Notes under the pieces: generated by a model | What the model saw: the letters and a program-made list of their open reading frames with translations, nothing else | The model's database searches: none | What the model was told of the DNA's origin: nothing | Assembly: GCA_030614785.1 (NCBI GenBank) | Contig: JAUWTJ010000030.1 | Span: 1-45,000 of the forward strand | Source: Alphaproteobacteria bacterium | Lineage (GTDB): Bacteria; Pseudomonadota; Alphaproteobacteria; M2410 | DNA length: 45,000 nucleotides | Direction of reading: 5' to 3' | In this document: positions 1 through 45,000 of the stretch, one piece after another | How the letters are laid out: every line of letters starts with the position of its first letter | Position numbering within the stretch: the stretch's first letter is position 1 | Position numbers and translations under genes: made by a program

Positions 1-48
1 CTCAATGCGTTCAAGTTGATCGGGCGTCAGATAGAACAGGTCATTCAT
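1..48 (-). CDS. IS5-family transposase, N-terminal fragment (runs off the window)
   Basis: Read on the minus strand from ATG at 48-46, the frame gives MNDLFYLTPDQLERIE and then leaves the window. This is the characteristic opening of IS5-family transposases of the IS427-like group, whose next residues (outside the window) are usually PFFP..HGVPRVDDRRV. A purine-rich stretch (GAGGAAAAGGA on the minus strand, about 56-70) lies about ten bases upstream and can serve as ribosome binding site. Only 16 codons are visible, so intactness cannot be judged. The family call rests on recognising this N-terminal motif; the insertion-sequence interpretation is supported by the interrupted gene next to it. 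Confidence 0.72.
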   Translation of the reverse strand, partial: MNDLFYLTPDQLERIE

Positions 49-123
49 CAGAAAAGAATCCTTTTCCTCAATGAATCACAGCAAGAACCCCTTGGGAATC
101 CCAAAATTTAATAGGTCCTGAGC
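1..123 (-). mobile_element. Partial insertion sequence (IS5 family), one end only
   Basis: The transposase start (48-46) is followed outward by an untranslated stretch containing the near-palindrome TTGGGAATCCCAA (92-104) and, in the reading frame of the flanking gene, stops TAA TAG at 109-114. The neighbouring gene frame becomes continuously open from 115 onward. A CTAG tetranucleotide at 124-127 would fit the 4-bp target sites used by several IS5-family elements, which would put the element end at about 123. That boundary is inferred, because the other end and its target duplicate lie outside the window. Confidence 0.55.
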
Positions 124-204
124 CTAGGTCTTCAGAGTGATTATGGACCGGTTGAACAACTTGGTCGTCTTGAAAAAAGGTACCAGTCGATAATTCGTGA
201 ACCG

Positions 205-1326
205 TTGAATGAAAATGACAAAAAGCTGGCAATCGATATATGGCTGCACCTCAATTATATATCGCCCTATAAGCCCACCTTGTATTTGACTGCGACCAGA
301 GAGGCTGCGTTGAAAGAGCGGGAACGACCATTTGTTGCCAAATGGGACCCACGCCTATCCGAAGAGCTCTCCCGTCATCTGGATTTGATCCCTCGGCCGA
401 CTCACCATGAAATTGCCAGAAGCGCGCTGGCGGCTCTTGCAATCGGCGATCATCGCGAAGCGAAGCCAATCTTTGACCAATTGACAGATCAGCCGCTACC
501 AAACTCACACGAAGTTGGCTACTCAGTGCGGTTTTTTGCCAAGCATGATGAGTATGCAAGAGCATTTGATATTGCCGAGAAACATGCTCTCAGGATTCTG
601 ACATCAGGGACCTACAGAGAGGTAAGCGAATTTACTGACAACATAATTGAGCTGCGGCACCCGGACGGGAACCATCAGGACCAACGTTGGATGTCTGATG
701 AATATGTTCGGGCGCGGTGGCCTGAGTTTATCCATGCCATCGACCTCTTGATGGTTGATCGCTTTGGACCGGGACATGGCAGATTCCTCAGTGCCGAGCT
801 CGAAAGTATTCGACCAAGGGACTATCGAACTCGTCCAGACGTGACGACGAGCCTGGCAAGGGCTTACGACAAAGATGTTGTAAAGTGGGCGATGGCTGAG
901 ATTGATATGTTTCTGAATTCTGATAGTGATCTGGATGATGACTTGTTGGATTTGCCAACAGACATCCTTCTCATTAGATACTCGCGTCACAACAAGGAGA
1001 TTTTTGAATCAGTTGATCGCCTTTTTTGTGCCGACAAAAGATCAAGATACAAGATCATTGCAAGAACCGGGCTTTTCCCATCTCATAGAACGGAGGACCT
1101 ATTGTTTCGCATCGCACAGTATGATGGGCTGGAAGGGTATGAGCCAATGTATGTCAGGCAAACCATTGCGATGTTTGTCGGATATAACAGGGAGAAATTC
1201 CTGAAGAATCAGAGATCCTGGGTTGGAGGCGACGCAGAAGATCTCCTGGTATCATTTGTAAGGGGTGAGCGGATTCAGATTGACGAGCGTGACAAGGAAG
1301 ATCGCGGGCCCATCGTTTGCAAGTGA
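205..1326 (+). CDS. Hypothetical protein, probably 5'-truncated by the adjacent IS
   Basis: I do not recognise this protein. It is 373 residues from a TTG codon at 205, but no ATG or convincing Shine-Dalgarno sequence stands there. The same frame stays open upstream to 115 and reads like normal protein (LGLQSDYGPVEQLGRLEKRY), so the original gene almost certainly began further left and was cut by the insertion sequence. It is hydrophilic and mostly charged helical sequence, with no signal peptide or membrane segment. A segment near residues 70-115 could form TPR-like helix pairs, but this is weak. An acidic run (DSDLDDDLLDLP) lies near residue 245. It is visibly more AT-rich than the downstream genes, consistent with horizontally acquired DNA. 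It may be a non-functional remnant. Confidence 0.55.
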   Translation: MNENDKKLAIDIWLHLNYISPYKPTLYLTATREAALKERERPFVAKWDPRLSEELSRHLDLIPRPTHHEIARSALAALAIGDHREAKPIFDQLTDQPLPNSHEVGYSVRFFAKHDEYARAFDIAEKHALRILTSGTYREVSEFTDNIIELRHPDGNHQDQRWMSDEYVRARWPEFIHAIDLLMVDRFGPGHGRFLSAELESIRPRDYRTRPDVTTSLARAYDKDVVKWAMAEIDMFLNSDSDLDDDLLDLPTDILLIRYSRHNKEIFESVDRLFCADKRSRYKIIARTGLFPSHRTEDLLFRIAQYDGLEGYEPMYVRQTIAMFVGYNREKFLKNQRSWVGGDAEDLLVSFVRGERIQIDERDKEDRGPIVCK

Positions 1327-1335
1327 GGCGAAATC

Positions 1336-1782
1336 TCACGCCACCTGCCTGAGCGCCTCTCCGAGCACCATCGCCCCCGCCAGCGCCACATTTAAACTTC
1401 GCGCACCCTCCGCCATCGGGATCAGGACCCTGGCGTCGGCGCGGGTGTGGACCTCGTCGGGTACACCGGCTGACTCGCGGCCGAGCAGGAGCGTGTCATC
1501 CGAGGCGAAGCTGAAGCCGGTATAGGGCTCGGCGGCTTTGGTGGAGAGCAGGATGATGCGTGCCGAACCCCGGGTTTCGAGAAATGTTGCCCATGAATCA
1601 TGGCGGTGAATGGTCGCACGTTCGAGGTAATCCATGCCCGCGCGCTTCAGGCTCTTGTCCGAAAATGAGAATCCGCAGGGCTCAATGATATCGACGGGTA
1701 CGCCCATGCAGGCACCGAGGCGAATCAAAGTGCCTGTGTTCTGCGGAATATCGGGCTCAAAGAGGGCAAGGCGCAGGGGCAA
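1336..1782 (-). CDS. trmL: tRNA (cytidine(34)-2'-O)-methyltransferase TrmL (SpoU/TrmD superfamily)
   Basis: TrmL 2'-O-methylates the wobble base of tRNA-Leu isoacceptors using SAM. The 148-residue protein is a typical minimal SPOUT enzyme with the three family motifs: PDIPQNTGTLIRL near residue 10, LLLGRESAGVP near 97-107, and LIPMAEGARSLNVALAGAM near 119-137, which together form the trefoil-knot SAM site. The start is a TTG at 1782-1780. A TGA lies only one codon further upstream in this frame, so no earlier start exists, and AGGAG stands about ten bases before the TTG. The gene is transcribed away from petA and ends ten bases from the stop of the convergent hypothetical gene. Confidence 0.9.
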   Translation of the reverse strand: MPLRLALFEPDIPQNTGTLIRLGACMGVPVDIIEPCGFSFSDKSLKRAGMDYLERATIHRHDSWATFLETRGSARIILLSTKAAEPYTGFSFASDDTLLLGRESAGVPDEVHTRADARVLIPMAEGARSLNVALAGAMVLGEALRQVA

Positions 1783-2040
1783 GGCTCAATGTCTCCTGTT
1801 GAATGTGCAAGCCAGGTGCAGCTTTGAACGTGTTTCGCAGTGCAGGCCGCAGAAGGGCTGGACATTTGCGCACCTTGTGTGCAAAACACGCTGATACGTC
1901 TCCTATCTTTCCGATCCAGTCAAGTTCGACAGTGTGATGGTCCGGGGTGACGTGACATGAGTTCCATCTGTATTTCGTGCCCCGGTTCGTATTGTCGCCG
2001 AGGCCGAGCTTAAAATAAAATAACAAAAAGAGGATTCCCG

Positions 2041-2610
2041 GTGGCAGAGACACACGCTCACGCAACTGAGGCAGGCGACGACACAACCAGGCGCGACATT
2101 CTATATATCGGCACAGCGACGTTTGCTGCGGTCGGGCTTGCGCGCGGTGTCGTTTGGCCGCTCATCCATCAAATGAACCCGGCAGAGAACGTGAAGGCGC
2201 TGGCGTCTATCGAAGTCGATATCAGCCAAATTCCCGTGGGCCAGCAGATCAAGATTTTGTGGCAGGGCAAGGCGGTTTTTGTTCGGCACAGAACCGCAAA
2301 CGATATTGCAAAGGCTCGGGCCGATGACACTGCAGCGGATTTGAAAGATACATCGAACCGACCCACTGATGCAGAACGGGTCGTGGATGACAAGGGGACT
2401 TCGCGTCCTGAAATTCTTGTTCTCCTCGGGGTTTGTACGCATCTTGGCTGTGTGCCACTTGCTGATCGCGGGGACTATGACGGCTGGTTCTGCCCCTGTC
2501 ATGGGTCGCACTATGATACTGCAGGGCGCATCCGCAAGGGGCCGGCTCCGGCGAACCTTGTCATTCCTCCATATGAATTCATCGAAGAATTCAAAATCAA
2601 GATCGGCTAG
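2041..2610 (+). CDS. petA: Ubiquinol-cytochrome c reductase, Rieske iron-sulfur subunit
   Basis: This is the Rieske subunit of the cytochrome bc1 complex (complex III), which carries electrons from ubiquinol to cytochrome c1 on the periplasmic face. The 189-residue protein shows a twin-arginine type N-terminus ([13 protein letters not shown], residues 15-27) leading into the single membrane anchor. The [2Fe-2S] cluster boxes are CTHLGC (132-137) and CPCHGSH (151-157), giving the two Cys and two His ligands plus the disulfide cysteines. The start is GTG at 2041, chosen because AGAGG lies a few bases upstream and the Tat motif follows. It is the first gene of petABC; petB starts 14 bases after its stop. 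Confidence 0.97.
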
Positions 2611-2624
2611 GGGCGGAAAGTTTT

Positions 2625-3920
2625 ATGGCACACCAAAGCAATTACAATCCGTCAAACGGATTTACTAAATGGATGGACGAGCGCTTGCCAATTATACGGC
2701 TGGGCTACGACAGTTTTGTTGAATTTCCGAACCCGAGGAACCTGAATTACTGGTGGACCTTCGGCGCCGTTCTGGCCGTTGCCCTTATCTGGCAAATCGT
2801 GACCGGCATTGTTCTGGCGATGCACTATACGCCAACCGTGGAAGGCGCCTATGCCTCGATTGAGCACATCATGCGCGATGTGAATTATGGCTGGTTCCTG
2901 CGCTACGGTCACGCCAATGGCGGCGCGATGTTCTTTCTTGCGGTTTATATTCATATGTTCCGCGGTCTCTACTATGGCTCCTACAAGGCGCCGCGCGAAG
3001 TCCTCTGGATTCTCGGCATGCTGATTTACTTCCTGATGATGGCGACCGGATTTTTGGGCTATGTTTTGCCATGGGGTCAAATGAGCTTTTGGGCCGCAAC
3101 GGTTATCACCAACTTCTTTGACGCCATCCCCTGGGTTGGTGGTTCAATCAAGACCTTGCTGCTTGGTGGACCGGCGGTTGCCGAACCAACGCTCAACCGG
3201 TTCTACTCGCTGCATTACCTGCTGCCGTTTATCATCGTCGGCGTGGTCATCCTGCATATCTGGGCATTGCATATTCCTGGCAGTGCAAATCCGACCGGTA
3301 TTGAAAAGAAGGGCCCACAGGACACGCTGCCGTTCCATCCCTACTTTACGGTCAAGGATCTCTTCGCTGTTGCGGTCTTTGCGACGTTTTTTGCCTGGTT
3401 CCTTTATTTTCAGCCGAATGCGATGGGACATCCGGACAACTACATCGAAGCCAATCCGCTCCAGACGCCGCCGCATATTGTGCCTGAATGGTACTACCTT
3501 CCGTTCTACGCGATCCTGCGCTCGATCACCTTCGACATCTTTTTCCTCAAGGCCCAGCTCCTGGGTGTGATTGCGATGTTTGGATCGATCGTTATCCTCT
3601 TCTTCCTGCCCTGGCTGGACAGAAGCAAGGTGCGTTCGATGCGCTATCGTCCGGTGATGCGGTTCTTCTTCATCCTGTTCGTCCTGGATTGTTTCATCCT
3701 GGGCTGGGTTGGAGCGAATTCTCCGGACGTGACGGTCCTTGGTATTGAAGCCAAGAATATCGGGCTGTTTAGCACCTTTTACTACTTCGCCTTCTTCATG
3801 ATCATCATGCCGGTGGTTGGGATGATGGAAACGCCAAAGCCGCTGCCGGAAGGTATTCATGAAAGCGTTCTTGCCCGGAGTGGCAAGGGGGCGAGCAAAC
3901 ACGCCGATGGCGACGCGTGA
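2625..3920 (+). CDS. petB: Cytochrome b of the bc1 complex
   Basis: This is the membrane core of complex III, holding hemes bL and bH and the Qo and Qi quinone sites. At 431 residues it is full length for an alphaproteobacterial cytochrome b not fused to c1. The four axial heme ligands are visible as two pairs, His96 and His110 in the second transmembrane segment and His197 and His211 in the fourth, with the expected spacing. The Qo-site PEWY motif is at 287-290. Several further hydrophobic helices follow. The start ATG has a GGGGCGGAAAG region upstream. The stop at 3918-3920 lies 17 bases before the chosen petC start, so the three genes form one operon. Confidence 0.98.
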
Positions 3921-3937
3921 GGGGCAGAGAGAAAGAC

Positions 3938-4726
3938 ATGAAAATGAAAAAAGCAAAAATTCTCACTGCACTTGGCCTTGTGGGCTCTCTTGCTCTGGGC
4001 ACAGGGTCTGCTCTGGCGTCAGGCGGCGAGGTGCATTTGAAGCACGAACACTGGTCGTTTGACGGCTATACGGGCTCCTATGACCAGGCGGCACTGCGCC
4101 GCGGGCTCCAGGTCTACCGGGATGTCTGTTCGGCCTGCCATTCGCTGGACTATGTCGCCTTTCGCAACCTTTCTGACGAGGGCGGCCCGAGCTTCCCCGA
4201 AAAGATGATGAAAGCGATTGCGGCTGAATATGAAATGCCTGGCATTGATGATGAGGGTGAGCCGATCATGAGGCCGGGGGCGTCGCCGGACTACTTCCCT
4301 TCACCTTACGCCAACACGACCCAGGCCGAGGCGATGAACGGCGGTGCGATGCCGCCGGACCTGTCGCTGATGGCGAAAGCTCGGCGCGATGGGCCAAATT
4401 ATATCTTCTCGCTGCTTACCGGTTACGAGGAAGAAGTGCCTCACGACGTCGAGGTGCTCGAAGACCTCAACTACAACCCGTATTTTCCTGGCGGTCAGAT
4501 TGCCATGGCACAGCCGCTTTATGGCGACGATGTGGAATATGCTGACGGAACGGAAGCAACCATTGAACAAGAAGCGCGTGATGTAGCGCATTTCCTGATG
4601 TGGGCCGCAGAGCCCCGTCTGGAAGAGCGCAAGACTGGCGGACGCAAGGCGCTGCTCTTCCTTATCATTCTGTCCGGCCTGATGTTCCTTTGCTATCGCA
4701 TGGTCTGGAGCGATGTGGATCATTAA
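3938..4726 (+). CDS. petC: Cytochrome c1 of the bc1 complex
   Basis: This membrane-anchored c-type cytochrome takes electrons from the Rieske protein and passes them to cytochrome c. I start it at ATG 3938, which gives a clean Sec signal peptide (MKMKKAKILTALGLVGSLAL, cleavage near ALA-SGG at residues 26-29). A longer frame begins at a GTG overlapping the petB stop but only adds charged residues before the signal. The heme site is CSACH (64-68), and the probable sixth ligand is Met190 in GQIAMAQPLY. A C-terminal membrane anchor spans about residues 237-254. The predicted precursor is 262 residues. A strong terminator follows about 20 bases after the stop. Confidence 0.96.
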   Translation: MKMKKAKILTALGLVGSLALGTGSALASGGEVHLKHEHWSFDGYTGSYDQAALRRGLQVYRDVCSACHSLDYVAFRNLSDEGGPSFPEKMMKAIAAEYEMPGIDDEGEPIMRPGASPDYFPSPYANTTQAEAMNGGAMPPDLSLMAKARRDGPNYIFSLLTGYEEEVPHDVEVLEDLNYNPYFPGGQIAMAQPLYGDDVEYADGTEATIEQEARDVAHFLMWAAEPRLEERKTGGRKALLFLIILSGLMFLCYRMVWSDVDH

Positions 4727-4747
4727 GATGATCTGAAGCAATTAGAG

Positions 4748-4781
4748 GGGCCGTATTCGCCATGCGACTGCGGCCCTTTTT
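4748..4781 (+). terminator. Intrinsic terminator after petABC
   Basis: The arms GGGCCGTATTCGC (4748-4760) and GCGACTGCGGCCC (4764-4776) pair around a CAT loop with one mismatch and one G-T wobble, followed directly by TTTTT (4777-4781). This is a classic rho-independent terminator and separates the bc1 operon from mtnP. Confidence 0.9.
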
Positions 4782-4820
4782 GTTGGCCTTTTTGTGAGTT
4801 GGCGAATTGAAGGTGTTTCA

Positions 4821-5702
4821 ATGGCGAAAACAGTACTCGGCATCATTGGTGGCAGTGGTCTCTATGAGATTGACGGGCTGGAAAATACCAGATGGGAAAA
4901 AGTCACCTCGCCGTGGGGGGCACCGTCCGATGAGCTTTTTCGTGGCACCTTTGACGGCGTTGAACTTGTATTCCTGCCACGCCACGGTCGCGGCCACCGC
5001 CTGTCGCCGACAGATATAAATTACCGAGCCAATATTGATGCCCTGAAACGGGCAGGGGTGACGGACATTCTTTCGCTGTCGGCCTGCGGCAGCTTTCGCG
5101 AGGATATGCCGCCGGGGACCTTTGTTATGGTCGATCAGTTTATTGACCGAACCCATACGCGGGCGACATCCTTCTTCGGAGAGGGCCTCGTGGTTCATGT
5201 CTCGATGGCGCATCCGGTGTGTTCAAGACTTCAGCACCTTGCGTTTGAGGCCGGGGAAAAGGCCGGGATTTCTTGCCATCTGGGCGGGACCTATCTTGCC
5301 ATGGAGGGGCCGCAGTTCTCGTCCCTTGCCGAGAGCAAGCTGTATCAGGCCCAGGGCTGCGACGTGATCGGTATGACCAATATGCCTGAGGCGAAACTCG
5401 CCCGAGAGGCTGAAATTCCCTATACCACTGTCGCTATGGTGACCGACTTTGACTGCTGGCATCCGGGGCACGACAATGTGGATGTTGCCACGGTGGTAGG
5501 ATATCTTACGCAAAATGCGGACAATGGCCGGGCCCTGATCAAGGCACTGGTGCCGCTTCTGGGGCCTGAGCGGACACCGTCGCCGCTGGGCATTGAAACG
5601 GTTCTGGATACGGCCGTCATCACATCGCCCGGTGCGCGCGATCCCGAGCGGATGGCAAAGCTGGATGCAATTCTGGCGCGCCATCTCAAAGCAGCAGAGT
5701 AG
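4821..5702 (+). CDS. mtnP: S-methyl-5'-thioadenosine phosphorylase
   Basis: MtnP cleaves methylthioadenosine with phosphate to adenine and 5-methylthioribose-1-phosphate, removing the by-product of polyamine and homoserine-lactone synthesis. The 293-residue protein has the MTAP/PNP family landmarks: the phosphate-binding GGSGLY near residue 10, RHGRGH near 55, the substrate loop MEGPQFSS, the MTAP-type [12 protein letters not shown] and TDFDCWH. The start is ATG 4821 with GAAGGTG eight bases upstream; a GTG 27 bases earlier is in frame but lies next to the petC terminator and lacks a ribosome site. The next gene, apt, starts 13 bases after the stop and uses the adenine released here. Confidence 0.95.
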
Positions 5703-5715
5703 AGGACTTGTAACA

Positions 5716-6249
5716 ATGGACGTCGATATCAAAGCCTATATCCGAACCATTCACGACCATCCCCATCCCGGGATCGAATTTCGCGATATCACAACGCTGC
5801 TGAATGATCCCGTCGGGTTTCGTGAAGCGGTTGATGCCATGGTGAAGGTTCACGATGCAGACACGATTGATCACGTCGCCGGGATTGAGGCGCGCGGGTT
5901 TATTCTCGGCGGCGCCATGGCGCACCAGCTTTTTGCCGGCTTTGTCCCCATCCGGAAAAAGGGCAAGTTGCCCGGCGAGACGATTGAAGAGGACTATGCT
6001 CTGGAATATGGCACCGACACGGTCGAGCTTCATATCGATGCCGTAGAACCGGGCGACAAGGTCCTGCTGGTTGATGATTTGCTGGCGACCGGCGGCACGG
6101 CAATTGCGGCCATACGGCTGCTTGAGCGGGCCGGGGCCGAAGTAGTCGCCTGTTCCTTTGTGGTTGATCTGCCAGATCTTGGCGGCCGCGCCAAGCTGGA
6201 AGCCCTCGGCAAGGAAGTTCTGACGCTGTGTCATTTTGACGGCGAGTGA
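5716..6249 (+). CDS. apt: Adenine phosphoribosyltransferase
   Basis: Apt converts adenine and PRPP to AMP in purine salvage. The 177-residue protein carries the PRPP-binding motif [14 protein letters not shown] (about residues 116-129), the PGIEFRDIT loop near residue 17, and the EARGF segment that contacts adenine. The start is ATG 5716, with AGAGGA ten bases upstream; the longer open frame to the left lies inside mtnP and is not expressed. The tight coupling to mtnP gives a two-step route from methylthioadenosine to AMP. Confidence 0.96.
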
Positions 6250-6267
6250 GTCAGGGTTGGCGCCGGT

Positions 6268-7815
6268 TTATTTGCCGCCTGCTTTCTCTCGCAGCTCCAG
6301 TGCGCCTTCCATGACGTGAAAGATGTAGTTCTGTTCGACGACGCCGGTAAGCCAGTTTGAGCCAGGGCCGATGGAATAGATCGCGACATCCTCGCCGGAG
6401 TGGGTTTCGGAATTCAATGGAACGAGGGACGGCTGGTGGAAGTCGGGGGCCGTTGTGTCAACGTCGGTAAGATCGTCCCTGGCACCGTCCTTTTTTGCTG
6501 ATGGCCCGTTGGCGTAGGTGAGCGTGGTGTAGGGTTTGCCGTCGATCCCCTTGATGTCGTCTCCACCCGGGATCATCCTTGCCTTGCCGAGGATGGGATT
6601 GCCGCGGGCGGAATAACCGGAGATCGAAATGGTGTGGGCGTGGTCGGCGGTGACGATGATCAGGGTTTCGTCAAGATCGACTTTCCCCAATGCTGTTCGG
6701 ACCGCATCAGAGAAAGCGATCGTGTCGGTGAGGGCGCGGGCTGCGTTGGTCGCGTGGTGGGCATGGTCGATGCGGCCTCCCTCAACCATCAGATAGAAGC
6801 CGTCGCTGTTTTTTGACAGGACGTCAATGGCGGCGCCGGTCATCTCGGCAAGCGATGGCTCACCGGCTTCGTCGCCAGCACGGTCAAGCTCGTATTTCAT
6901 ATGCGAGGGCTCAAAGAGCCCGAGGATGCGGTTGGTCTTTGTTAGATCAAGGTCATTGAGTCCTGAGGAATTCCACACGTAGGCTGCCGCATCGGAACTG
7001 GCGGTCCATTCTGCCGTCAGGTCACGGCCGTCCTTGCGAAAGCCCTTGAGGCTTTCTATTTCAGGATCGACCATGGTGTCGGGCAGGAACATGCGTCGTC
7101 CGCCACCCATGGCGACCTCGGGTCCATTGCCATAAGGAAAGTCGATGAGCTGCGAGGCGATATCGGCACAATCGCCGCCATCCTTTGCCCTTGAAACCTG
7201 AGCGTCGCTTTCCCAGTCGCGTTGCGGGCTATGGGCATAATTTGTGGCCGGTGTGGCGTGTGTGAGGCGCGTTGTTGTGACAACGCCGGTTGCAAGCCCG
7301 GCTTTCTCGGCCAGCTCCATCATAGTCATGACTGGCGCGCCGGTACCGCATTTGCTGATTTCGACGGTGTCGTCGAGGCTGATAATGCTGATTTTGGTTT
7401 TGACACCGGAGGCCATTGCGGTTGCTGTCCCTGCGGAATCAGGGGTTTGGAAATTTGTGTTGTAGGTCTTGGACAGGGCGATATAAGGGAAGCTCTCAAA
7501 GCTGAGTGCGTTGGACTCGCCCGGTTCGCCGCGCTGTTGGCCCTCAAGAATGCGGGCAGCGGTGACTGTCGCAACGCTCATGCCGTCGCCGATAAACAGG
7601 ATGACGTTCTTTGCCTTGCCATTCGGTTTCCGCATCGCTTGCATGGTCTTGAATTTTTCTGCAGCAGACTCAAACCAGGGATCGCCCTCCTGTGGCAGGG
7701 TAAAGGCTTCGCCGGCATTGGCTCCCCATTTGCTGTCCATGGCACAGCCGGGCGCAATCGACAGGCAGAGAACGACAAGACCCGAAGTAAGAGCGGCAGA
7801 TCTGATGGTTGGCAT
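6268..7815 (-). CDS. Alkaline phosphatase (PhoA family), exported
   Basis: This is a zinc/magnesium-dependent phosphomonoesterase that releases phosphate from organic esters outside the cytoplasm. From ATG 7815-7813 it is 515 residues. An N-terminal signal (about residues 1-24) ends in IAPGC, a weak lipobox that could make it a lipoprotein anchored at Cys24. The metal-site motif LFIGDG is at 73-78 and the nucleophile Ser127 lies in PDSAGTATAMASG. Later metal ligands are in GGRIDHAHH, TADHAHT and ETHSGED. GGGGA stands about ten bases before the chosen start; two in-frame ATGs further up (7839, 7860) lack such a site. It is convergent with apt and divergent from the aldehyde dehydrogenase. Confidence 0.92.
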   Translation of the reverse strand: MPTIRSAALTSGLVVLCLSIAPGCAMDSKWGANAGEAFTLPQEGDPWFESAAEKFKTMQAMRKPNGKAKNVILFIGDGMSVATVTAARILEGQQRGEPGESNALSFESFPYIALSKTYNTNFQTPDSAGTATAMASGVKTKISIISLDDTVEISKCGTGAPVMTMMELAEKAGLATGVVTTTRLTHATPATNYAHSPQRDWESDAQVSRAKDGGDCADIASQLIDFPYGNGPEVAMGGGRRMFLPDTMVDPEIESLKGFRKDGRDLTAEWTASSDAAAYVWNSSGLNDLDLTKTNRILGLFEPSHMKYELDRAGDEAGEPSLAEMTGAAIDVLSKNSDGFYLMVEGGRIDHAHHATNAARALTDTIAFSDAVRTALGKVDLDETLIIVTADHAHTISISGYSARGNPILGKARMIPGGDDIKGIDGKPYTTLTYANGPSAKKDGARDDLTDVDTTAPDFHQPSLVPLNSETHSGEDVAIYSIGPGSNWLTGVVEQNYIFHVMEGALELREKAGGK

Positions 7816-8140
7816 TTGGCAATTTCCCCGATTTGACATTTGGGGCTGACACTCGCGCAATTTCGCAGGGCTGTAAAGGCTGCGCAGGGGAGCCTGGAAA
7901 TTATCATCAAAGCGTCACAACCTGGCGGATTCAGGGGGGTTGAAGGTATCCGGCGATGGCGCATGGGTCGTTTCCATTTGTTCGCCGGGTCGGCATCTGT
8001 TAATAATTAGCGGAGGCTGATCCTTGAGCTGCCAGAGCCCCTCATGCTCTGAGGCGTGAGACCGGCTTTATCAGCACAAGCGACAAGTGCCCGATAACGG
8101 GCGCAAAAAGGGCGACAAGCGCCGAAGTGGAGGAAAGAAA
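7816..8140. other. Divergent promoter region between alkaline phosphatase and aldehyde dehydrogenase
   Basis: This is a 325-base gap without a convincing gene. A possible degenerate Pho-box-like pair of half sites (TTATCAT CAAA GCGTCAC, 7901-7918) stands upstream of the phosphatase. On the dehydrogenase side there are two small GC hairpins in the probable leader: GTGCCCG-ATAA-CGGGCGC (8087-8104) and a second around GGGCG-ACAA-GCGCC (8110-8123). The second ends just before the GGAGG ribosome site. None of these sites is certain. Confidence 0.4.
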
Positions 8141-9568
8141 ATGGAAATTTACGACAAGTTTTATATCAATGGTGAGTGGGTCAAGGCATCGGGCGGCGAC
8201 TTTCTTGAGGTCATCAACCCGGCCAATGAAGAGGCCTATGCAAAGATTGCGCTTGGCACGTCTGCCGATGTGGACAAGGCCGTCGCGGCCGCCAATGAGG
8301 CTTTTGAAAGCTGGAGCCAAACCTCAAAGGAAGAGCGGCTTGGCTACTTTGCGAAGATTATCGAGGTCATGCAACGCCGTCTTCCGGATATTGCAGCGGC
8401 GATTTCTGACGAAATGGGCGCACCGATGTGGCTGGCCAATGCGGCTCAGGCGCCTGCCGGGCTTGGCCATATGATGACCGCTGCCAAGATCCTTGAGAAT
8501 TTTGATTTTGAAGAAGATCGCGGCAAAAACCGGATCACCAAAGAGCCGATTGGCGTTTGTGGTTTCATTACGCCGTGGAACTGGCCGATGAACCAGATCA
8601 CCTGCAAGGTTGGTCCGGCACTTGCCGCTGGCTGTACCATGGTCCTCAAGCCGTCTGAAATTGCGCCGATTGATGCGATTATTTTTGCTGAAATCCTTGA
8701 CGAAGCCGGTCTCCCCAAAGGCGTTTTCAATCTCGTCAATGGCGATGGTCCGACAGTCGGTGAAGCGATCTCGCGTCACCCGGGTGTTGAGATGGTGTCA
8801 TTGACCGGTTCAACACGCGCCGGAATTCTGGTGGCAAAAGCTGCTGCCGAGACGGTCAAGCGCGTAACACAGGAACTGGGCGGCAAGTCTGCCAATATCA
8901 TTCTTGATGATGCGGATTTTGAAAAAGCTGTTGGCGGCGGTGTTCAACACTGCTTCATGAACACCGGCCAGTCGTGCAACGCGCCGACCCGGATGCTGGT
9001 TCCTGCCAGTCGTCATGATGAAGCGCTTGCGATTGCCAAGGTTGCTGCTGAAGCGACCGTCGTCGGTGATCCGAAGACCGAAGGCACCACAATTGGACCG
9101 GTTATTTCCAAGGTTCAGTGGGACAAGATCCAGGGTCTTATTCAGGCTGGTATCGATGAGGGTGCCCAGCTTGTAACGGGCGGCACAGGCCTGCCAGAAG
9201 GCATGAACATCGGTTACTATGTCCGTCCGACGATTTTTGGCGGTGTGACAAACGATATGACCATCGCTCGCGAAGAGGTCTTCGGACCGGTTCTGACCAT
9301 CCTTCCTTATAAGGACGAGGATGAAGCGCTCGCAACCGCCAATGATACGCTTTATGGTCTTGCCGGGTATGTCAGCTCTGGCAACATTGAGCGGGCTCGG
9401 GAATTTGCTTCAAAAATCCGTGCCGGTCAGATTATGATCAATGGTGCGGGCGCAGACCAGATGTCTCCGTTCGGTGGTTACAAGCAATCGGGCAACGGCC
9501 GCGAATGGGGCGTTGAAGGTTTTGAAGAATATCTCGAAATCAAGGCGATTGTTGGCTACGCAGGCTAA
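8141..9568 (+). CDS. NAD(P)-dependent aldehyde dehydrogenase
   Basis: This is a full-length (475 residues) member of the ALDH superfamily oxidising an aldehyde to its carboxylic acid. Seen in the sequence are the oxyanion Asn147 in TPWNWP, the cofactor Lys170 in LKPSE, the general base Glu245 in QELGGKS, the nucleophile Cys279 in NTGQSCNAPT, and EVFGPV plus the C-terminal GGYKQSGNGRE. ATG 8141 is chosen because GGAGG sits eight bases upstream; the longer frame from 8087 adds a lysine/arginine-rich tail across the hairpin leader. Substrate cannot be read from sequence. It is transcribed alone and closed by a strong terminator. Confidence 0.93.
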   Translation: MEIYDKFYINGEWVKASGGDFLEVINPANEEAYAKIALGTSADVDKAVAAANEAFESWSQTSKEERLGYFAKIIEVMQRRLPDIAAAISDEMGAPMWLANAAQAPAGLGHMMTAAKILENFDFEEDRGKNRITKEPIGVCGFITPWNWPMNQITCKVGPALAAGCTMVLKPSEIAPIDAIIFAEILDEAGLPKGVFNLVNGDGPTVGEAISRHPGVEMVSLTGSTRAGILVAKAAAETVKRVTQELGGKSANIILDDADFEKAVGGGVQHCFMNTGQSCNAPTRMLVPASRHDEALAIAKVAAEATVVGDPKTEGTTIGPVISKVQWDKIQGLIQAGIDEGAQLVTGGTGLPEGMNIGYYVRPTIFGGVTNDMTIAREEVFGPVLTILPYKDEDEALATANDTLYGLAGYVSSGNIERAREFASKIRAGQIMINGAGADQMSPFGGYKQSGNGREWGVEGFEEYLEIKAIVGYAG

Positions 9569-9591
9569 TGCTGGAGAAGACTATTGTAATG

Positions 9592-9621
9592 GAGCCGGGC
9601 TTTTTGAGCCCGGCTCTTTTT
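9592..9621 (+). terminator. Intrinsic terminator after aldehyde dehydrogenase
   Basis: A perfect 10-bp stem, GAGCCGGGCT (9592-9601) with AGCCCGGCTC (9607-9616), closes over TTTTG and is followed by TTTTT (9617-9621). Confidence 0.93.
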
Positions 9622-9724
9622 GTATGGACAGCCTGCCTATGAGCGCCTAGCTTTAAAGAAAAAATCTAAGGGAGAGTGTAACGGGACCGCACTGTAGCGG
9701 GGCACCGGCACACAATTGGAGCGC

Positions 9725-11125
9725 ATGCAAAGTACTGTAAATCAAACCGACCAGGTTGATGCGGCAGGCCGCATGAAAACCTCAAAGATCGCTATGTATG
9801 GCGCCGTTGCGGTGCCGGCGGCAATGTTTGGTTATCCCATCGCGATCTGGTTGCCGCCGTTCTATGCCGGCGAGCTGGGGATCTCCCTCGCGGCAATTGC
9901 CTCCATGCTGTTCATTGCGCGACTGACGGATATCGTTACAGATCCCATCGTCGGTTATATCTCCGATCATCTCAAGGGGCCCTGGGGGCGGCGCAAACCA
10001 ATCATTGCACTTGGCGTGCCGATCTTGCTGATCGGGATCGTTATGCTGTTCATGCCGGGCTACATCTGGGGCGGTGTGCCTGGAGCATGGTATCTGCTGG
10101 TCTGGTATATGGTCATGTATCTGGGCGTGACCTTGATGTTCCTGCCATACGGGGCATGGGGCGCGGAACTTTCGCCGGACTATCATGAACGATCACGCAT
10201 CATGGGTGTTCGGGAGTTCTTTACGCTTGGAGGATTGATCCTCGCAGCAGCGATTCCTGCTGTCGTTCAGGGTACCGGCCGTATAAGCGCCGCTGATGTT
10301 CTGGCCGTTATGGCGTTGGTTGTCGTTGGGATTACGCCGCCGATTGTTGCCCTGGCGCTGTGGCGGGTCAAAGAAAATCCTGATGCGGGCCGCCAGAATA
10401 TTCCCCTGATGGAAGGGCTCAAGCTTGTTGCTCGCAACGGGCCAATGGTTCGAATTCTTCTGATCCATATTATTGTGGTGGCTGGTGAAGCCTTCCGTAA
10501 TGCGCTGTCCCTGTTTTTCATGCGCGACGTCATTGGTATTCACGGGATCGGGGCGCTTTATCTTGTCTATTTCAGCGCCGGGCTGCTGGCGATCCCGATA
10601 TGGGTGAGACTTGGCAAGAAGATGGGAAAACACAGGGCGTTTGCTGTGTGTATGGCCGTCGTGAGTGTGGTTTCTATCGGCTGTTTCTTCCTCGGGTATG
10701 GAGACACCACCGCCTTCAAATTCCTGTTCCTGCTGAAGGGCGCCTGTTTTGGCGGTCTTGCCCTTTTGCCGGCTTCCATGCTGGCCGATGTGGTTGATGT
10801 TGACACGGCGCGGTCTGGAGGCAAGCGGGCCGGGACGTTCTTTGCGATTTCCGGCATGGCGGGCAAGCTGGCGACAGCGTTTGGCACCTCGTTGCCGCTC
10901 TACATCATCGCATGGCTCGGGTTTAACGCGACAGGAGCGGCCGATGCCAACTCTGCCGAGACGCTTCGCTGGCTGGCCTTCAACTACGCCATTATGCCGG
11001 CTTTCTTTTTTGGCACGGCGCTCTATCTCGTGTGGCATTACCCTCTGACGCCGGAGCGCCATGCGCGGCTTCGGGCGATGATTGAGAAGCGTAATGTGCG
11101 GCTCGCGGCGAAGGGTGCTGAGTAG
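9725..11125 (+). CDS. GPH-family (MelB-like) sugar:cation symporter
   Basis: This is an MFS-type inner membrane transporter of about 466 residues with roughly twelve hydrophobic helices. The N-terminal half carries the glycoside-pentoside-hexuronide family signature ARLTDIVTDPIVGYISD followed by GRRKP, as in MelB and XylP, so it probably imports a glycoside with Na+ or H+. The start is uncertain: ATG 9725 has GGAG very close upstream, an in-frame TTG lies at 9716, and ATG 9773 (MKTSKIAMYG) would also give an intact transporter. Its 3' end faces the 3' end of a GH3 beta-glucosidase, which suggests the two handle the same class of beta-glucoside. Confidence 0.88.
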   Translation: MQSTVNQTDQVDAAGRMKTSKIAMYGAVAVPAAMFGYPIAIWLPPFYAGELGISLAAIASMLFIARLTDIVTDPIVGYISDHLKGPWGRRKPIIALGVPILLIGIVMLFMPGYIWGGVPGAWYLLVWYMVMYLGVTLMFLPYGAWGAELSPDYHERSRIMGVREFFTLGGLILAAAIPAVVQGTGRISAADVLAVMALVVVGITPPIVALALWRVKENPDAGRQNIPLMEGLKLVARNGPMVRILLIHIIVVAGEAFRNALSLFFMRDVIGIHGIGALYLVYFSAGLLAIPIWVRLGKKMGKHRAFAVCMAVVSVVSIGCFFLGYGDTTAFKFLFLLKGACFGGLALLPASMLADVVDVDTARSGGKRAGTFFAISGMAGKLATAFGTSLPLYIIAWLGFNATGAADANSAETLRWLAFNYAIMPAFFFGTALYLVWHYPLTPERHARLRAMIEKRNVRLAAKGAE

Positions 11126-11136
11126 TTTGACCATGT

Positions 11137-11280
11137 CCCTCTCCTTCCGGGAGAGGGTGGCATGCGTCAGCATGACGGGTGAGGGACCGGCCCCTCGATC
11201 CACTCAGTTTGCGGCAATCATTGCCCCTCATCCGACGCCCAAAAAGTGTTGGGCGCCACCTTCTCCCGGCGGGAGAAGGG
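11137..11280. repeat. Dispersed intergenic palindromic repeat, two inverted copies
   Basis: The left copy starts with CCCTCTCC-TTCCG-GGAGAGGG (11137-11157), then the small hairpin CATGC/GCATG (11161-11174) and GGTGAGGG. The right copy reads CCCCTCATCCG, CGCCC/GGGCG, then CCTTCTCCC-GGC-GGGAGAAGG (11259-11279). Each is approximately the reverse complement of the other. Elements of this kind are common between convergent genes in Alphaproteobacteria and can act as terminators or mRNA stabilisers. It lies exactly between two convergent genes. Confidence 0.75.
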
Positions 11281-11290
11281 CAGAATCGAG

Positions 11291-13741
11291 TCAGGCCTTC
11301 AACTCTGTACTTCCCTCAAGTCGGATGTCCGCGGAAGACGCTCCAACATAAATTTCGAACTCTCCCGGTTCGGCGACAAAACTTTTCACTGCCGGATCCC
11401 AATAGGACAGGGCGCGCTCATCAAGAGCTATGGTCACGCGTTTTGTTTCTCCCGGCGCTAGGGCGACCTTTTCGAAGGCTTTCAATTCCCTGATCGGGCG
11501 CACGAGGCGTGCCTCGACATCGTGAACATAAACCTGCGCTATTTCCTGGCCTTTGAGCTGGCCTGAATTGGTCAGGTCAAAGGACACCATCAGCGGTTCG
11601 CCTTTCTTCAGCGTAGAACTGACTTCGAGGTTTGAGTAGTCAAACGTCGTATAGGAAAGACCGTGGCCGAAGGGCAGCAGCGGCTCGATCTTGCGCTTGT
11701 CGTACCAGCGATAGCCGACGAAGAGGTTTTCCCCGTAAAGCACCTTGCCGTTTTCGCCGGGGTAGCTTGTGAATGCCGGCGTGTCCTCAAGGCGCTTGGG
11801 GAAAGTCGTGGTCAGCTTGCCGCTGGGGCAGGCGTCGCCAAAGATGAGATCGGCGATGGCGTGGCCATACTCCTGACCGCCGAACCATGAATAAAGCACC
11901 GCTGGTGCGTCATTGAGCCAGGGCATATCGACCGGGCTGCCGGCATTGACGACAACAATGGTCTTCGGGTTTGCCTTTAGAACGGCTGCGACGAGTTCCT
12001 GTTGGTCACCGGGCAGGCTCATGTCGTCGCGATCATTGCCCTCGGTCTCCCAGTCCGCGTTGGTGCCGATGACGAGCACGGCTGCATCGGCCGCTGCCGC
12101 CGCTTTCGCGGCGCGTTCAATGCCGTCTTCGGGGATTGGCGGTACGACTCCGAACTGCACACCTGGGAAAAAGTTCCTGTCGGTCTTCATGTAATCGATG
12201 CGGATCTCGTAAGACTTGCCTGCTTCGAGGGATGTCGTCTCAAGTTTTTCTGTGGACCCATGGGCATAGAAACTGTCGCCCGGGATCTGATGGGTCCAGT
12301 TGTCGATGAGTTCCTTGCCGTCGATGAAAAGTCTTGCCAGTCCGGCGCTGAGCAGGCCGAAGGTATAGGCGCCGGTTTCCTTTGGTGTGAAACTGGAGGT
12401 CAGGCGTACACAGAATTCTCCGCCTCGCGACACATTGGCGAAGGCACCGAAGAAATTAATCTTGTTTTGCTTCTCCAGTTTCACGTCATCTGGGGTTCCT
12501 TCGAATTCAGCGTTGGAGAACATCTCCATTTTGAAGCCGGGGCCGCCGAGGTCAGGCGCGTTGATGCTATCGCGCGGGAAGGGGGGTGCGAATTTGTGGG
12601 TGAAGCAGCCTTTCTCGTAGGTGATATTGATGGCGTCACCGGCAACCTCGCGAATACCCTGCAAGGGATGGATCTGATAGTGCGGCCGGACACCGGACGA
12701 GCCGCCACCCTGGATCTGGCCGTGTTCGGCATTGGGGCCAATGACGGCAAGGGTTTTGATGGCGTCTCGCTTCAGAGGTAGCGTGCCGTCGTTACGCATC
12801 AGGACCATGCTTTCCTGGGCGGCTTGCCGTGCAATGGCGCGGTGTTCAGGCTTGTCGATGGATTGCTCTGTGCGGTCGGCACCCGGATTATCGAGGCGGC
12901 CGGATTTGACCAGCACGCCGAGGAGGCGTTTGACCTTGTCGTCGATAATGGCCTCGTCAACCTCGCCGGATTTGACCGCATCAATGAGTTTGCCGCCAAA
13001 GGTGCGCGCGGGCCCGGGCATTTCAAGGTCGAGACCGCCAACAGCGTTGCCAACGGTTTCAAGTGAGCCACCCCAGTCGCTTACGACAAAGCCATCAAAG
13101 CCCCACTCGGTTTTCAGGACATCCGTGAGGAGTTCGGTATGCGAAGCGGCGTAGGTGCCATTAACGCGGTTATAGGACGACATGACCGACCAGGCGTCGG
13201 CTTCGTTTACTCCGGCTTCAAACGGCGCGAGGTAGATTTCTCTCAAGCTGCGCTCATCGACGTCCGAGCTCATGGTATGGCGTTCAAATTCACTGTCATT
13301 ACAAATGAAGTGTTTGAGGCAGGCACCGACGCCCTGGCTCTGGACGCCGCGCGTAAAGGCGACGGCCATGCGGCCTGTCAAATACGGGTCTTCGGAGTAG
13401 CACTCGAAGTTGCGGCCACCGAGCGGAGTGCGGTGGATGTTGATGGTGGGGCCGAGGAGAATTTCTGCGGCCTTGGATTTGACCTCCTCGCCCAGCACTG
13501 CGCCGACCTTTTCAATCAGGTCAACGTTCCAGGTCGATGCGAGAGCCGCCCCGACGGGCATGGAGACCGCCGTTGCACCCGAGACCGCATCACCGCGCGC
13601 CCCGTTGGGGCCGTCGGTCATCTTGAAGTCGGGGATGCCGAGGCGTTCGACAGGGACTGTGCGCCACATATCGGCGCCGGAGAGCATGGAGATCTTTTCT
13701 TCCAGGGTCATCTCGGCGACAAGCTTTTCGATCCGGTCCAT
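11291..13741 (-). CDS. bglX: GH3 family beta-glucosidase with PA14 insertion, cytoplasmic
   Basis: This is a retaining glycoside hydrolase of family 3, about 816 residues. Domain order is the GH3 N-terminal barrel (about 1-270), the C-terminal alpha/beta domain interrupted by a PA14-like carbohydrate-binding insert (about 385-530, with TGAYTFGLLSAG and ARLFIDGKEL), and a C-terminal fibronectin-III-like domain. The nucleophile is Asp222 in VVSDWGG; KHF (143-145) and the ECYSEDP segment line the -1 subsite. No signal peptide is present, so it likely acts on imported glucosides. ATG 13741 is chosen over the in-frame ATG 13753 because AGGAAG lies six bases before it. The symbol is generic; substrate preference is not visible. 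Confidence 0.9.
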   Translation of the reverse strand: MDRIEKLVAEMTLEEKISMLSGADMWRTVPVERLGIPDFKMTDGPNGARGDAVSGATAVSMPVGAALASTWNVDLIEKVGAVLGEEVKSKAAEILLGPTINIHRTPLGGRNFECYSEDPYLTGRMAVAFTRGVQSQGVGACLKHFICNDSEFERHTMSSDVDERSLREIYLAPFEAGVNEADAWSVMSSYNRVNGTYAASHTELLTDVLKTEWGFDGFVVSDWGGSLETVGNAVGGLDLEMPGPARTFGGKLIDAVKSGEVDEAIIDDKVKRLLGVLVKSGRLDNPGADRTEQSIDKPEHRAIARQAAQESMVLMRNDGTLPLKRDAIKTLAVIGPNAEHGQIQGGGSSGVRPHYQIHPLQGIREVAGDAINITYEKGCFTHKFAPPFPRDSINAPDLGGPGFKMEMFSNAEFEGTPDDVKLEKQNKINFFGAFANVSRGGEFCVRLTSSFTPKETGAYTFGLLSAGLARLFIDGKELIDNWTHQIPGDSFYAHGSTEKLETTSLEAGKSYEIRIDYMKTDRNFFPGVQFGVVPPIPEDGIERAAKAAAAADAAVLVIGTNADWETEGNDRDDMSLPGDQQELVAAVLKANPKTIVVVNAGSPVDMPWLNDAPAVLYSWFGGQEYGHAIADLIFGDACPSGKLTTTFPKRLEDTPAFTSYPGENGKVLYGENLFVGYRWYDKRKIEPLLPFGHGLSYTTFDYSNLEVSSTLKKGEPLMVSFDLTNSGQLKGQEIAQVYVHDVEARLVRPIRELKAFEKVALAPGETKRVTIALDERALSYWDPAVKSFVAEPGEFEIYVGASSADIRLEGSTELKA

Positions 13742-13807
13742 GGGCTTCCTCATTCTGTTTGTTTTATTTTACGCTATCCGACGTTGTCGGGCGAAGGCAA
13801 GGGGGAT

Positions 13808-13842
13808 AGAACAGGGGCAAAGAACAGGGGCAAAGAACAGGC
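13808..13842 (+). repeat. Short tandem repeat before mnmC
   Basis: The 13-base unit GAACAGGGGCAAA occurs at 13808-13820 and 13821-13833 and is followed by a partial third copy (GAACAGGCA). It ends about ten bases before the mnmC start and supplies AGG-type sequences that could serve for ribosome binding. Confidence 0.7.
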
Positions 13843-13852
13843 AGGGCTCGAT

Positions 13853-15856
13853 ATGGTCGGTAAACCGGACCTCATATGGAAAGATGGCAAGACGCCGGAG
13901 GCGACAGCCTTTGGCGATATCTATTTTTCGCCGGAAGATGGCATGGCGGAGACAGCTCATGTTTTCCTCGGCGGTATTGGCGCGCCAGAGGTCTGGGCGG
14001 ACCGGGATCTGTTCGTCATTGGCGAGACGGGATTTGGAACAGGTCTCAACTTCCTTGTGACCTGGGATCTCTTTGAGCGGACTGCCGACCCGGATGCGCG
14101 GCTTCACTTCGTGAGTGTTGAGGGGTTCCCGCTCGACGAGAAGGATCTTGCACGCGCCCTTGAGGCTTTTCCGGCTCTGGGCGAAAAGGCGAGTGAACTC
14201 CTTGCCGTCTATCCGCCACGCCAGGCCGGTTTTCATCGTCGCTCCCTTGCCGGAGGGCGGGTAACGCTGACGCTGCTCTACGGCGAGATCTCGCAAATCC
14301 TGCCGCGCGCAGACTTTAAGGCAGATGCGTGGTTCCTCGATGGCTTTGCGCCGAGCCGCAACAAGGATATGTGGTCCGAGGACGTCTTTAAAGCGGTGGC
14401 GCGCCATTCGGCGGTCGACGCAAGAATTGCGACGTTCACTGTGGCAGGCACGGTACGCCGGGGGCTTGAGAAGGCGGGCTTCCGGGTGGCAAAGCGCGAA
14501 GGCTTTGGACGCAAGCGGGATTGTCTGTCGGGGGCTCTGACAAGGCTGCCCCGGTCGAAGGAGGCCGCGCCCTGGTTTGTCAAGGAAACGGCGAGCGAGC
14601 GACCGGAGAGCGTTGCCATTATTGGCGCCGGGATCGCTGGTACAACACTTGCCAATAGTTTCGCGGCGCAGGGCCTTGAGACCCATGTGTTTGAGAAGTG
14701 GGACGGACACGCCCGCGAAGGTTCGGGCAATCCGGCTGCCATGATGAACCCGCCGCAATCGCTGGGCCATGATGCCGACGCGGCCTTTCGGGCGCAGGCC
14801 TATGCCCATGCTGCGGCGTTCTATGACGGGCTTGAGACCGCCGGTGCCGGGATCTGGAAGACCCGGTCGGGGGCCTTCCAGATGGCGACCGACGACAAGG
14901 ACGAGGCCTATCAGGCCAGGTTCGTCGCGGAGGGCGGAATGCCCGAAGGGTGGGCGCGGCAGGTGAGCGCAGAGGAGGCCAGCGAGCTCACCGGCGCGCG
15001 GCTTACCAGAGGCGGATTGTTTTTCCCCGAAGGCGGATTTCTTGATCCGGATCGGTTGTGCGGCGAGTTGCTCAAGGGTTCACAGCTCCACTATGGCGCC
15101 GAGATCACGCGGCTTGAACATGTTACCGAGGGGTGGCGGCTGTGGTCCGGCGACGAACTTCTTATTGTCGCCGACTGTGTGGTCTTTGCCAATGCGATGG
15201 GCGCCAAAGATTATCCGCAATCAGAGCATTTTCCGTTTATTGCCAATCGCGGACAGTTGACACTTGTTCCTGTGGGCGAGGAAACCAGGGGCATCAAGGC
15301 GGCAATATCCTATGGCGGTTATATTTCTCCTGCGTTTGAAGTGGAGGAGGGGCTGACCTGTCACCTTGTGGGCGCGACCTATGACAGGCCGGACCGGTTT
15401 GACGAGACTAAGGCCACAGAGATCAGGACGGCGGACCACGAGCGCAATCTGAGCGCGCTGCACAGGGCTTTGGGGGGCGATTTCGTAACAGGCAATCCCG
15501 GCAATTTTCGTGGCCGCGCTGCAGTGCGTTGCACGACCACCGACAGGCTGCCTCTGGTCGGTGGCGTCCCTGTGGCGGAAACTTACGCGAAGCTCTATCA
15601 CGATGTTCATCACGGCCGCGACAAGGAGTATTTCGAGGGTGACTATCACAATGGGCTCTACGTGATGGCGGGCTTTGGCTCGCGCGGCTTTCAATATGCG
15701 CAGCTTGCCGCCGAAGTGCTTGTCGCCGAGGTCCTGGGGCTGCCGGGCCCGGTGCCAAAGGCGGTTCGGGAGATCATGCACCCGGCGCGCTTCCTGATGC
15801 GGGATCTAAAACGCAAGACATGGGCGGCGAATGGGGCGGGGAGTAAAACCAAATAG
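13853..15856 (+). CDS. mnmC: Bifunctional tRNA mnm5s2U biosynthesis protein MnmC
   Basis: MnmC completes the wobble modification 5-methylaminomethyl-2-thiouridine in tRNA: its oxidase domain removes the carboxymethyl group and its methyltransferase domain then methylates the amine. The 667-residue protein has both parts. The N-terminal SAM-dependent domain shows IGETGFGTGLNFL (57-69) and FLDGFAPSRNKDMW (161-174). The C-terminal FAD domain starts with VAIIGAGIAGTTLA (254-267) and contains GRAAVRCTTTDRLP. ATG 13853 follows the bglX promoter region; an open frame extends far upstream but only antisense to bglX. It is a single gene between two repeat-bearing gaps. Confidence 0.94.
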   Translation: MVGKPDLIWKDGKTPEATAFGDIYFSPEDGMAETAHVFLGGIGAPEVWADRDLFVIGETGFGTGLNFLVTWDLFERTADPDARLHFVSVEGFPLDEKDLARALEAFPALGEKASELLAVYPPRQAGFHRRSLAGGRVTLTLLYGEISQILPRADFKADAWFLDGFAPSRNKDMWSEDVFKAVARHSAVDARIATFTVAGTVRRGLEKAGFRVAKREGFGRKRDCLSGALTRLPRSKEAAPWFVKETASERPESVAIIGAGIAGTTLANSFAAQGLETHVFEKWDGHAREGSGNPAAMMNPPQSLGHDADAAFRAQAYAHAAAFYDGLETAGAGIWKTRSGAFQMATDDKDEAYQARFVAEGGMPEGWARQVSAEEASELTGARLTRGGLFFPEGGFLDPDRLCGELLKGSQLHYGAEITRLEHVTEGWRLWSGDELLIVADCVVFANAMGAKDYPQSEHFPFIANRGQLTLVPVGEETRGIKAAISYGGYISPAFEVEEGLTCHLVGATYDRPDRFDETKATEIRTADHERNLSALHRALGGDFVTGNPGNFRGRAAVRCTTTDRLPLVGGVPVAETYAKLYHDVHHGRDKEYFEGDYHNGLYVMAGFGSRGFQYAQLAAEVLVAEVLGLPGPVPKAVREIMHPARFLMRDLKRKTWAANGAGSKTK

Positions 15857-15982
15857 TTGTCGTCCCGGACGAGCGTAGCGAAGATCCGGGATCTCAGGGC
15901 ACAATTGTGGAACTAATACTGATCTGAGTTAATCCCCACATTATGCCCTGAGGTCCCGGCTCAAGAAAGGCCGGGACGACAA
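15857..15982. repeat. Dispersed palindromic repeat between mnmC and nadE
   Basis: The outer arms TTGTCGTCCCGG (15857-15868) and CCGGGACGACAA (15971-15982) are perfect 12-bp inverted repeats. Inner arms CAGGGCA (about 15895) and TGCCCTG (about 15943) also pair. The wording (GTCGTCCCGGACGAGCG ... GATCCGGGA) matches a repeat class common in alphaproteobacterial intergenic DNA. It begins immediately after the mnmC stop and may double as its terminator. Confidence 0.75.
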
Positions 15983-16033
15983 GACAAAGGTACTTCTTGT
16001 ACAAACCCCGATGCGGCTTTAAACATCCCCCTC

Positions 16034-17692
16034 ATGACAGATACGCTCAAAATAGCACTGGCGCAGCTTAACCCGAAGGTCGGGGATATCGCCGGAAATG
16101 CGGGACTTGTCCGCGAGGCGCGTCGCGTTGCGGCGGGCGAGGGTGCGGATCTAGTACTTTTTTCGGAGCTCTTTCTGGTTGGTTATCCGCCGGAGGATCT
16201 GGTTCTGAAGCCGGCTTTTCAGGAGGCGGCGCGCAAGACCATTGAAGCGCTGGCGCTGGAGACCGATGACGGCGGCCCGGCGCTGCTTGTGGGCACGCCC
16301 TGGGTGCTTGAGGGCAAACTTTATAACGCTGTCGCGCTTCTCAACGCGGGCAAGGTCGAGGCTGTGCGGTGCAAGCACTTTTTACCGAACTACGGCGTCT
16401 TTGACGAACAACGGGTTTTTGAGGCAGGTCCGTTGCCCGGACCGGTCAATTTCAAGGGGGTTCGGATCGGCGTTCCGATCTGCGAGGACATCTGGTTTGC
16501 CGATGTAGTTGAATGTGTCGCCGAGACAGGGGCCGAGCTTCTTCTCGTCCCCAATGGATCACCCTTCGAGGCCAAAAAACATGACGAGCGGATCATTCAT
16601 GTTGTTGCGCGGGTGAAAGAAAACAATCTGCCGCTGGTCTATCTCAATCAGGTTGGCGGTCAGGACGAACTTGTTTTTGATGGAGCGAGTTTTGTTCTGA
16701 ATACGGATCTTTCTGTTGCGGTTCAATTGCCGGCTTTCGCGGATGCTGTCGTTATGACCAATTGGTCGCGTGGCAAAGACGGGTGGATTTGCGCCGAAGG
16801 GCAGCGCGCGCTCTTCCCGGATGACATGGAGGCCATCTATCAGGCGGTGGTGCTGGGTCTGAAGGATTACATTGGCAAGAACTTCTTCCCGGGGGTGATC
16901 CTGGGTCTGTCCGGCGGGGTCGACAGTGCGCTTTCTGCGGCCATCGCGGTTGATGCGCTGGGGCCTGGTAAGGTTCACTGCGTCATGATGCCCTCGAAGT
17001 TTACGTCAGATGAGAGCCTTGATGATGCACGCGATTGTGCCGCCTTGCTCGGCGTCAAGCTCGACACGATTTCCATTGGCGATACTGTTGATGCGCTGGA
17101 GAGTGCTCTTGCGCCATCGTTTGAAGGCACGGCTCCGGACATTACCGAAGAGAACAGGCAGTCCAGAGCGCGCGGTCTCATCTTGATGGCGCTGTCCAAC
17201 AAGCACGGCAAAATGGTGCTCACAACTGGCAACAAGTCAGAGGTCTCGGTCGGCTATGCGACGCTTTATGGCGACATGTGCGGCGGCTATAACGCGATCA
17301 AGGATCTTTACAAGACCCAGGTCTTTGATCTGTGCCGCTGGCGCAATGAGCACTTTCCGGTGGGGGCTCTGGGGCCGGACGGGCCGGTGATGCCGCAAAA
17401 CGTTATCGACAAGCCGCCGACGGCGGAACTTCGCGAAGATCAGAAGGACGAGGATAGCCTGCCGCCCTATGACCAGCTTGATGATATTCTGGAGTGTCTG
17501 GTCGAGGGCGAATTGAGCGTTGACGCCGTCGTGGAAAGGGGCCATGAGCTTGCCCTTGTGAAACGGATCGAGCATTTGCTCTATATTGCGGAATACAAAC
17601 GCCGTCAGGCGGCTCCGGGGGTCAAGATCGGCCTCAGAAACTTTGGTCGTGACCGGCGCTACCCGATTACCAACGGTTTCCGCGACACTTGA
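16034..17692 (+). CDS. nadE: Glutamine-dependent NAD+ synthetase
   Basis: NadE amidates nicotinate adenine dinucleotide to NAD+ with ATP, taking ammonia from glutamine. At 552 residues it is the two-domain form. The N-terminal nitrilase-type glutaminase shows the catalytic triad Glu45 (FSELFL), Lys114 (RCKHFLPNYGVFDE) and Cys150 (GVPICEDIW). The C-terminal synthetase has the PP-loop SGGVDS (293-298) and the KSEVSVGYATLYGD segment. The start is ATG 16034. gltX follows 21 bases after the stop, so the two genes are probably cotranscribed. Confidence 0.96.
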   Translation: MTDTLKIALAQLNPKVGDIAGNAGLVREARRVAAGEGADLVLFSELFLVGYPPEDLVLKPAFQEAARKTIEALALETDDGGPALLVGTPWVLEGKLYNAVALLNAGKVEAVRCKHFLPNYGVFDEQRVFEAGPLPGPVNFKGVRIGVPICEDIWFADVVECVAETGAELLLVPNGSPFEAKKHDERIIHVVARVKENNLPLVYLNQVGGQDELVFDGASFVLNTDLSVAVQLPAFADAVVMTNWSRGKDGWICAEGQRALFPDDMEAIYQAVVLGLKDYIGKNFFPGVILGLSGGVDSALSAAIAVDALGPGKVHCVMMPSKFTSDESLDDARDCAALLGVKLDTISIGDTVDALESALAPSFEGTAPDITEENRQSRARGLILMALSNKHGKMVLTTGNKSEVSVGYATLYGDMCGGYNAIKDLYKTQVFDLCRWRNEHFPVGALGPDGPVMPQNVIDKPPTAELREDQKDEDSLPPYDQLDDILECLVEGELSVDAVVERGHELALVKRIEHLLYIAEYKRRQAAPGVKIGLRNFGRDRRYPITNGFRDT

Positions 17693-17713
17693 ACAAGAAG
17701 GGCCTGAGGCCAG

Positions 17714-19051
17714 ATGAGTATTATCGTACGACTGGCGCCAAGCCCGACCGGGCGCATCCACATTGGAAACATCCGCGCTGCGCTGGTGAACTATCTGTTT
17801 GCCCGCCGCGAAGGGGGCAAGTTCATGCTGCGCCTCGACGACACGGACCTTGAGCGTTCAACGCAGGAATTTGCCGATGGCATTTTCGAGGATCTGGCAT
17901 GGCTGGGGATCGAATATGACTTCACGGCAAAGCAATCGGATCGATTTGGTGAGTATGACAAGGCGGTTGAAAAACTCAAAGCCGCCGGCTTGCTCTACCC
18001 CTGTTATGAGACACCGGACGAGCTCGATATGAAGCGCAAGCGCCAGCGGCTGCGCGGATTGCCACCGGTCTATGATCGCAGTGGGCTGGAACTCACTGAA
18101 GACGACATCGCGAAATTTGAGACTGAAGGCCGCAAGGCTCACTGGCGGTTCAAACTGTCCGGCAAGACCATTACCTGGGACGACGTCATTCGCGGGGAGA
18201 GCTCCGTGGAGACCAGGAGCCTGTCCGACCCCATTCTCATTCGCGGTGACGGGACCTATCTCTATACGCTCCCGAGTGTGGTCGATGACATAGACTTTGA
18301 GATTTCCCATGTGATCCGCGGCGAGGACCATGTCACCAATTCGGGCGCACAGATCGAGATCTTCGAGGCGCTCGGCGGGCCTGTGCCAAAAATGGGGCAT
18401 TTCCCGTTTCTGGTCGGGGCGGATGGCAAGGGCCTTTCCAAGCGTCTGGGGTCCCTGTCGATCAAGCAGCTGCGCGAAGACGGCTATGAGCCTATGGCGA
18501 TTAACTCCGTATTGGCCAAAATCGGCACGTCGGACCCGGTTGAGCCGCGCTACAAGCTGGCTGATCTGGTTGCAGAGTGTGAGCTTGCAAAGATTTCCCG
18601 TTCGCCGGCCAAATTTGATGAGGCCGAGCTGAAACACATGAATGCGCGGCTCCTGCACGAAATGCCGTTTGATGAAGTCACCGCGCGCCTTGAGCGCCGC
18701 GGACTGGCGGTTTCCGAGCTCCTCTGGGCCACCGTTCGGGAGAATCTTGAAACCATTGGCGATATTGCGGACTGGATCAAGGTGGTCGAGGGACCCGTTG
18801 CGCCGGTGATCGAAGATGCAGAGTTTATCGCCAAAGCGCTGGCGCTTTTGCCGGCCGGAGAGCCCACGGAAGAGACCTGGGGCGCGTGGACAGGGGGGAT
18901 CAAGGAGGCGACCGGTGCCAAGGGTAAGAGCCTGTTCATGCCTTTGCGTAAAGCCCTGACGGGTCTGGACCGTGGACCTTCGATGCAAAACCTGCTAGTG
19001 CTGATTGGAGAGACGCGGGCAAGAGCCCGTCTTAGTGGCGAAAATGCTTAA
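17714..19051 (+). CDS. gltX: Glutamyl-tRNA synthetase
   Basis: This is a class I aminoacyl-tRNA synthetase charging tRNA-Glu. The 445-residue protein shows the HIGH-type motif HIGN (16-19) in SPTGRIHIGN, RLDDTD (40-45) and the KMSKS-type motif LSKRLGS (241-247). The Asp/Glu-discriminating zinc insert of GluQRS is absent and the length excludes that shorter paralogue. Many Alphaproteobacteria carry two gltX genes, of which at least one charges tRNA-Gln for later amidation; which type this is cannot be decided here. It sits 21 bases behind nadE. Confidence 0.95.
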   Translation: MSIIVRLAPSPTGRIHIGNIRAALVNYLFARREGGKFMLRLDDTDLERSTQEFADGIFEDLAWLGIEYDFTAKQSDRFGEYDKAVEKLKAAGLLYPCYETPDELDMKRKRQRLRGLPPVYDRSGLELTEDDIAKFETEGRKAHWRFKLSGKTITWDDVIRGESSVETRSLSDPILIRGDGTYLYTLPSVVDDIDFEISHVIRGEDHVTNSGAQIEIFEALGGPVPKMGHFPFLVGADGKGLSKRLGSLSIKQLREDGYEPMAINSVLAKIGTSDPVEPRYKLADLVAECELAKISRSPAKFDEAELKHMNARLLHEMPFDEVTARLERRGLAVSELLWATVRENLETIGDIADWIKVVEGPVAPVIEDAEFIAKALALLPAGEPTEETWGAWTGGIKEATGAKGKSLFMPLRKALTGLDRGPSMQNLLVLIGETRARARLSGENA

Positions 19052-19275
19052 GGAATAGCAGACATGATGTCGGCTCGGATTGCACAAATCATTATCACCG
19101 CCGGGAACACTTGTTGTTGCCGGTCAAAGATTTGTGCCTGAACCACACAGCTGCCGCTCCGCCGAGAATTTCCTTATAATGCGATAAGACTCAGTTGATG
19201 CTGGTGGTTACCGCTAATGGCAACCGATTGAAAACTGATGCGCTTTTGGGGCGCAAGACCCCGCAGGAAAGAGAT
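19052..19275 (+). other. gltX-cysS intergenic region with nested inverted repeat
   Basis: This is a 224-base gap. A perfect 9-bp inverted repeat, GCACAAATC (19082-19090) and GATTTGTGC (19129-19137), encloses a second pairing ACCG (19097-19100) / CGGT (19121-19124). No T-run follows, so it is not an ordinary terminator. A TATAAT hexamer at 19175-19180 may be the -10 box of a cysS promoter, but its -35 is poor. Confidence 0.4.
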
Positions 19276-20631
19276 ATGGAAATTCAGCTCCACAACACCG
19301 CCTCCCGGAAGAAAGAGGTCTTCACCCCGATCGACCCGTCCAATGTGCGGGTCTACGCCTGCGGGCCGACGGTCTATGATTATGCCCATATCGGCAACGG
19401 TCGAAGCTTTCTGACGTTCGATTTGTTGTTCCGGCTGCTGCGCCATGTCTACGGTGAGGACCACGTCACCTATGTGCGCAATATTACCGATATTGACGAC
19501 AAGATTATGGACCGTGCCCAGCAGCGCGAGACAACTATCGCGGATGTCACCCGAGAGACCACGGAGGCTTTCTTTGCCGATATGGCGACGCTGGGTCTGC
19601 TGGAGCCGACCCACCAGCCGCGTGCAACAGATTATGTTGATGGCATGATCGAGATGATCGGGGGGCTGGTCGAAAAAGGCAATGCCTACCTGGCCGAGGG
19701 CCACGTGCTCTTTGAGGTTAAGACCGACAAGAATTACGGCAAGCTTTCAAATCGATCCCTGGACGATATGATCGCCGGTGCCCGGGTCGAGGTTGCGCCC
19801 TACAAGCGGGACCCGATGGATTTTGTGTTGTGGAAGCCGTCGGCGGACGATCAGCCGGGTTGGGACAGCCCGTGGGGACGTGGGCGGCCGGGCTGGCATC
19901 TGGAATGCTCGGTGATGAGTGAAGCCTTTTTGGGGCAGACCTTTGATATCCATGCGGGCGGGGTCGATCTCATCTTCCCGCATCATGAAAACGAAGTGGC
20001 GCAAAGCACCTGCTCCCATGGCGGCGCGGCCATGGCCAATTACTGGATCCACGGCGGTTTTCTGCAGGTTGAAGGCGAGAAGATGTCAAAGTCTCTGGGC
20101 AATTTCAAAACTGTCCACGAACTGGTCAAGGAATGGCCCGGGGAGGCGATGCGGCTTCACATCATGACCTCGCACTATCGCCAGGGTATGAATTTTTCGG
20201 CTGACGGGATCAAAGAGGCGAAGGCGATCCTTGATCGCTGGTACCGGGTTACTGCCGGTGTTGAAGCCGGGGCAGTCGATGAGGCTTTCCTGACATGCCT
20301 TCTCGATGACATCAATGTGCCGGGCGGTCTGGCAGAATTGCACCGGCTTGCCGGTGAGGCCGGCAAGGGCGACGCCGAGGCCGCAAGAAGCCTCAAGGCC
20401 TCGGCCAACCTGCTGGGCCTGTTGCAGCTTGAGACCAAGGCCTGGGAGGCCTGGAGGCCGGAGGGGTTGGATCTGGACGAGGCCAGGATCGCAGAGCTGA
20501 TCGAGGCCCGGAAAGCGGCTCGGGCGGCAAAGGACTTTGCCGAAAGTGACCGTATCCGGGATGAATTGAAGGGTATGGGCATTGCCATCAAGGATGGACC
20601 AGAGGGCACGACATGGGAGTTGATGTCATGA
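19276..20631 (+). CDS. cysS: Cysteinyl-tRNA synthetase
   Basis: This is a class I synthetase charging tRNA-Cys, 451 residues from ATG 19276. Visible are the zinc ligand Cys29 in ACGPTVYDYAHIGN with HIGN at 38-41, further zinc ligands in LECSVMS and HHENEVAQS, and KMSKSLGNF in the catalytic loop. AGGAAAGAG lies just before the chosen start; an in-frame TTG at 19195 would add 27 unsupported residues. The stop TGA (20629-20631) overlaps the ATG of cimA in an ATGA arrangement, indicating translational coupling. Confidence 0.96.
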   Translation: MEIQLHNTASRKKEVFTPIDPSNVRVYACGPTVYDYAHIGNGRSFLTFDLLFRLLRHVYGEDHVTYVRNITDIDDKIMDRAQQRETTIADVTRETTEAFFADMATLGLLEPTHQPRATDYVDGMIEMIGGLVEKGNAYLAEGHVLFEVKTDKNYGKLSNRSLDDMIAGARVEVAPYKRDPMDFVLWKPSADDQPGWDSPWGRGRPGWHLECSVMSEAFLGQTFDIHAGGVDLIFPHHENEVAQSTCSHGGAAMANYWIHGGFLQVEGEKMSKSLGNFKTVHELVKEWPGEAMRLHIMTSHYRQGMNFSADGIKEAKAILDRWYRVTAGVEAGAVDEAFLTCLLDDINVPGGLAELHRLAGEAGKGDAEAARSLKASANLLGLLQLETKAWEAWRPEGLDLDEARIAELIEARKAARAAKDFAESDRIRDELKGMGIAIKDGPEGTTWELMS

Positions 20632-22247
20632 GCCCGAAAACCCAAAAGAGGGAACGCCTGTATTTTTACGACACCACATTGCGCGATGGTGCCCAGACGC
20701 AAGGCGTCGACTTTTCGGTCGCGGACAAGAAACTGATCTGCGAAAAGCTCGACGATCTCGGCATGGATTACATCGAGGGCGGGTGGCCCGGGGCCAATCC
20801 GACAGACACAGAATTCTTCCGGGATCCACCGAAAATGGCGCGGTCGAAGTTCTGTGCCTTTGGCATGACGAAGCGGGCCGGGCGTAGTGCCGAGAACGAC
20901 CCGGGACTTGCCGCGCTTCTCAATGCCGAGACGTTCGGTATCACCCTTGTTGGTAAGACATGGGACTATCATGTTGATATTGCTTTGGAAATCTCCCTTG
21001 ATGATAACCTGGAATCAATCCGCAGTTCGCTTGATCTGGTGGGTGAAAGGGGAAGAGAGCCGCTTTTTGACGCCGAGCATTTTTTCGACGGTTTCAAGGC
21101 CAATCCGGATTATGCGCTGGCAACCATCAAGGCGGCGGATGAAGCGGGGGCCAGGTGGATCGTGCTTTGTGACACCAATGGCGGCACGATGCCGGAGGAA
21201 ATTGAGGAGATCGTTGGCAAGGTTACCGCCCATGTTCCCGGAACCCGGCTCGGCATTCACTGTCACGATGACACAGGCAATGCAGTGGCAAATTCTCTGG
21301 CCGCGGTCAGGGCCGGGGCGCGTATGATCCAGGGGACCGTCAACGGCGTCGGCGAGCGGTGCGGCAATGCCAACCTGATTACGCTCATTCCCTCGATTAT
21401 GCTGAAGGAGACCTACAAGGCTCTGGTCGAGGTTGCGATCCCGCAGTCCGGACTTCAGCAACTCACTCATGTGTCGCGGTTGCTGGACGATATTCTCAAC
21501 CGTCCCGCCGATCCCCATGCGCCCTATGTCGGGGCAGCGGCCTTTGCCCACAAGGGAGGCTTGCATGTCTCGGCGGTGCAAAAGGACCCGAAAACCTACG
21601 AGCATGTGCCGCCTGAAAGCGTCGGCAATACCCGTCAAGTGCTGGTGTCAAATCAGGCGGGCCGGGCGAACATCCTGGCCCGGCTGCACAGCGTCGGCAT
21701 TGAACTTGAGCCGGATGACGCGCGCATCGGGCGTATCCTGGAAGAGGTGAAGACACGCGAGTTCAATGGTTATTCCTTTGATGGTGCTGACGCGTCTTTT
21801 GAGATGCTGGCGCGCCGGGCGCTGGGCGAGGTGCCGGAGTATTTCAAGGTCGAGAGCTTCCGGGTGCTGGTTGAACGACGGTTCGACGCGCGGGGGCGGC
21901 TGGTAACCGTTTCCGAGGCCACGGTAAAATTGCTGGTTCATGGCGAACGGGTTATTTCTCTGGGCGAAGGGAACGGTCCTGTGAACGCGCTTGATATGGC
22001 GCTCAGGAAGGATCTGGGGGTCTATTCCAGCTATATCGCTGATCTCAATCTGATCGACTACAAGGTGCGGATTTTGAATTCAGGGACCGAGGCCGTTACC
22101 CGCGTGCTCATTGAGAGTTCAGACAGCAAGGGTAACACCTGGGTGACGGTGGGTGTTTCCGCCAACATTGTGGATGCGTCATTTCAGGCGCTCAACGATT
22201 CTATTATATATAAACTCTTCTCTGAGAATGCCTCTCCAATAAGTTGA
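20628..22247 (+). CDS. cimA: (R)-citramalate synthase
   Basis: CimA condenses pyruvate and acetyl-CoA to citramalate, opening a threonine-independent route to 2-oxobutyrate and isoleucine. The 539-residue protein has the DRE-TIM metallolyase motifs FYDTTLRDGAQT near residue 12, HCHDDTGNA and NGVGERCGNANL, plus a C-terminal LeuA-type allosteric dimerisation domain (about 400-530). Its length and the CimA-type sequence rather than LeuA spacing favour citramalate over isopropylmalate synthase. The start is ATG 20628, with GGGAG eight bases upstream and overlapping the cysS stop; an in-frame ATG 15 bases earlier is less well placed. Confidence 0.93.
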   Translation: MSPKTQKRERLYFYDTTLRDGAQTQGVDFSVADKKLICEKLDDLGMDYIEGGWPGANPTDTEFFRDPPKMARSKFCAFGMTKRAGRSAENDPGLAALLNAETFGITLVGKTWDYHVDIALEISLDDNLESIRSSLDLVGERGREPLFDAEHFFDGFKANPDYALATIKAADEAGARWIVLCDTNGGTMPEEIEEIVGKVTAHVPGTRLGIHCHDDTGNAVANSLAAVRAGARMIQGTVNGVGERCGNANLITLIPSIMLKETYKALVEVAIPQSGLQQLTHVSRLLDDILNRPADPHAPYVGAAAFAHKGGLHVSAVQKDPKTYEHVPPESVGNTRQVLVSNQAGRANILARLHSVGIELEPDDARIGRILEEVKTREFNGYSFDGADASFEMLARRALGEVPEYFKVESFRVLVERRFDARGRLVTVSEATVKLLVHGERVISLGEGNGPVNALDMALRKDLGVYSSYIADLNLIDYKVRILNSGTEAVTRVLIESSDSKGNTWVTVGVSANIVDASFQALNDSIIYKLFSENASPIS

Positions 22248-22262
22248 TTAGATTGATATTTT

Positions 22263-23156
22263 ATGGGTTCGAATATCCAAAGTGCACCTGAAGCCAAATT
22301 GGGTGTTCTCTACGGGGTGGCAGCCTACTCGGTCTGGGGTTTTTCGGCGATCTACTGGAAGTGGCTGTTTGCGGCCGGGGCAATCGAGGTCCTGGCCCAC
22401 CGGGTGCTGTGGGCGTCGGTCATCATCGGGGTTGTTCTGGTCTTGCGAAAGCGCCTGCCGCATGTTCTGGCCCTGGTTCGCGACTGGCGGATGCTGCGCA
22501 TGCTGGTCATCACCGGGGCGCTGCTTGCGATCAACTGGTCGATTTTTGTCTGGGCGGTTCTGACCGATCAGATCCTGCAGGCGAGCCTGGGCTATTACAT
22601 CAATCCTCTGGTCAACGTGCTGATTGGCACGTTTCTGCTGTCCGAGAAAATGAGCCGCCTGCAGATCTCTGCCGTGGCGTTGGCCGGGCTTGGTGTGCTT
22701 GCGATGCTGGTTATTGGCGGCAGCCTGCCCTGGCCAGCCCTGACCCTTGCGGTCACGTTCGCCATCTACGGCTATCTGCGGAAGGTGTCCAATGTAGTGG
22801 CGATGGATGCGCTGTTTATAGAAATGACGCTGTTCGTTCCTGTCGCCCTGGTCGCGCTCTATTGGCTCAATGTGAACGGCGAACCGGTGTTTGGCCCTTC
22901 AGACCCGCTGATGTCGCTGCTTCTCATTGGCGGCGGGGCCGTTACATTTCTGCCGCTCGCCTTTTTTGGCGAGAGTGTTCGGCGGGTACGCCTGATTACA
23001 GTCGGATTTCTACAATATCTTTCCCCGACAATTCAGTTTTTACTGGCCGTTCTGGTCTACGGCGAACATTTCACCATTGGCCACATCGTTGCCTTTGGCT
23101 GCATCTGGCTCGGCCTGATCCTGTATTCGATCGACGCAGTGCGCCAGACTTCATAG
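22263..23156 (+). CDS. rarD: RarD-type EamA family transporter
   Basis: This is an inner membrane drug/metabolite transporter of the EamA superfamily, 297 residues with about ten hydrophobic helices. The RarD subfamily is recognised by YSVWGFSAIYWKWL near residue 22, AHRVLWA near 46, INWSIFVWAV and LGYYINPLVNVLIG. RarD was named for chloramphenicol sensitivity in E. coli; the true substrate is not established. It starts 15 bases after cimA with a weak ribosome site, so it may be read by coupling. Whether it exports an amino acid made via CimA is speculation. Confidence 0.9.
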   Translation: MGSNIQSAPEAKLGVLYGVAAYSVWGFSAIYWKWLFAAGAIEVLAHRVLWASVIIGVVLVLRKRLPHVLALVRDWRMLRMLVITGALLAINWSIFVWAVLTDQILQASLGYYINPLVNVLIGTFLLSEKMSRLQISAVALAGLGVLAMLVIGGSLPWPALTLAVTFAIYGYLRKVSNVVAMDALFIEMTLFVPVALVALYWLNVNGEPVFGPSDPLMSLLLIGGGAVTFLPLAFFGESVRRVRLITVGFLQYLSPTIQFLLAVLVYGEHFTIGHIVAFGCIWLGLILYSIDAVRQTS

Positions 23157-23335
23157 GGCGGTGAATTTGTCGTTGTGCCAAGTCGCTTGCAGAATCGAAA
23201 AACATCCGTAACTAACTGATATTAATAATAAATATTGTGTTTCATCCTTGAGAATTTTAGTTCGGGGACGCAACAGCCTTAATCTGAATTTAATCAATAA
23301 GAGCTACGTTTTCCGCGAGTCTATATGAAGGAAAG

Positions 23336-24322
23336 ATGCCCAGGTTCGACTTGATGGGATTAAACGTAAAAGAAAAGATCGACGGTGTTGTCACGCCTGA
23401 CCTGAAGAAAAAGGTCGCGGCGTGGTGGCAGGGCGTGGGCGTGGACGATCTGAACTGGCCGGAAGCGGTCGAAGACGATGGGGACGCGCCACTGGCAGAG
23501 GACGCCATTGAGGCCGCCCCCGAGAAGGTCGAAATTTCTGTTGAACTGAGCCATTTCATCAAGGTGAGCGAGATGTTGTGGGGCCAGGGATATGTGACCC
23601 CCGGCGGAAAGAGCTTCATCGACCTTTGGGGGCAACAACTTTCTCTGAACAAGGAAAAGAGCACGGCCTATCTGGGGGCGGGGCTTGGCGGGCAAGCCAG
23701 GGAGCTCAATCTTTCGACCGGATCATGGGTTACCTGCTATGAGCGACACCCTGAAATGGTGGCGGTGGCTTCGGATGAAGCAATGATGGCTGGTCTTGCC
23801 AAGAAAGTGACATCGGAGATCTACGATCCGGAAAAGCTTGAACTTGAAGCCGAAAAATTCAATGCGGTTATCGCCAAAGAAGAGTTCACCACCATTGAGA
23901 ACAAACAGGGTGTCATTGAGGCAATCTCCAATGGTATGAAAAAGTCCGGCATGTTCATGTTCACGGTATATACGGCCAACTCGCCGGATGTGGATGCCGC
24001 GAAGACGAAAGAGATGTTCGGTGATATGTTGGGCACGCCGAGCCTGTGGACAGACAAGCAATATGTCGAATGTCTTGAGAGCGCCGGGCTGGACATCCAC
24101 ATAAACGAAGAATTGTCCGACAAATACGTCGAGTTCATCAATGCCGCCTGGGGCCAGTACCGCTCTGTCGTCGACAAGATCAAAGAGGGCGACGAAACGG
24201 ATCTTGAGAAAGCGGCCCTGCTCAAGATGGTTGGGATTTCAGCTGAGCAGTGGACCCATATATCCATGAACCTGGCGTCCGGGGACATCCAGCTCAGGCG
24301 ATTCCTGGCACGGAAAATCTAG
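23336..24322 (+). CDS. Class I SAM-dependent methyltransferase-like protein, unassigned
   Basis: I do not know the function. The 328-residue protein starts at ATG 23336 with AAGGAAAG directly upstream. An acidic linker (about residues 42-65) precedes a segment EMLWGQGYVTPGGKSFIDLWG (about 82-102) that resembles the N-terminal helix of phosphoethanolamine or sarcosine-type methyltransferases. The SAM loop is present in altered form as AYLGAGLGGQAREL (about 107-120) where family members have DLGCGxG. A C-terminal helical domain follows. It may be a methyltransferase with drifted cofactor site or a non-catalytic relative. It has its own AT-rich upstream region (23157-23335) and stands before the thiC riboswitch. 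Confidence 0.6.
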   Translation: MPRFDLMGLNVKEKIDGVVTPDLKKKVAAWWQGVGVDDLNWPEAVEDDGDAPLAEDAIEAAPEKVEISVELSHFIKVSEMLWGQGYVTPGGKSFIDLWGQQLSLNKEKSTAYLGAGLGGQARELNLSTGSWVTCYERHPEMVAVASDEAMMAGLAKKVTSEIYDPEKLELEAEKFNAVIAKEEFTTIENKQGVIEAISNGMKKSGMFMFTVYTANSPDVDAAKTKEMFGDMLGTPSLWTDKQYVECLESAGLDIHINEELSDKYVEFINAAWGQYRSVVDKIKEGDETDLEKAALLKMVGISAEQWTHISMNLASGDIQLRRFLARKI

Positions 24323-24357
24323 CTGCCAAATCGGTAAAAATTCCATAAATGCCCGCC

Positions 24358-26485
<2,128 letters not shown>

Positions 26486-26957
26486 GGGTGTGCTGTGCGT
26501 GTCGCACAAAGTTGGGTGTGGACATGTCCGTGAATGTCTGTGTCTGCTGCAATGCCGGTCATGTTGGACCAGGTGATTTTGAGCCCGCTTCTAGCCAGTA
26601 GGCAACATTGGTACTGAGAGTCGGTAGCGTTGTTGCATGACGATTTTGCAATTTGATTTCCGACAAAGCCGGGATCGAAACTTGCTCAATTTTATTTAAT
26701 CTGCTAGTCTGACGCCAGTCCAAGGGTGATCTCGTCGCGTTGATCAGATTTTATCCTGGCGTGCGACGCATTGTGGGCACATATGCTCACTGCACTGTGG
26801 ACAATAAGAATAATTAAAATGCGTCGCTTGGTCTCCGGCAACAGCCGTTGGTTAATTCGTCAAATAAATCCGAAAAGCAGGCAAGATCGGGCGTTGTGCC
26901 CGTGGTGGAAGATCGCAATTAAGCGGTGCTCCATTTATGACAGCAGGAGATGATGAC
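26486..26957 (+). other. Long structured leader / promoter region of the betaine genes
   Basis: No convincing gene lies in this 472-base gap. After the thiC stop there is a hairpin TGTGCG-TGT-CGCACA (26494-26508) and the palindrome GGACATGTCC (26520-26529). Further right, four inverted repeats follow: ACGCCAG (26712-26718) / CTGGCGT (26756-26762); immediately abutting it GCGACGCAT (26763-26771) / ATGCGTCGC (26819-26827); CGGC-AACA-GCCG (26836-26847); and CGGGC-GTTGT-GCCCG (26888-26902). A possible extended -10 promoter is TTGCTC (26682-26687), 17 bases, TAGTCT (26705-26710) with TG before the -10. AGGAG (26945-26949) sets the start of the next gene. Confidence 0.5.
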
Positions 26958-27761
26958 GTGTCTACCGTACTGAAACAGGACTTCGGTAAAGAACCCCTCG
27001 AAGTCCGCGATACCGAGCATTATCAGGATGAATATGTACAGAGTTTCGTCGAGAAATGGGACGAGTTGATCGATTGGGAGGCGCGGGCCAAGAGCGAAGG
27101 CCGGTTCTTTGTCGATATTCTGAAAGGGCGGGGAAAGGTCAAAATTCTCGATGTCGCGACTGGCACGGGGTTTCATTCGGTCCAGCTTCTCAAGGCCGGC
27201 TTCGATGTCACCAGCGCCGATGGCAATGCGGAGATGCTAGCCAAGGCCTTTGAAAACGCCCGCAATAAAGATCTGATGTTGCAAACCATCCACGCCGATT
27301 GGCGATGGTTGAACAAGGACGTTCATGGCAAATATGACGCCATTGTCTGTCTGGGCAATTCCTTTACCCATCTGTTCGAAGAACGTGACCGGCGCCGCGC
27401 GCTCGCAGAGTTTTACGCCGCGCTCAAATATGATGGGGTGCTGATCATCGATCAGCGAAACTACGATTCCATCCTCGACGATGGCTTCAGCTCGAAACAC
27501 ACTTACTATTACTGTGGCGATCAGGTGACCGCCGAACCCGAACATGTAGACGAGTCGCTGGCGCGGTTTTGTTACACGTTTCCGGATGATTCCAAGTACC
27601 ATCTCAATATGTTCCCGCTGCGCAAGTCTTATATGCGAGACCTCCTGACAGACAGCGGTTTCCAGCAGGTCAAGACCTATGGTGACTTCCAGGAAACCTA
27701 TCAGGAGAATGACCCTGATTTCTTCGTCCATGTTGCGGAAAAGAGTTACGATAATGACTAA
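26958..27761 (+). CDS. gsmt: Glycine/sarcosine N-methyltransferase (betaine synthesis, first two steps)
   Basis: GSMT methylates glycine to sarcosine and on to dimethylglycine with SAM, in the cytoplasm. The 267-residue protein closely follows the halophile enzymes: QDFGKEP at the N-terminus, VRDTEHY, the SAM loop LDVATGTGFHSVQLL (about 66-80), the acidic SADGNAEML, HADWRWLN, CLGNSFTHLFEE, DQRNYD and a C-terminal GDFQETY..NDPDFFVHVAEK. I place the start at GTG 26958 because AGGAG lies eight bases before it and homologues begin a few residues ahead of the QDFG segment; an ATG at 26937 is in frame but lacks a ribosome site. The last eight bases overlap the next gene. Confidence 0.93.
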   Translation: MSTVLKQDFGKEPLEVRDTEHYQDEYVQSFVEKWDELIDWEARAKSEGRFFVDILKGRGKVKILDVATGTGFHSVQLLKAGFDVTSADGNAEMLAKAFENARNKDLMLQTIHADWRWLNKDVHGKYDAIVCLGNSFTHLFEERDRRRALAEFYAALKYDGVLIIDQRNYDSILDDGFSSKHTYYYCGDQVTAEPEHVDESLARFCYTFPDDSKYHLNMFPLRKSYMRDLLTDSGFQQVKTYGDFQETYQENDPDFFVHVAEKSYDND

Positions 27762-28587
27762 AAGCGAGGCCGTCGAACGGGCGGAGGCTTATTACGACAG
27801 CGCCGAGGCGGACGCGTTTTACCACAGCATCTGGGGTGGTCAGGACATCCATATTGGTGTTTATCGCGATGACAGCGAGCCAATTGCCGATGCCAGCCGG
27901 CGCACCGTGGAGACCATGGCCGCACGGCTGGTCGGCGTTAATGACACGACACGCATCCTTGATCTGGGTGCAGGCTATGGCGGTTCCGCCCGCTATCTTG
28001 CGGACCGGTTCGGCTGCCGGGTGACTTGCCTTAACCTCAGCGAAACGCAAAACACGCTCAATCGAACGCTGACAGCAGAGGCCGGGCTCACCGACCGGGT
28101 GAGCGTGGTTTACGGCGATTTTGAGAATATCCCCGAGCCCGACGACAGTTTCGATATTATCTGGTCGCAGGACGCAATCCTGCACAGCGGTAACCGAACC
28201 CGCGTGCTTGATGAAGTCCGCCGGGTTCTGGGCACCGTTGGGCAATTTATCTTCACCGACCCCATGCAATCCGACACCTGCCCTGACGGGGTGCTGCAAC
28301 CCATTCTCGACCGAATCCAGCTTTCAACGCTGGCCTCGTTCAGCTTTTACCGTGCCGAGCTTGGCGCTCGTGGATTTGAAGAAGCCGATACCGAACCCCT
28401 GACCGATCAACTGCGGATGCATTACTGGCGCGTGGGACAGGCGCTGAAGGATCGCTATGACGAGGCAGTGGCGCTCTCGGGACAGACCTATGTGGATAAC
28501 ATGATCAAGGGTCTGCAGCACTGGGTCGAAGGTGCAGATCGTGGCTATCTCGCCTGGGGCATCATGGACTATCGATTAACAGCCTAG
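27754..28587 (+). CDS. sdmt: Sarcosine/dimethylglycine N-methyltransferase (betaine synthesis, last steps)
   Basis: SDMT methylates sarcosine and dimethylglycine to glycine betaine. The 277-residue protein matches the family through SIWGGQDIHIGVY near residue 25, PIADASRRTVE, the SAM loop LDLGAGYGGSARYLA (about 69-83), LNLSETQN, DIIWSQDAILHS, FTDPMQSDTCPDGVLQPILDRI and the C-terminal GLQHWVEGADRGYLAWGI. The ATG at 27754 overlaps the end of gsmt by eight bases, so the two are translationally coupled and likely made in equal amounts. Together they carry out all three methylations from glycine. Confidence 0.93.
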   Translation: MTKSEAVERAEAYYDSAEADAFYHSIWGGQDIHIGVYRDDSEPIADASRRTVETMAARLVGVNDTTRILDLGAGYGGSARYLADRFGCRVTCLNLSETQNTLNRTLTAEAGLTDRVSVVYGDFENIPEPDDSFDIIWSQDAILHSGNRTRVLDEVRRVLGTVGQFIFTDPMQSDTCPDGVLQPILDRIQLSTLASFSFYRAELGARGFEEADTEPLTDQLRMHYWRVGQALKDRYDEAVALSGQTYVDNMIKGLQHWVEGADRGYLAWGIMDYRLTA

Positions 28588-28621
28588 AGTAACGCATTGG
28601 CGAGACCAGGGGGAGATGACC

Positions 28622-30202
28622 ATGCCGGACCGTTATCGGACAGATTATCAGGTCGGTCAGGACAATTTGCGGCGTTTTGGGATGGATATTCACAATCCGG
28701 TATTCTGGGTCACGGCGATCCTCATCCTGATTTTCGTGGTCGGCACACTGATGGCGCCGGATCCGGCGGGGGTCCTTTTTGCCGGTGCCAAAGGCTGGTC
28801 GATCGGCCATTTCGACTGGCTGTTCATGGTTGGCGGCAATATTTTCGTGATCTTTTGTCTGGTGCTGATTTTCCTGCCTTTTGGGAAGATTCGCCTCGGG
28901 GGAATCGACGCTAGGCCGGAATTCTCGACTCTTTCCTGGTTTGCCATGTTGTTCTCTGCCGGAATGGGCATCGGGCTGATGTTCTGGAGTGTCGCGGAAC
29001 CTACCGGCTACTACACCAACTGGGCCGGCACACCGCTCAATGCGCCGCCCATGACACCGGCTGGCGCCGATGCTGCGATGGGAGCAACCATGTTCCATTG
29101 GGGACTGCATCCCTGGGCCATCTATGCGGTGGTCGGGCTGTCGCTGGCCTTTTTCACTTACAATAAGGGGTTGCCACTCACCATTCGGTCCAGCTTTTTT
29201 CCGTTGATGAAGGACCGGTCCTGGGGCTGGTTTGGCCATGTGATCGATATTGTCGCCGTCCTTGCGACCATCTTCGGGTTGGCTACGTCGCTGGGATTTG
29301 GCGCGCAACAGGCGGCAAGCGGCTTAAATTTTCTGTTCGGGATCGATAACGGCATTGCCACCCAGGTCGCCATTATTATCGGCGTCACTTCGGTTGCAGC
29401 TCTCTCCGTCGTCCGCGGCCTTGATGGCGGCGTAAAAGTTCTGAGCAACGTCAATATGGGGCTCGCCGCGCTGCTGCTTCTGTTTGTTGTCGTGGTGGGG
29501 CCCACGATCGCCATCTTTACGTCTATTGGAACCACGGCCGCGGCGTATGCCGAAATGATAATCCCACTGAGCAACTGGATCGGGCGAGAGGATGAAACAT
29601 TCTTCCACGGCTGGACGGTGTTTTACTGGGCCTGGTGGATTTCCTGGTCACCCTTTGTCGGCATGTTTATCGCGCGCATCTCCAAGGGCCGTACGGTCCG
29701 GGAATTCCTTGTCGCCGTGCTTTTGGTCCCGACCTTTGTGACCCTGATCTGGATGGCAAGCTTTGGCGGTTCAGCCCTGGAGCAGGCGCAGAACGAGATT
29801 GGGGCGCTGGCCAACGGCATCAGCGATGTGTCGCTCGCCATGTTCCAGATGCTCCAGAACCTGCCACTGGCGGAGATTACCTCGTTCGTCGCCATCGTGC
29901 TGGTGCTGATATTTTTTATCACTTCGTCCGATTCCGGTTCGCTGGTGATCGACAGCATCACGTCAGGCGGCATGCTGGATGCTCCGGTGCCGCAACGCAT
30001 TTTCTGGGCCACCATGGAAGGCGTCATTGCGGGCGCCTTGCTGTTTGGCGGCGGTGGCGATGCGTTGGGCGCTCTTCAGGCCGCGGCTATCACCGTTGGG
30101 CTGCCCTTTACGCTGGTCTTGCTGTTCATGTGCGTCGGTCTCTATATGGGCCTGTCGCACGAATGGCGTTTCGTCCAGGGTCCAGGAGCACGTGCAGCAT
30201 AG
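28622..30202 (+). CDS. BCCT-family glycine betaine transporter (BetP-like)
   Basis: This is an inner membrane transporter of the betaine/carnitine/choline family, 526 residues with about twelve helices. The glycine-rich segment GMGIGLMFWSVAEP matches the Na+-coupled betaine carriers rather than the CaiT exchanger. The BCCT signature FYWAWWISWSPFVGMFIARISKG is present, with the tryptophan-rich helix that forms the trimethylammonium pocket. The short C-terminal tail lacks the long basic osmosensing extension of BetP. ATG 28622 is chosen because GGGGGAG is six bases upstream; an in-frame ATG at 28616 abuts that site. It starts 34 bases after sdmt and so belongs to the betaine operon. Confidence 0.92.
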   Translation: MPDRYRTDYQVGQDNLRRFGMDIHNPVFWVTAILILIFVVGTLMAPDPAGVLFAGAKGWSIGHFDWLFMVGGNIFVIFCLVLIFLPFGKIRLGGIDARPEFSTLSWFAMLFSAGMGIGLMFWSVAEPTGYYTNWAGTPLNAPPMTPAGADAAMGATMFHWGLHPWAIYAVVGLSLAFFTYNKGLPLTIRSSFFPLMKDRSWGWFGHVIDIVAVLATIFGLATSLGFGAQQAASGLNFLFGIDNGIATQVAIIIGVTSVAALSVVRGLDGGVKVLSNVNMGLAALLLLFVVVVGPTIAIFTSIGTTAAAYAEMIIPLSNWIGREDETFFHGWTVFYWAWWISWSPFVGMFIARISKGRTVREFLVAVLLVPTFVTLIWMASFGGSALEQAQNEIGALANGISDVSLAMFQMLQNLPLAEITSFVAIVLVLIFFITSSDSGSLVIDSITSGGMLDAPVPQRIFWATMEGVIAGALLFGGGGDALGALQAAAITVGLPFTLVLLFMCVGLYMGLSHEWRFVQGPGARAA

Positions 30203-30258
30203 CGGACGCATAGCATCGGATATCTTTTGTGGGTCATTAGCTGGCATGTCGGGTTCGA

Positions 30259-30678
30259 TTATTTTGAGTCCGCTTCCGAGAGTATAACAGACGTCATGTG
30301 ACCGTCCTTCTCCACGCGGCGGTAGAAGCAACTGGCCTTGCCGGTGTGGCAGGCGCCGCCTTCCTGCTCGACCTTGATCCAGACCGTGTCCTGATCGCAA
30401 TCGAGGCGCATATCGATGACTTTCTGGGTATGGCCGCTGGTGGCGCCCTTGCGCCAGAGCTCGCCACGGGAGCGGGACCAGTAGTGGGCCTGGCGGGTGG
30501 TGATTGTGAGTGACAGGGCCTCGGCATTCATCCAGGCCAGCATCAGGACCTCGCCGGTTTCGACATCTGTGGCAATGGCGGGGATCAGCCCCTGATCATT
30601 GAAGTTCGGGGTGAGGGCAAGGCCGGTTTCGAGGGCCTGCCCGTCGCCCGGCGGGGCGAACTGGAGCGGATTGGACAT
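30259..30678 (-). CDS. hisI: Phosphoribosyl-AMP cyclohydrolase
   Basis: HisI opens the purine ring of phosphoribosyl-AMP in the third step of histidine synthesis. The 139-residue protein is the monofunctional form without the HisE domain. Visible are [29 protein letters not shown], the metal-binding [10 protein letters not shown] and the Cys motif [15 protein letters not shown]. The start is ATG 30678-30676 with AAGGAAAT upstream; an in-frame ATG at 30732 would add 18 residues with no ribosome site. It is convergent with the betaine transporter and divergent from the IscU-like gene 105 bases away. Confidence 0.95.
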
Positions 30679-30783
30679 GGTGATTTCCTTATGGTTCCCT
30701 GCTTTCCTACCAGAGGTCCGCAAGTCTTGCAATTCAGGCCGTGATCAGTATGTTGGCCGAAATTTGCGATATATGGAGCCTGA

Positions 30784-31251
30784 ATGGCCGAGACGACACC
30801 AGAACCGATCAACGATCTTTATTCGCGCCGCATCCTGAAACTGGCGGCCGATGTTCAGCGAACGGAGCGCCTTGAAGATCCACAGGCCACTGTAACGCGA
30901 ACTTCGCCGCTTTGTGGCAGTCGGGTCACGGTGGATTTGAAGATGGATGGCGACATCATTTCTGACTTTGCTCATGAGGTAAAAGCCTGTGCGCTTGGCC
31001 AGACGTCATCGTCGGTTATGGCGCGCAATGCGGTGGGCTCCAGCGAAGATGAAATTCGCGAGGTGGCCGACACCATGCGTAAGATGCTGAAGGAAGAGGG
31101 GCCTCCCCCCGGCGGGCGCTGGGCGGACCTCGAAGTGCTTGAGCCGGTTCGTGACTACAGGTCCCGTCATGCCTCGGTGATGTTGACGTTTGATGCGGTC
31201 CTCATGGCCATTGAAGAGATAAGAGCGAACCGCGATGTGGAGGCGGGTTGA
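30784..31251 (+). CDS. IscU/NifU-like iron-sulfur scaffold family protein, atypical
   Basis: This is a 155-residue cytoplasmic protein of the IscU/NifU-N fold, whose members assemble Fe-S clusters. Two of the three usual ligands are in place: Cys44 in TSPLCGSRV and Cys69 in KACALGQTSSS. The third, normally in a C-terminal RxxCA segment, is replaced by SRHASVML with no cysteine after residue 69. This variant family occurs next to hisI in Alphaproteobacteria as far as I recall. The next gene begins on the last base of its stop codon (TGATG), so the two products are made together. Cluster-scaffold function is inferred from the fold. Confidence 0.8.
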   Translation: MAETTPEPINDLYSRRILKLAADVQRTERLEDPQATVTRTSPLCGSRVTVDLKMDGDIISDFAHEVKACALGQTSSSVMARNAVGSSEDEIREVADTMRKMLKEEGPPPGGRWADLEVLEPVRDYRSRHASVMLTFDAVLMAIEEIRANRDVEAG

Positions 31252-31832
31252 TGGCGAGTAAAAGAAAAGATGGCCGGACTTATTTGAGGGAAACGCAGCC
31301 CGAGGTCTGGAAAACGGCGCAGGAGATGTCCAGAGCGCTGGCCGGGGAGCTGGCCGGGCTCAAATGGGAGGAAAGGGTTTTTATCTTTGACCAGTTCATC
31401 CGCGAGCTTGTTGACGAGCTCATGGGGCCCGATGGCCTCAATGATATTGCGCTCTTGCCGATTGCCGAGTTGCTGCCCGCGGGTGACACATCAGCAGAAG
31501 ATGCAGGCCAGCTGGTTGCCAGCATTCGGTCGATCTTTACGGCAGCAATGATGGATCTTCCGGATGAGGAGTACAGCCAGTTGGTGATGGCCGAGGATCC
31601 GCAAAAGGCACTGCTGCTTCTGATCAGCGAGCTTGAAGAGCATAATGAAGCGGCAAGGACCTATATCGCCAAAGAGGGGCTCGACAGTGTTTTGGACGCC
31701 CTCAAGCCGCTGGTCGGTGTGACGGTCCTGATGCTGGCCGACCGTGCCAGCGGCAATACGATAGAACCGCTGACCTCGGCGGCAAAACTCAAGGCGTCGC
31801 TTGATCAGACCTGGGGTGAGGAACTGGCCTAG
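31251..31832 (+). CDS. Hypothetical protein coupled to the IscU-like gene
   Basis: I do not recognise this 193-residue protein. It begins at ATG 31251, overlapping the preceding stop by one base, with GGAGG about eight bases before. It is soluble, mainly helical and acidic, with a basic N-terminus (MASKRKDGRTYLRE) and no cysteines, signal peptide or membrane helix. The central part has leucine-rich amphipathic helices (LPIAELLP; KALLLLISELEEHN). Tight coupling to the scaffold-like gene suggests a joint role. It is followed by a dispersed repeat. Confidence 0.75.
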   Translation: MASKRKDGRTYLRETQPEVWKTAQEMSRALAGELAGLKWEERVFIFDQFIRELVDELMGPDGLNDIALLPIAELLPAGDTSAEDAGQLVASIRSIFTAAMMDLPDEEYSQLVMAEDPQKALLLLISELEEHNEAARTYIAKEGLDSVLDALKPLVGVTVLMLADRASGNTIEPLTSAAKLKASLDQTWGEELA

Positions 31833-31874
31833 ATTCGTTGCGCTACTCTGCAATCCTTGTAACAGGAACCTCGG

Positions 31875-32021
31875 CCTCATCCTGAGGTGCGAGCGCGAGC
31901 GAGCCTCGACCCGTCGCCCGAAGGCTTTGGGCCGCAGGGCGAAGGAGGCTTTGCAGAAGCGATAGTGGTATTGGGGCATTCATCCTTCGAGACGATTGCT
32001 CCGCAATCCCTCAGGATGAGG
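31875..32021. repeat. Dispersed palindromic repeat between convergent genes
   Basis: Perfect 13-bp inverted ends CCTCATCCTGAGG (31875-31887) and CCTCAGGATGAGG (32009-32021) bracket about 120 bases containing GCGAGCGCGAGCGAGCCTCG and CATCCTTCGAGACG. This wording is typical of a repeat family scattered through alphaproteobacterial genomes. It separates the 3' ends of the hypothetical gene and ilvD and may serve as a two-way terminator. Confidence 0.8.
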
Positions 32022-32046
32022 TTGTATTGTATGATCTGCAATCCGG

Positions 32047-33897
32047 TTAGTCGAAACGCGAAACATCCCTGACGGCGCCCTTGGCGGCCGAGGTTGTCAT
32101 GGCGGCATAGGCCTTGAGGGCAGTGCTGACCTTTCTTGGCCTGACGTGCTGCGGCTTCCATGCTTGCGCGCTCTTTGCTTCCATGGTCTTGCGACGGGTG
32201 CCGAGGTCCTCGTCAGAAACTGCCAGATTGATCGTGCGGCCCGGAATATCAATCTCGATTATGTCGCCTTCCTCGACGAGGCCAATGGCGCCGCCTTCGG
32301 CCGCCTCCGGCGAGGCGTGGCCGATGGAAAGCCCCGAAGTCCCGCCGGAAAACCGGCCATCGGTCAGAAGCGCACATTCCTTGCCGAGCCCCATGCTTTT
32401 CAAATAGCTGGTCGGGTAAAGCATTTCCTGCATGCCGGGGCCGCCGCGCGGTCCTTCATAACGAATGATCAGGACATCGCCTGATTTGATCCGGCCCTTG
32501 AGGATGGCCTCGACCGAGGCCTCCTGACTTTCGAATACCCGCGCCGGACCGCTGAATTTGAGAATGCTGGTGTCGACCCCTGCGGTTTTAACAATGCAGC
32601 CATCCAGCGCGATATTACCGAAGAGCACCGCCAGACCGCCGTCCAGCGAATAGGCGTTTTCCTTATTGCGCAGGCAACCGCCAGCCCGGTCAAGATCGAG
32701 GGTTTTATAGCGATTGGCCTGACTGAACGCCTCGGTTGTTCGAACGCCGCCGGGAGCGGCTTTATAAAACTCATGGACATCGGCGTCTTCGGTGCGGACG
32801 ATGTCCCATTTGTCGAGGGCTGCGCCAAGGGTCGCCTCATGAATGGTGGGAATGTCTGTATGAAGATTACCGGCACGGTCCAGTTCGCCGAGAATGGCCA
32901 TGACCCCTCCGGCACGGTGAACGTCTTCCATGTGATCGAGCTGGGTCGCGGGGGCGACTTTTGACAGGTTGGGGACGGACCGCGAAAGCCGGTCGATGTC
33001 TGCCATGGTGAAATCGATTTCGCCCTCCTGCGCTGCTGCGAGCAGATGCAGAACAGTGTTTGTCGAGCCGCCCATGGCAATGTCGAGGCTCATGGCGTTT
33101 TCAAAGGCCTTGAAGCTGGCTATGGATCGGGGCAGGACCGTTTCGTCATCGCCTTCGTAATAGCGTTTTGCAGCGGCGACGATATGGCGTCCGGCACTCA
33201 GAAAGAGCTCCTTGCGGTCGGCATGGGTCGCCAGTAACGAGCCATTGCCGGGCAGGGCGAGGCCAAGAGCTTCGGCGAGACAGTTCATCGAGTTGGCGGT
33301 GAACATGCCGGAGCACGAGCCGCAGGTCGGGCAGGCGGAGCGTTCAATGGCATCGTTTTCGGCCTCGCTGACCTGCGGGTCGGCGGCGGCGATCATGGAA
33401 TCGATGAGATCAACGGCAATGGTTTGCCCCTTGATATTGACCTTGCCGGCCTCCATCGGACCGCCGGAGACAAAGATTGTCGGGATATTAAGTCGCATTG
33501 CCGCCATCAACATGCCGGGGGTGATCTTGTCGCAATTGGAAATGCAGACCAGCGCATCGGCGCAGTGGGCGTTGACCATATACTCCACAGCGTCCGCAAT
33601 GAGCTCGCGCGAGGGCAGCGAATAGAGCATGCCGTCGTGGCCCATGGCGATCCCGTCATCGACGGCGATGGTATTGAACTCTTTTGCCACCGCACCGGCG
33701 GCTTCGATCTCTCTGGCAACCAGCTGGCCGAGGTCCTTCAGGTGGACGTGGCCGGGGACAAACTGGGTAAAGGAATTGGCGATGGCGATGATCGGCTTGC
33801 CGAAGTCACCGTCTCCCATACCGGTGGCGCGCCACAGGGCACGGGCACCGGCCATATTACGGCCATGGGTCGAGGTCTTTGAACGAAGCGGCGGCAT
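32047..33897 (-). CDS. ilvD: Dihydroxy-acid dehydratase
   Basis: IlvD dehydrates dihydroxyisovalerate and dihydroxymethylvalerate in valine, leucine and isoleucine synthesis. The 616-residue protein shows [20 protein letters not shown] at the N-terminus, the Fe-S cysteine region [28 protein letters not shown], and the C-terminal [20 protein letters not shown] with the catalytic serine. ATG 33897-33895 is chosen because AAGGA lies nine bases before it and known IlvD proteins start at this point; an ATG three codons earlier abuts the ribosome site. It is divergent from the alcohol dehydrogenase, sharing a 110-base promoter region. Confidence 0.96.
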
Positions 33898-34007
33898 GTG
33901 GGGCATTCCTTATATTTTCTTTCCCCCATCAATATCGGGCGAATGAGCGCTTTTCAATGGTCTCGTTTCGGGGCAATCTTGTGGTTAACAAGAAAAGGGA
34001 GGAGACA

Positions 34008-35093
34008 ATGCGCGCTGTTATCGCCAATGATCAGAAATTGCGAGTGGACGATTGGCCGGATCCGGTGCCTGCGGAGGGCCAGGTTCTGGTCAAGACGCTG
34101 GCTTGCGGCATTTGCGGGTCGGATCTCCACATGCTGAAACATGCCGATCACATGCTTGATGTTGCGGCTCGGGCCGGTTCGGCCATATCGAATTTTGATC
34201 CCAAAAAGGATCTGGTTTACGGCCATGAGTTTTCAGCAGAGGTTCTGGACTACGGGCCGGGCACCGAGCGCAAGATCAAGACCGGCGCCACCGTGTGCTC
34301 GATGCCGGTGCTGATGGGGCCTTCCGGTATTACCGGGCTGGGCTATTCCAATCAGATCCCCGGCGGGTATGGCGAGATGATGGTGCTCAGTGAGGCGCTG
34401 CTGCTTGAAGTGCCAAACGGGTTGTCGGCTGATCATGCGGCCCTGACCGAGCCGATGGCTGTTGGCGCTCACGCGGTGATCAAGGGCGATATGGCGCAAG
34501 GCGATGTGGCGCTGGTTATTGGATGTGGTCCGGTCGGGCTGGCGGTGATTGCCGGTCTGAAGGCGCGCGGTCTGGGACCTGTGATTGCGGCAGACTTTTC
34601 GGAGAAACGCAGAAAGCTGGCCGAGAGCGCCGGCGCTGATGTGGTGATCAACCCGGCGGAAGCCTCACCCTATGCACAATGGTCGGATTTCGGTGTTGCC
34701 TTCTCATCGGATGAGCGCACGATGCAGACCATGCTCGGGGAAACACCCAAGACAGCCGTGATTTTTGAATGCGTTGGCGTCAAGGGTGTGGTGCAGGAGA
34801 TTATTGATGGCGCGCCGACGGGGTCGCGGATCGTGGGTGTCGGGGTTTGTATGGATACGGATCATTTCGAACCGGCGCTGGCGATTGTCAAGCAGCTGGA
34901 TGTCCGGTTTGTGCTTGGCTATGCGCCTGAGGAATTTGCAGAAACGCTGCATCACATCGCCGACGGAACGATCAGGGTTGACCCGTTCATTACCGGCCAT
35001 GTGGGTCTGGGCGGTGTGGCTCAGGCCTTTGAGGATCTGGCATCGCCTGATGTGCACGCGAAAATTCTTGTAAAGCCACAGATGAAGGATTGA
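34008..35093 (+). CDS. Zinc-type medium-chain alcohol dehydrogenase, substrate unknown
   Basis: This is a 361-residue MDR-superfamily oxidoreductase using NAD(P). Catalytic zinc ligands are Cys36 in GICGSDLH and His72-Glu73 in YGHEF; the cofactor loop is VIGCGPVGLAVIAG (about 166-179). The four-cysteine structural zinc lobe usual in this family is absent: the region after KTGATVCSM holds no Cys cluster but a glycine-rich PSGITGLGYSNQIPGGYG. The start is ATG 34008 with GGGAGGAG a few bases upstream. The next gene, an MBL-fold hydrolase, begins 10 bases after the stop, so the pair likely acts on one pathway. Confidence 0.88.
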   Translation: MRAVIANDQKLRVDDWPDPVPAEGQVLVKTLACGICGSDLHMLKHADHMLDVAARAGSAISNFDPKKDLVYGHEFSAEVLDYGPGTERKIKTGATVCSMPVLMGPSGITGLGYSNQIPGGYGEMMVLSEALLLEVPNGLSADHAALTEPMAVGAHAVIKGDMAQGDVALVIGCGPVGLAVIAGLKARGLGPVIAADFSEKRRKLAESAGADVVINPAEASPYAQWSDFGVAFSSDERTMQTMLGETPKTAVIFECVGVKGVVQEIIDGAPTGSRIVGVGVCMDTDHFEPALAIVKQLDVRFVLGYAPEEFAETLHHIADGTIRVDPFITGHVGLGGVAQAFEDLASPDVHAKILVKPQMKD

Positions 35094-35103
35094 GGAGTAA
35101 GGC

Positions 35104-36051
35104 GTGAAGTGGAACTACACAAAGGGTTTGAAGGATCTTGGCAATGGCGCTTATGCGTACCTGCAGCCTGATGGCGGTTGGGGCTGGTCGAATGCCGGGC
35201 TGATTGTCGATGGCGAAGAGTCGTTGCTGGTTGATACGCTGTTCGACGAGACGCTGACCCGCGAAATGCTCGGGCACATGAAGGACGCGACGGGACTTGG
35301 TGGCGGCGATATTACAACGCTGGCCAATACCCACGCCAATGGCGACCACACCTATGGCAATCGTCTGATTGAAAACGCCGAGATTATTGCTTCGGAGGCC
35401 AGTGCCCGCGAGATGGAGGAGATGCCGCCGGAACAACTCGCCTTCATGGTCGACAACGGCAAGGATATGGGGCCGGCAGGTGCGTATCTTGCGAAGAGTT
35501 TCGGTGCCTTTGACTTCAAGAATGTCGGTTACACGATGCCAACCAAAACCTTCAGTGGCGAGATGACCGTCAAGGTTGGGGACAAGGTAGCTCATCTTAT
35601 CGAAGTGGGGCCGTGTCATACTCACGGTGACGTCCTGGTTCATGTGCCGGAGGATAAAGTCATCTATACCGGTGATATTCTGTTTATCGAAGGCACGCCG
35701 ATCATGTGGGAGGGGCCGATCAGTAATTGGTTGAAGGCGCTCGATATGATCATGGATATGGACCTTGATGCTATTGTCCCGGGTCACGGACCGATTACCG
35801 ACAAGGCCGGGGTCAAGGTTCTCCGGGATTATTTCACCTGGATCGACAGCGAGGCGCGCCTGCGCTATGATGCGGGGATGAGTTGGGACGATGCGGCGCG
35901 CGATATGGCCGGGGGCAAATACTCCAGCTGGCTCGACGCGGAGCGGATCGCCATCAATGTGGCAACGCTCTACCGCGAGTACGCCGAAACGTCCGAACGT
36001 GCCCCAATGATGGAGCTTTGGGGACTAATGGCCGAGCTGTCTAACCGATAG
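35104..36051 (+). CDS. MBL-fold metallo-hydrolase
   Basis: This is a 315-residue metallo-beta-lactamase-fold protein. The metal motif is HANGDH (77-82), an HxNxDH variant of the usual HxHxDH; further ligands are in CHTHGD (171-176), TGD (189-191) and PGHGPI (about 228-233). Fold members hydrolyse esters, lactones or thioesters; the substrate here cannot be read. The start is GTG 35104, preceded by GAGGAGT. No signal peptide is present. It lies 10 bases behind the alcohol dehydrogenase, which could supply an aldehyde or lactone for it. Confidence 0.88.
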   Translation: MKWNYTKGLKDLGNGAYAYLQPDGGWGWSNAGLIVDGEESLLVDTLFDETLTREMLGHMKDATGLGGGDITTLANTHANGDHTYGNRLIENAEIIASEASAREMEEMPPEQLAFMVDNGKDMGPAGAYLAKSFGAFDFKNVGYTMPTKTFSGEMTVKVGDKVAHLIEVGPCHTHGDVLVHVPEDKVIYTGDILFIEGTPIMWEGPISNWLKALDMIMDMDLDAIVPGHGPITDKAGVKVLRDYFTWIDSEARLRYDAGMSWDDAARDMAGGKYSSWLDAERIAINVATLYREYAETSERAPMMELWGLMAELSNR

Positions 36052-36098
36052 AGCGACCATGGTAATTCTGGTTGGGGTCTTTTTACCTTGGGGAAGGT

Positions 36099-37085
36099 AT
36101 GAGGTTTACTGCTGTTCATAACGCTATGTTGATGGCGTTCGCCGTGCTGGCGAGCGATGGCGGCGTGATATACGCTCAGGAACTGCCAGAAACTCCGAAG
36201 TCCTATTTGAACAAGAATGCCAGCGCTGACGCAGGTGAGGATAGCCTCGGAGATACGCGCCAGACCAAACTTGTTCTCGTCGCTGCGCCTGTGATCGGGT
36301 TTCAGATGGTTGAGATCTATGTTGGAGTGGCGCCATCTGACGAAGTGAAGTCTGCAGGCACAGCATCTGATCCTGTAACAACAGCGGGTATCAAATTTGA
36401 TCGCAGGGGCGATACCCGGGGTCCTTCGATGCAGGCAGACGTTCCGCACGATATGGAGCGGTGGCCGCAAGGTATGGCGGAGTGGTTGTCGCAGGGATCG
36501 CGCGTCGATCCGATCGGGCGCAAATGGGGGCAGAAGTCGATGGTTTTTCGATTTGGTTCCCGGCGCGGCGGGCTTGACGGTAGTTTTTTGCCAATTGGAA
36601 TTTCCAGGGCGACGCCCGAATACGAGGCCCGTTTCGGATTTGAGCCGTCTGTTGTTACTGCCCAGCTGGAATATGAACTGCTGCAGGAAAAATGGGGTCT
36701 TGGTGCACCAACGTCCTGTCTTTTTTCCACGCTCAGTTGTCAATGGCGCGCGGTGTTCCATCTGGAGGGTGGACAAGTGCTTGATGTCGGGGACCTGACC
36801 AATCTTGTTTATGCAGATGAATTTCTGCAGGCCGGGCTGAGTTTGAATTTCACGTTTCAGCCGACATTCTCGCCCATGGACCGACTGGAGTCCGAGATTG
36901 CTACCTATTATCTTGAAGATCTGACGGCTGATGGGCAGTCGGCTGGTCTCTCCGAAAAGATTGTATTCTGGCGCCTTGACGATGATGGTCAGCTGAGATT
37001 ACGTGCACGGTATCGCCATGGCGACCTGCCGCTCGTCCAGGACAAGCTCACGATCCTGACGCTCGGGCTTGAGGTAAAATTCTAG
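36099..37085 (+). CDS. Exported protein of unknown function, possible outer-membrane barrel
   Basis: This gene is not recognised. From ATG 36099 (GGGAAGG just upstream) it encodes 328 residues with a signal peptide (about 1-25, hydrophobic AMLMAFAVLA, likely cleavage after VIYA). The C-terminus reads LTILTLGLEVKF, with alternating hydrophobic residues and a terminal Phe as in outer-membrane beta-barrel signals. Other alternating segments (LRLRARYRHG, AGLSLNFTFQPTF) support a barrel, but this is inference. Two cysteines close together (SCLFSTLSC, about 206-214) could form a disulfide. It stands 47 bases after the MBL gene and 21 before the acyl-CoA dehydrogenase. Confidence 0.75.
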   Translation: MRFTAVHNAMLMAFAVLASDGGVIYAQELPETPKSYLNKNASADAGEDSLGDTRQTKLVLVAAPVIGFQMVEIYVGVAPSDEVKSAGTASDPVTTAGIKFDRRGDTRGPSMQADVPHDMERWPQGMAEWLSQGSRVDPIGRKWGQKSMVFRFGSRRGGLDGSFLPIGISRATPEYEARFGFEPSVVTAQLEYELLQEKWGLGAPTSCLFSTLSCQWRAVFHLEGGQVLDVGDLTNLVYADEFLQAGLSLNFTFQPTFSPMDRLESEIATYYLEDLTADGQSAGLSEKIVFWRLDDDGQLRLRARYRHGDLPLVQDKLTILTLGLEVKF

Positions 37086-37106
37086 CGTCAAAAGGGTGAC
37101 GGAAAA

Positions 37107-38255
37107 ATGCATGATTTTGATTTGAACGAGGACGAGAGTGACCTTGTTGCTCGCGCTCGGGACTTTGCCAAAAATTATGTGGCGCCTCGAGCTGCGGGGT
37201 GGGAGCGAGACCGCAAGATGCCGCGCGAGGCCCTGCGAGAAGCGGCGAGGGTGGGTCTTACGAAACTTGATGCCTCAAAGAAAGATGGTGACCGGGGGAC
37301 CGGCTTTGTTGCCAAACTTCTCGTCCTTGAAGTCATCTCGGAAGAGTGCATGGCTTTTGCTTTTTCCATGACGAATACGCAAGGCATGGCGGGGCGCCTT
37401 GAAAAGGCCGGGACGCCATCGCAAAAGGAGCGCTTCCTCGAGGATCTGGTTTCGACGCAACGCCTCAGCGCAACCGCGCTGACAGAGCCGGGGGCGGGGA
37501 GTGACTTTTCGGCTATTCAGACCCGTGCGGAAAAGGTTGATGGCGGCTGGCTTCTCAATGGCGAGAAGGCATGGATCACCAATGGGGCTGAAGCCGATGT
37601 CTTTCTCGTTTATGCCCAGAGCGATCCGGAAAAGCGCTGGCGCGGGATCGCGTCCTTTCTGGTGGACGGCAGGCAGGATGGTTTTGAGCGGGTCGAGCCA
37701 TACGGGATGCTTGCAGGCCACGCGATGGGCGTCGGCGGCTTTAAACTCAAGGATATGTTTGTTCGCGATGAAGATGTCGTGGCGGGCCCGGGGGACGCTT
37801 TCAAGGCGGCCATGGGCAGCATTAATGGCGCACGCACTTATGTGGCCGGGATGCTCAACGCCATGCTGCATGCCTCGCTTTCCCATGCGGTGCGCTATGC
37901 GGCGAAGCGGGAGACCTTTGGCAAACCGAGTATCGAACATCAGGGGCTGAAATGGTCGTTGGCGGATGTGGCGACAAAGCTGGAGGCTTCAAGGCTGCTG
38001 ACCTACCGCGCCGCCCGGCTTGTCGAAGAGGAGGGCGATGCCATGCTGGCCGCCGCCTACGCCAAGAAGTTCGCCGGAGATGTTGCCATTCAGGGCATTG
38101 CCGACTGCATTCAGGCGATGGGCGCGAACGGCATGAAAGATGATGTTCCGCTTGGTCGGCACCTGGCCTGCGCCAAACTTGCTTGCTATACGGATGGATC
38201 GACGGAGATCATGAACGATCGGATCGGCGGGAGCCTTGTGGAGTTATTCGGGTAA
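37107..38255 (+). CDS. Acyl-CoA dehydrogenase
   Basis: This is a flavoprotein of the ACAD family (382 residues) that introduces the alpha-beta double bond into acyl-CoA. Family motifs are SATALTEPGAGSDFSAI (about 116-132), WLLNGEKAWITNG (about 142-154) and the C-terminal YTDGSTEIMNDRIG. In the last motif an Asp stands where many ACADs have the catalytic Glu (YEGT), so the base may be Asp here or lie elsewhere. The start is ATG 37107. It is the last gene of a rightward run and is closed by a long hairpin. Confidence 0.92.
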   Translation: MHDFDLNEDESDLVARARDFAKNYVAPRAAGWERDRKMPREALREAARVGLTKLDASKKDGDRGTGFVAKLLVLEVISEECMAFAFSMTNTQGMAGRLEKAGTPSQKERFLEDLVSTQRLSATALTEPGAGSDFSAIQTRAEKVDGGWLLNGEKAWITNGAEADVFLVYAQSDPEKRWRGIASFLVDGRQDGFERVEPYGMLAGHAMGVGGFKLKDMFVRDEDVVAGPGDAFKAAMGSINGARTYVAGMLNAMLHASLSHAVRYAAKRETFGKPSIEHQGLKWSLADVATKLEASRLLTYRAARLVEEEGDAMLAAAYAKKFAGDVAIQGIADCIQAMGANGMKDDVPLGRHLACAKLACYTDGSTEIMNDRIGGSLVELFG

Positions 38256-38274
38256 GCGTGCTCATTCCGTCATT

Positions 38275-38311
38275 ATAGAAAATCCGCTCCTGGCAGGAGC
38301 GGACTTTCTAT
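38275..38311. terminator. Bidirectional hairpin terminator between acyl-CoA dehydrogenase and XRE gene
   Basis: ATAGAAAaTCCGCTCCT and AGGAGCGGAcTTTCTAT pair over a GGC loop, giving a 17-position stem with one mismatch. The A-rich and T-rich ends make it suitable for both convergent genes. Confidence 0.85.
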
Positions 38312-38340
38312 GACTATTGTTTGCGAAACGATGAGGTCTT

Positions 38341-38757
38341 CTATGGTGCCCTGGAAACACTTTTCACAAGGGCTGCAATCTGTTTGCGCACCGAGGGATC
38401 CTCGATTTCGACAAAGGCCTTGATCATGTCGACGCCGTTTGGCGAGCTGATGAATTCGTCGAATTTGCCGAGTGTTGAGTCCTTGGTCCTCTTGTCGGCC
38501 TTCTTGCTGTTTTTGGCTTGAATAACCTCTTCCACGCCCTCGAAGAAGGACTGAATTGGAACGCCCAGTATTTCTGCAATTTCATAGAGGCGGCTTGAGC
38601 CAACTCTGTTGGCCCCCTTCTCATATTTCTGCACCTGCTGGAAAGTGATCCCCAGCCTGTTTGCCAATTCGGTCTGAGACATACCCACTATGGTGCGTCT
38701 TTGTTTGATCTGTGCGCCGACATAGGCATCGATTGGATTTTTAACCAGTAGCGTCAT
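38341..38757 (-). CDS. XRE-family helix-turn-helix transcriptional regulator
   Basis: This is a 138-residue DNA-binding protein. The Cro/C1-type helix-turn-helix covers about residues 14-68, with SQTELANRLGITFQQVQKYE as helices 2-3 and GANRVGSSRLYEIAEILGV following. The C-terminal half has a lysine-rich linker (KNSKKADKRTK) and a helix (IKAFVEIEDPSVRKQIAALVKSV). Closely similar regulators of the 'FQQVQKYEKGANR' type are abundant in Alphaproteobacteria, often in several paralogues. The target is unknown; a 10-bp inverted repeat about 130 bases upstream is a candidate operator. Confidence 0.9.
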   Translation of the reverse strand: MTLLVKNPIDAYVGAQIKQRRTIVGMSQTELANRLGITFQQVQKYEKGANRVGSSRLYEIAEILGVPIQSFFEGVEEVIQAKNSKKADKRTKDSTLGKFDEFISSPNGVDMIKAFVEIEDPSVRKQIAALVKSVSRAP

Positions 38758-38882
38758 TTGCGGTTTCTCCCTGCAAGTGTTCTTTGTAGCGACTCATAGT
38801 CGATTGTGTTGCTCCTGCCAATCGCCGTTCTTGCGTCCAGGTGCAACCGGAGTTTGGTTTTGTCGTAACGGAAGCGCATTCT

Positions 38883-38913
38883 TGAGTTGAAGTAAATTTT
38901 CCGCTTCAACTCA
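38883..38913. promoter_or_regulatory. Candidate operator: 10-bp perfect inverted repeat
   Basis: TGAGTTGAAG (38883-38892) and CTTCAACTCA (38904-38913) are perfect inverted repeats with an 11-base AT-rich spacer, upstream of the XRE regulator gene. TTGACA (38914-38919) adjoins on the plus strand. The symmetry suits a dimeric repressor; no T-run makes it a terminator. Confidence 0.45.
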
Positions 38914-38983
38914 TTGACACAATGCGGGGTTTGACAGCACACGGCGCACCTTCAGATTGGGATCGTGAAAGAGGTCGTCGCAA

Positions 38984-39163
38984 CTAATCACCGTGTTTTT
39001 GCGGTTGACGGTTTTGCGACACCGTCGGGGCCTCTGTGGGTTTGTGGGATTTTTCGTGTTGCTGTTGCTTGGCGTTCCAGGCCTCGCCGCCAGCGGCACC
39101 CTTTTTGACCTTGCCCTTTGTGACACCGGTCTTTGGTTTCCTCGGTTTCTTGTTTCCAGGCAT
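38984..39163 (-). CDS. Small basic protein (59 residues), unknown
   Basis: A short minus-strand frame from ATG 39163-39161 to TAG 38986-38984 reads MPGNKKPRKPKTGVTKGKVK and continues with a Gly/Ala, Gln and His-rich tail ending QKHGD. It is very basic, has no hydrophobic segment and looks like a nucleic-acid-binding or ribosome-associated small protein. Two features support it: codon composition with GC-rich third positions, and a MPGNKKPRKP start of a kind seen in short conserved bacterial proteins. The ribosome site is weak (GAAAGACAGAAC). It occupies an otherwise unexplained 480-base gap. Confidence 0.55.
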   Translation of the reverse strand: MPGNKKPRKPKTGVTKGKVKKGAAGGEAWNAKQQQHEKSHKPTEAPTVSQNRQPQKHGD

Positions 39164-39236
39164 GTTCTGTCTTTCACTTTTGTGGAACTGGCCACGGGGT
39201 TGGGGCGTACTCTAAATTTGAATCGTTCTGAAGACG

Positions 39237-40961
39237 TTATTTTGCCATCCACTCTTTTGAGAGCTTGCGAATCTCCGGTTTGTTGACCTTGCCTGCAGCG
39301 ATGCGCGGGAGTTTATCCTCTTGCATGAAGATATGCGCCGGGATTTTGAATTTGGCAAGGTGCTCGGCGATAAAAGAGCGGATATCATCGGGCGTGGGAC
39401 TGGTGTCCTCCTTTGGCGTGATCGCGGCTGCGATGTCTTCGCCAAGACGATCATCGGGCACGCCAAAGACGGCAACTTCAAGAACATCGGGATGCTCGGA
39501 AATGGCGGCTTCGACCTCGAGACAGGAAATGTTCTCGCCACCGCGAATAACAATGTCCTTGGCCCGGTCAACGATGGAGATGAAGCCGTCTTCATCCTGG
39601 ATGGCAATGTCGCCGGTGCGGAACCAGCCGTCCTTTGAAAAGGCTTCTTCTGTGGCTTCGGGCTTGTTCCAGTAACCGCGCACGTTCATCGGACCTCGAA
39701 GCAGGATCTCTCCACGTTCGCCTGTCGGAACCTCGTCGTCGTTTTCGTCGACAAGGCGAAGTTCCAGAACGGGCGGGATGGGTCTGCCGGTCGATGCGGG
39801 TTTCAGAATATAGTTTTCGCCGCCGGATGCGCATCCCAGAGCGTTGGTTTCGGTCAGACCATAACCGGCGGACGGGTTTTTCGTCGGAAATTTCTCCTTC
39901 AATGCCTTGACGTGTTCCGGCGGTCTGAAGGCCCCGCCAGCGGAAAGATCCTGCAGGCTCGAGAGGTCATACTTGTCCACATTGGGCGACTGTAGAAGTT
40001 CCCAGGACATGGTTGGCACACCGCTGAAGCCGGTTATGCGTTCCTTCTCGATGAGCGGCAGGGCGGCCTCGGCATCCCACTTGTACATGAGGACGATTTT
40101 TCGACCGCTCAGGATAGACATCATAAAGATCGAATGACACGCGGTCACATGGAAGAGCGGGATCGTCATCAGGGTTGAGACCTGATAGCTCGGCAGGCCT
40201 TCGAGGGCTGCCGGATCTTCAATATCGCCAAGGGCGACCATGGCGGAGGAGGTTCCCATCAGAAACCAGGAATAAAGCGCCGAGATAGCGCCGCGATGGG
40301 TCGATACGGCGCCTTTGGGAAAGCCCGTGGAGCCCGAGGTGTAAAGGATCGTGGCATCATCTTCCGGCGAGATCTCCTCTTCGGGCAACGGCTGATCGCC
40401 TGATGCGACGACGAGATCTTCGTATCTCTTGATGCGGGGGTCTTCTGATACGCCGCATCTGACGCTGATAATGTGGAGGCCAAGTCCGTCGATGAGCGGC
40501 TGAATTCTTTCGCACCGTTCGCGGTCGGCAATGATCAGTTTTGCGCCAGAGTCTTCCAGTCCGTAGTCAAGCTCCTCTGTGGTCCACCATCCATTCATCG
40601 GGACCGCTACAATGCCGATGGACGTGAGAGCGATGAAAGAGAAGATCCATTCGGGGTAATTGCGCATGGCAATGGCAACCCGGTCGCCCTTCTTGACACC
40701 ATAGTCATTGGTCACAATATGGGCGAGCGTTGCGGCACGTTGCATTGTGTCGGCAAAGGAATAGCGCTCGTCCTCGTAGACAAGAAAGTCTGCGTCTGCG
40801 TGCGCCTCGGCCTGGGCAAAATACTCACGCAGAGATGGAGGTGTGTTTTCGAAAACCTTGAGCGTGGTTCCCCTGATTTCTTTGGTAGTGACCGCAAAGC
40901 GCGGGTCATTCGCGACCATCTGTTCTGACAGTTCTACAGCGCGTAAATCAACTTTTGCCAT
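39237..40961 (-). CDS. Acyl-CoA synthetase (AMP-dependent ligase)
   Basis: This is an adenylate-forming enzyme activating a carboxylic acid to its CoA thioester, 574 residues. The phosphate loop YTSGSTGFPKG is at 207-217, followed by YGLTETNALG, the GWFRTGDIA hinge region and VIRGGENISCLEVE. The catalytic lysine is Lys558 in AAGKVNKPE. No membrane segment is seen. The start is ATG 40961 with AAAAGG upstream. Chain length preference is unknown; it precedes no cotranscribed gene but lies downstream of an SDR and an amidase on the same strand. Confidence 0.92.
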   Translation of the reverse strand: MAKVDLRAVELSEQMVANDPRFAVTTKEIRGTTLKVFENTPPSLREYFAQAEAHADADFLVYEDERYSFADTMQRAATLAHIVTNDYGVKKGDRVAIAMRNYPEWIFSFIALTSIGIVAVPMNGWWTTEELDYGLEDSGAKLIIADRERCERIQPLIDGLGLHIISVRCGVSEDPRIKRYEDLVVASGDQPLPEEEISPEDDATILYTSGSTGFPKGAVSTHRGAISALYSWFLMGTSSAMVALGDIEDPAALEGLPSYQVSTLMTIPLFHVTACHSIFMMSILSGRKIVLMYKWDAEAALPLIEKERITGFSGVPTMSWELLQSPNVDKYDLSSLQDLSAGGAFRPPEHVKALKEKFPTKNPSAGYGLTETNALGCASGGENYILKPASTGRPIPPVLELRLVDENDDEVPTGERGEILLRGPMNVRGYWNKPEATEEAFSKDGWFRTGDIAIQDEDGFISIVDRAKDIVIRGGENISCLEVEAAISEHPDVLEVAVFGVPDDRLGEDIAAAITPKEDTSPTPDDIRSFIAEHLAKFKIPAHIFMQEDKLPRIAAGKVNKPEIRKLSKEWMAK

Positions 40962-41019
40962 TGTTACCTTTTATCCCTTGGTTTTTTTGCTTTTGATTGT
41001 CGGGGAGTTTATCGGACGG

Positions 41020-41805
41020 TTATTTTAGCGCCAGGTGATGACCGCCATCAACCAGCATGGTTTCACCGGTGACATGGCGCGACAGCGGTCCGGCAAAGAA
41101 AAGCGTGGCAAGGGCGACGTCTTCAGCAGTTCCGGCATGTTTGAGCGGTGCGATCTCTTTGACGTTCTCGACGATCTTGTCAAAGAGTTCCTGGCCGAAT
41201 TCATTGGTCATCCACGGAGTGCCGACCCAGCCGGGGCAAATGGCGTTAACGCGAGCTACCGGGCCGAGGGCGCGGGCGAGCGACATGGTCATGGTGTTGA
41301 GCGCACCTTTTGAGGCGGCATAGGCAACCGAAGAACCGATGCCTCTGACACCGGCGATGGAGGCCATGTTGACGATGGAGGCAACACTGCCTTCTTTTTC
41401 GTGTTGCTGTTTCATGGTCGGGAAAACTGCGCGGACCATTTGATAGGGGCCAATGACATTCGTGCCATAGATGCGCTCGAAGTCATCCTTGTCGATGCCA
41501 TCCAGATTGGCGTGGTCGTTGAACTTGGTGGTTCCGGCATTGTTGATGAGGATGTCGATACGGCCCCATTTATCGACGGTCGCCTTTGCCAGTTTCTTGC
41601 AGTCGTCGTCATCGGAGACATTGGCTTGAACAACGATAGCTTCGCCGCCGGCCTCTTCGACGGCTCGGCCCGTGGCTTCGGCTTCGGTCTTGCTTTTGGA
41701 ATAGTTGACCGCAACCTTGCCGCCAAGTTTGGCGATTTCAATTGCTGTTGCTTCGCCGATGCCCGTGCCGGAGCCGGTAACAATGGCGACCTTGCCTTTA
41801 AACAT
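41020..41805 (-). CDS. Short-chain dehydrogenase/reductase (SDR)
   Basis: This is a 261-residue classical SDR. It has the cofactor motif TGSGTGIG (about 10-17), NNAG, and the active site with Ser in NMASIAG and YAASK. The ending HVTGETMLVDGGHHL is typical of 3-oxoacyl reductase-like members. The start is ATG 41805-41803, with GGGAGAAAA upstream; a longer frame to 42126 is antisense-like sequence overlapping the amidase. It ends 58 bases before the acyl-CoA synthetase and may be cotranscribed with it. Confidence 0.93.
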   Translation of the reverse strand: MFKGKVAIVTGSGTGIGEATAIEIAKLGGKVAVNYSKSKTEAEATGRAVEEAGGEAIVVQANVSDDDDCKKLAKATVDKWGRIDILINNAGTTKFNDHANLDGIDKDDFERIYGTNVIGPYQMVRAVFPTMKQQHEKEGSVASIVNMASIAGVRGIGSSVAYAASKGALNTMTMSLARALGPVARVNAICPGWVGTPWMTNEFGQELFDKIVENVKEIAPLKHAGTAEDVALATLFFAGPLSRHVTGETMLVDGGHHLALK

Positions 41806-41878
41806 GATATTTTCTCCCGGATGTTCTTGTTTTGACTTTGGTAGCACAGCCAGGAGGCAAAGGCGAGAGGATGGGCGG

Positions 41879-43285
41879 CTACAGGTCCGGGCGCCGCTCG
41901 CCGTGGCGGGTTGCCTGTTCAAAGGCGTAGGCGATCTGCAGGACACCCCGGTCGTCGCGGGGGCGGCCCACGATCTGGAGACCGACCGGCAGGCCTTCAT
42001 CGGTGAAGCCGGCAGGGACCGATATAGCCGGTGCCCCCAAAAGCGTAATGGCGCAGCAGGCCTGCATCCACTGCAGGTAGTTGGTGTATTTTGTTCCTTC
42101 GATCTTGCCCGGCCATTCGGTCTCAACCGGGAAGGGGGCGAGCTGCGCTGCCGGCAGGATGAGGAAGTCGTACGTCTCCCAGAATTCGATGCCGCGCTGG
42201 TAGAGCGCTGCGTGAGCGGCGGTGTATCGTGCCAGGTCGGCCAACGTCATGCCCAGACCCTGCTCGTAGTTCCAGATGATTGTGTCTTTCAGGTGCGGCT
42301 TCATGGCCTCGTAGTTTGCGCCATAGCGTGAAGCAAACAGGCTGGCACGCAGTTTGAGGAAAATTTCCTCTGCATCGTGAAGGTCGGGATGCGCGTCCTC
42401 GACATGGGCGCCGAGGCTTTCAAAGACCTTTGGTGTTTCGCGCAGAACCTTGCGGACCGAATTTTCGACCGCGAGCATGCCGAGGTCTTCTGAGTAAGCA
42501 ATGCGCGCGCCTTTGAAGTCTCTTTTGAGTGTGCCGAGAAAGGATGAACCTTCCGCCTCCAGAGTTAACGGGTCGCGCGGGTCGGGGCCCGTCATGACGG
42601 AGAAGAGCAGCTGCGCGTCAGTGACAGTGCGGCCCATCGGGCCCATTACCGCGAGGGCCTCATGGAGATTGGAGTTGGGGACACGGGGAATCCGGCCCGG
42701 CGTTGGCCTGAAGCCAACCACATTGTTAAAGCTGCCCGGGTTGCGCAGCGAACCGCCGAAATCCGACCCATCGGCAAGGGGCAGCAAGCCCGAGGCGAGT
42801 GCGGCACCGGCGCCGCCGCTGGAGCCGCCCGCCGAGCGCTCGAGATTGTAAGGGTTGCGGGTCACGCCGAAGACCTTGTTGAAGGAGTGGGATCCGGCGC
42901 CAAACTCGGGAGTGTTGGTTTTGCCGATGACGATGGCGCCAGCTTGCTTGATGCGCTCGACGAAGAGCTGATCAAAGTCCGGGACATGGTCCTTGAAGAG
43001 CGGCGAGCCATAAGTGGTCCGGATGCCTTTGGTCTCGGCCAGATCCTTGATCGCAATTGGCAGACCGTAGAGCGGGCCGGGTTCAACGCCTCTGGCCAAA
43101 GCCTCATCTTTTTGTTTTGCTTCCTCGAGCGCCTGATCAGGCAGCAGGGTGCAGATCGCATTGACCGCAGGGTTCACAGCGTCGATGCGGGCGAGGAAGG
43201 CGCGCATGACCTCCTCACAACTCACCTCGCGCCTGGCGATTCGCGCGGCGAGTTCTGTTGCATCATCATAGATAAGGTCAGTCAT
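41879..43285 (-). CDS. Amidase signature family hydrolase
   Basis: This is a 468-residue amidase. The Ser-cisSer-Lys triad is visible as Lys80 (AIKD), Ser155 (SAGGSSGG) and Ser179 (GSDFGGSLRNP). The C-terminal GFTDEGLPVGLQIVG is characteristic of the family. GatA is unlikely because gatB and gatC are not nearby and the sequence suits the non-GatA branch. The substrate is unknown. It lies 73 bases upstream of the SDR on the same strand. Confidence 0.92.
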   Translation of the reverse strand: MTDLIYDDATELAARIARREVSCEEVMRAFLARIDAVNPAVNAICTLLPDQALEEAKQKDEALARGVEPGPLYGLPIAIKDLAETKGIRTTYGSPLFKDHVPDFDQLFVERIKQAGAIVIGKTNTPEFGAGSHSFNKVFGVTRNPYNLERSAGGSSGGAGAALASGLLPLADGSDFGGSLRNPGSFNNVVGFRPTPGRIPRVPNSNLHEALAVMGPMGRTVTDAQLLFSVMTGPDPRDPLTLEAEGSSFLGTLKRDFKGARIAYSEDLGMLAVENSVRKVLRETPKVFESLGAHVEDAHPDLHDAEEIFLKLRASLFASRYGANYEAMKPHLKDTIIWNYEQGLGMTLADLARYTAAHAALYQRGIEFWETYDFLILPAAQLAPFPVETEWPGKIEGTKYTNYLQWMQACCAITLLGAPAISVPAGFTDEGLPVGLQIVGRPRDDRGVLQIAYAFEQATRHGERRPDL

Positions 43286-43440
43286 GGGTTAGATTCCAGG
43301 GCAAGGTTCCGGGGGCAAGGTGCCAATTTCAGGGCATTTTGTGCGGGATATGATTCTCGGGTCAAATTCTAGCCTTTCTCCGGGCAGATTTCGAAGTTAT
43401 GTTGACGGCACGCCAAAGGCAACAAGCGCCGGGATAGAAA

Positions 43441-43875
43441 ATGAAGCACTCTGTCATTGCCATAATGTTTGTTTGCCTTGCCGGTTGCGGTCACGATACT
43501 GAAGGAGAAGCATCCATGACGACGATCATGTCCTGCCCGGACAAGCCAAATTGCGTGTCATCGACGGCCCCTCGTGATGGCTCGCACTTTATCGAGCCCC
43601 TTCAGTATGAAGGGGAAGACCACGCGGCGCTCGACCGTCTGCGCGCCGTCATGAAAGGTCTGCCGCGCGTAAAACTCGTGGACGATGAGGGGTATTTTCT
43701 CAGATATGAGGTGAGGACGCGGATCTTGCGCTTTGTTGATGATGTGGAGTTTTGTCTTGATCCGGGGCGCCGCGTTATAGACGTCAGATCCGCCTCCAGG
43801 GTTGGACATTCCGATATGGGCGTCAATCGGAAGCGGGTTGAAGAAATCAGAGCCGGGCTTGACGCGGCAAAATGA
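43441..43875 (+). CDS. DUF1499 family lipoprotein
   Basis: This is a 144-residue predicted lipoprotein. A short signal peptide ends in the lipobox LAGC (13-16) with Cys16 as lipidation site. The DUF1499 hallmark CPDKPNCVSS follows (about 32-41), then the conserved FVDDVEFCLD and RSASRVGHSDMGVNRKRVE. The function of the family is unknown. The start is ATG 43441. The next gene begins 22 bases after the stop, so the two probably share a transcript. Confidence 0.88.
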   Translation: MKHSVIAIMFVCLAGCGHDTEGEASMTTIMSCPDKPNCVSSTAPRDGSHFIEPLQYEGEDHAALDRLRAVMKGLPRVKLVDDEGYFLRYEVRTRILRFVDDVEFCLDPGRRVIDVRSASRVGHSDMGVNRKRVEEIRAGLDAAK

Positions 43876-43897
43876 TCAGGATTGTGGAGGAAACGCG

Positions 43898-44947
43898 ATG
43901 ACCGGACTGGAACACTTCCCCTTGCCGCCCCACCCCGATGGCACCCACTGGCCGACCGAGGCGTGGCCGGAGGGAGACCTGGGACACCATGTCGATCAGA
44001 AGAGGCTGAACGCGCTTCTCGATCGCGCCTTTGCAGATGAAGCGCCGGTGGATATTGCCGAGACCCATGCACTTGTGATTGTCCAAAAGGGGCGCAAGGT
44101 TCTGGAGCGCTATTGGAAAGATCATGGTCCGGATCAGACCTATAAATCCTGGTCGATGGCCAAGAGCATTACCCACGCGCTCATCGGTATCCTTGTGCGC
44201 GAGGGCATGATTGACATTCACGGCCCTGCCGATGTGCCGGAATGGAAGGAGCCTGGTGATCCGCGCGAGAGCATCACGCTTGACCAATTGTTGCGGATGT
44301 CGTCGGGACTACGGTTTGTCGAGGAATATGTCGAGGGCATTCCTTCCGATGTTCGTGAAATGCTCTATGGGTCAGGGCGGTCCGATACGGCAGCCTTCGC
44401 AGCATCCTTCCCGCTGGAACACGAGCCGGGATCGTTCTGGAGCTATTCCAGCGGTACGACCAACATCGTTGCGCGCATCGCCAAGCGGGCCCTCGATACG
44501 GATCAGGCAGGCTTTGAGGCTTTCATGCGTGAGGAACTTTTTGAACCCATTGGTATGAAGAGCCCCAATCCGTGGTTTGATGATGCCGGGACCTTCATCG
44601 GCTCCTCGTTCTGCTTTGCCTCGGCGCGGGACTTTGCCCGTTTCGGCACGCTCTATCTGCGGGACGGGGTCTGGGACGGGCGCCGGATCCTGCCCGAAGG
44701 CTGGGTCGATTATGCCCGCACGCCAACACCGCAGCCCGAGACCCACGACGGCCTCGGCTATGGCGCCCACTGGTGGCGTGGCATCGCGGGGCCAAAATCC
44801 TTCTCCGCCAATGGTTATCAGGGGCAGTTCACCGTGCTCGAACCGGAGCTTGACCTCGTGCTGGTGCGCCACGGCGACACCATTGGCGAAGAGAAAATCG
44901 AGGCCCTCAAGGCCTGGATCTCTGAGGTTGTTGACTGTTTTCGGTGA
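43898..44947 (+). CDS. Serine hydrolase, beta-lactamase / penicillin-binding-like family
   Basis: This is a 349-residue class C beta-lactamase-fold hydrolase. The catalytic SxxK motif is Ser86-Met-Ala-Lys89, the second motif is Tyr183-Ser-Ser185 in place of YxN, and the late segment ANGYQGQ takes the place of the KTG-type motif. No signal peptide is seen, which argues for a cytoplasmic esterase or amidase rather than an antibiotic-degrading enzyme. ATG 43898 has GGAGG upstream; the longer frame from 43802 lies within the DUF1499 gene. Confidence 0.88.
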   Translation: MTGLEHFPLPPHPDGTHWPTEAWPEGDLGHHVDQKRLNALLDRAFADEAPVDIAETHALVIVQKGRKVLERYWKDHGPDQTYKSWSMAKSITHALIGILVREGMIDIHGPADVPEWKEPGDPRESITLDQLLRMSSGLRFVEEYVEGIPSDVREMLYGSGRSDTAAFAASFPLEHEPGSFWSYSSGTTNIVARIAKRALDTDQAGFEAFMREELFEPIGMKSPNPWFDDAGTFIGSSFCFASARDFARFGTLYLRDGVWDGRRILPEGWVDYARTPTPQPETHDGLGYGAHWWRGIAGPKSFSANGYQGQFTVLEPELDLVLVRHGDTIGEEKIEALKAWISEVVDCFR

Positions 44948-45000
44948 GGGATTGCCGCATGCTGCATCGCAGCATATAGTGCGGGCAAAACAAGAATAAC
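44948..45000. other. Right-edge intergenic sequence
   Basis: Fifty-three bases follow the hydrolase stop. The sequence ATGCTGCATCGCAGCAT contains a short dyad (ATGCTGC / GCAGCAT, 44958-44974) over a loop of three bases, which may be the beginning of a terminator. Nothing more can be said before the edge. Confidence 0.3.

Follow-up and report, generated by a model that had tools for sequence, protein, structure and literature searches.

A conserved structured RNA, probably riboswitch-like, in the leaders of betaine genes from uncultured Alphaproteobacteria

In a stretch of 45,000 nucleotides from an alphaproteobacterial genome (GCA_030614785.1, contig JAUWTJ010000030.1, positions 1 to 45,000; hereafter the window), the leader upstream of the gsmt operon is, judging from comparison with related sequences, almost certainly a conserved structured RNA. 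The fold is conserved in the 5' leader of the gene with changes on both sides of its helices, and it recurs across lineages at the genes of one pathway, with 25 of 26 members located at betaine synthesis or import genes. Its position, its fold, the unpaired bases that are conserved and the set of genes behind it lead us to posit that the element is most likely a cis-acting, riboswitch-like regulator of betaine accumulation. It is previously uncatalogued in that neither Rfam 15 nor the literature searched contains it, the published survey motifs having been compared by their descriptions only. No Rfam 15 family overlaps it in the window (at gathering thresholds and at E up to 10) or at sixteen loci (E up to 0.5-1), which agrees with an earlier sequence-only reading, in which the leader was not recognised as a known riboswitch class. 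Among the Rfam models, those of known SAM and SAH aptamers had no match in the element, and the literature searched did not report a riboswitch for glycine betaine.

A conserved fold in the gsmt leader

The sequence-only reading described a strongly structured leader with four inverted repeats. All four are present: ACGCCAG/CTGGCGT (26712-26718/26756-26762, with TGATC/GATCA inside; stem 1), a second stem at 26763-26771/26819-26827, CGGC/GCCG (26836-26839/26844-26847) and CGGGC/GCCCG (26888-26892/26898-26902). The folding energy is close to that of shuffled sequences (z = -0.98 for 26700-26960; z = -1.71 for 26709-26832, with 14 of 200 shuffled versions folding equally well) and alone would not justify calling the leader a structured RNA, while the comparison with relatives does. 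As an observation, the description is confirmed.

Direct DNA similarity did not lead to relatives, as the leader matched only itself in 59 relatives and nothing in plasmids, and covariance models were therefore needed. Eighty loci from species-level genomes were collected with the gsmt protein, and the closest of these carry a long set of motifs in fixed order upstream of the gene despite strongly diverged DNA. In a first alignment of 18 cores, built by MAFFT without structure and also the source of the consensus structure, 84% of cells were paired and 19 pairs displayed two-sided changes, with a covariation of 0.368 versus 0.243 +/- 0.015 in shuffled and at most 0.137 in slid controls. Whole-genome searches were performed with covariance models built from the 18 cores (R1) and from 23 sequences (R2). 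The final set consists of 26 members, namely the window and 25 relatives from other genomes, with pairwise identities of 35-97% (median 53%). Two weak model matches (L103, L104) were dropped, being protein-coding by eye and without the core motifs. In the final set, 87.1% of cells are paired, both sides have changed in 24 of 32 core pairs and covariation reaches 0.390 (shuffled 0.230 +/- 0.012; slid at most 0.131); this alignment is biased towards the structure, to which it was fitted, and the structure-free MAFFT alignment already gives the same result. Covariation in relatives, which the sequence-only reading had proposed as the check on its stems, is thus strong for the conserved fold, including the second stem (P2).

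According to our model, a hairpin (P1) adjoins a three-way junction in which P0 encloses P2 and P3; downstream of these, a variable 3' domain extends as far as the ribosome-binding site. The parts of the element in the window are as follows:

26724-26729 / 26751-26756, + strand: hairpin P1, GGGTGA / TTATCC, third pair an invariant G-U
26758-26761 / 26858-26861, + strand: junction-closing helix P0, GGCG / CGTC, enclosing P2 and P3
26763-26771 / 26819-26827, + strand: helix P2, GCGACGCAT / ATGCGTCGC, containing P2a, P2b and the A-rich strand
26773-26779 / 26784-26790, + strand: hairpin P2a, GTGGGCA / TGCTCAC, about one base out of register with the consensus in the window
26790-26793 / 26797-26800, + strand: short hairpin P2b
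26800-26819, + strand: A-rich joining strand GACAATAAGAATAATTAAAA, several unpaired A positions kept in at least 80% of the 26 members
26828-26855, + strand: hairpin P3, with CGGC/GCCG at its tip
26862-26868, + strand: unpaired AAATAAA after P0, AAA kept in 24-26 of 26 members
26876-26932, + strand: variable 3' domain with hairpins CGGGC/GCCCG and ATCGC 26912-26916 / GCGGT 26923-26927

P1, one base upstream of P0, forms 153 of the 156 cells of its six pairs across the 26 members, versus 51-67% in slid controls, and its pairs exchange C-G with T-A and G-C with A-T. In P2, 98.4% of cells are paired and five of seven core pairs changed on both sides (26 sequences). P0, P2a and P2b are each paired in 88.5% of cells, with two-sided changes in four of six consensus pairs, six of seven pairs and four of six pairs, respectively. 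P0 has four pairs in the subgroup of the window and six elsewhere, and P2 is two pairs longer in this subgroup. Five of six consensus pairs of P3 show two-sided changes, and its lower proportion of paired cells (69.9%) is due to a shifted register in one subgroup. Among the unpaired parts, conservation is best in the A-rich strand and in the AAA that follows P0. In the 3' domain, a helix-plus-hairpin arrangement recurs in most members with differing sequences, at a mean folding z of only -1.2.

The repeats that were originally pointed out correspond only in part to this architecture. The second stem is P2 and CGGC/GCCG is the tip of P3, while stem 1 and the inner stems of the second stem lie outside the conserved fold. 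Stem 1 was rejected, as the equivalent bases in L001, L002, L003, L004 and L006 form one to four of the seven pairs. Its 5' arm lies between the predicted -10 box (26705-26710) and the predicted transcription start, the stem is probably not fully transcribed, and its 3' arm is in relatives part of P1 and P0 instead. The inner repeats TTGT/ACAA and CACA/TGTG are incompatible with the conserved P2a and the A-rich strand GGACAATAAGAATAA. Coaxial stacking, which had been suggested for the abutting stems, does not apply to them, but the argument holds for other helices (P1 beside P0).

Strand, promoter and downstream genes

The RNA lies on the gene strand: the paired cells of the 26 members contain 112 G-U but 21 A-C combinations. 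Because an RNA helix accepts G-U pairs, an excess of A-C would be expected if the opposite strand were the one transcribed; this possibility was rejected, despite the better folding of the reverse strand (z = -3.64). The predicted signals and the genes of the operon are as follows:

26682-26687, + strand: predicted -35 box TTGCTC of a sigma70-like promoter
26705-26710, + strand: predicted -10 box TAGTCT, extended (TGC-TAGTCT), after a 17-base spacer
26945-26949, + strand: ribosome-binding site AGGAG
26958-26960, + strand: GTG start, with GTG-TCG conserved in close relatives
26958-27761, + strand: gsmt, glycine/sarcosine N-methyltransferase (NF051855, 488.9 bits, cut-off 350)
27757-28587, + strand: sdmt, sarcosine/dimethylglycine N-methyltransferase type (NF041675, 352.3 bits, below the cut-off of 550)
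28616-30202, + strand: transporter of the BCCT (betaine/carnitine/choline) family (PF02028, 596 bits; TIGR00842 above cut-off)

From this promoter, transcription would start near 26717. In 24 of 26 members, against 1.9 expected by chance, a pattern of TTGNNN-N16/17-TANNNT immediately precedes the element, and its presence also in the members preceding sdmt, proX and the aminotransferase gene indicates that promoter and RNA travel together. A start beyond 26827, which the sequence-only reading had named as an argument against its leader, was not found; the promoter-like sequence is located directly 5' of the element and the predicted start follows it. For gsmt, the start of the longest open reading frame (ATG 26937) is unlikely, because GTG 26958 fits both the relatives and the ribosome-binding site.

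Further upstream in the window, a TPP riboswitch (RF00059, 67.3 bits) is located at 24387-24520 before a thiC-like gene. Two genes upstream of gsmt, 23336-24322 encodes a methyltransferase-like protein with weak matches to Methyltransf_11/25/31 and no NCBIfam match above cut-off. Cobalamin riboswitches were observed near the gsmt operons of two relatives, at 1127-1339 (+) and 2367-2546 (-) of L012 and at 1809-1989 (+) of L123.

Distribution and gene contexts

The element is followed by gsmt in 22 members, by sdmt in two (L121, L122, with no gsmt in between), by a proXWV-type importer in one and by an aminotransferase gene in one. The gsmt count is biased, as 19 of the 26 members were found through gsmt. 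Among the seven members that the model found without this bait, three precede gsmt, two sdmt, one proX and one the aminotransferase gene, so that six of seven stand before betaine genes. The importer member (L116/L118) stands before an operon that comprises a proX-type gene (PF04069 OpuAC above cut-off, NF008334 below cut-off), a permease-like open reading frame read from sequence only and proV (TIGR01186 above cut-off). The aminotransferase is of the branched-chain type (L101; NF009896 above cut-off).

At L101 (1501-1653) and L117, the element precedes the aminotransferase gene with no betaine gene nearby. The gsmt locus of the same genome (L010) does not carry the element, and the small contig could be mis-binned.

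Every genome checked has one strong copy, and this copy always precedes a gene of the same orientation. The element is rare: R1 detected it in 2 of 385 genomes sampled from throughout the class, and among 398 genomes across the phylum only the window's own genome matched. R2 detected it in 10 of 317, 8 of 43 and 7 of 27 genomes of three orders, the last count comprising strong matches; an eighth match in the order with 27 genomes (L133) is weak (E 0.027). These counts are lower bounds, because the large searches were run with stricter filters and kept few candidates from each genome. Within the 80 gsmt loci, the element is present in 19, and no convincing copy precedes gsmt in the 61 remaining ones (Parvibaculum, Maricaulis, Sphingomonadales, Roseospira, Scalindua and others). 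Seven additional gsmt-like loci taken from the phylum sample likewise gave none. The named host records that carry the element are all metagenome assemblies.

Candidate signals, mode of control and related systems

We posit that transcription of the leader would begin at its own promoter, that the conserved junction would read a signal of betaine or of osmotic state, and that the 3' domain would set the expression of the betaine operon (gsmt-sdmt-BCCT in the window), either at translation or at (Rho-dependent) termination. Common occlusion of the ribosome-binding site was not found, its computed openness ranging from 0.13 to 0.86 among members, and the window contains no intrinsic terminator. 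General ribosome-site sequestration or an intrinsic terminator as expression platform is therefore unsupported. In L001, L002 and L004, a GCGAT(GC) stretch just upstream of the gsmt ribosome-binding site can, as judged by eye, pair with either of two strands, an ATCGC on its upstream side or an ATCGC-like sequence on its downstream side, and these alternative hairpins would be a possible switch.

SAM and SAH riboswitches of proteobacteria are expected before SAM-consuming genes. A riboswitch of this kind guarding the methyl supply would suit the SAM consumption of gsmt and sdmt and the position of 24 of 26 members before SAM-dependent methyltransferases, yet the genes behind two members, a betaine importer in one case and an aminotransferase in the other, do not use SAM. 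No metK, metE or ahcY context was seen among the members, and the element differs from the SAM/SAH families in having no match to their Rfam models. We consider this explanation quite improbable. The sequence-only reading had named SAM, SAH, betaine and ionic strength as conceivable signals; the member before the proX-proW-proV-type importer weakens the first two, since the importer uses no SAM, and speaks for betaine or the osmotic state, with an ionic signal also possible. Rather than betaine itself, the RNA may sense a nucleotide second messenger or the ionic or osmotic state (K+, Na+, ionic strength). We regard this as doubtful but well worth considering: the gene contexts fit equally well and Na+ riboswitches that control osmolyte genes have been described (PMC9337991), whereas the element has no Rfam match; beyond this, the present data do not separate such sensing from that of betaine.

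Binding of the leader by a protein (an activator, repressor or nuclease) in place of a small ligand is unlikely in our opinion. Covariation cannot discriminate between the two and no expression platform is evident, but an invariant G-U pair within a multi-helix junction, together with numerous conserved unpaired bases, would be more usual for an aptamer. The near-shuffle folding energy of the window's leader is what chance inverted repeats in a non-functional leader would show as well; covariation across diverged members and the independent gene contexts contradict this origin, making it exceedingly improbable. Against the proposed riboswitch regulating betaine accumulation count the aminotransferase member without a nearby betaine gene and the lack of a common expression platform. 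The choice of ligand also calls for caution because for the opuB motif the ligand did not follow from the neighbouring gene (PMC11109978).

Several known leader RNAs resemble the element in part. The proX motif SRC-29-1 (Spiribacter, 17 representatives) is likewise an orphan riboswitch candidate before a betaine transporter gene in salt-water bacteria; compared by description only, it differs in that its P2 stem occludes the ribosome-binding site, while the present element has no consistent occlusion (PMC8632094). The opuB motif SRC-50-1 of Enterobacteriaceae is also a structured leader before a compatible-solute transporter, but occurs in other taxa and uses the ribosome-binding site in its P1, and its ligand is related by the authors to shikimate metabolism (PMC11109978). 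The Na+-I riboswitch (DUF1646 motif) belongs to a leader RNA class able to control osmolyte genes, with a different gene set, and the present element has no Rfam match (PMC9337991). The smtA motif ("Soda Lake RNA") is another large structured RNA before a class I SAM methyltransferase in halophiles, reported as an orphan of more than 350 nt found only in Thioalkalivibrio, upstream of the SAM methyltransferase gene smtA (PMC11109978, PMC9062515). In addition to this size and restriction, it differs in that its methyltransferase is not identified as gsmt in the published description, the comparison again being by description only. Thioalkalivibrio makes betaine by glycine methylation with GSMT/SDMT (PMC11109978, PMC9062515), and the name smtA does not specify a particular SAM methyltransferase, which makes the Soda Lake RNA suggestive: its smtA might be a betaine gene. 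R2 had no match in three gsmt loci outside the class, which may or may not include Thioalkalivibrio.

Tentatively, the element might be the first natural RNA known to sense glycine betaine, or the osmotic or ionic state at betaine genes, and would then coordinate synthesis and import of this major compatible solute in uncultured alphaproteobacteria. To our knowledge, no mechanism is known that couples betaine synthesis to osmotic state in these bacteria. A structured RNA common to synthesis and uptake operons represents one testable element for such a coupling and may itself be a natural sensor of a compatible solute or of the cellular ion state. It adds an orphan riboswitch candidate from lineages that are known almost only from metagenomes.
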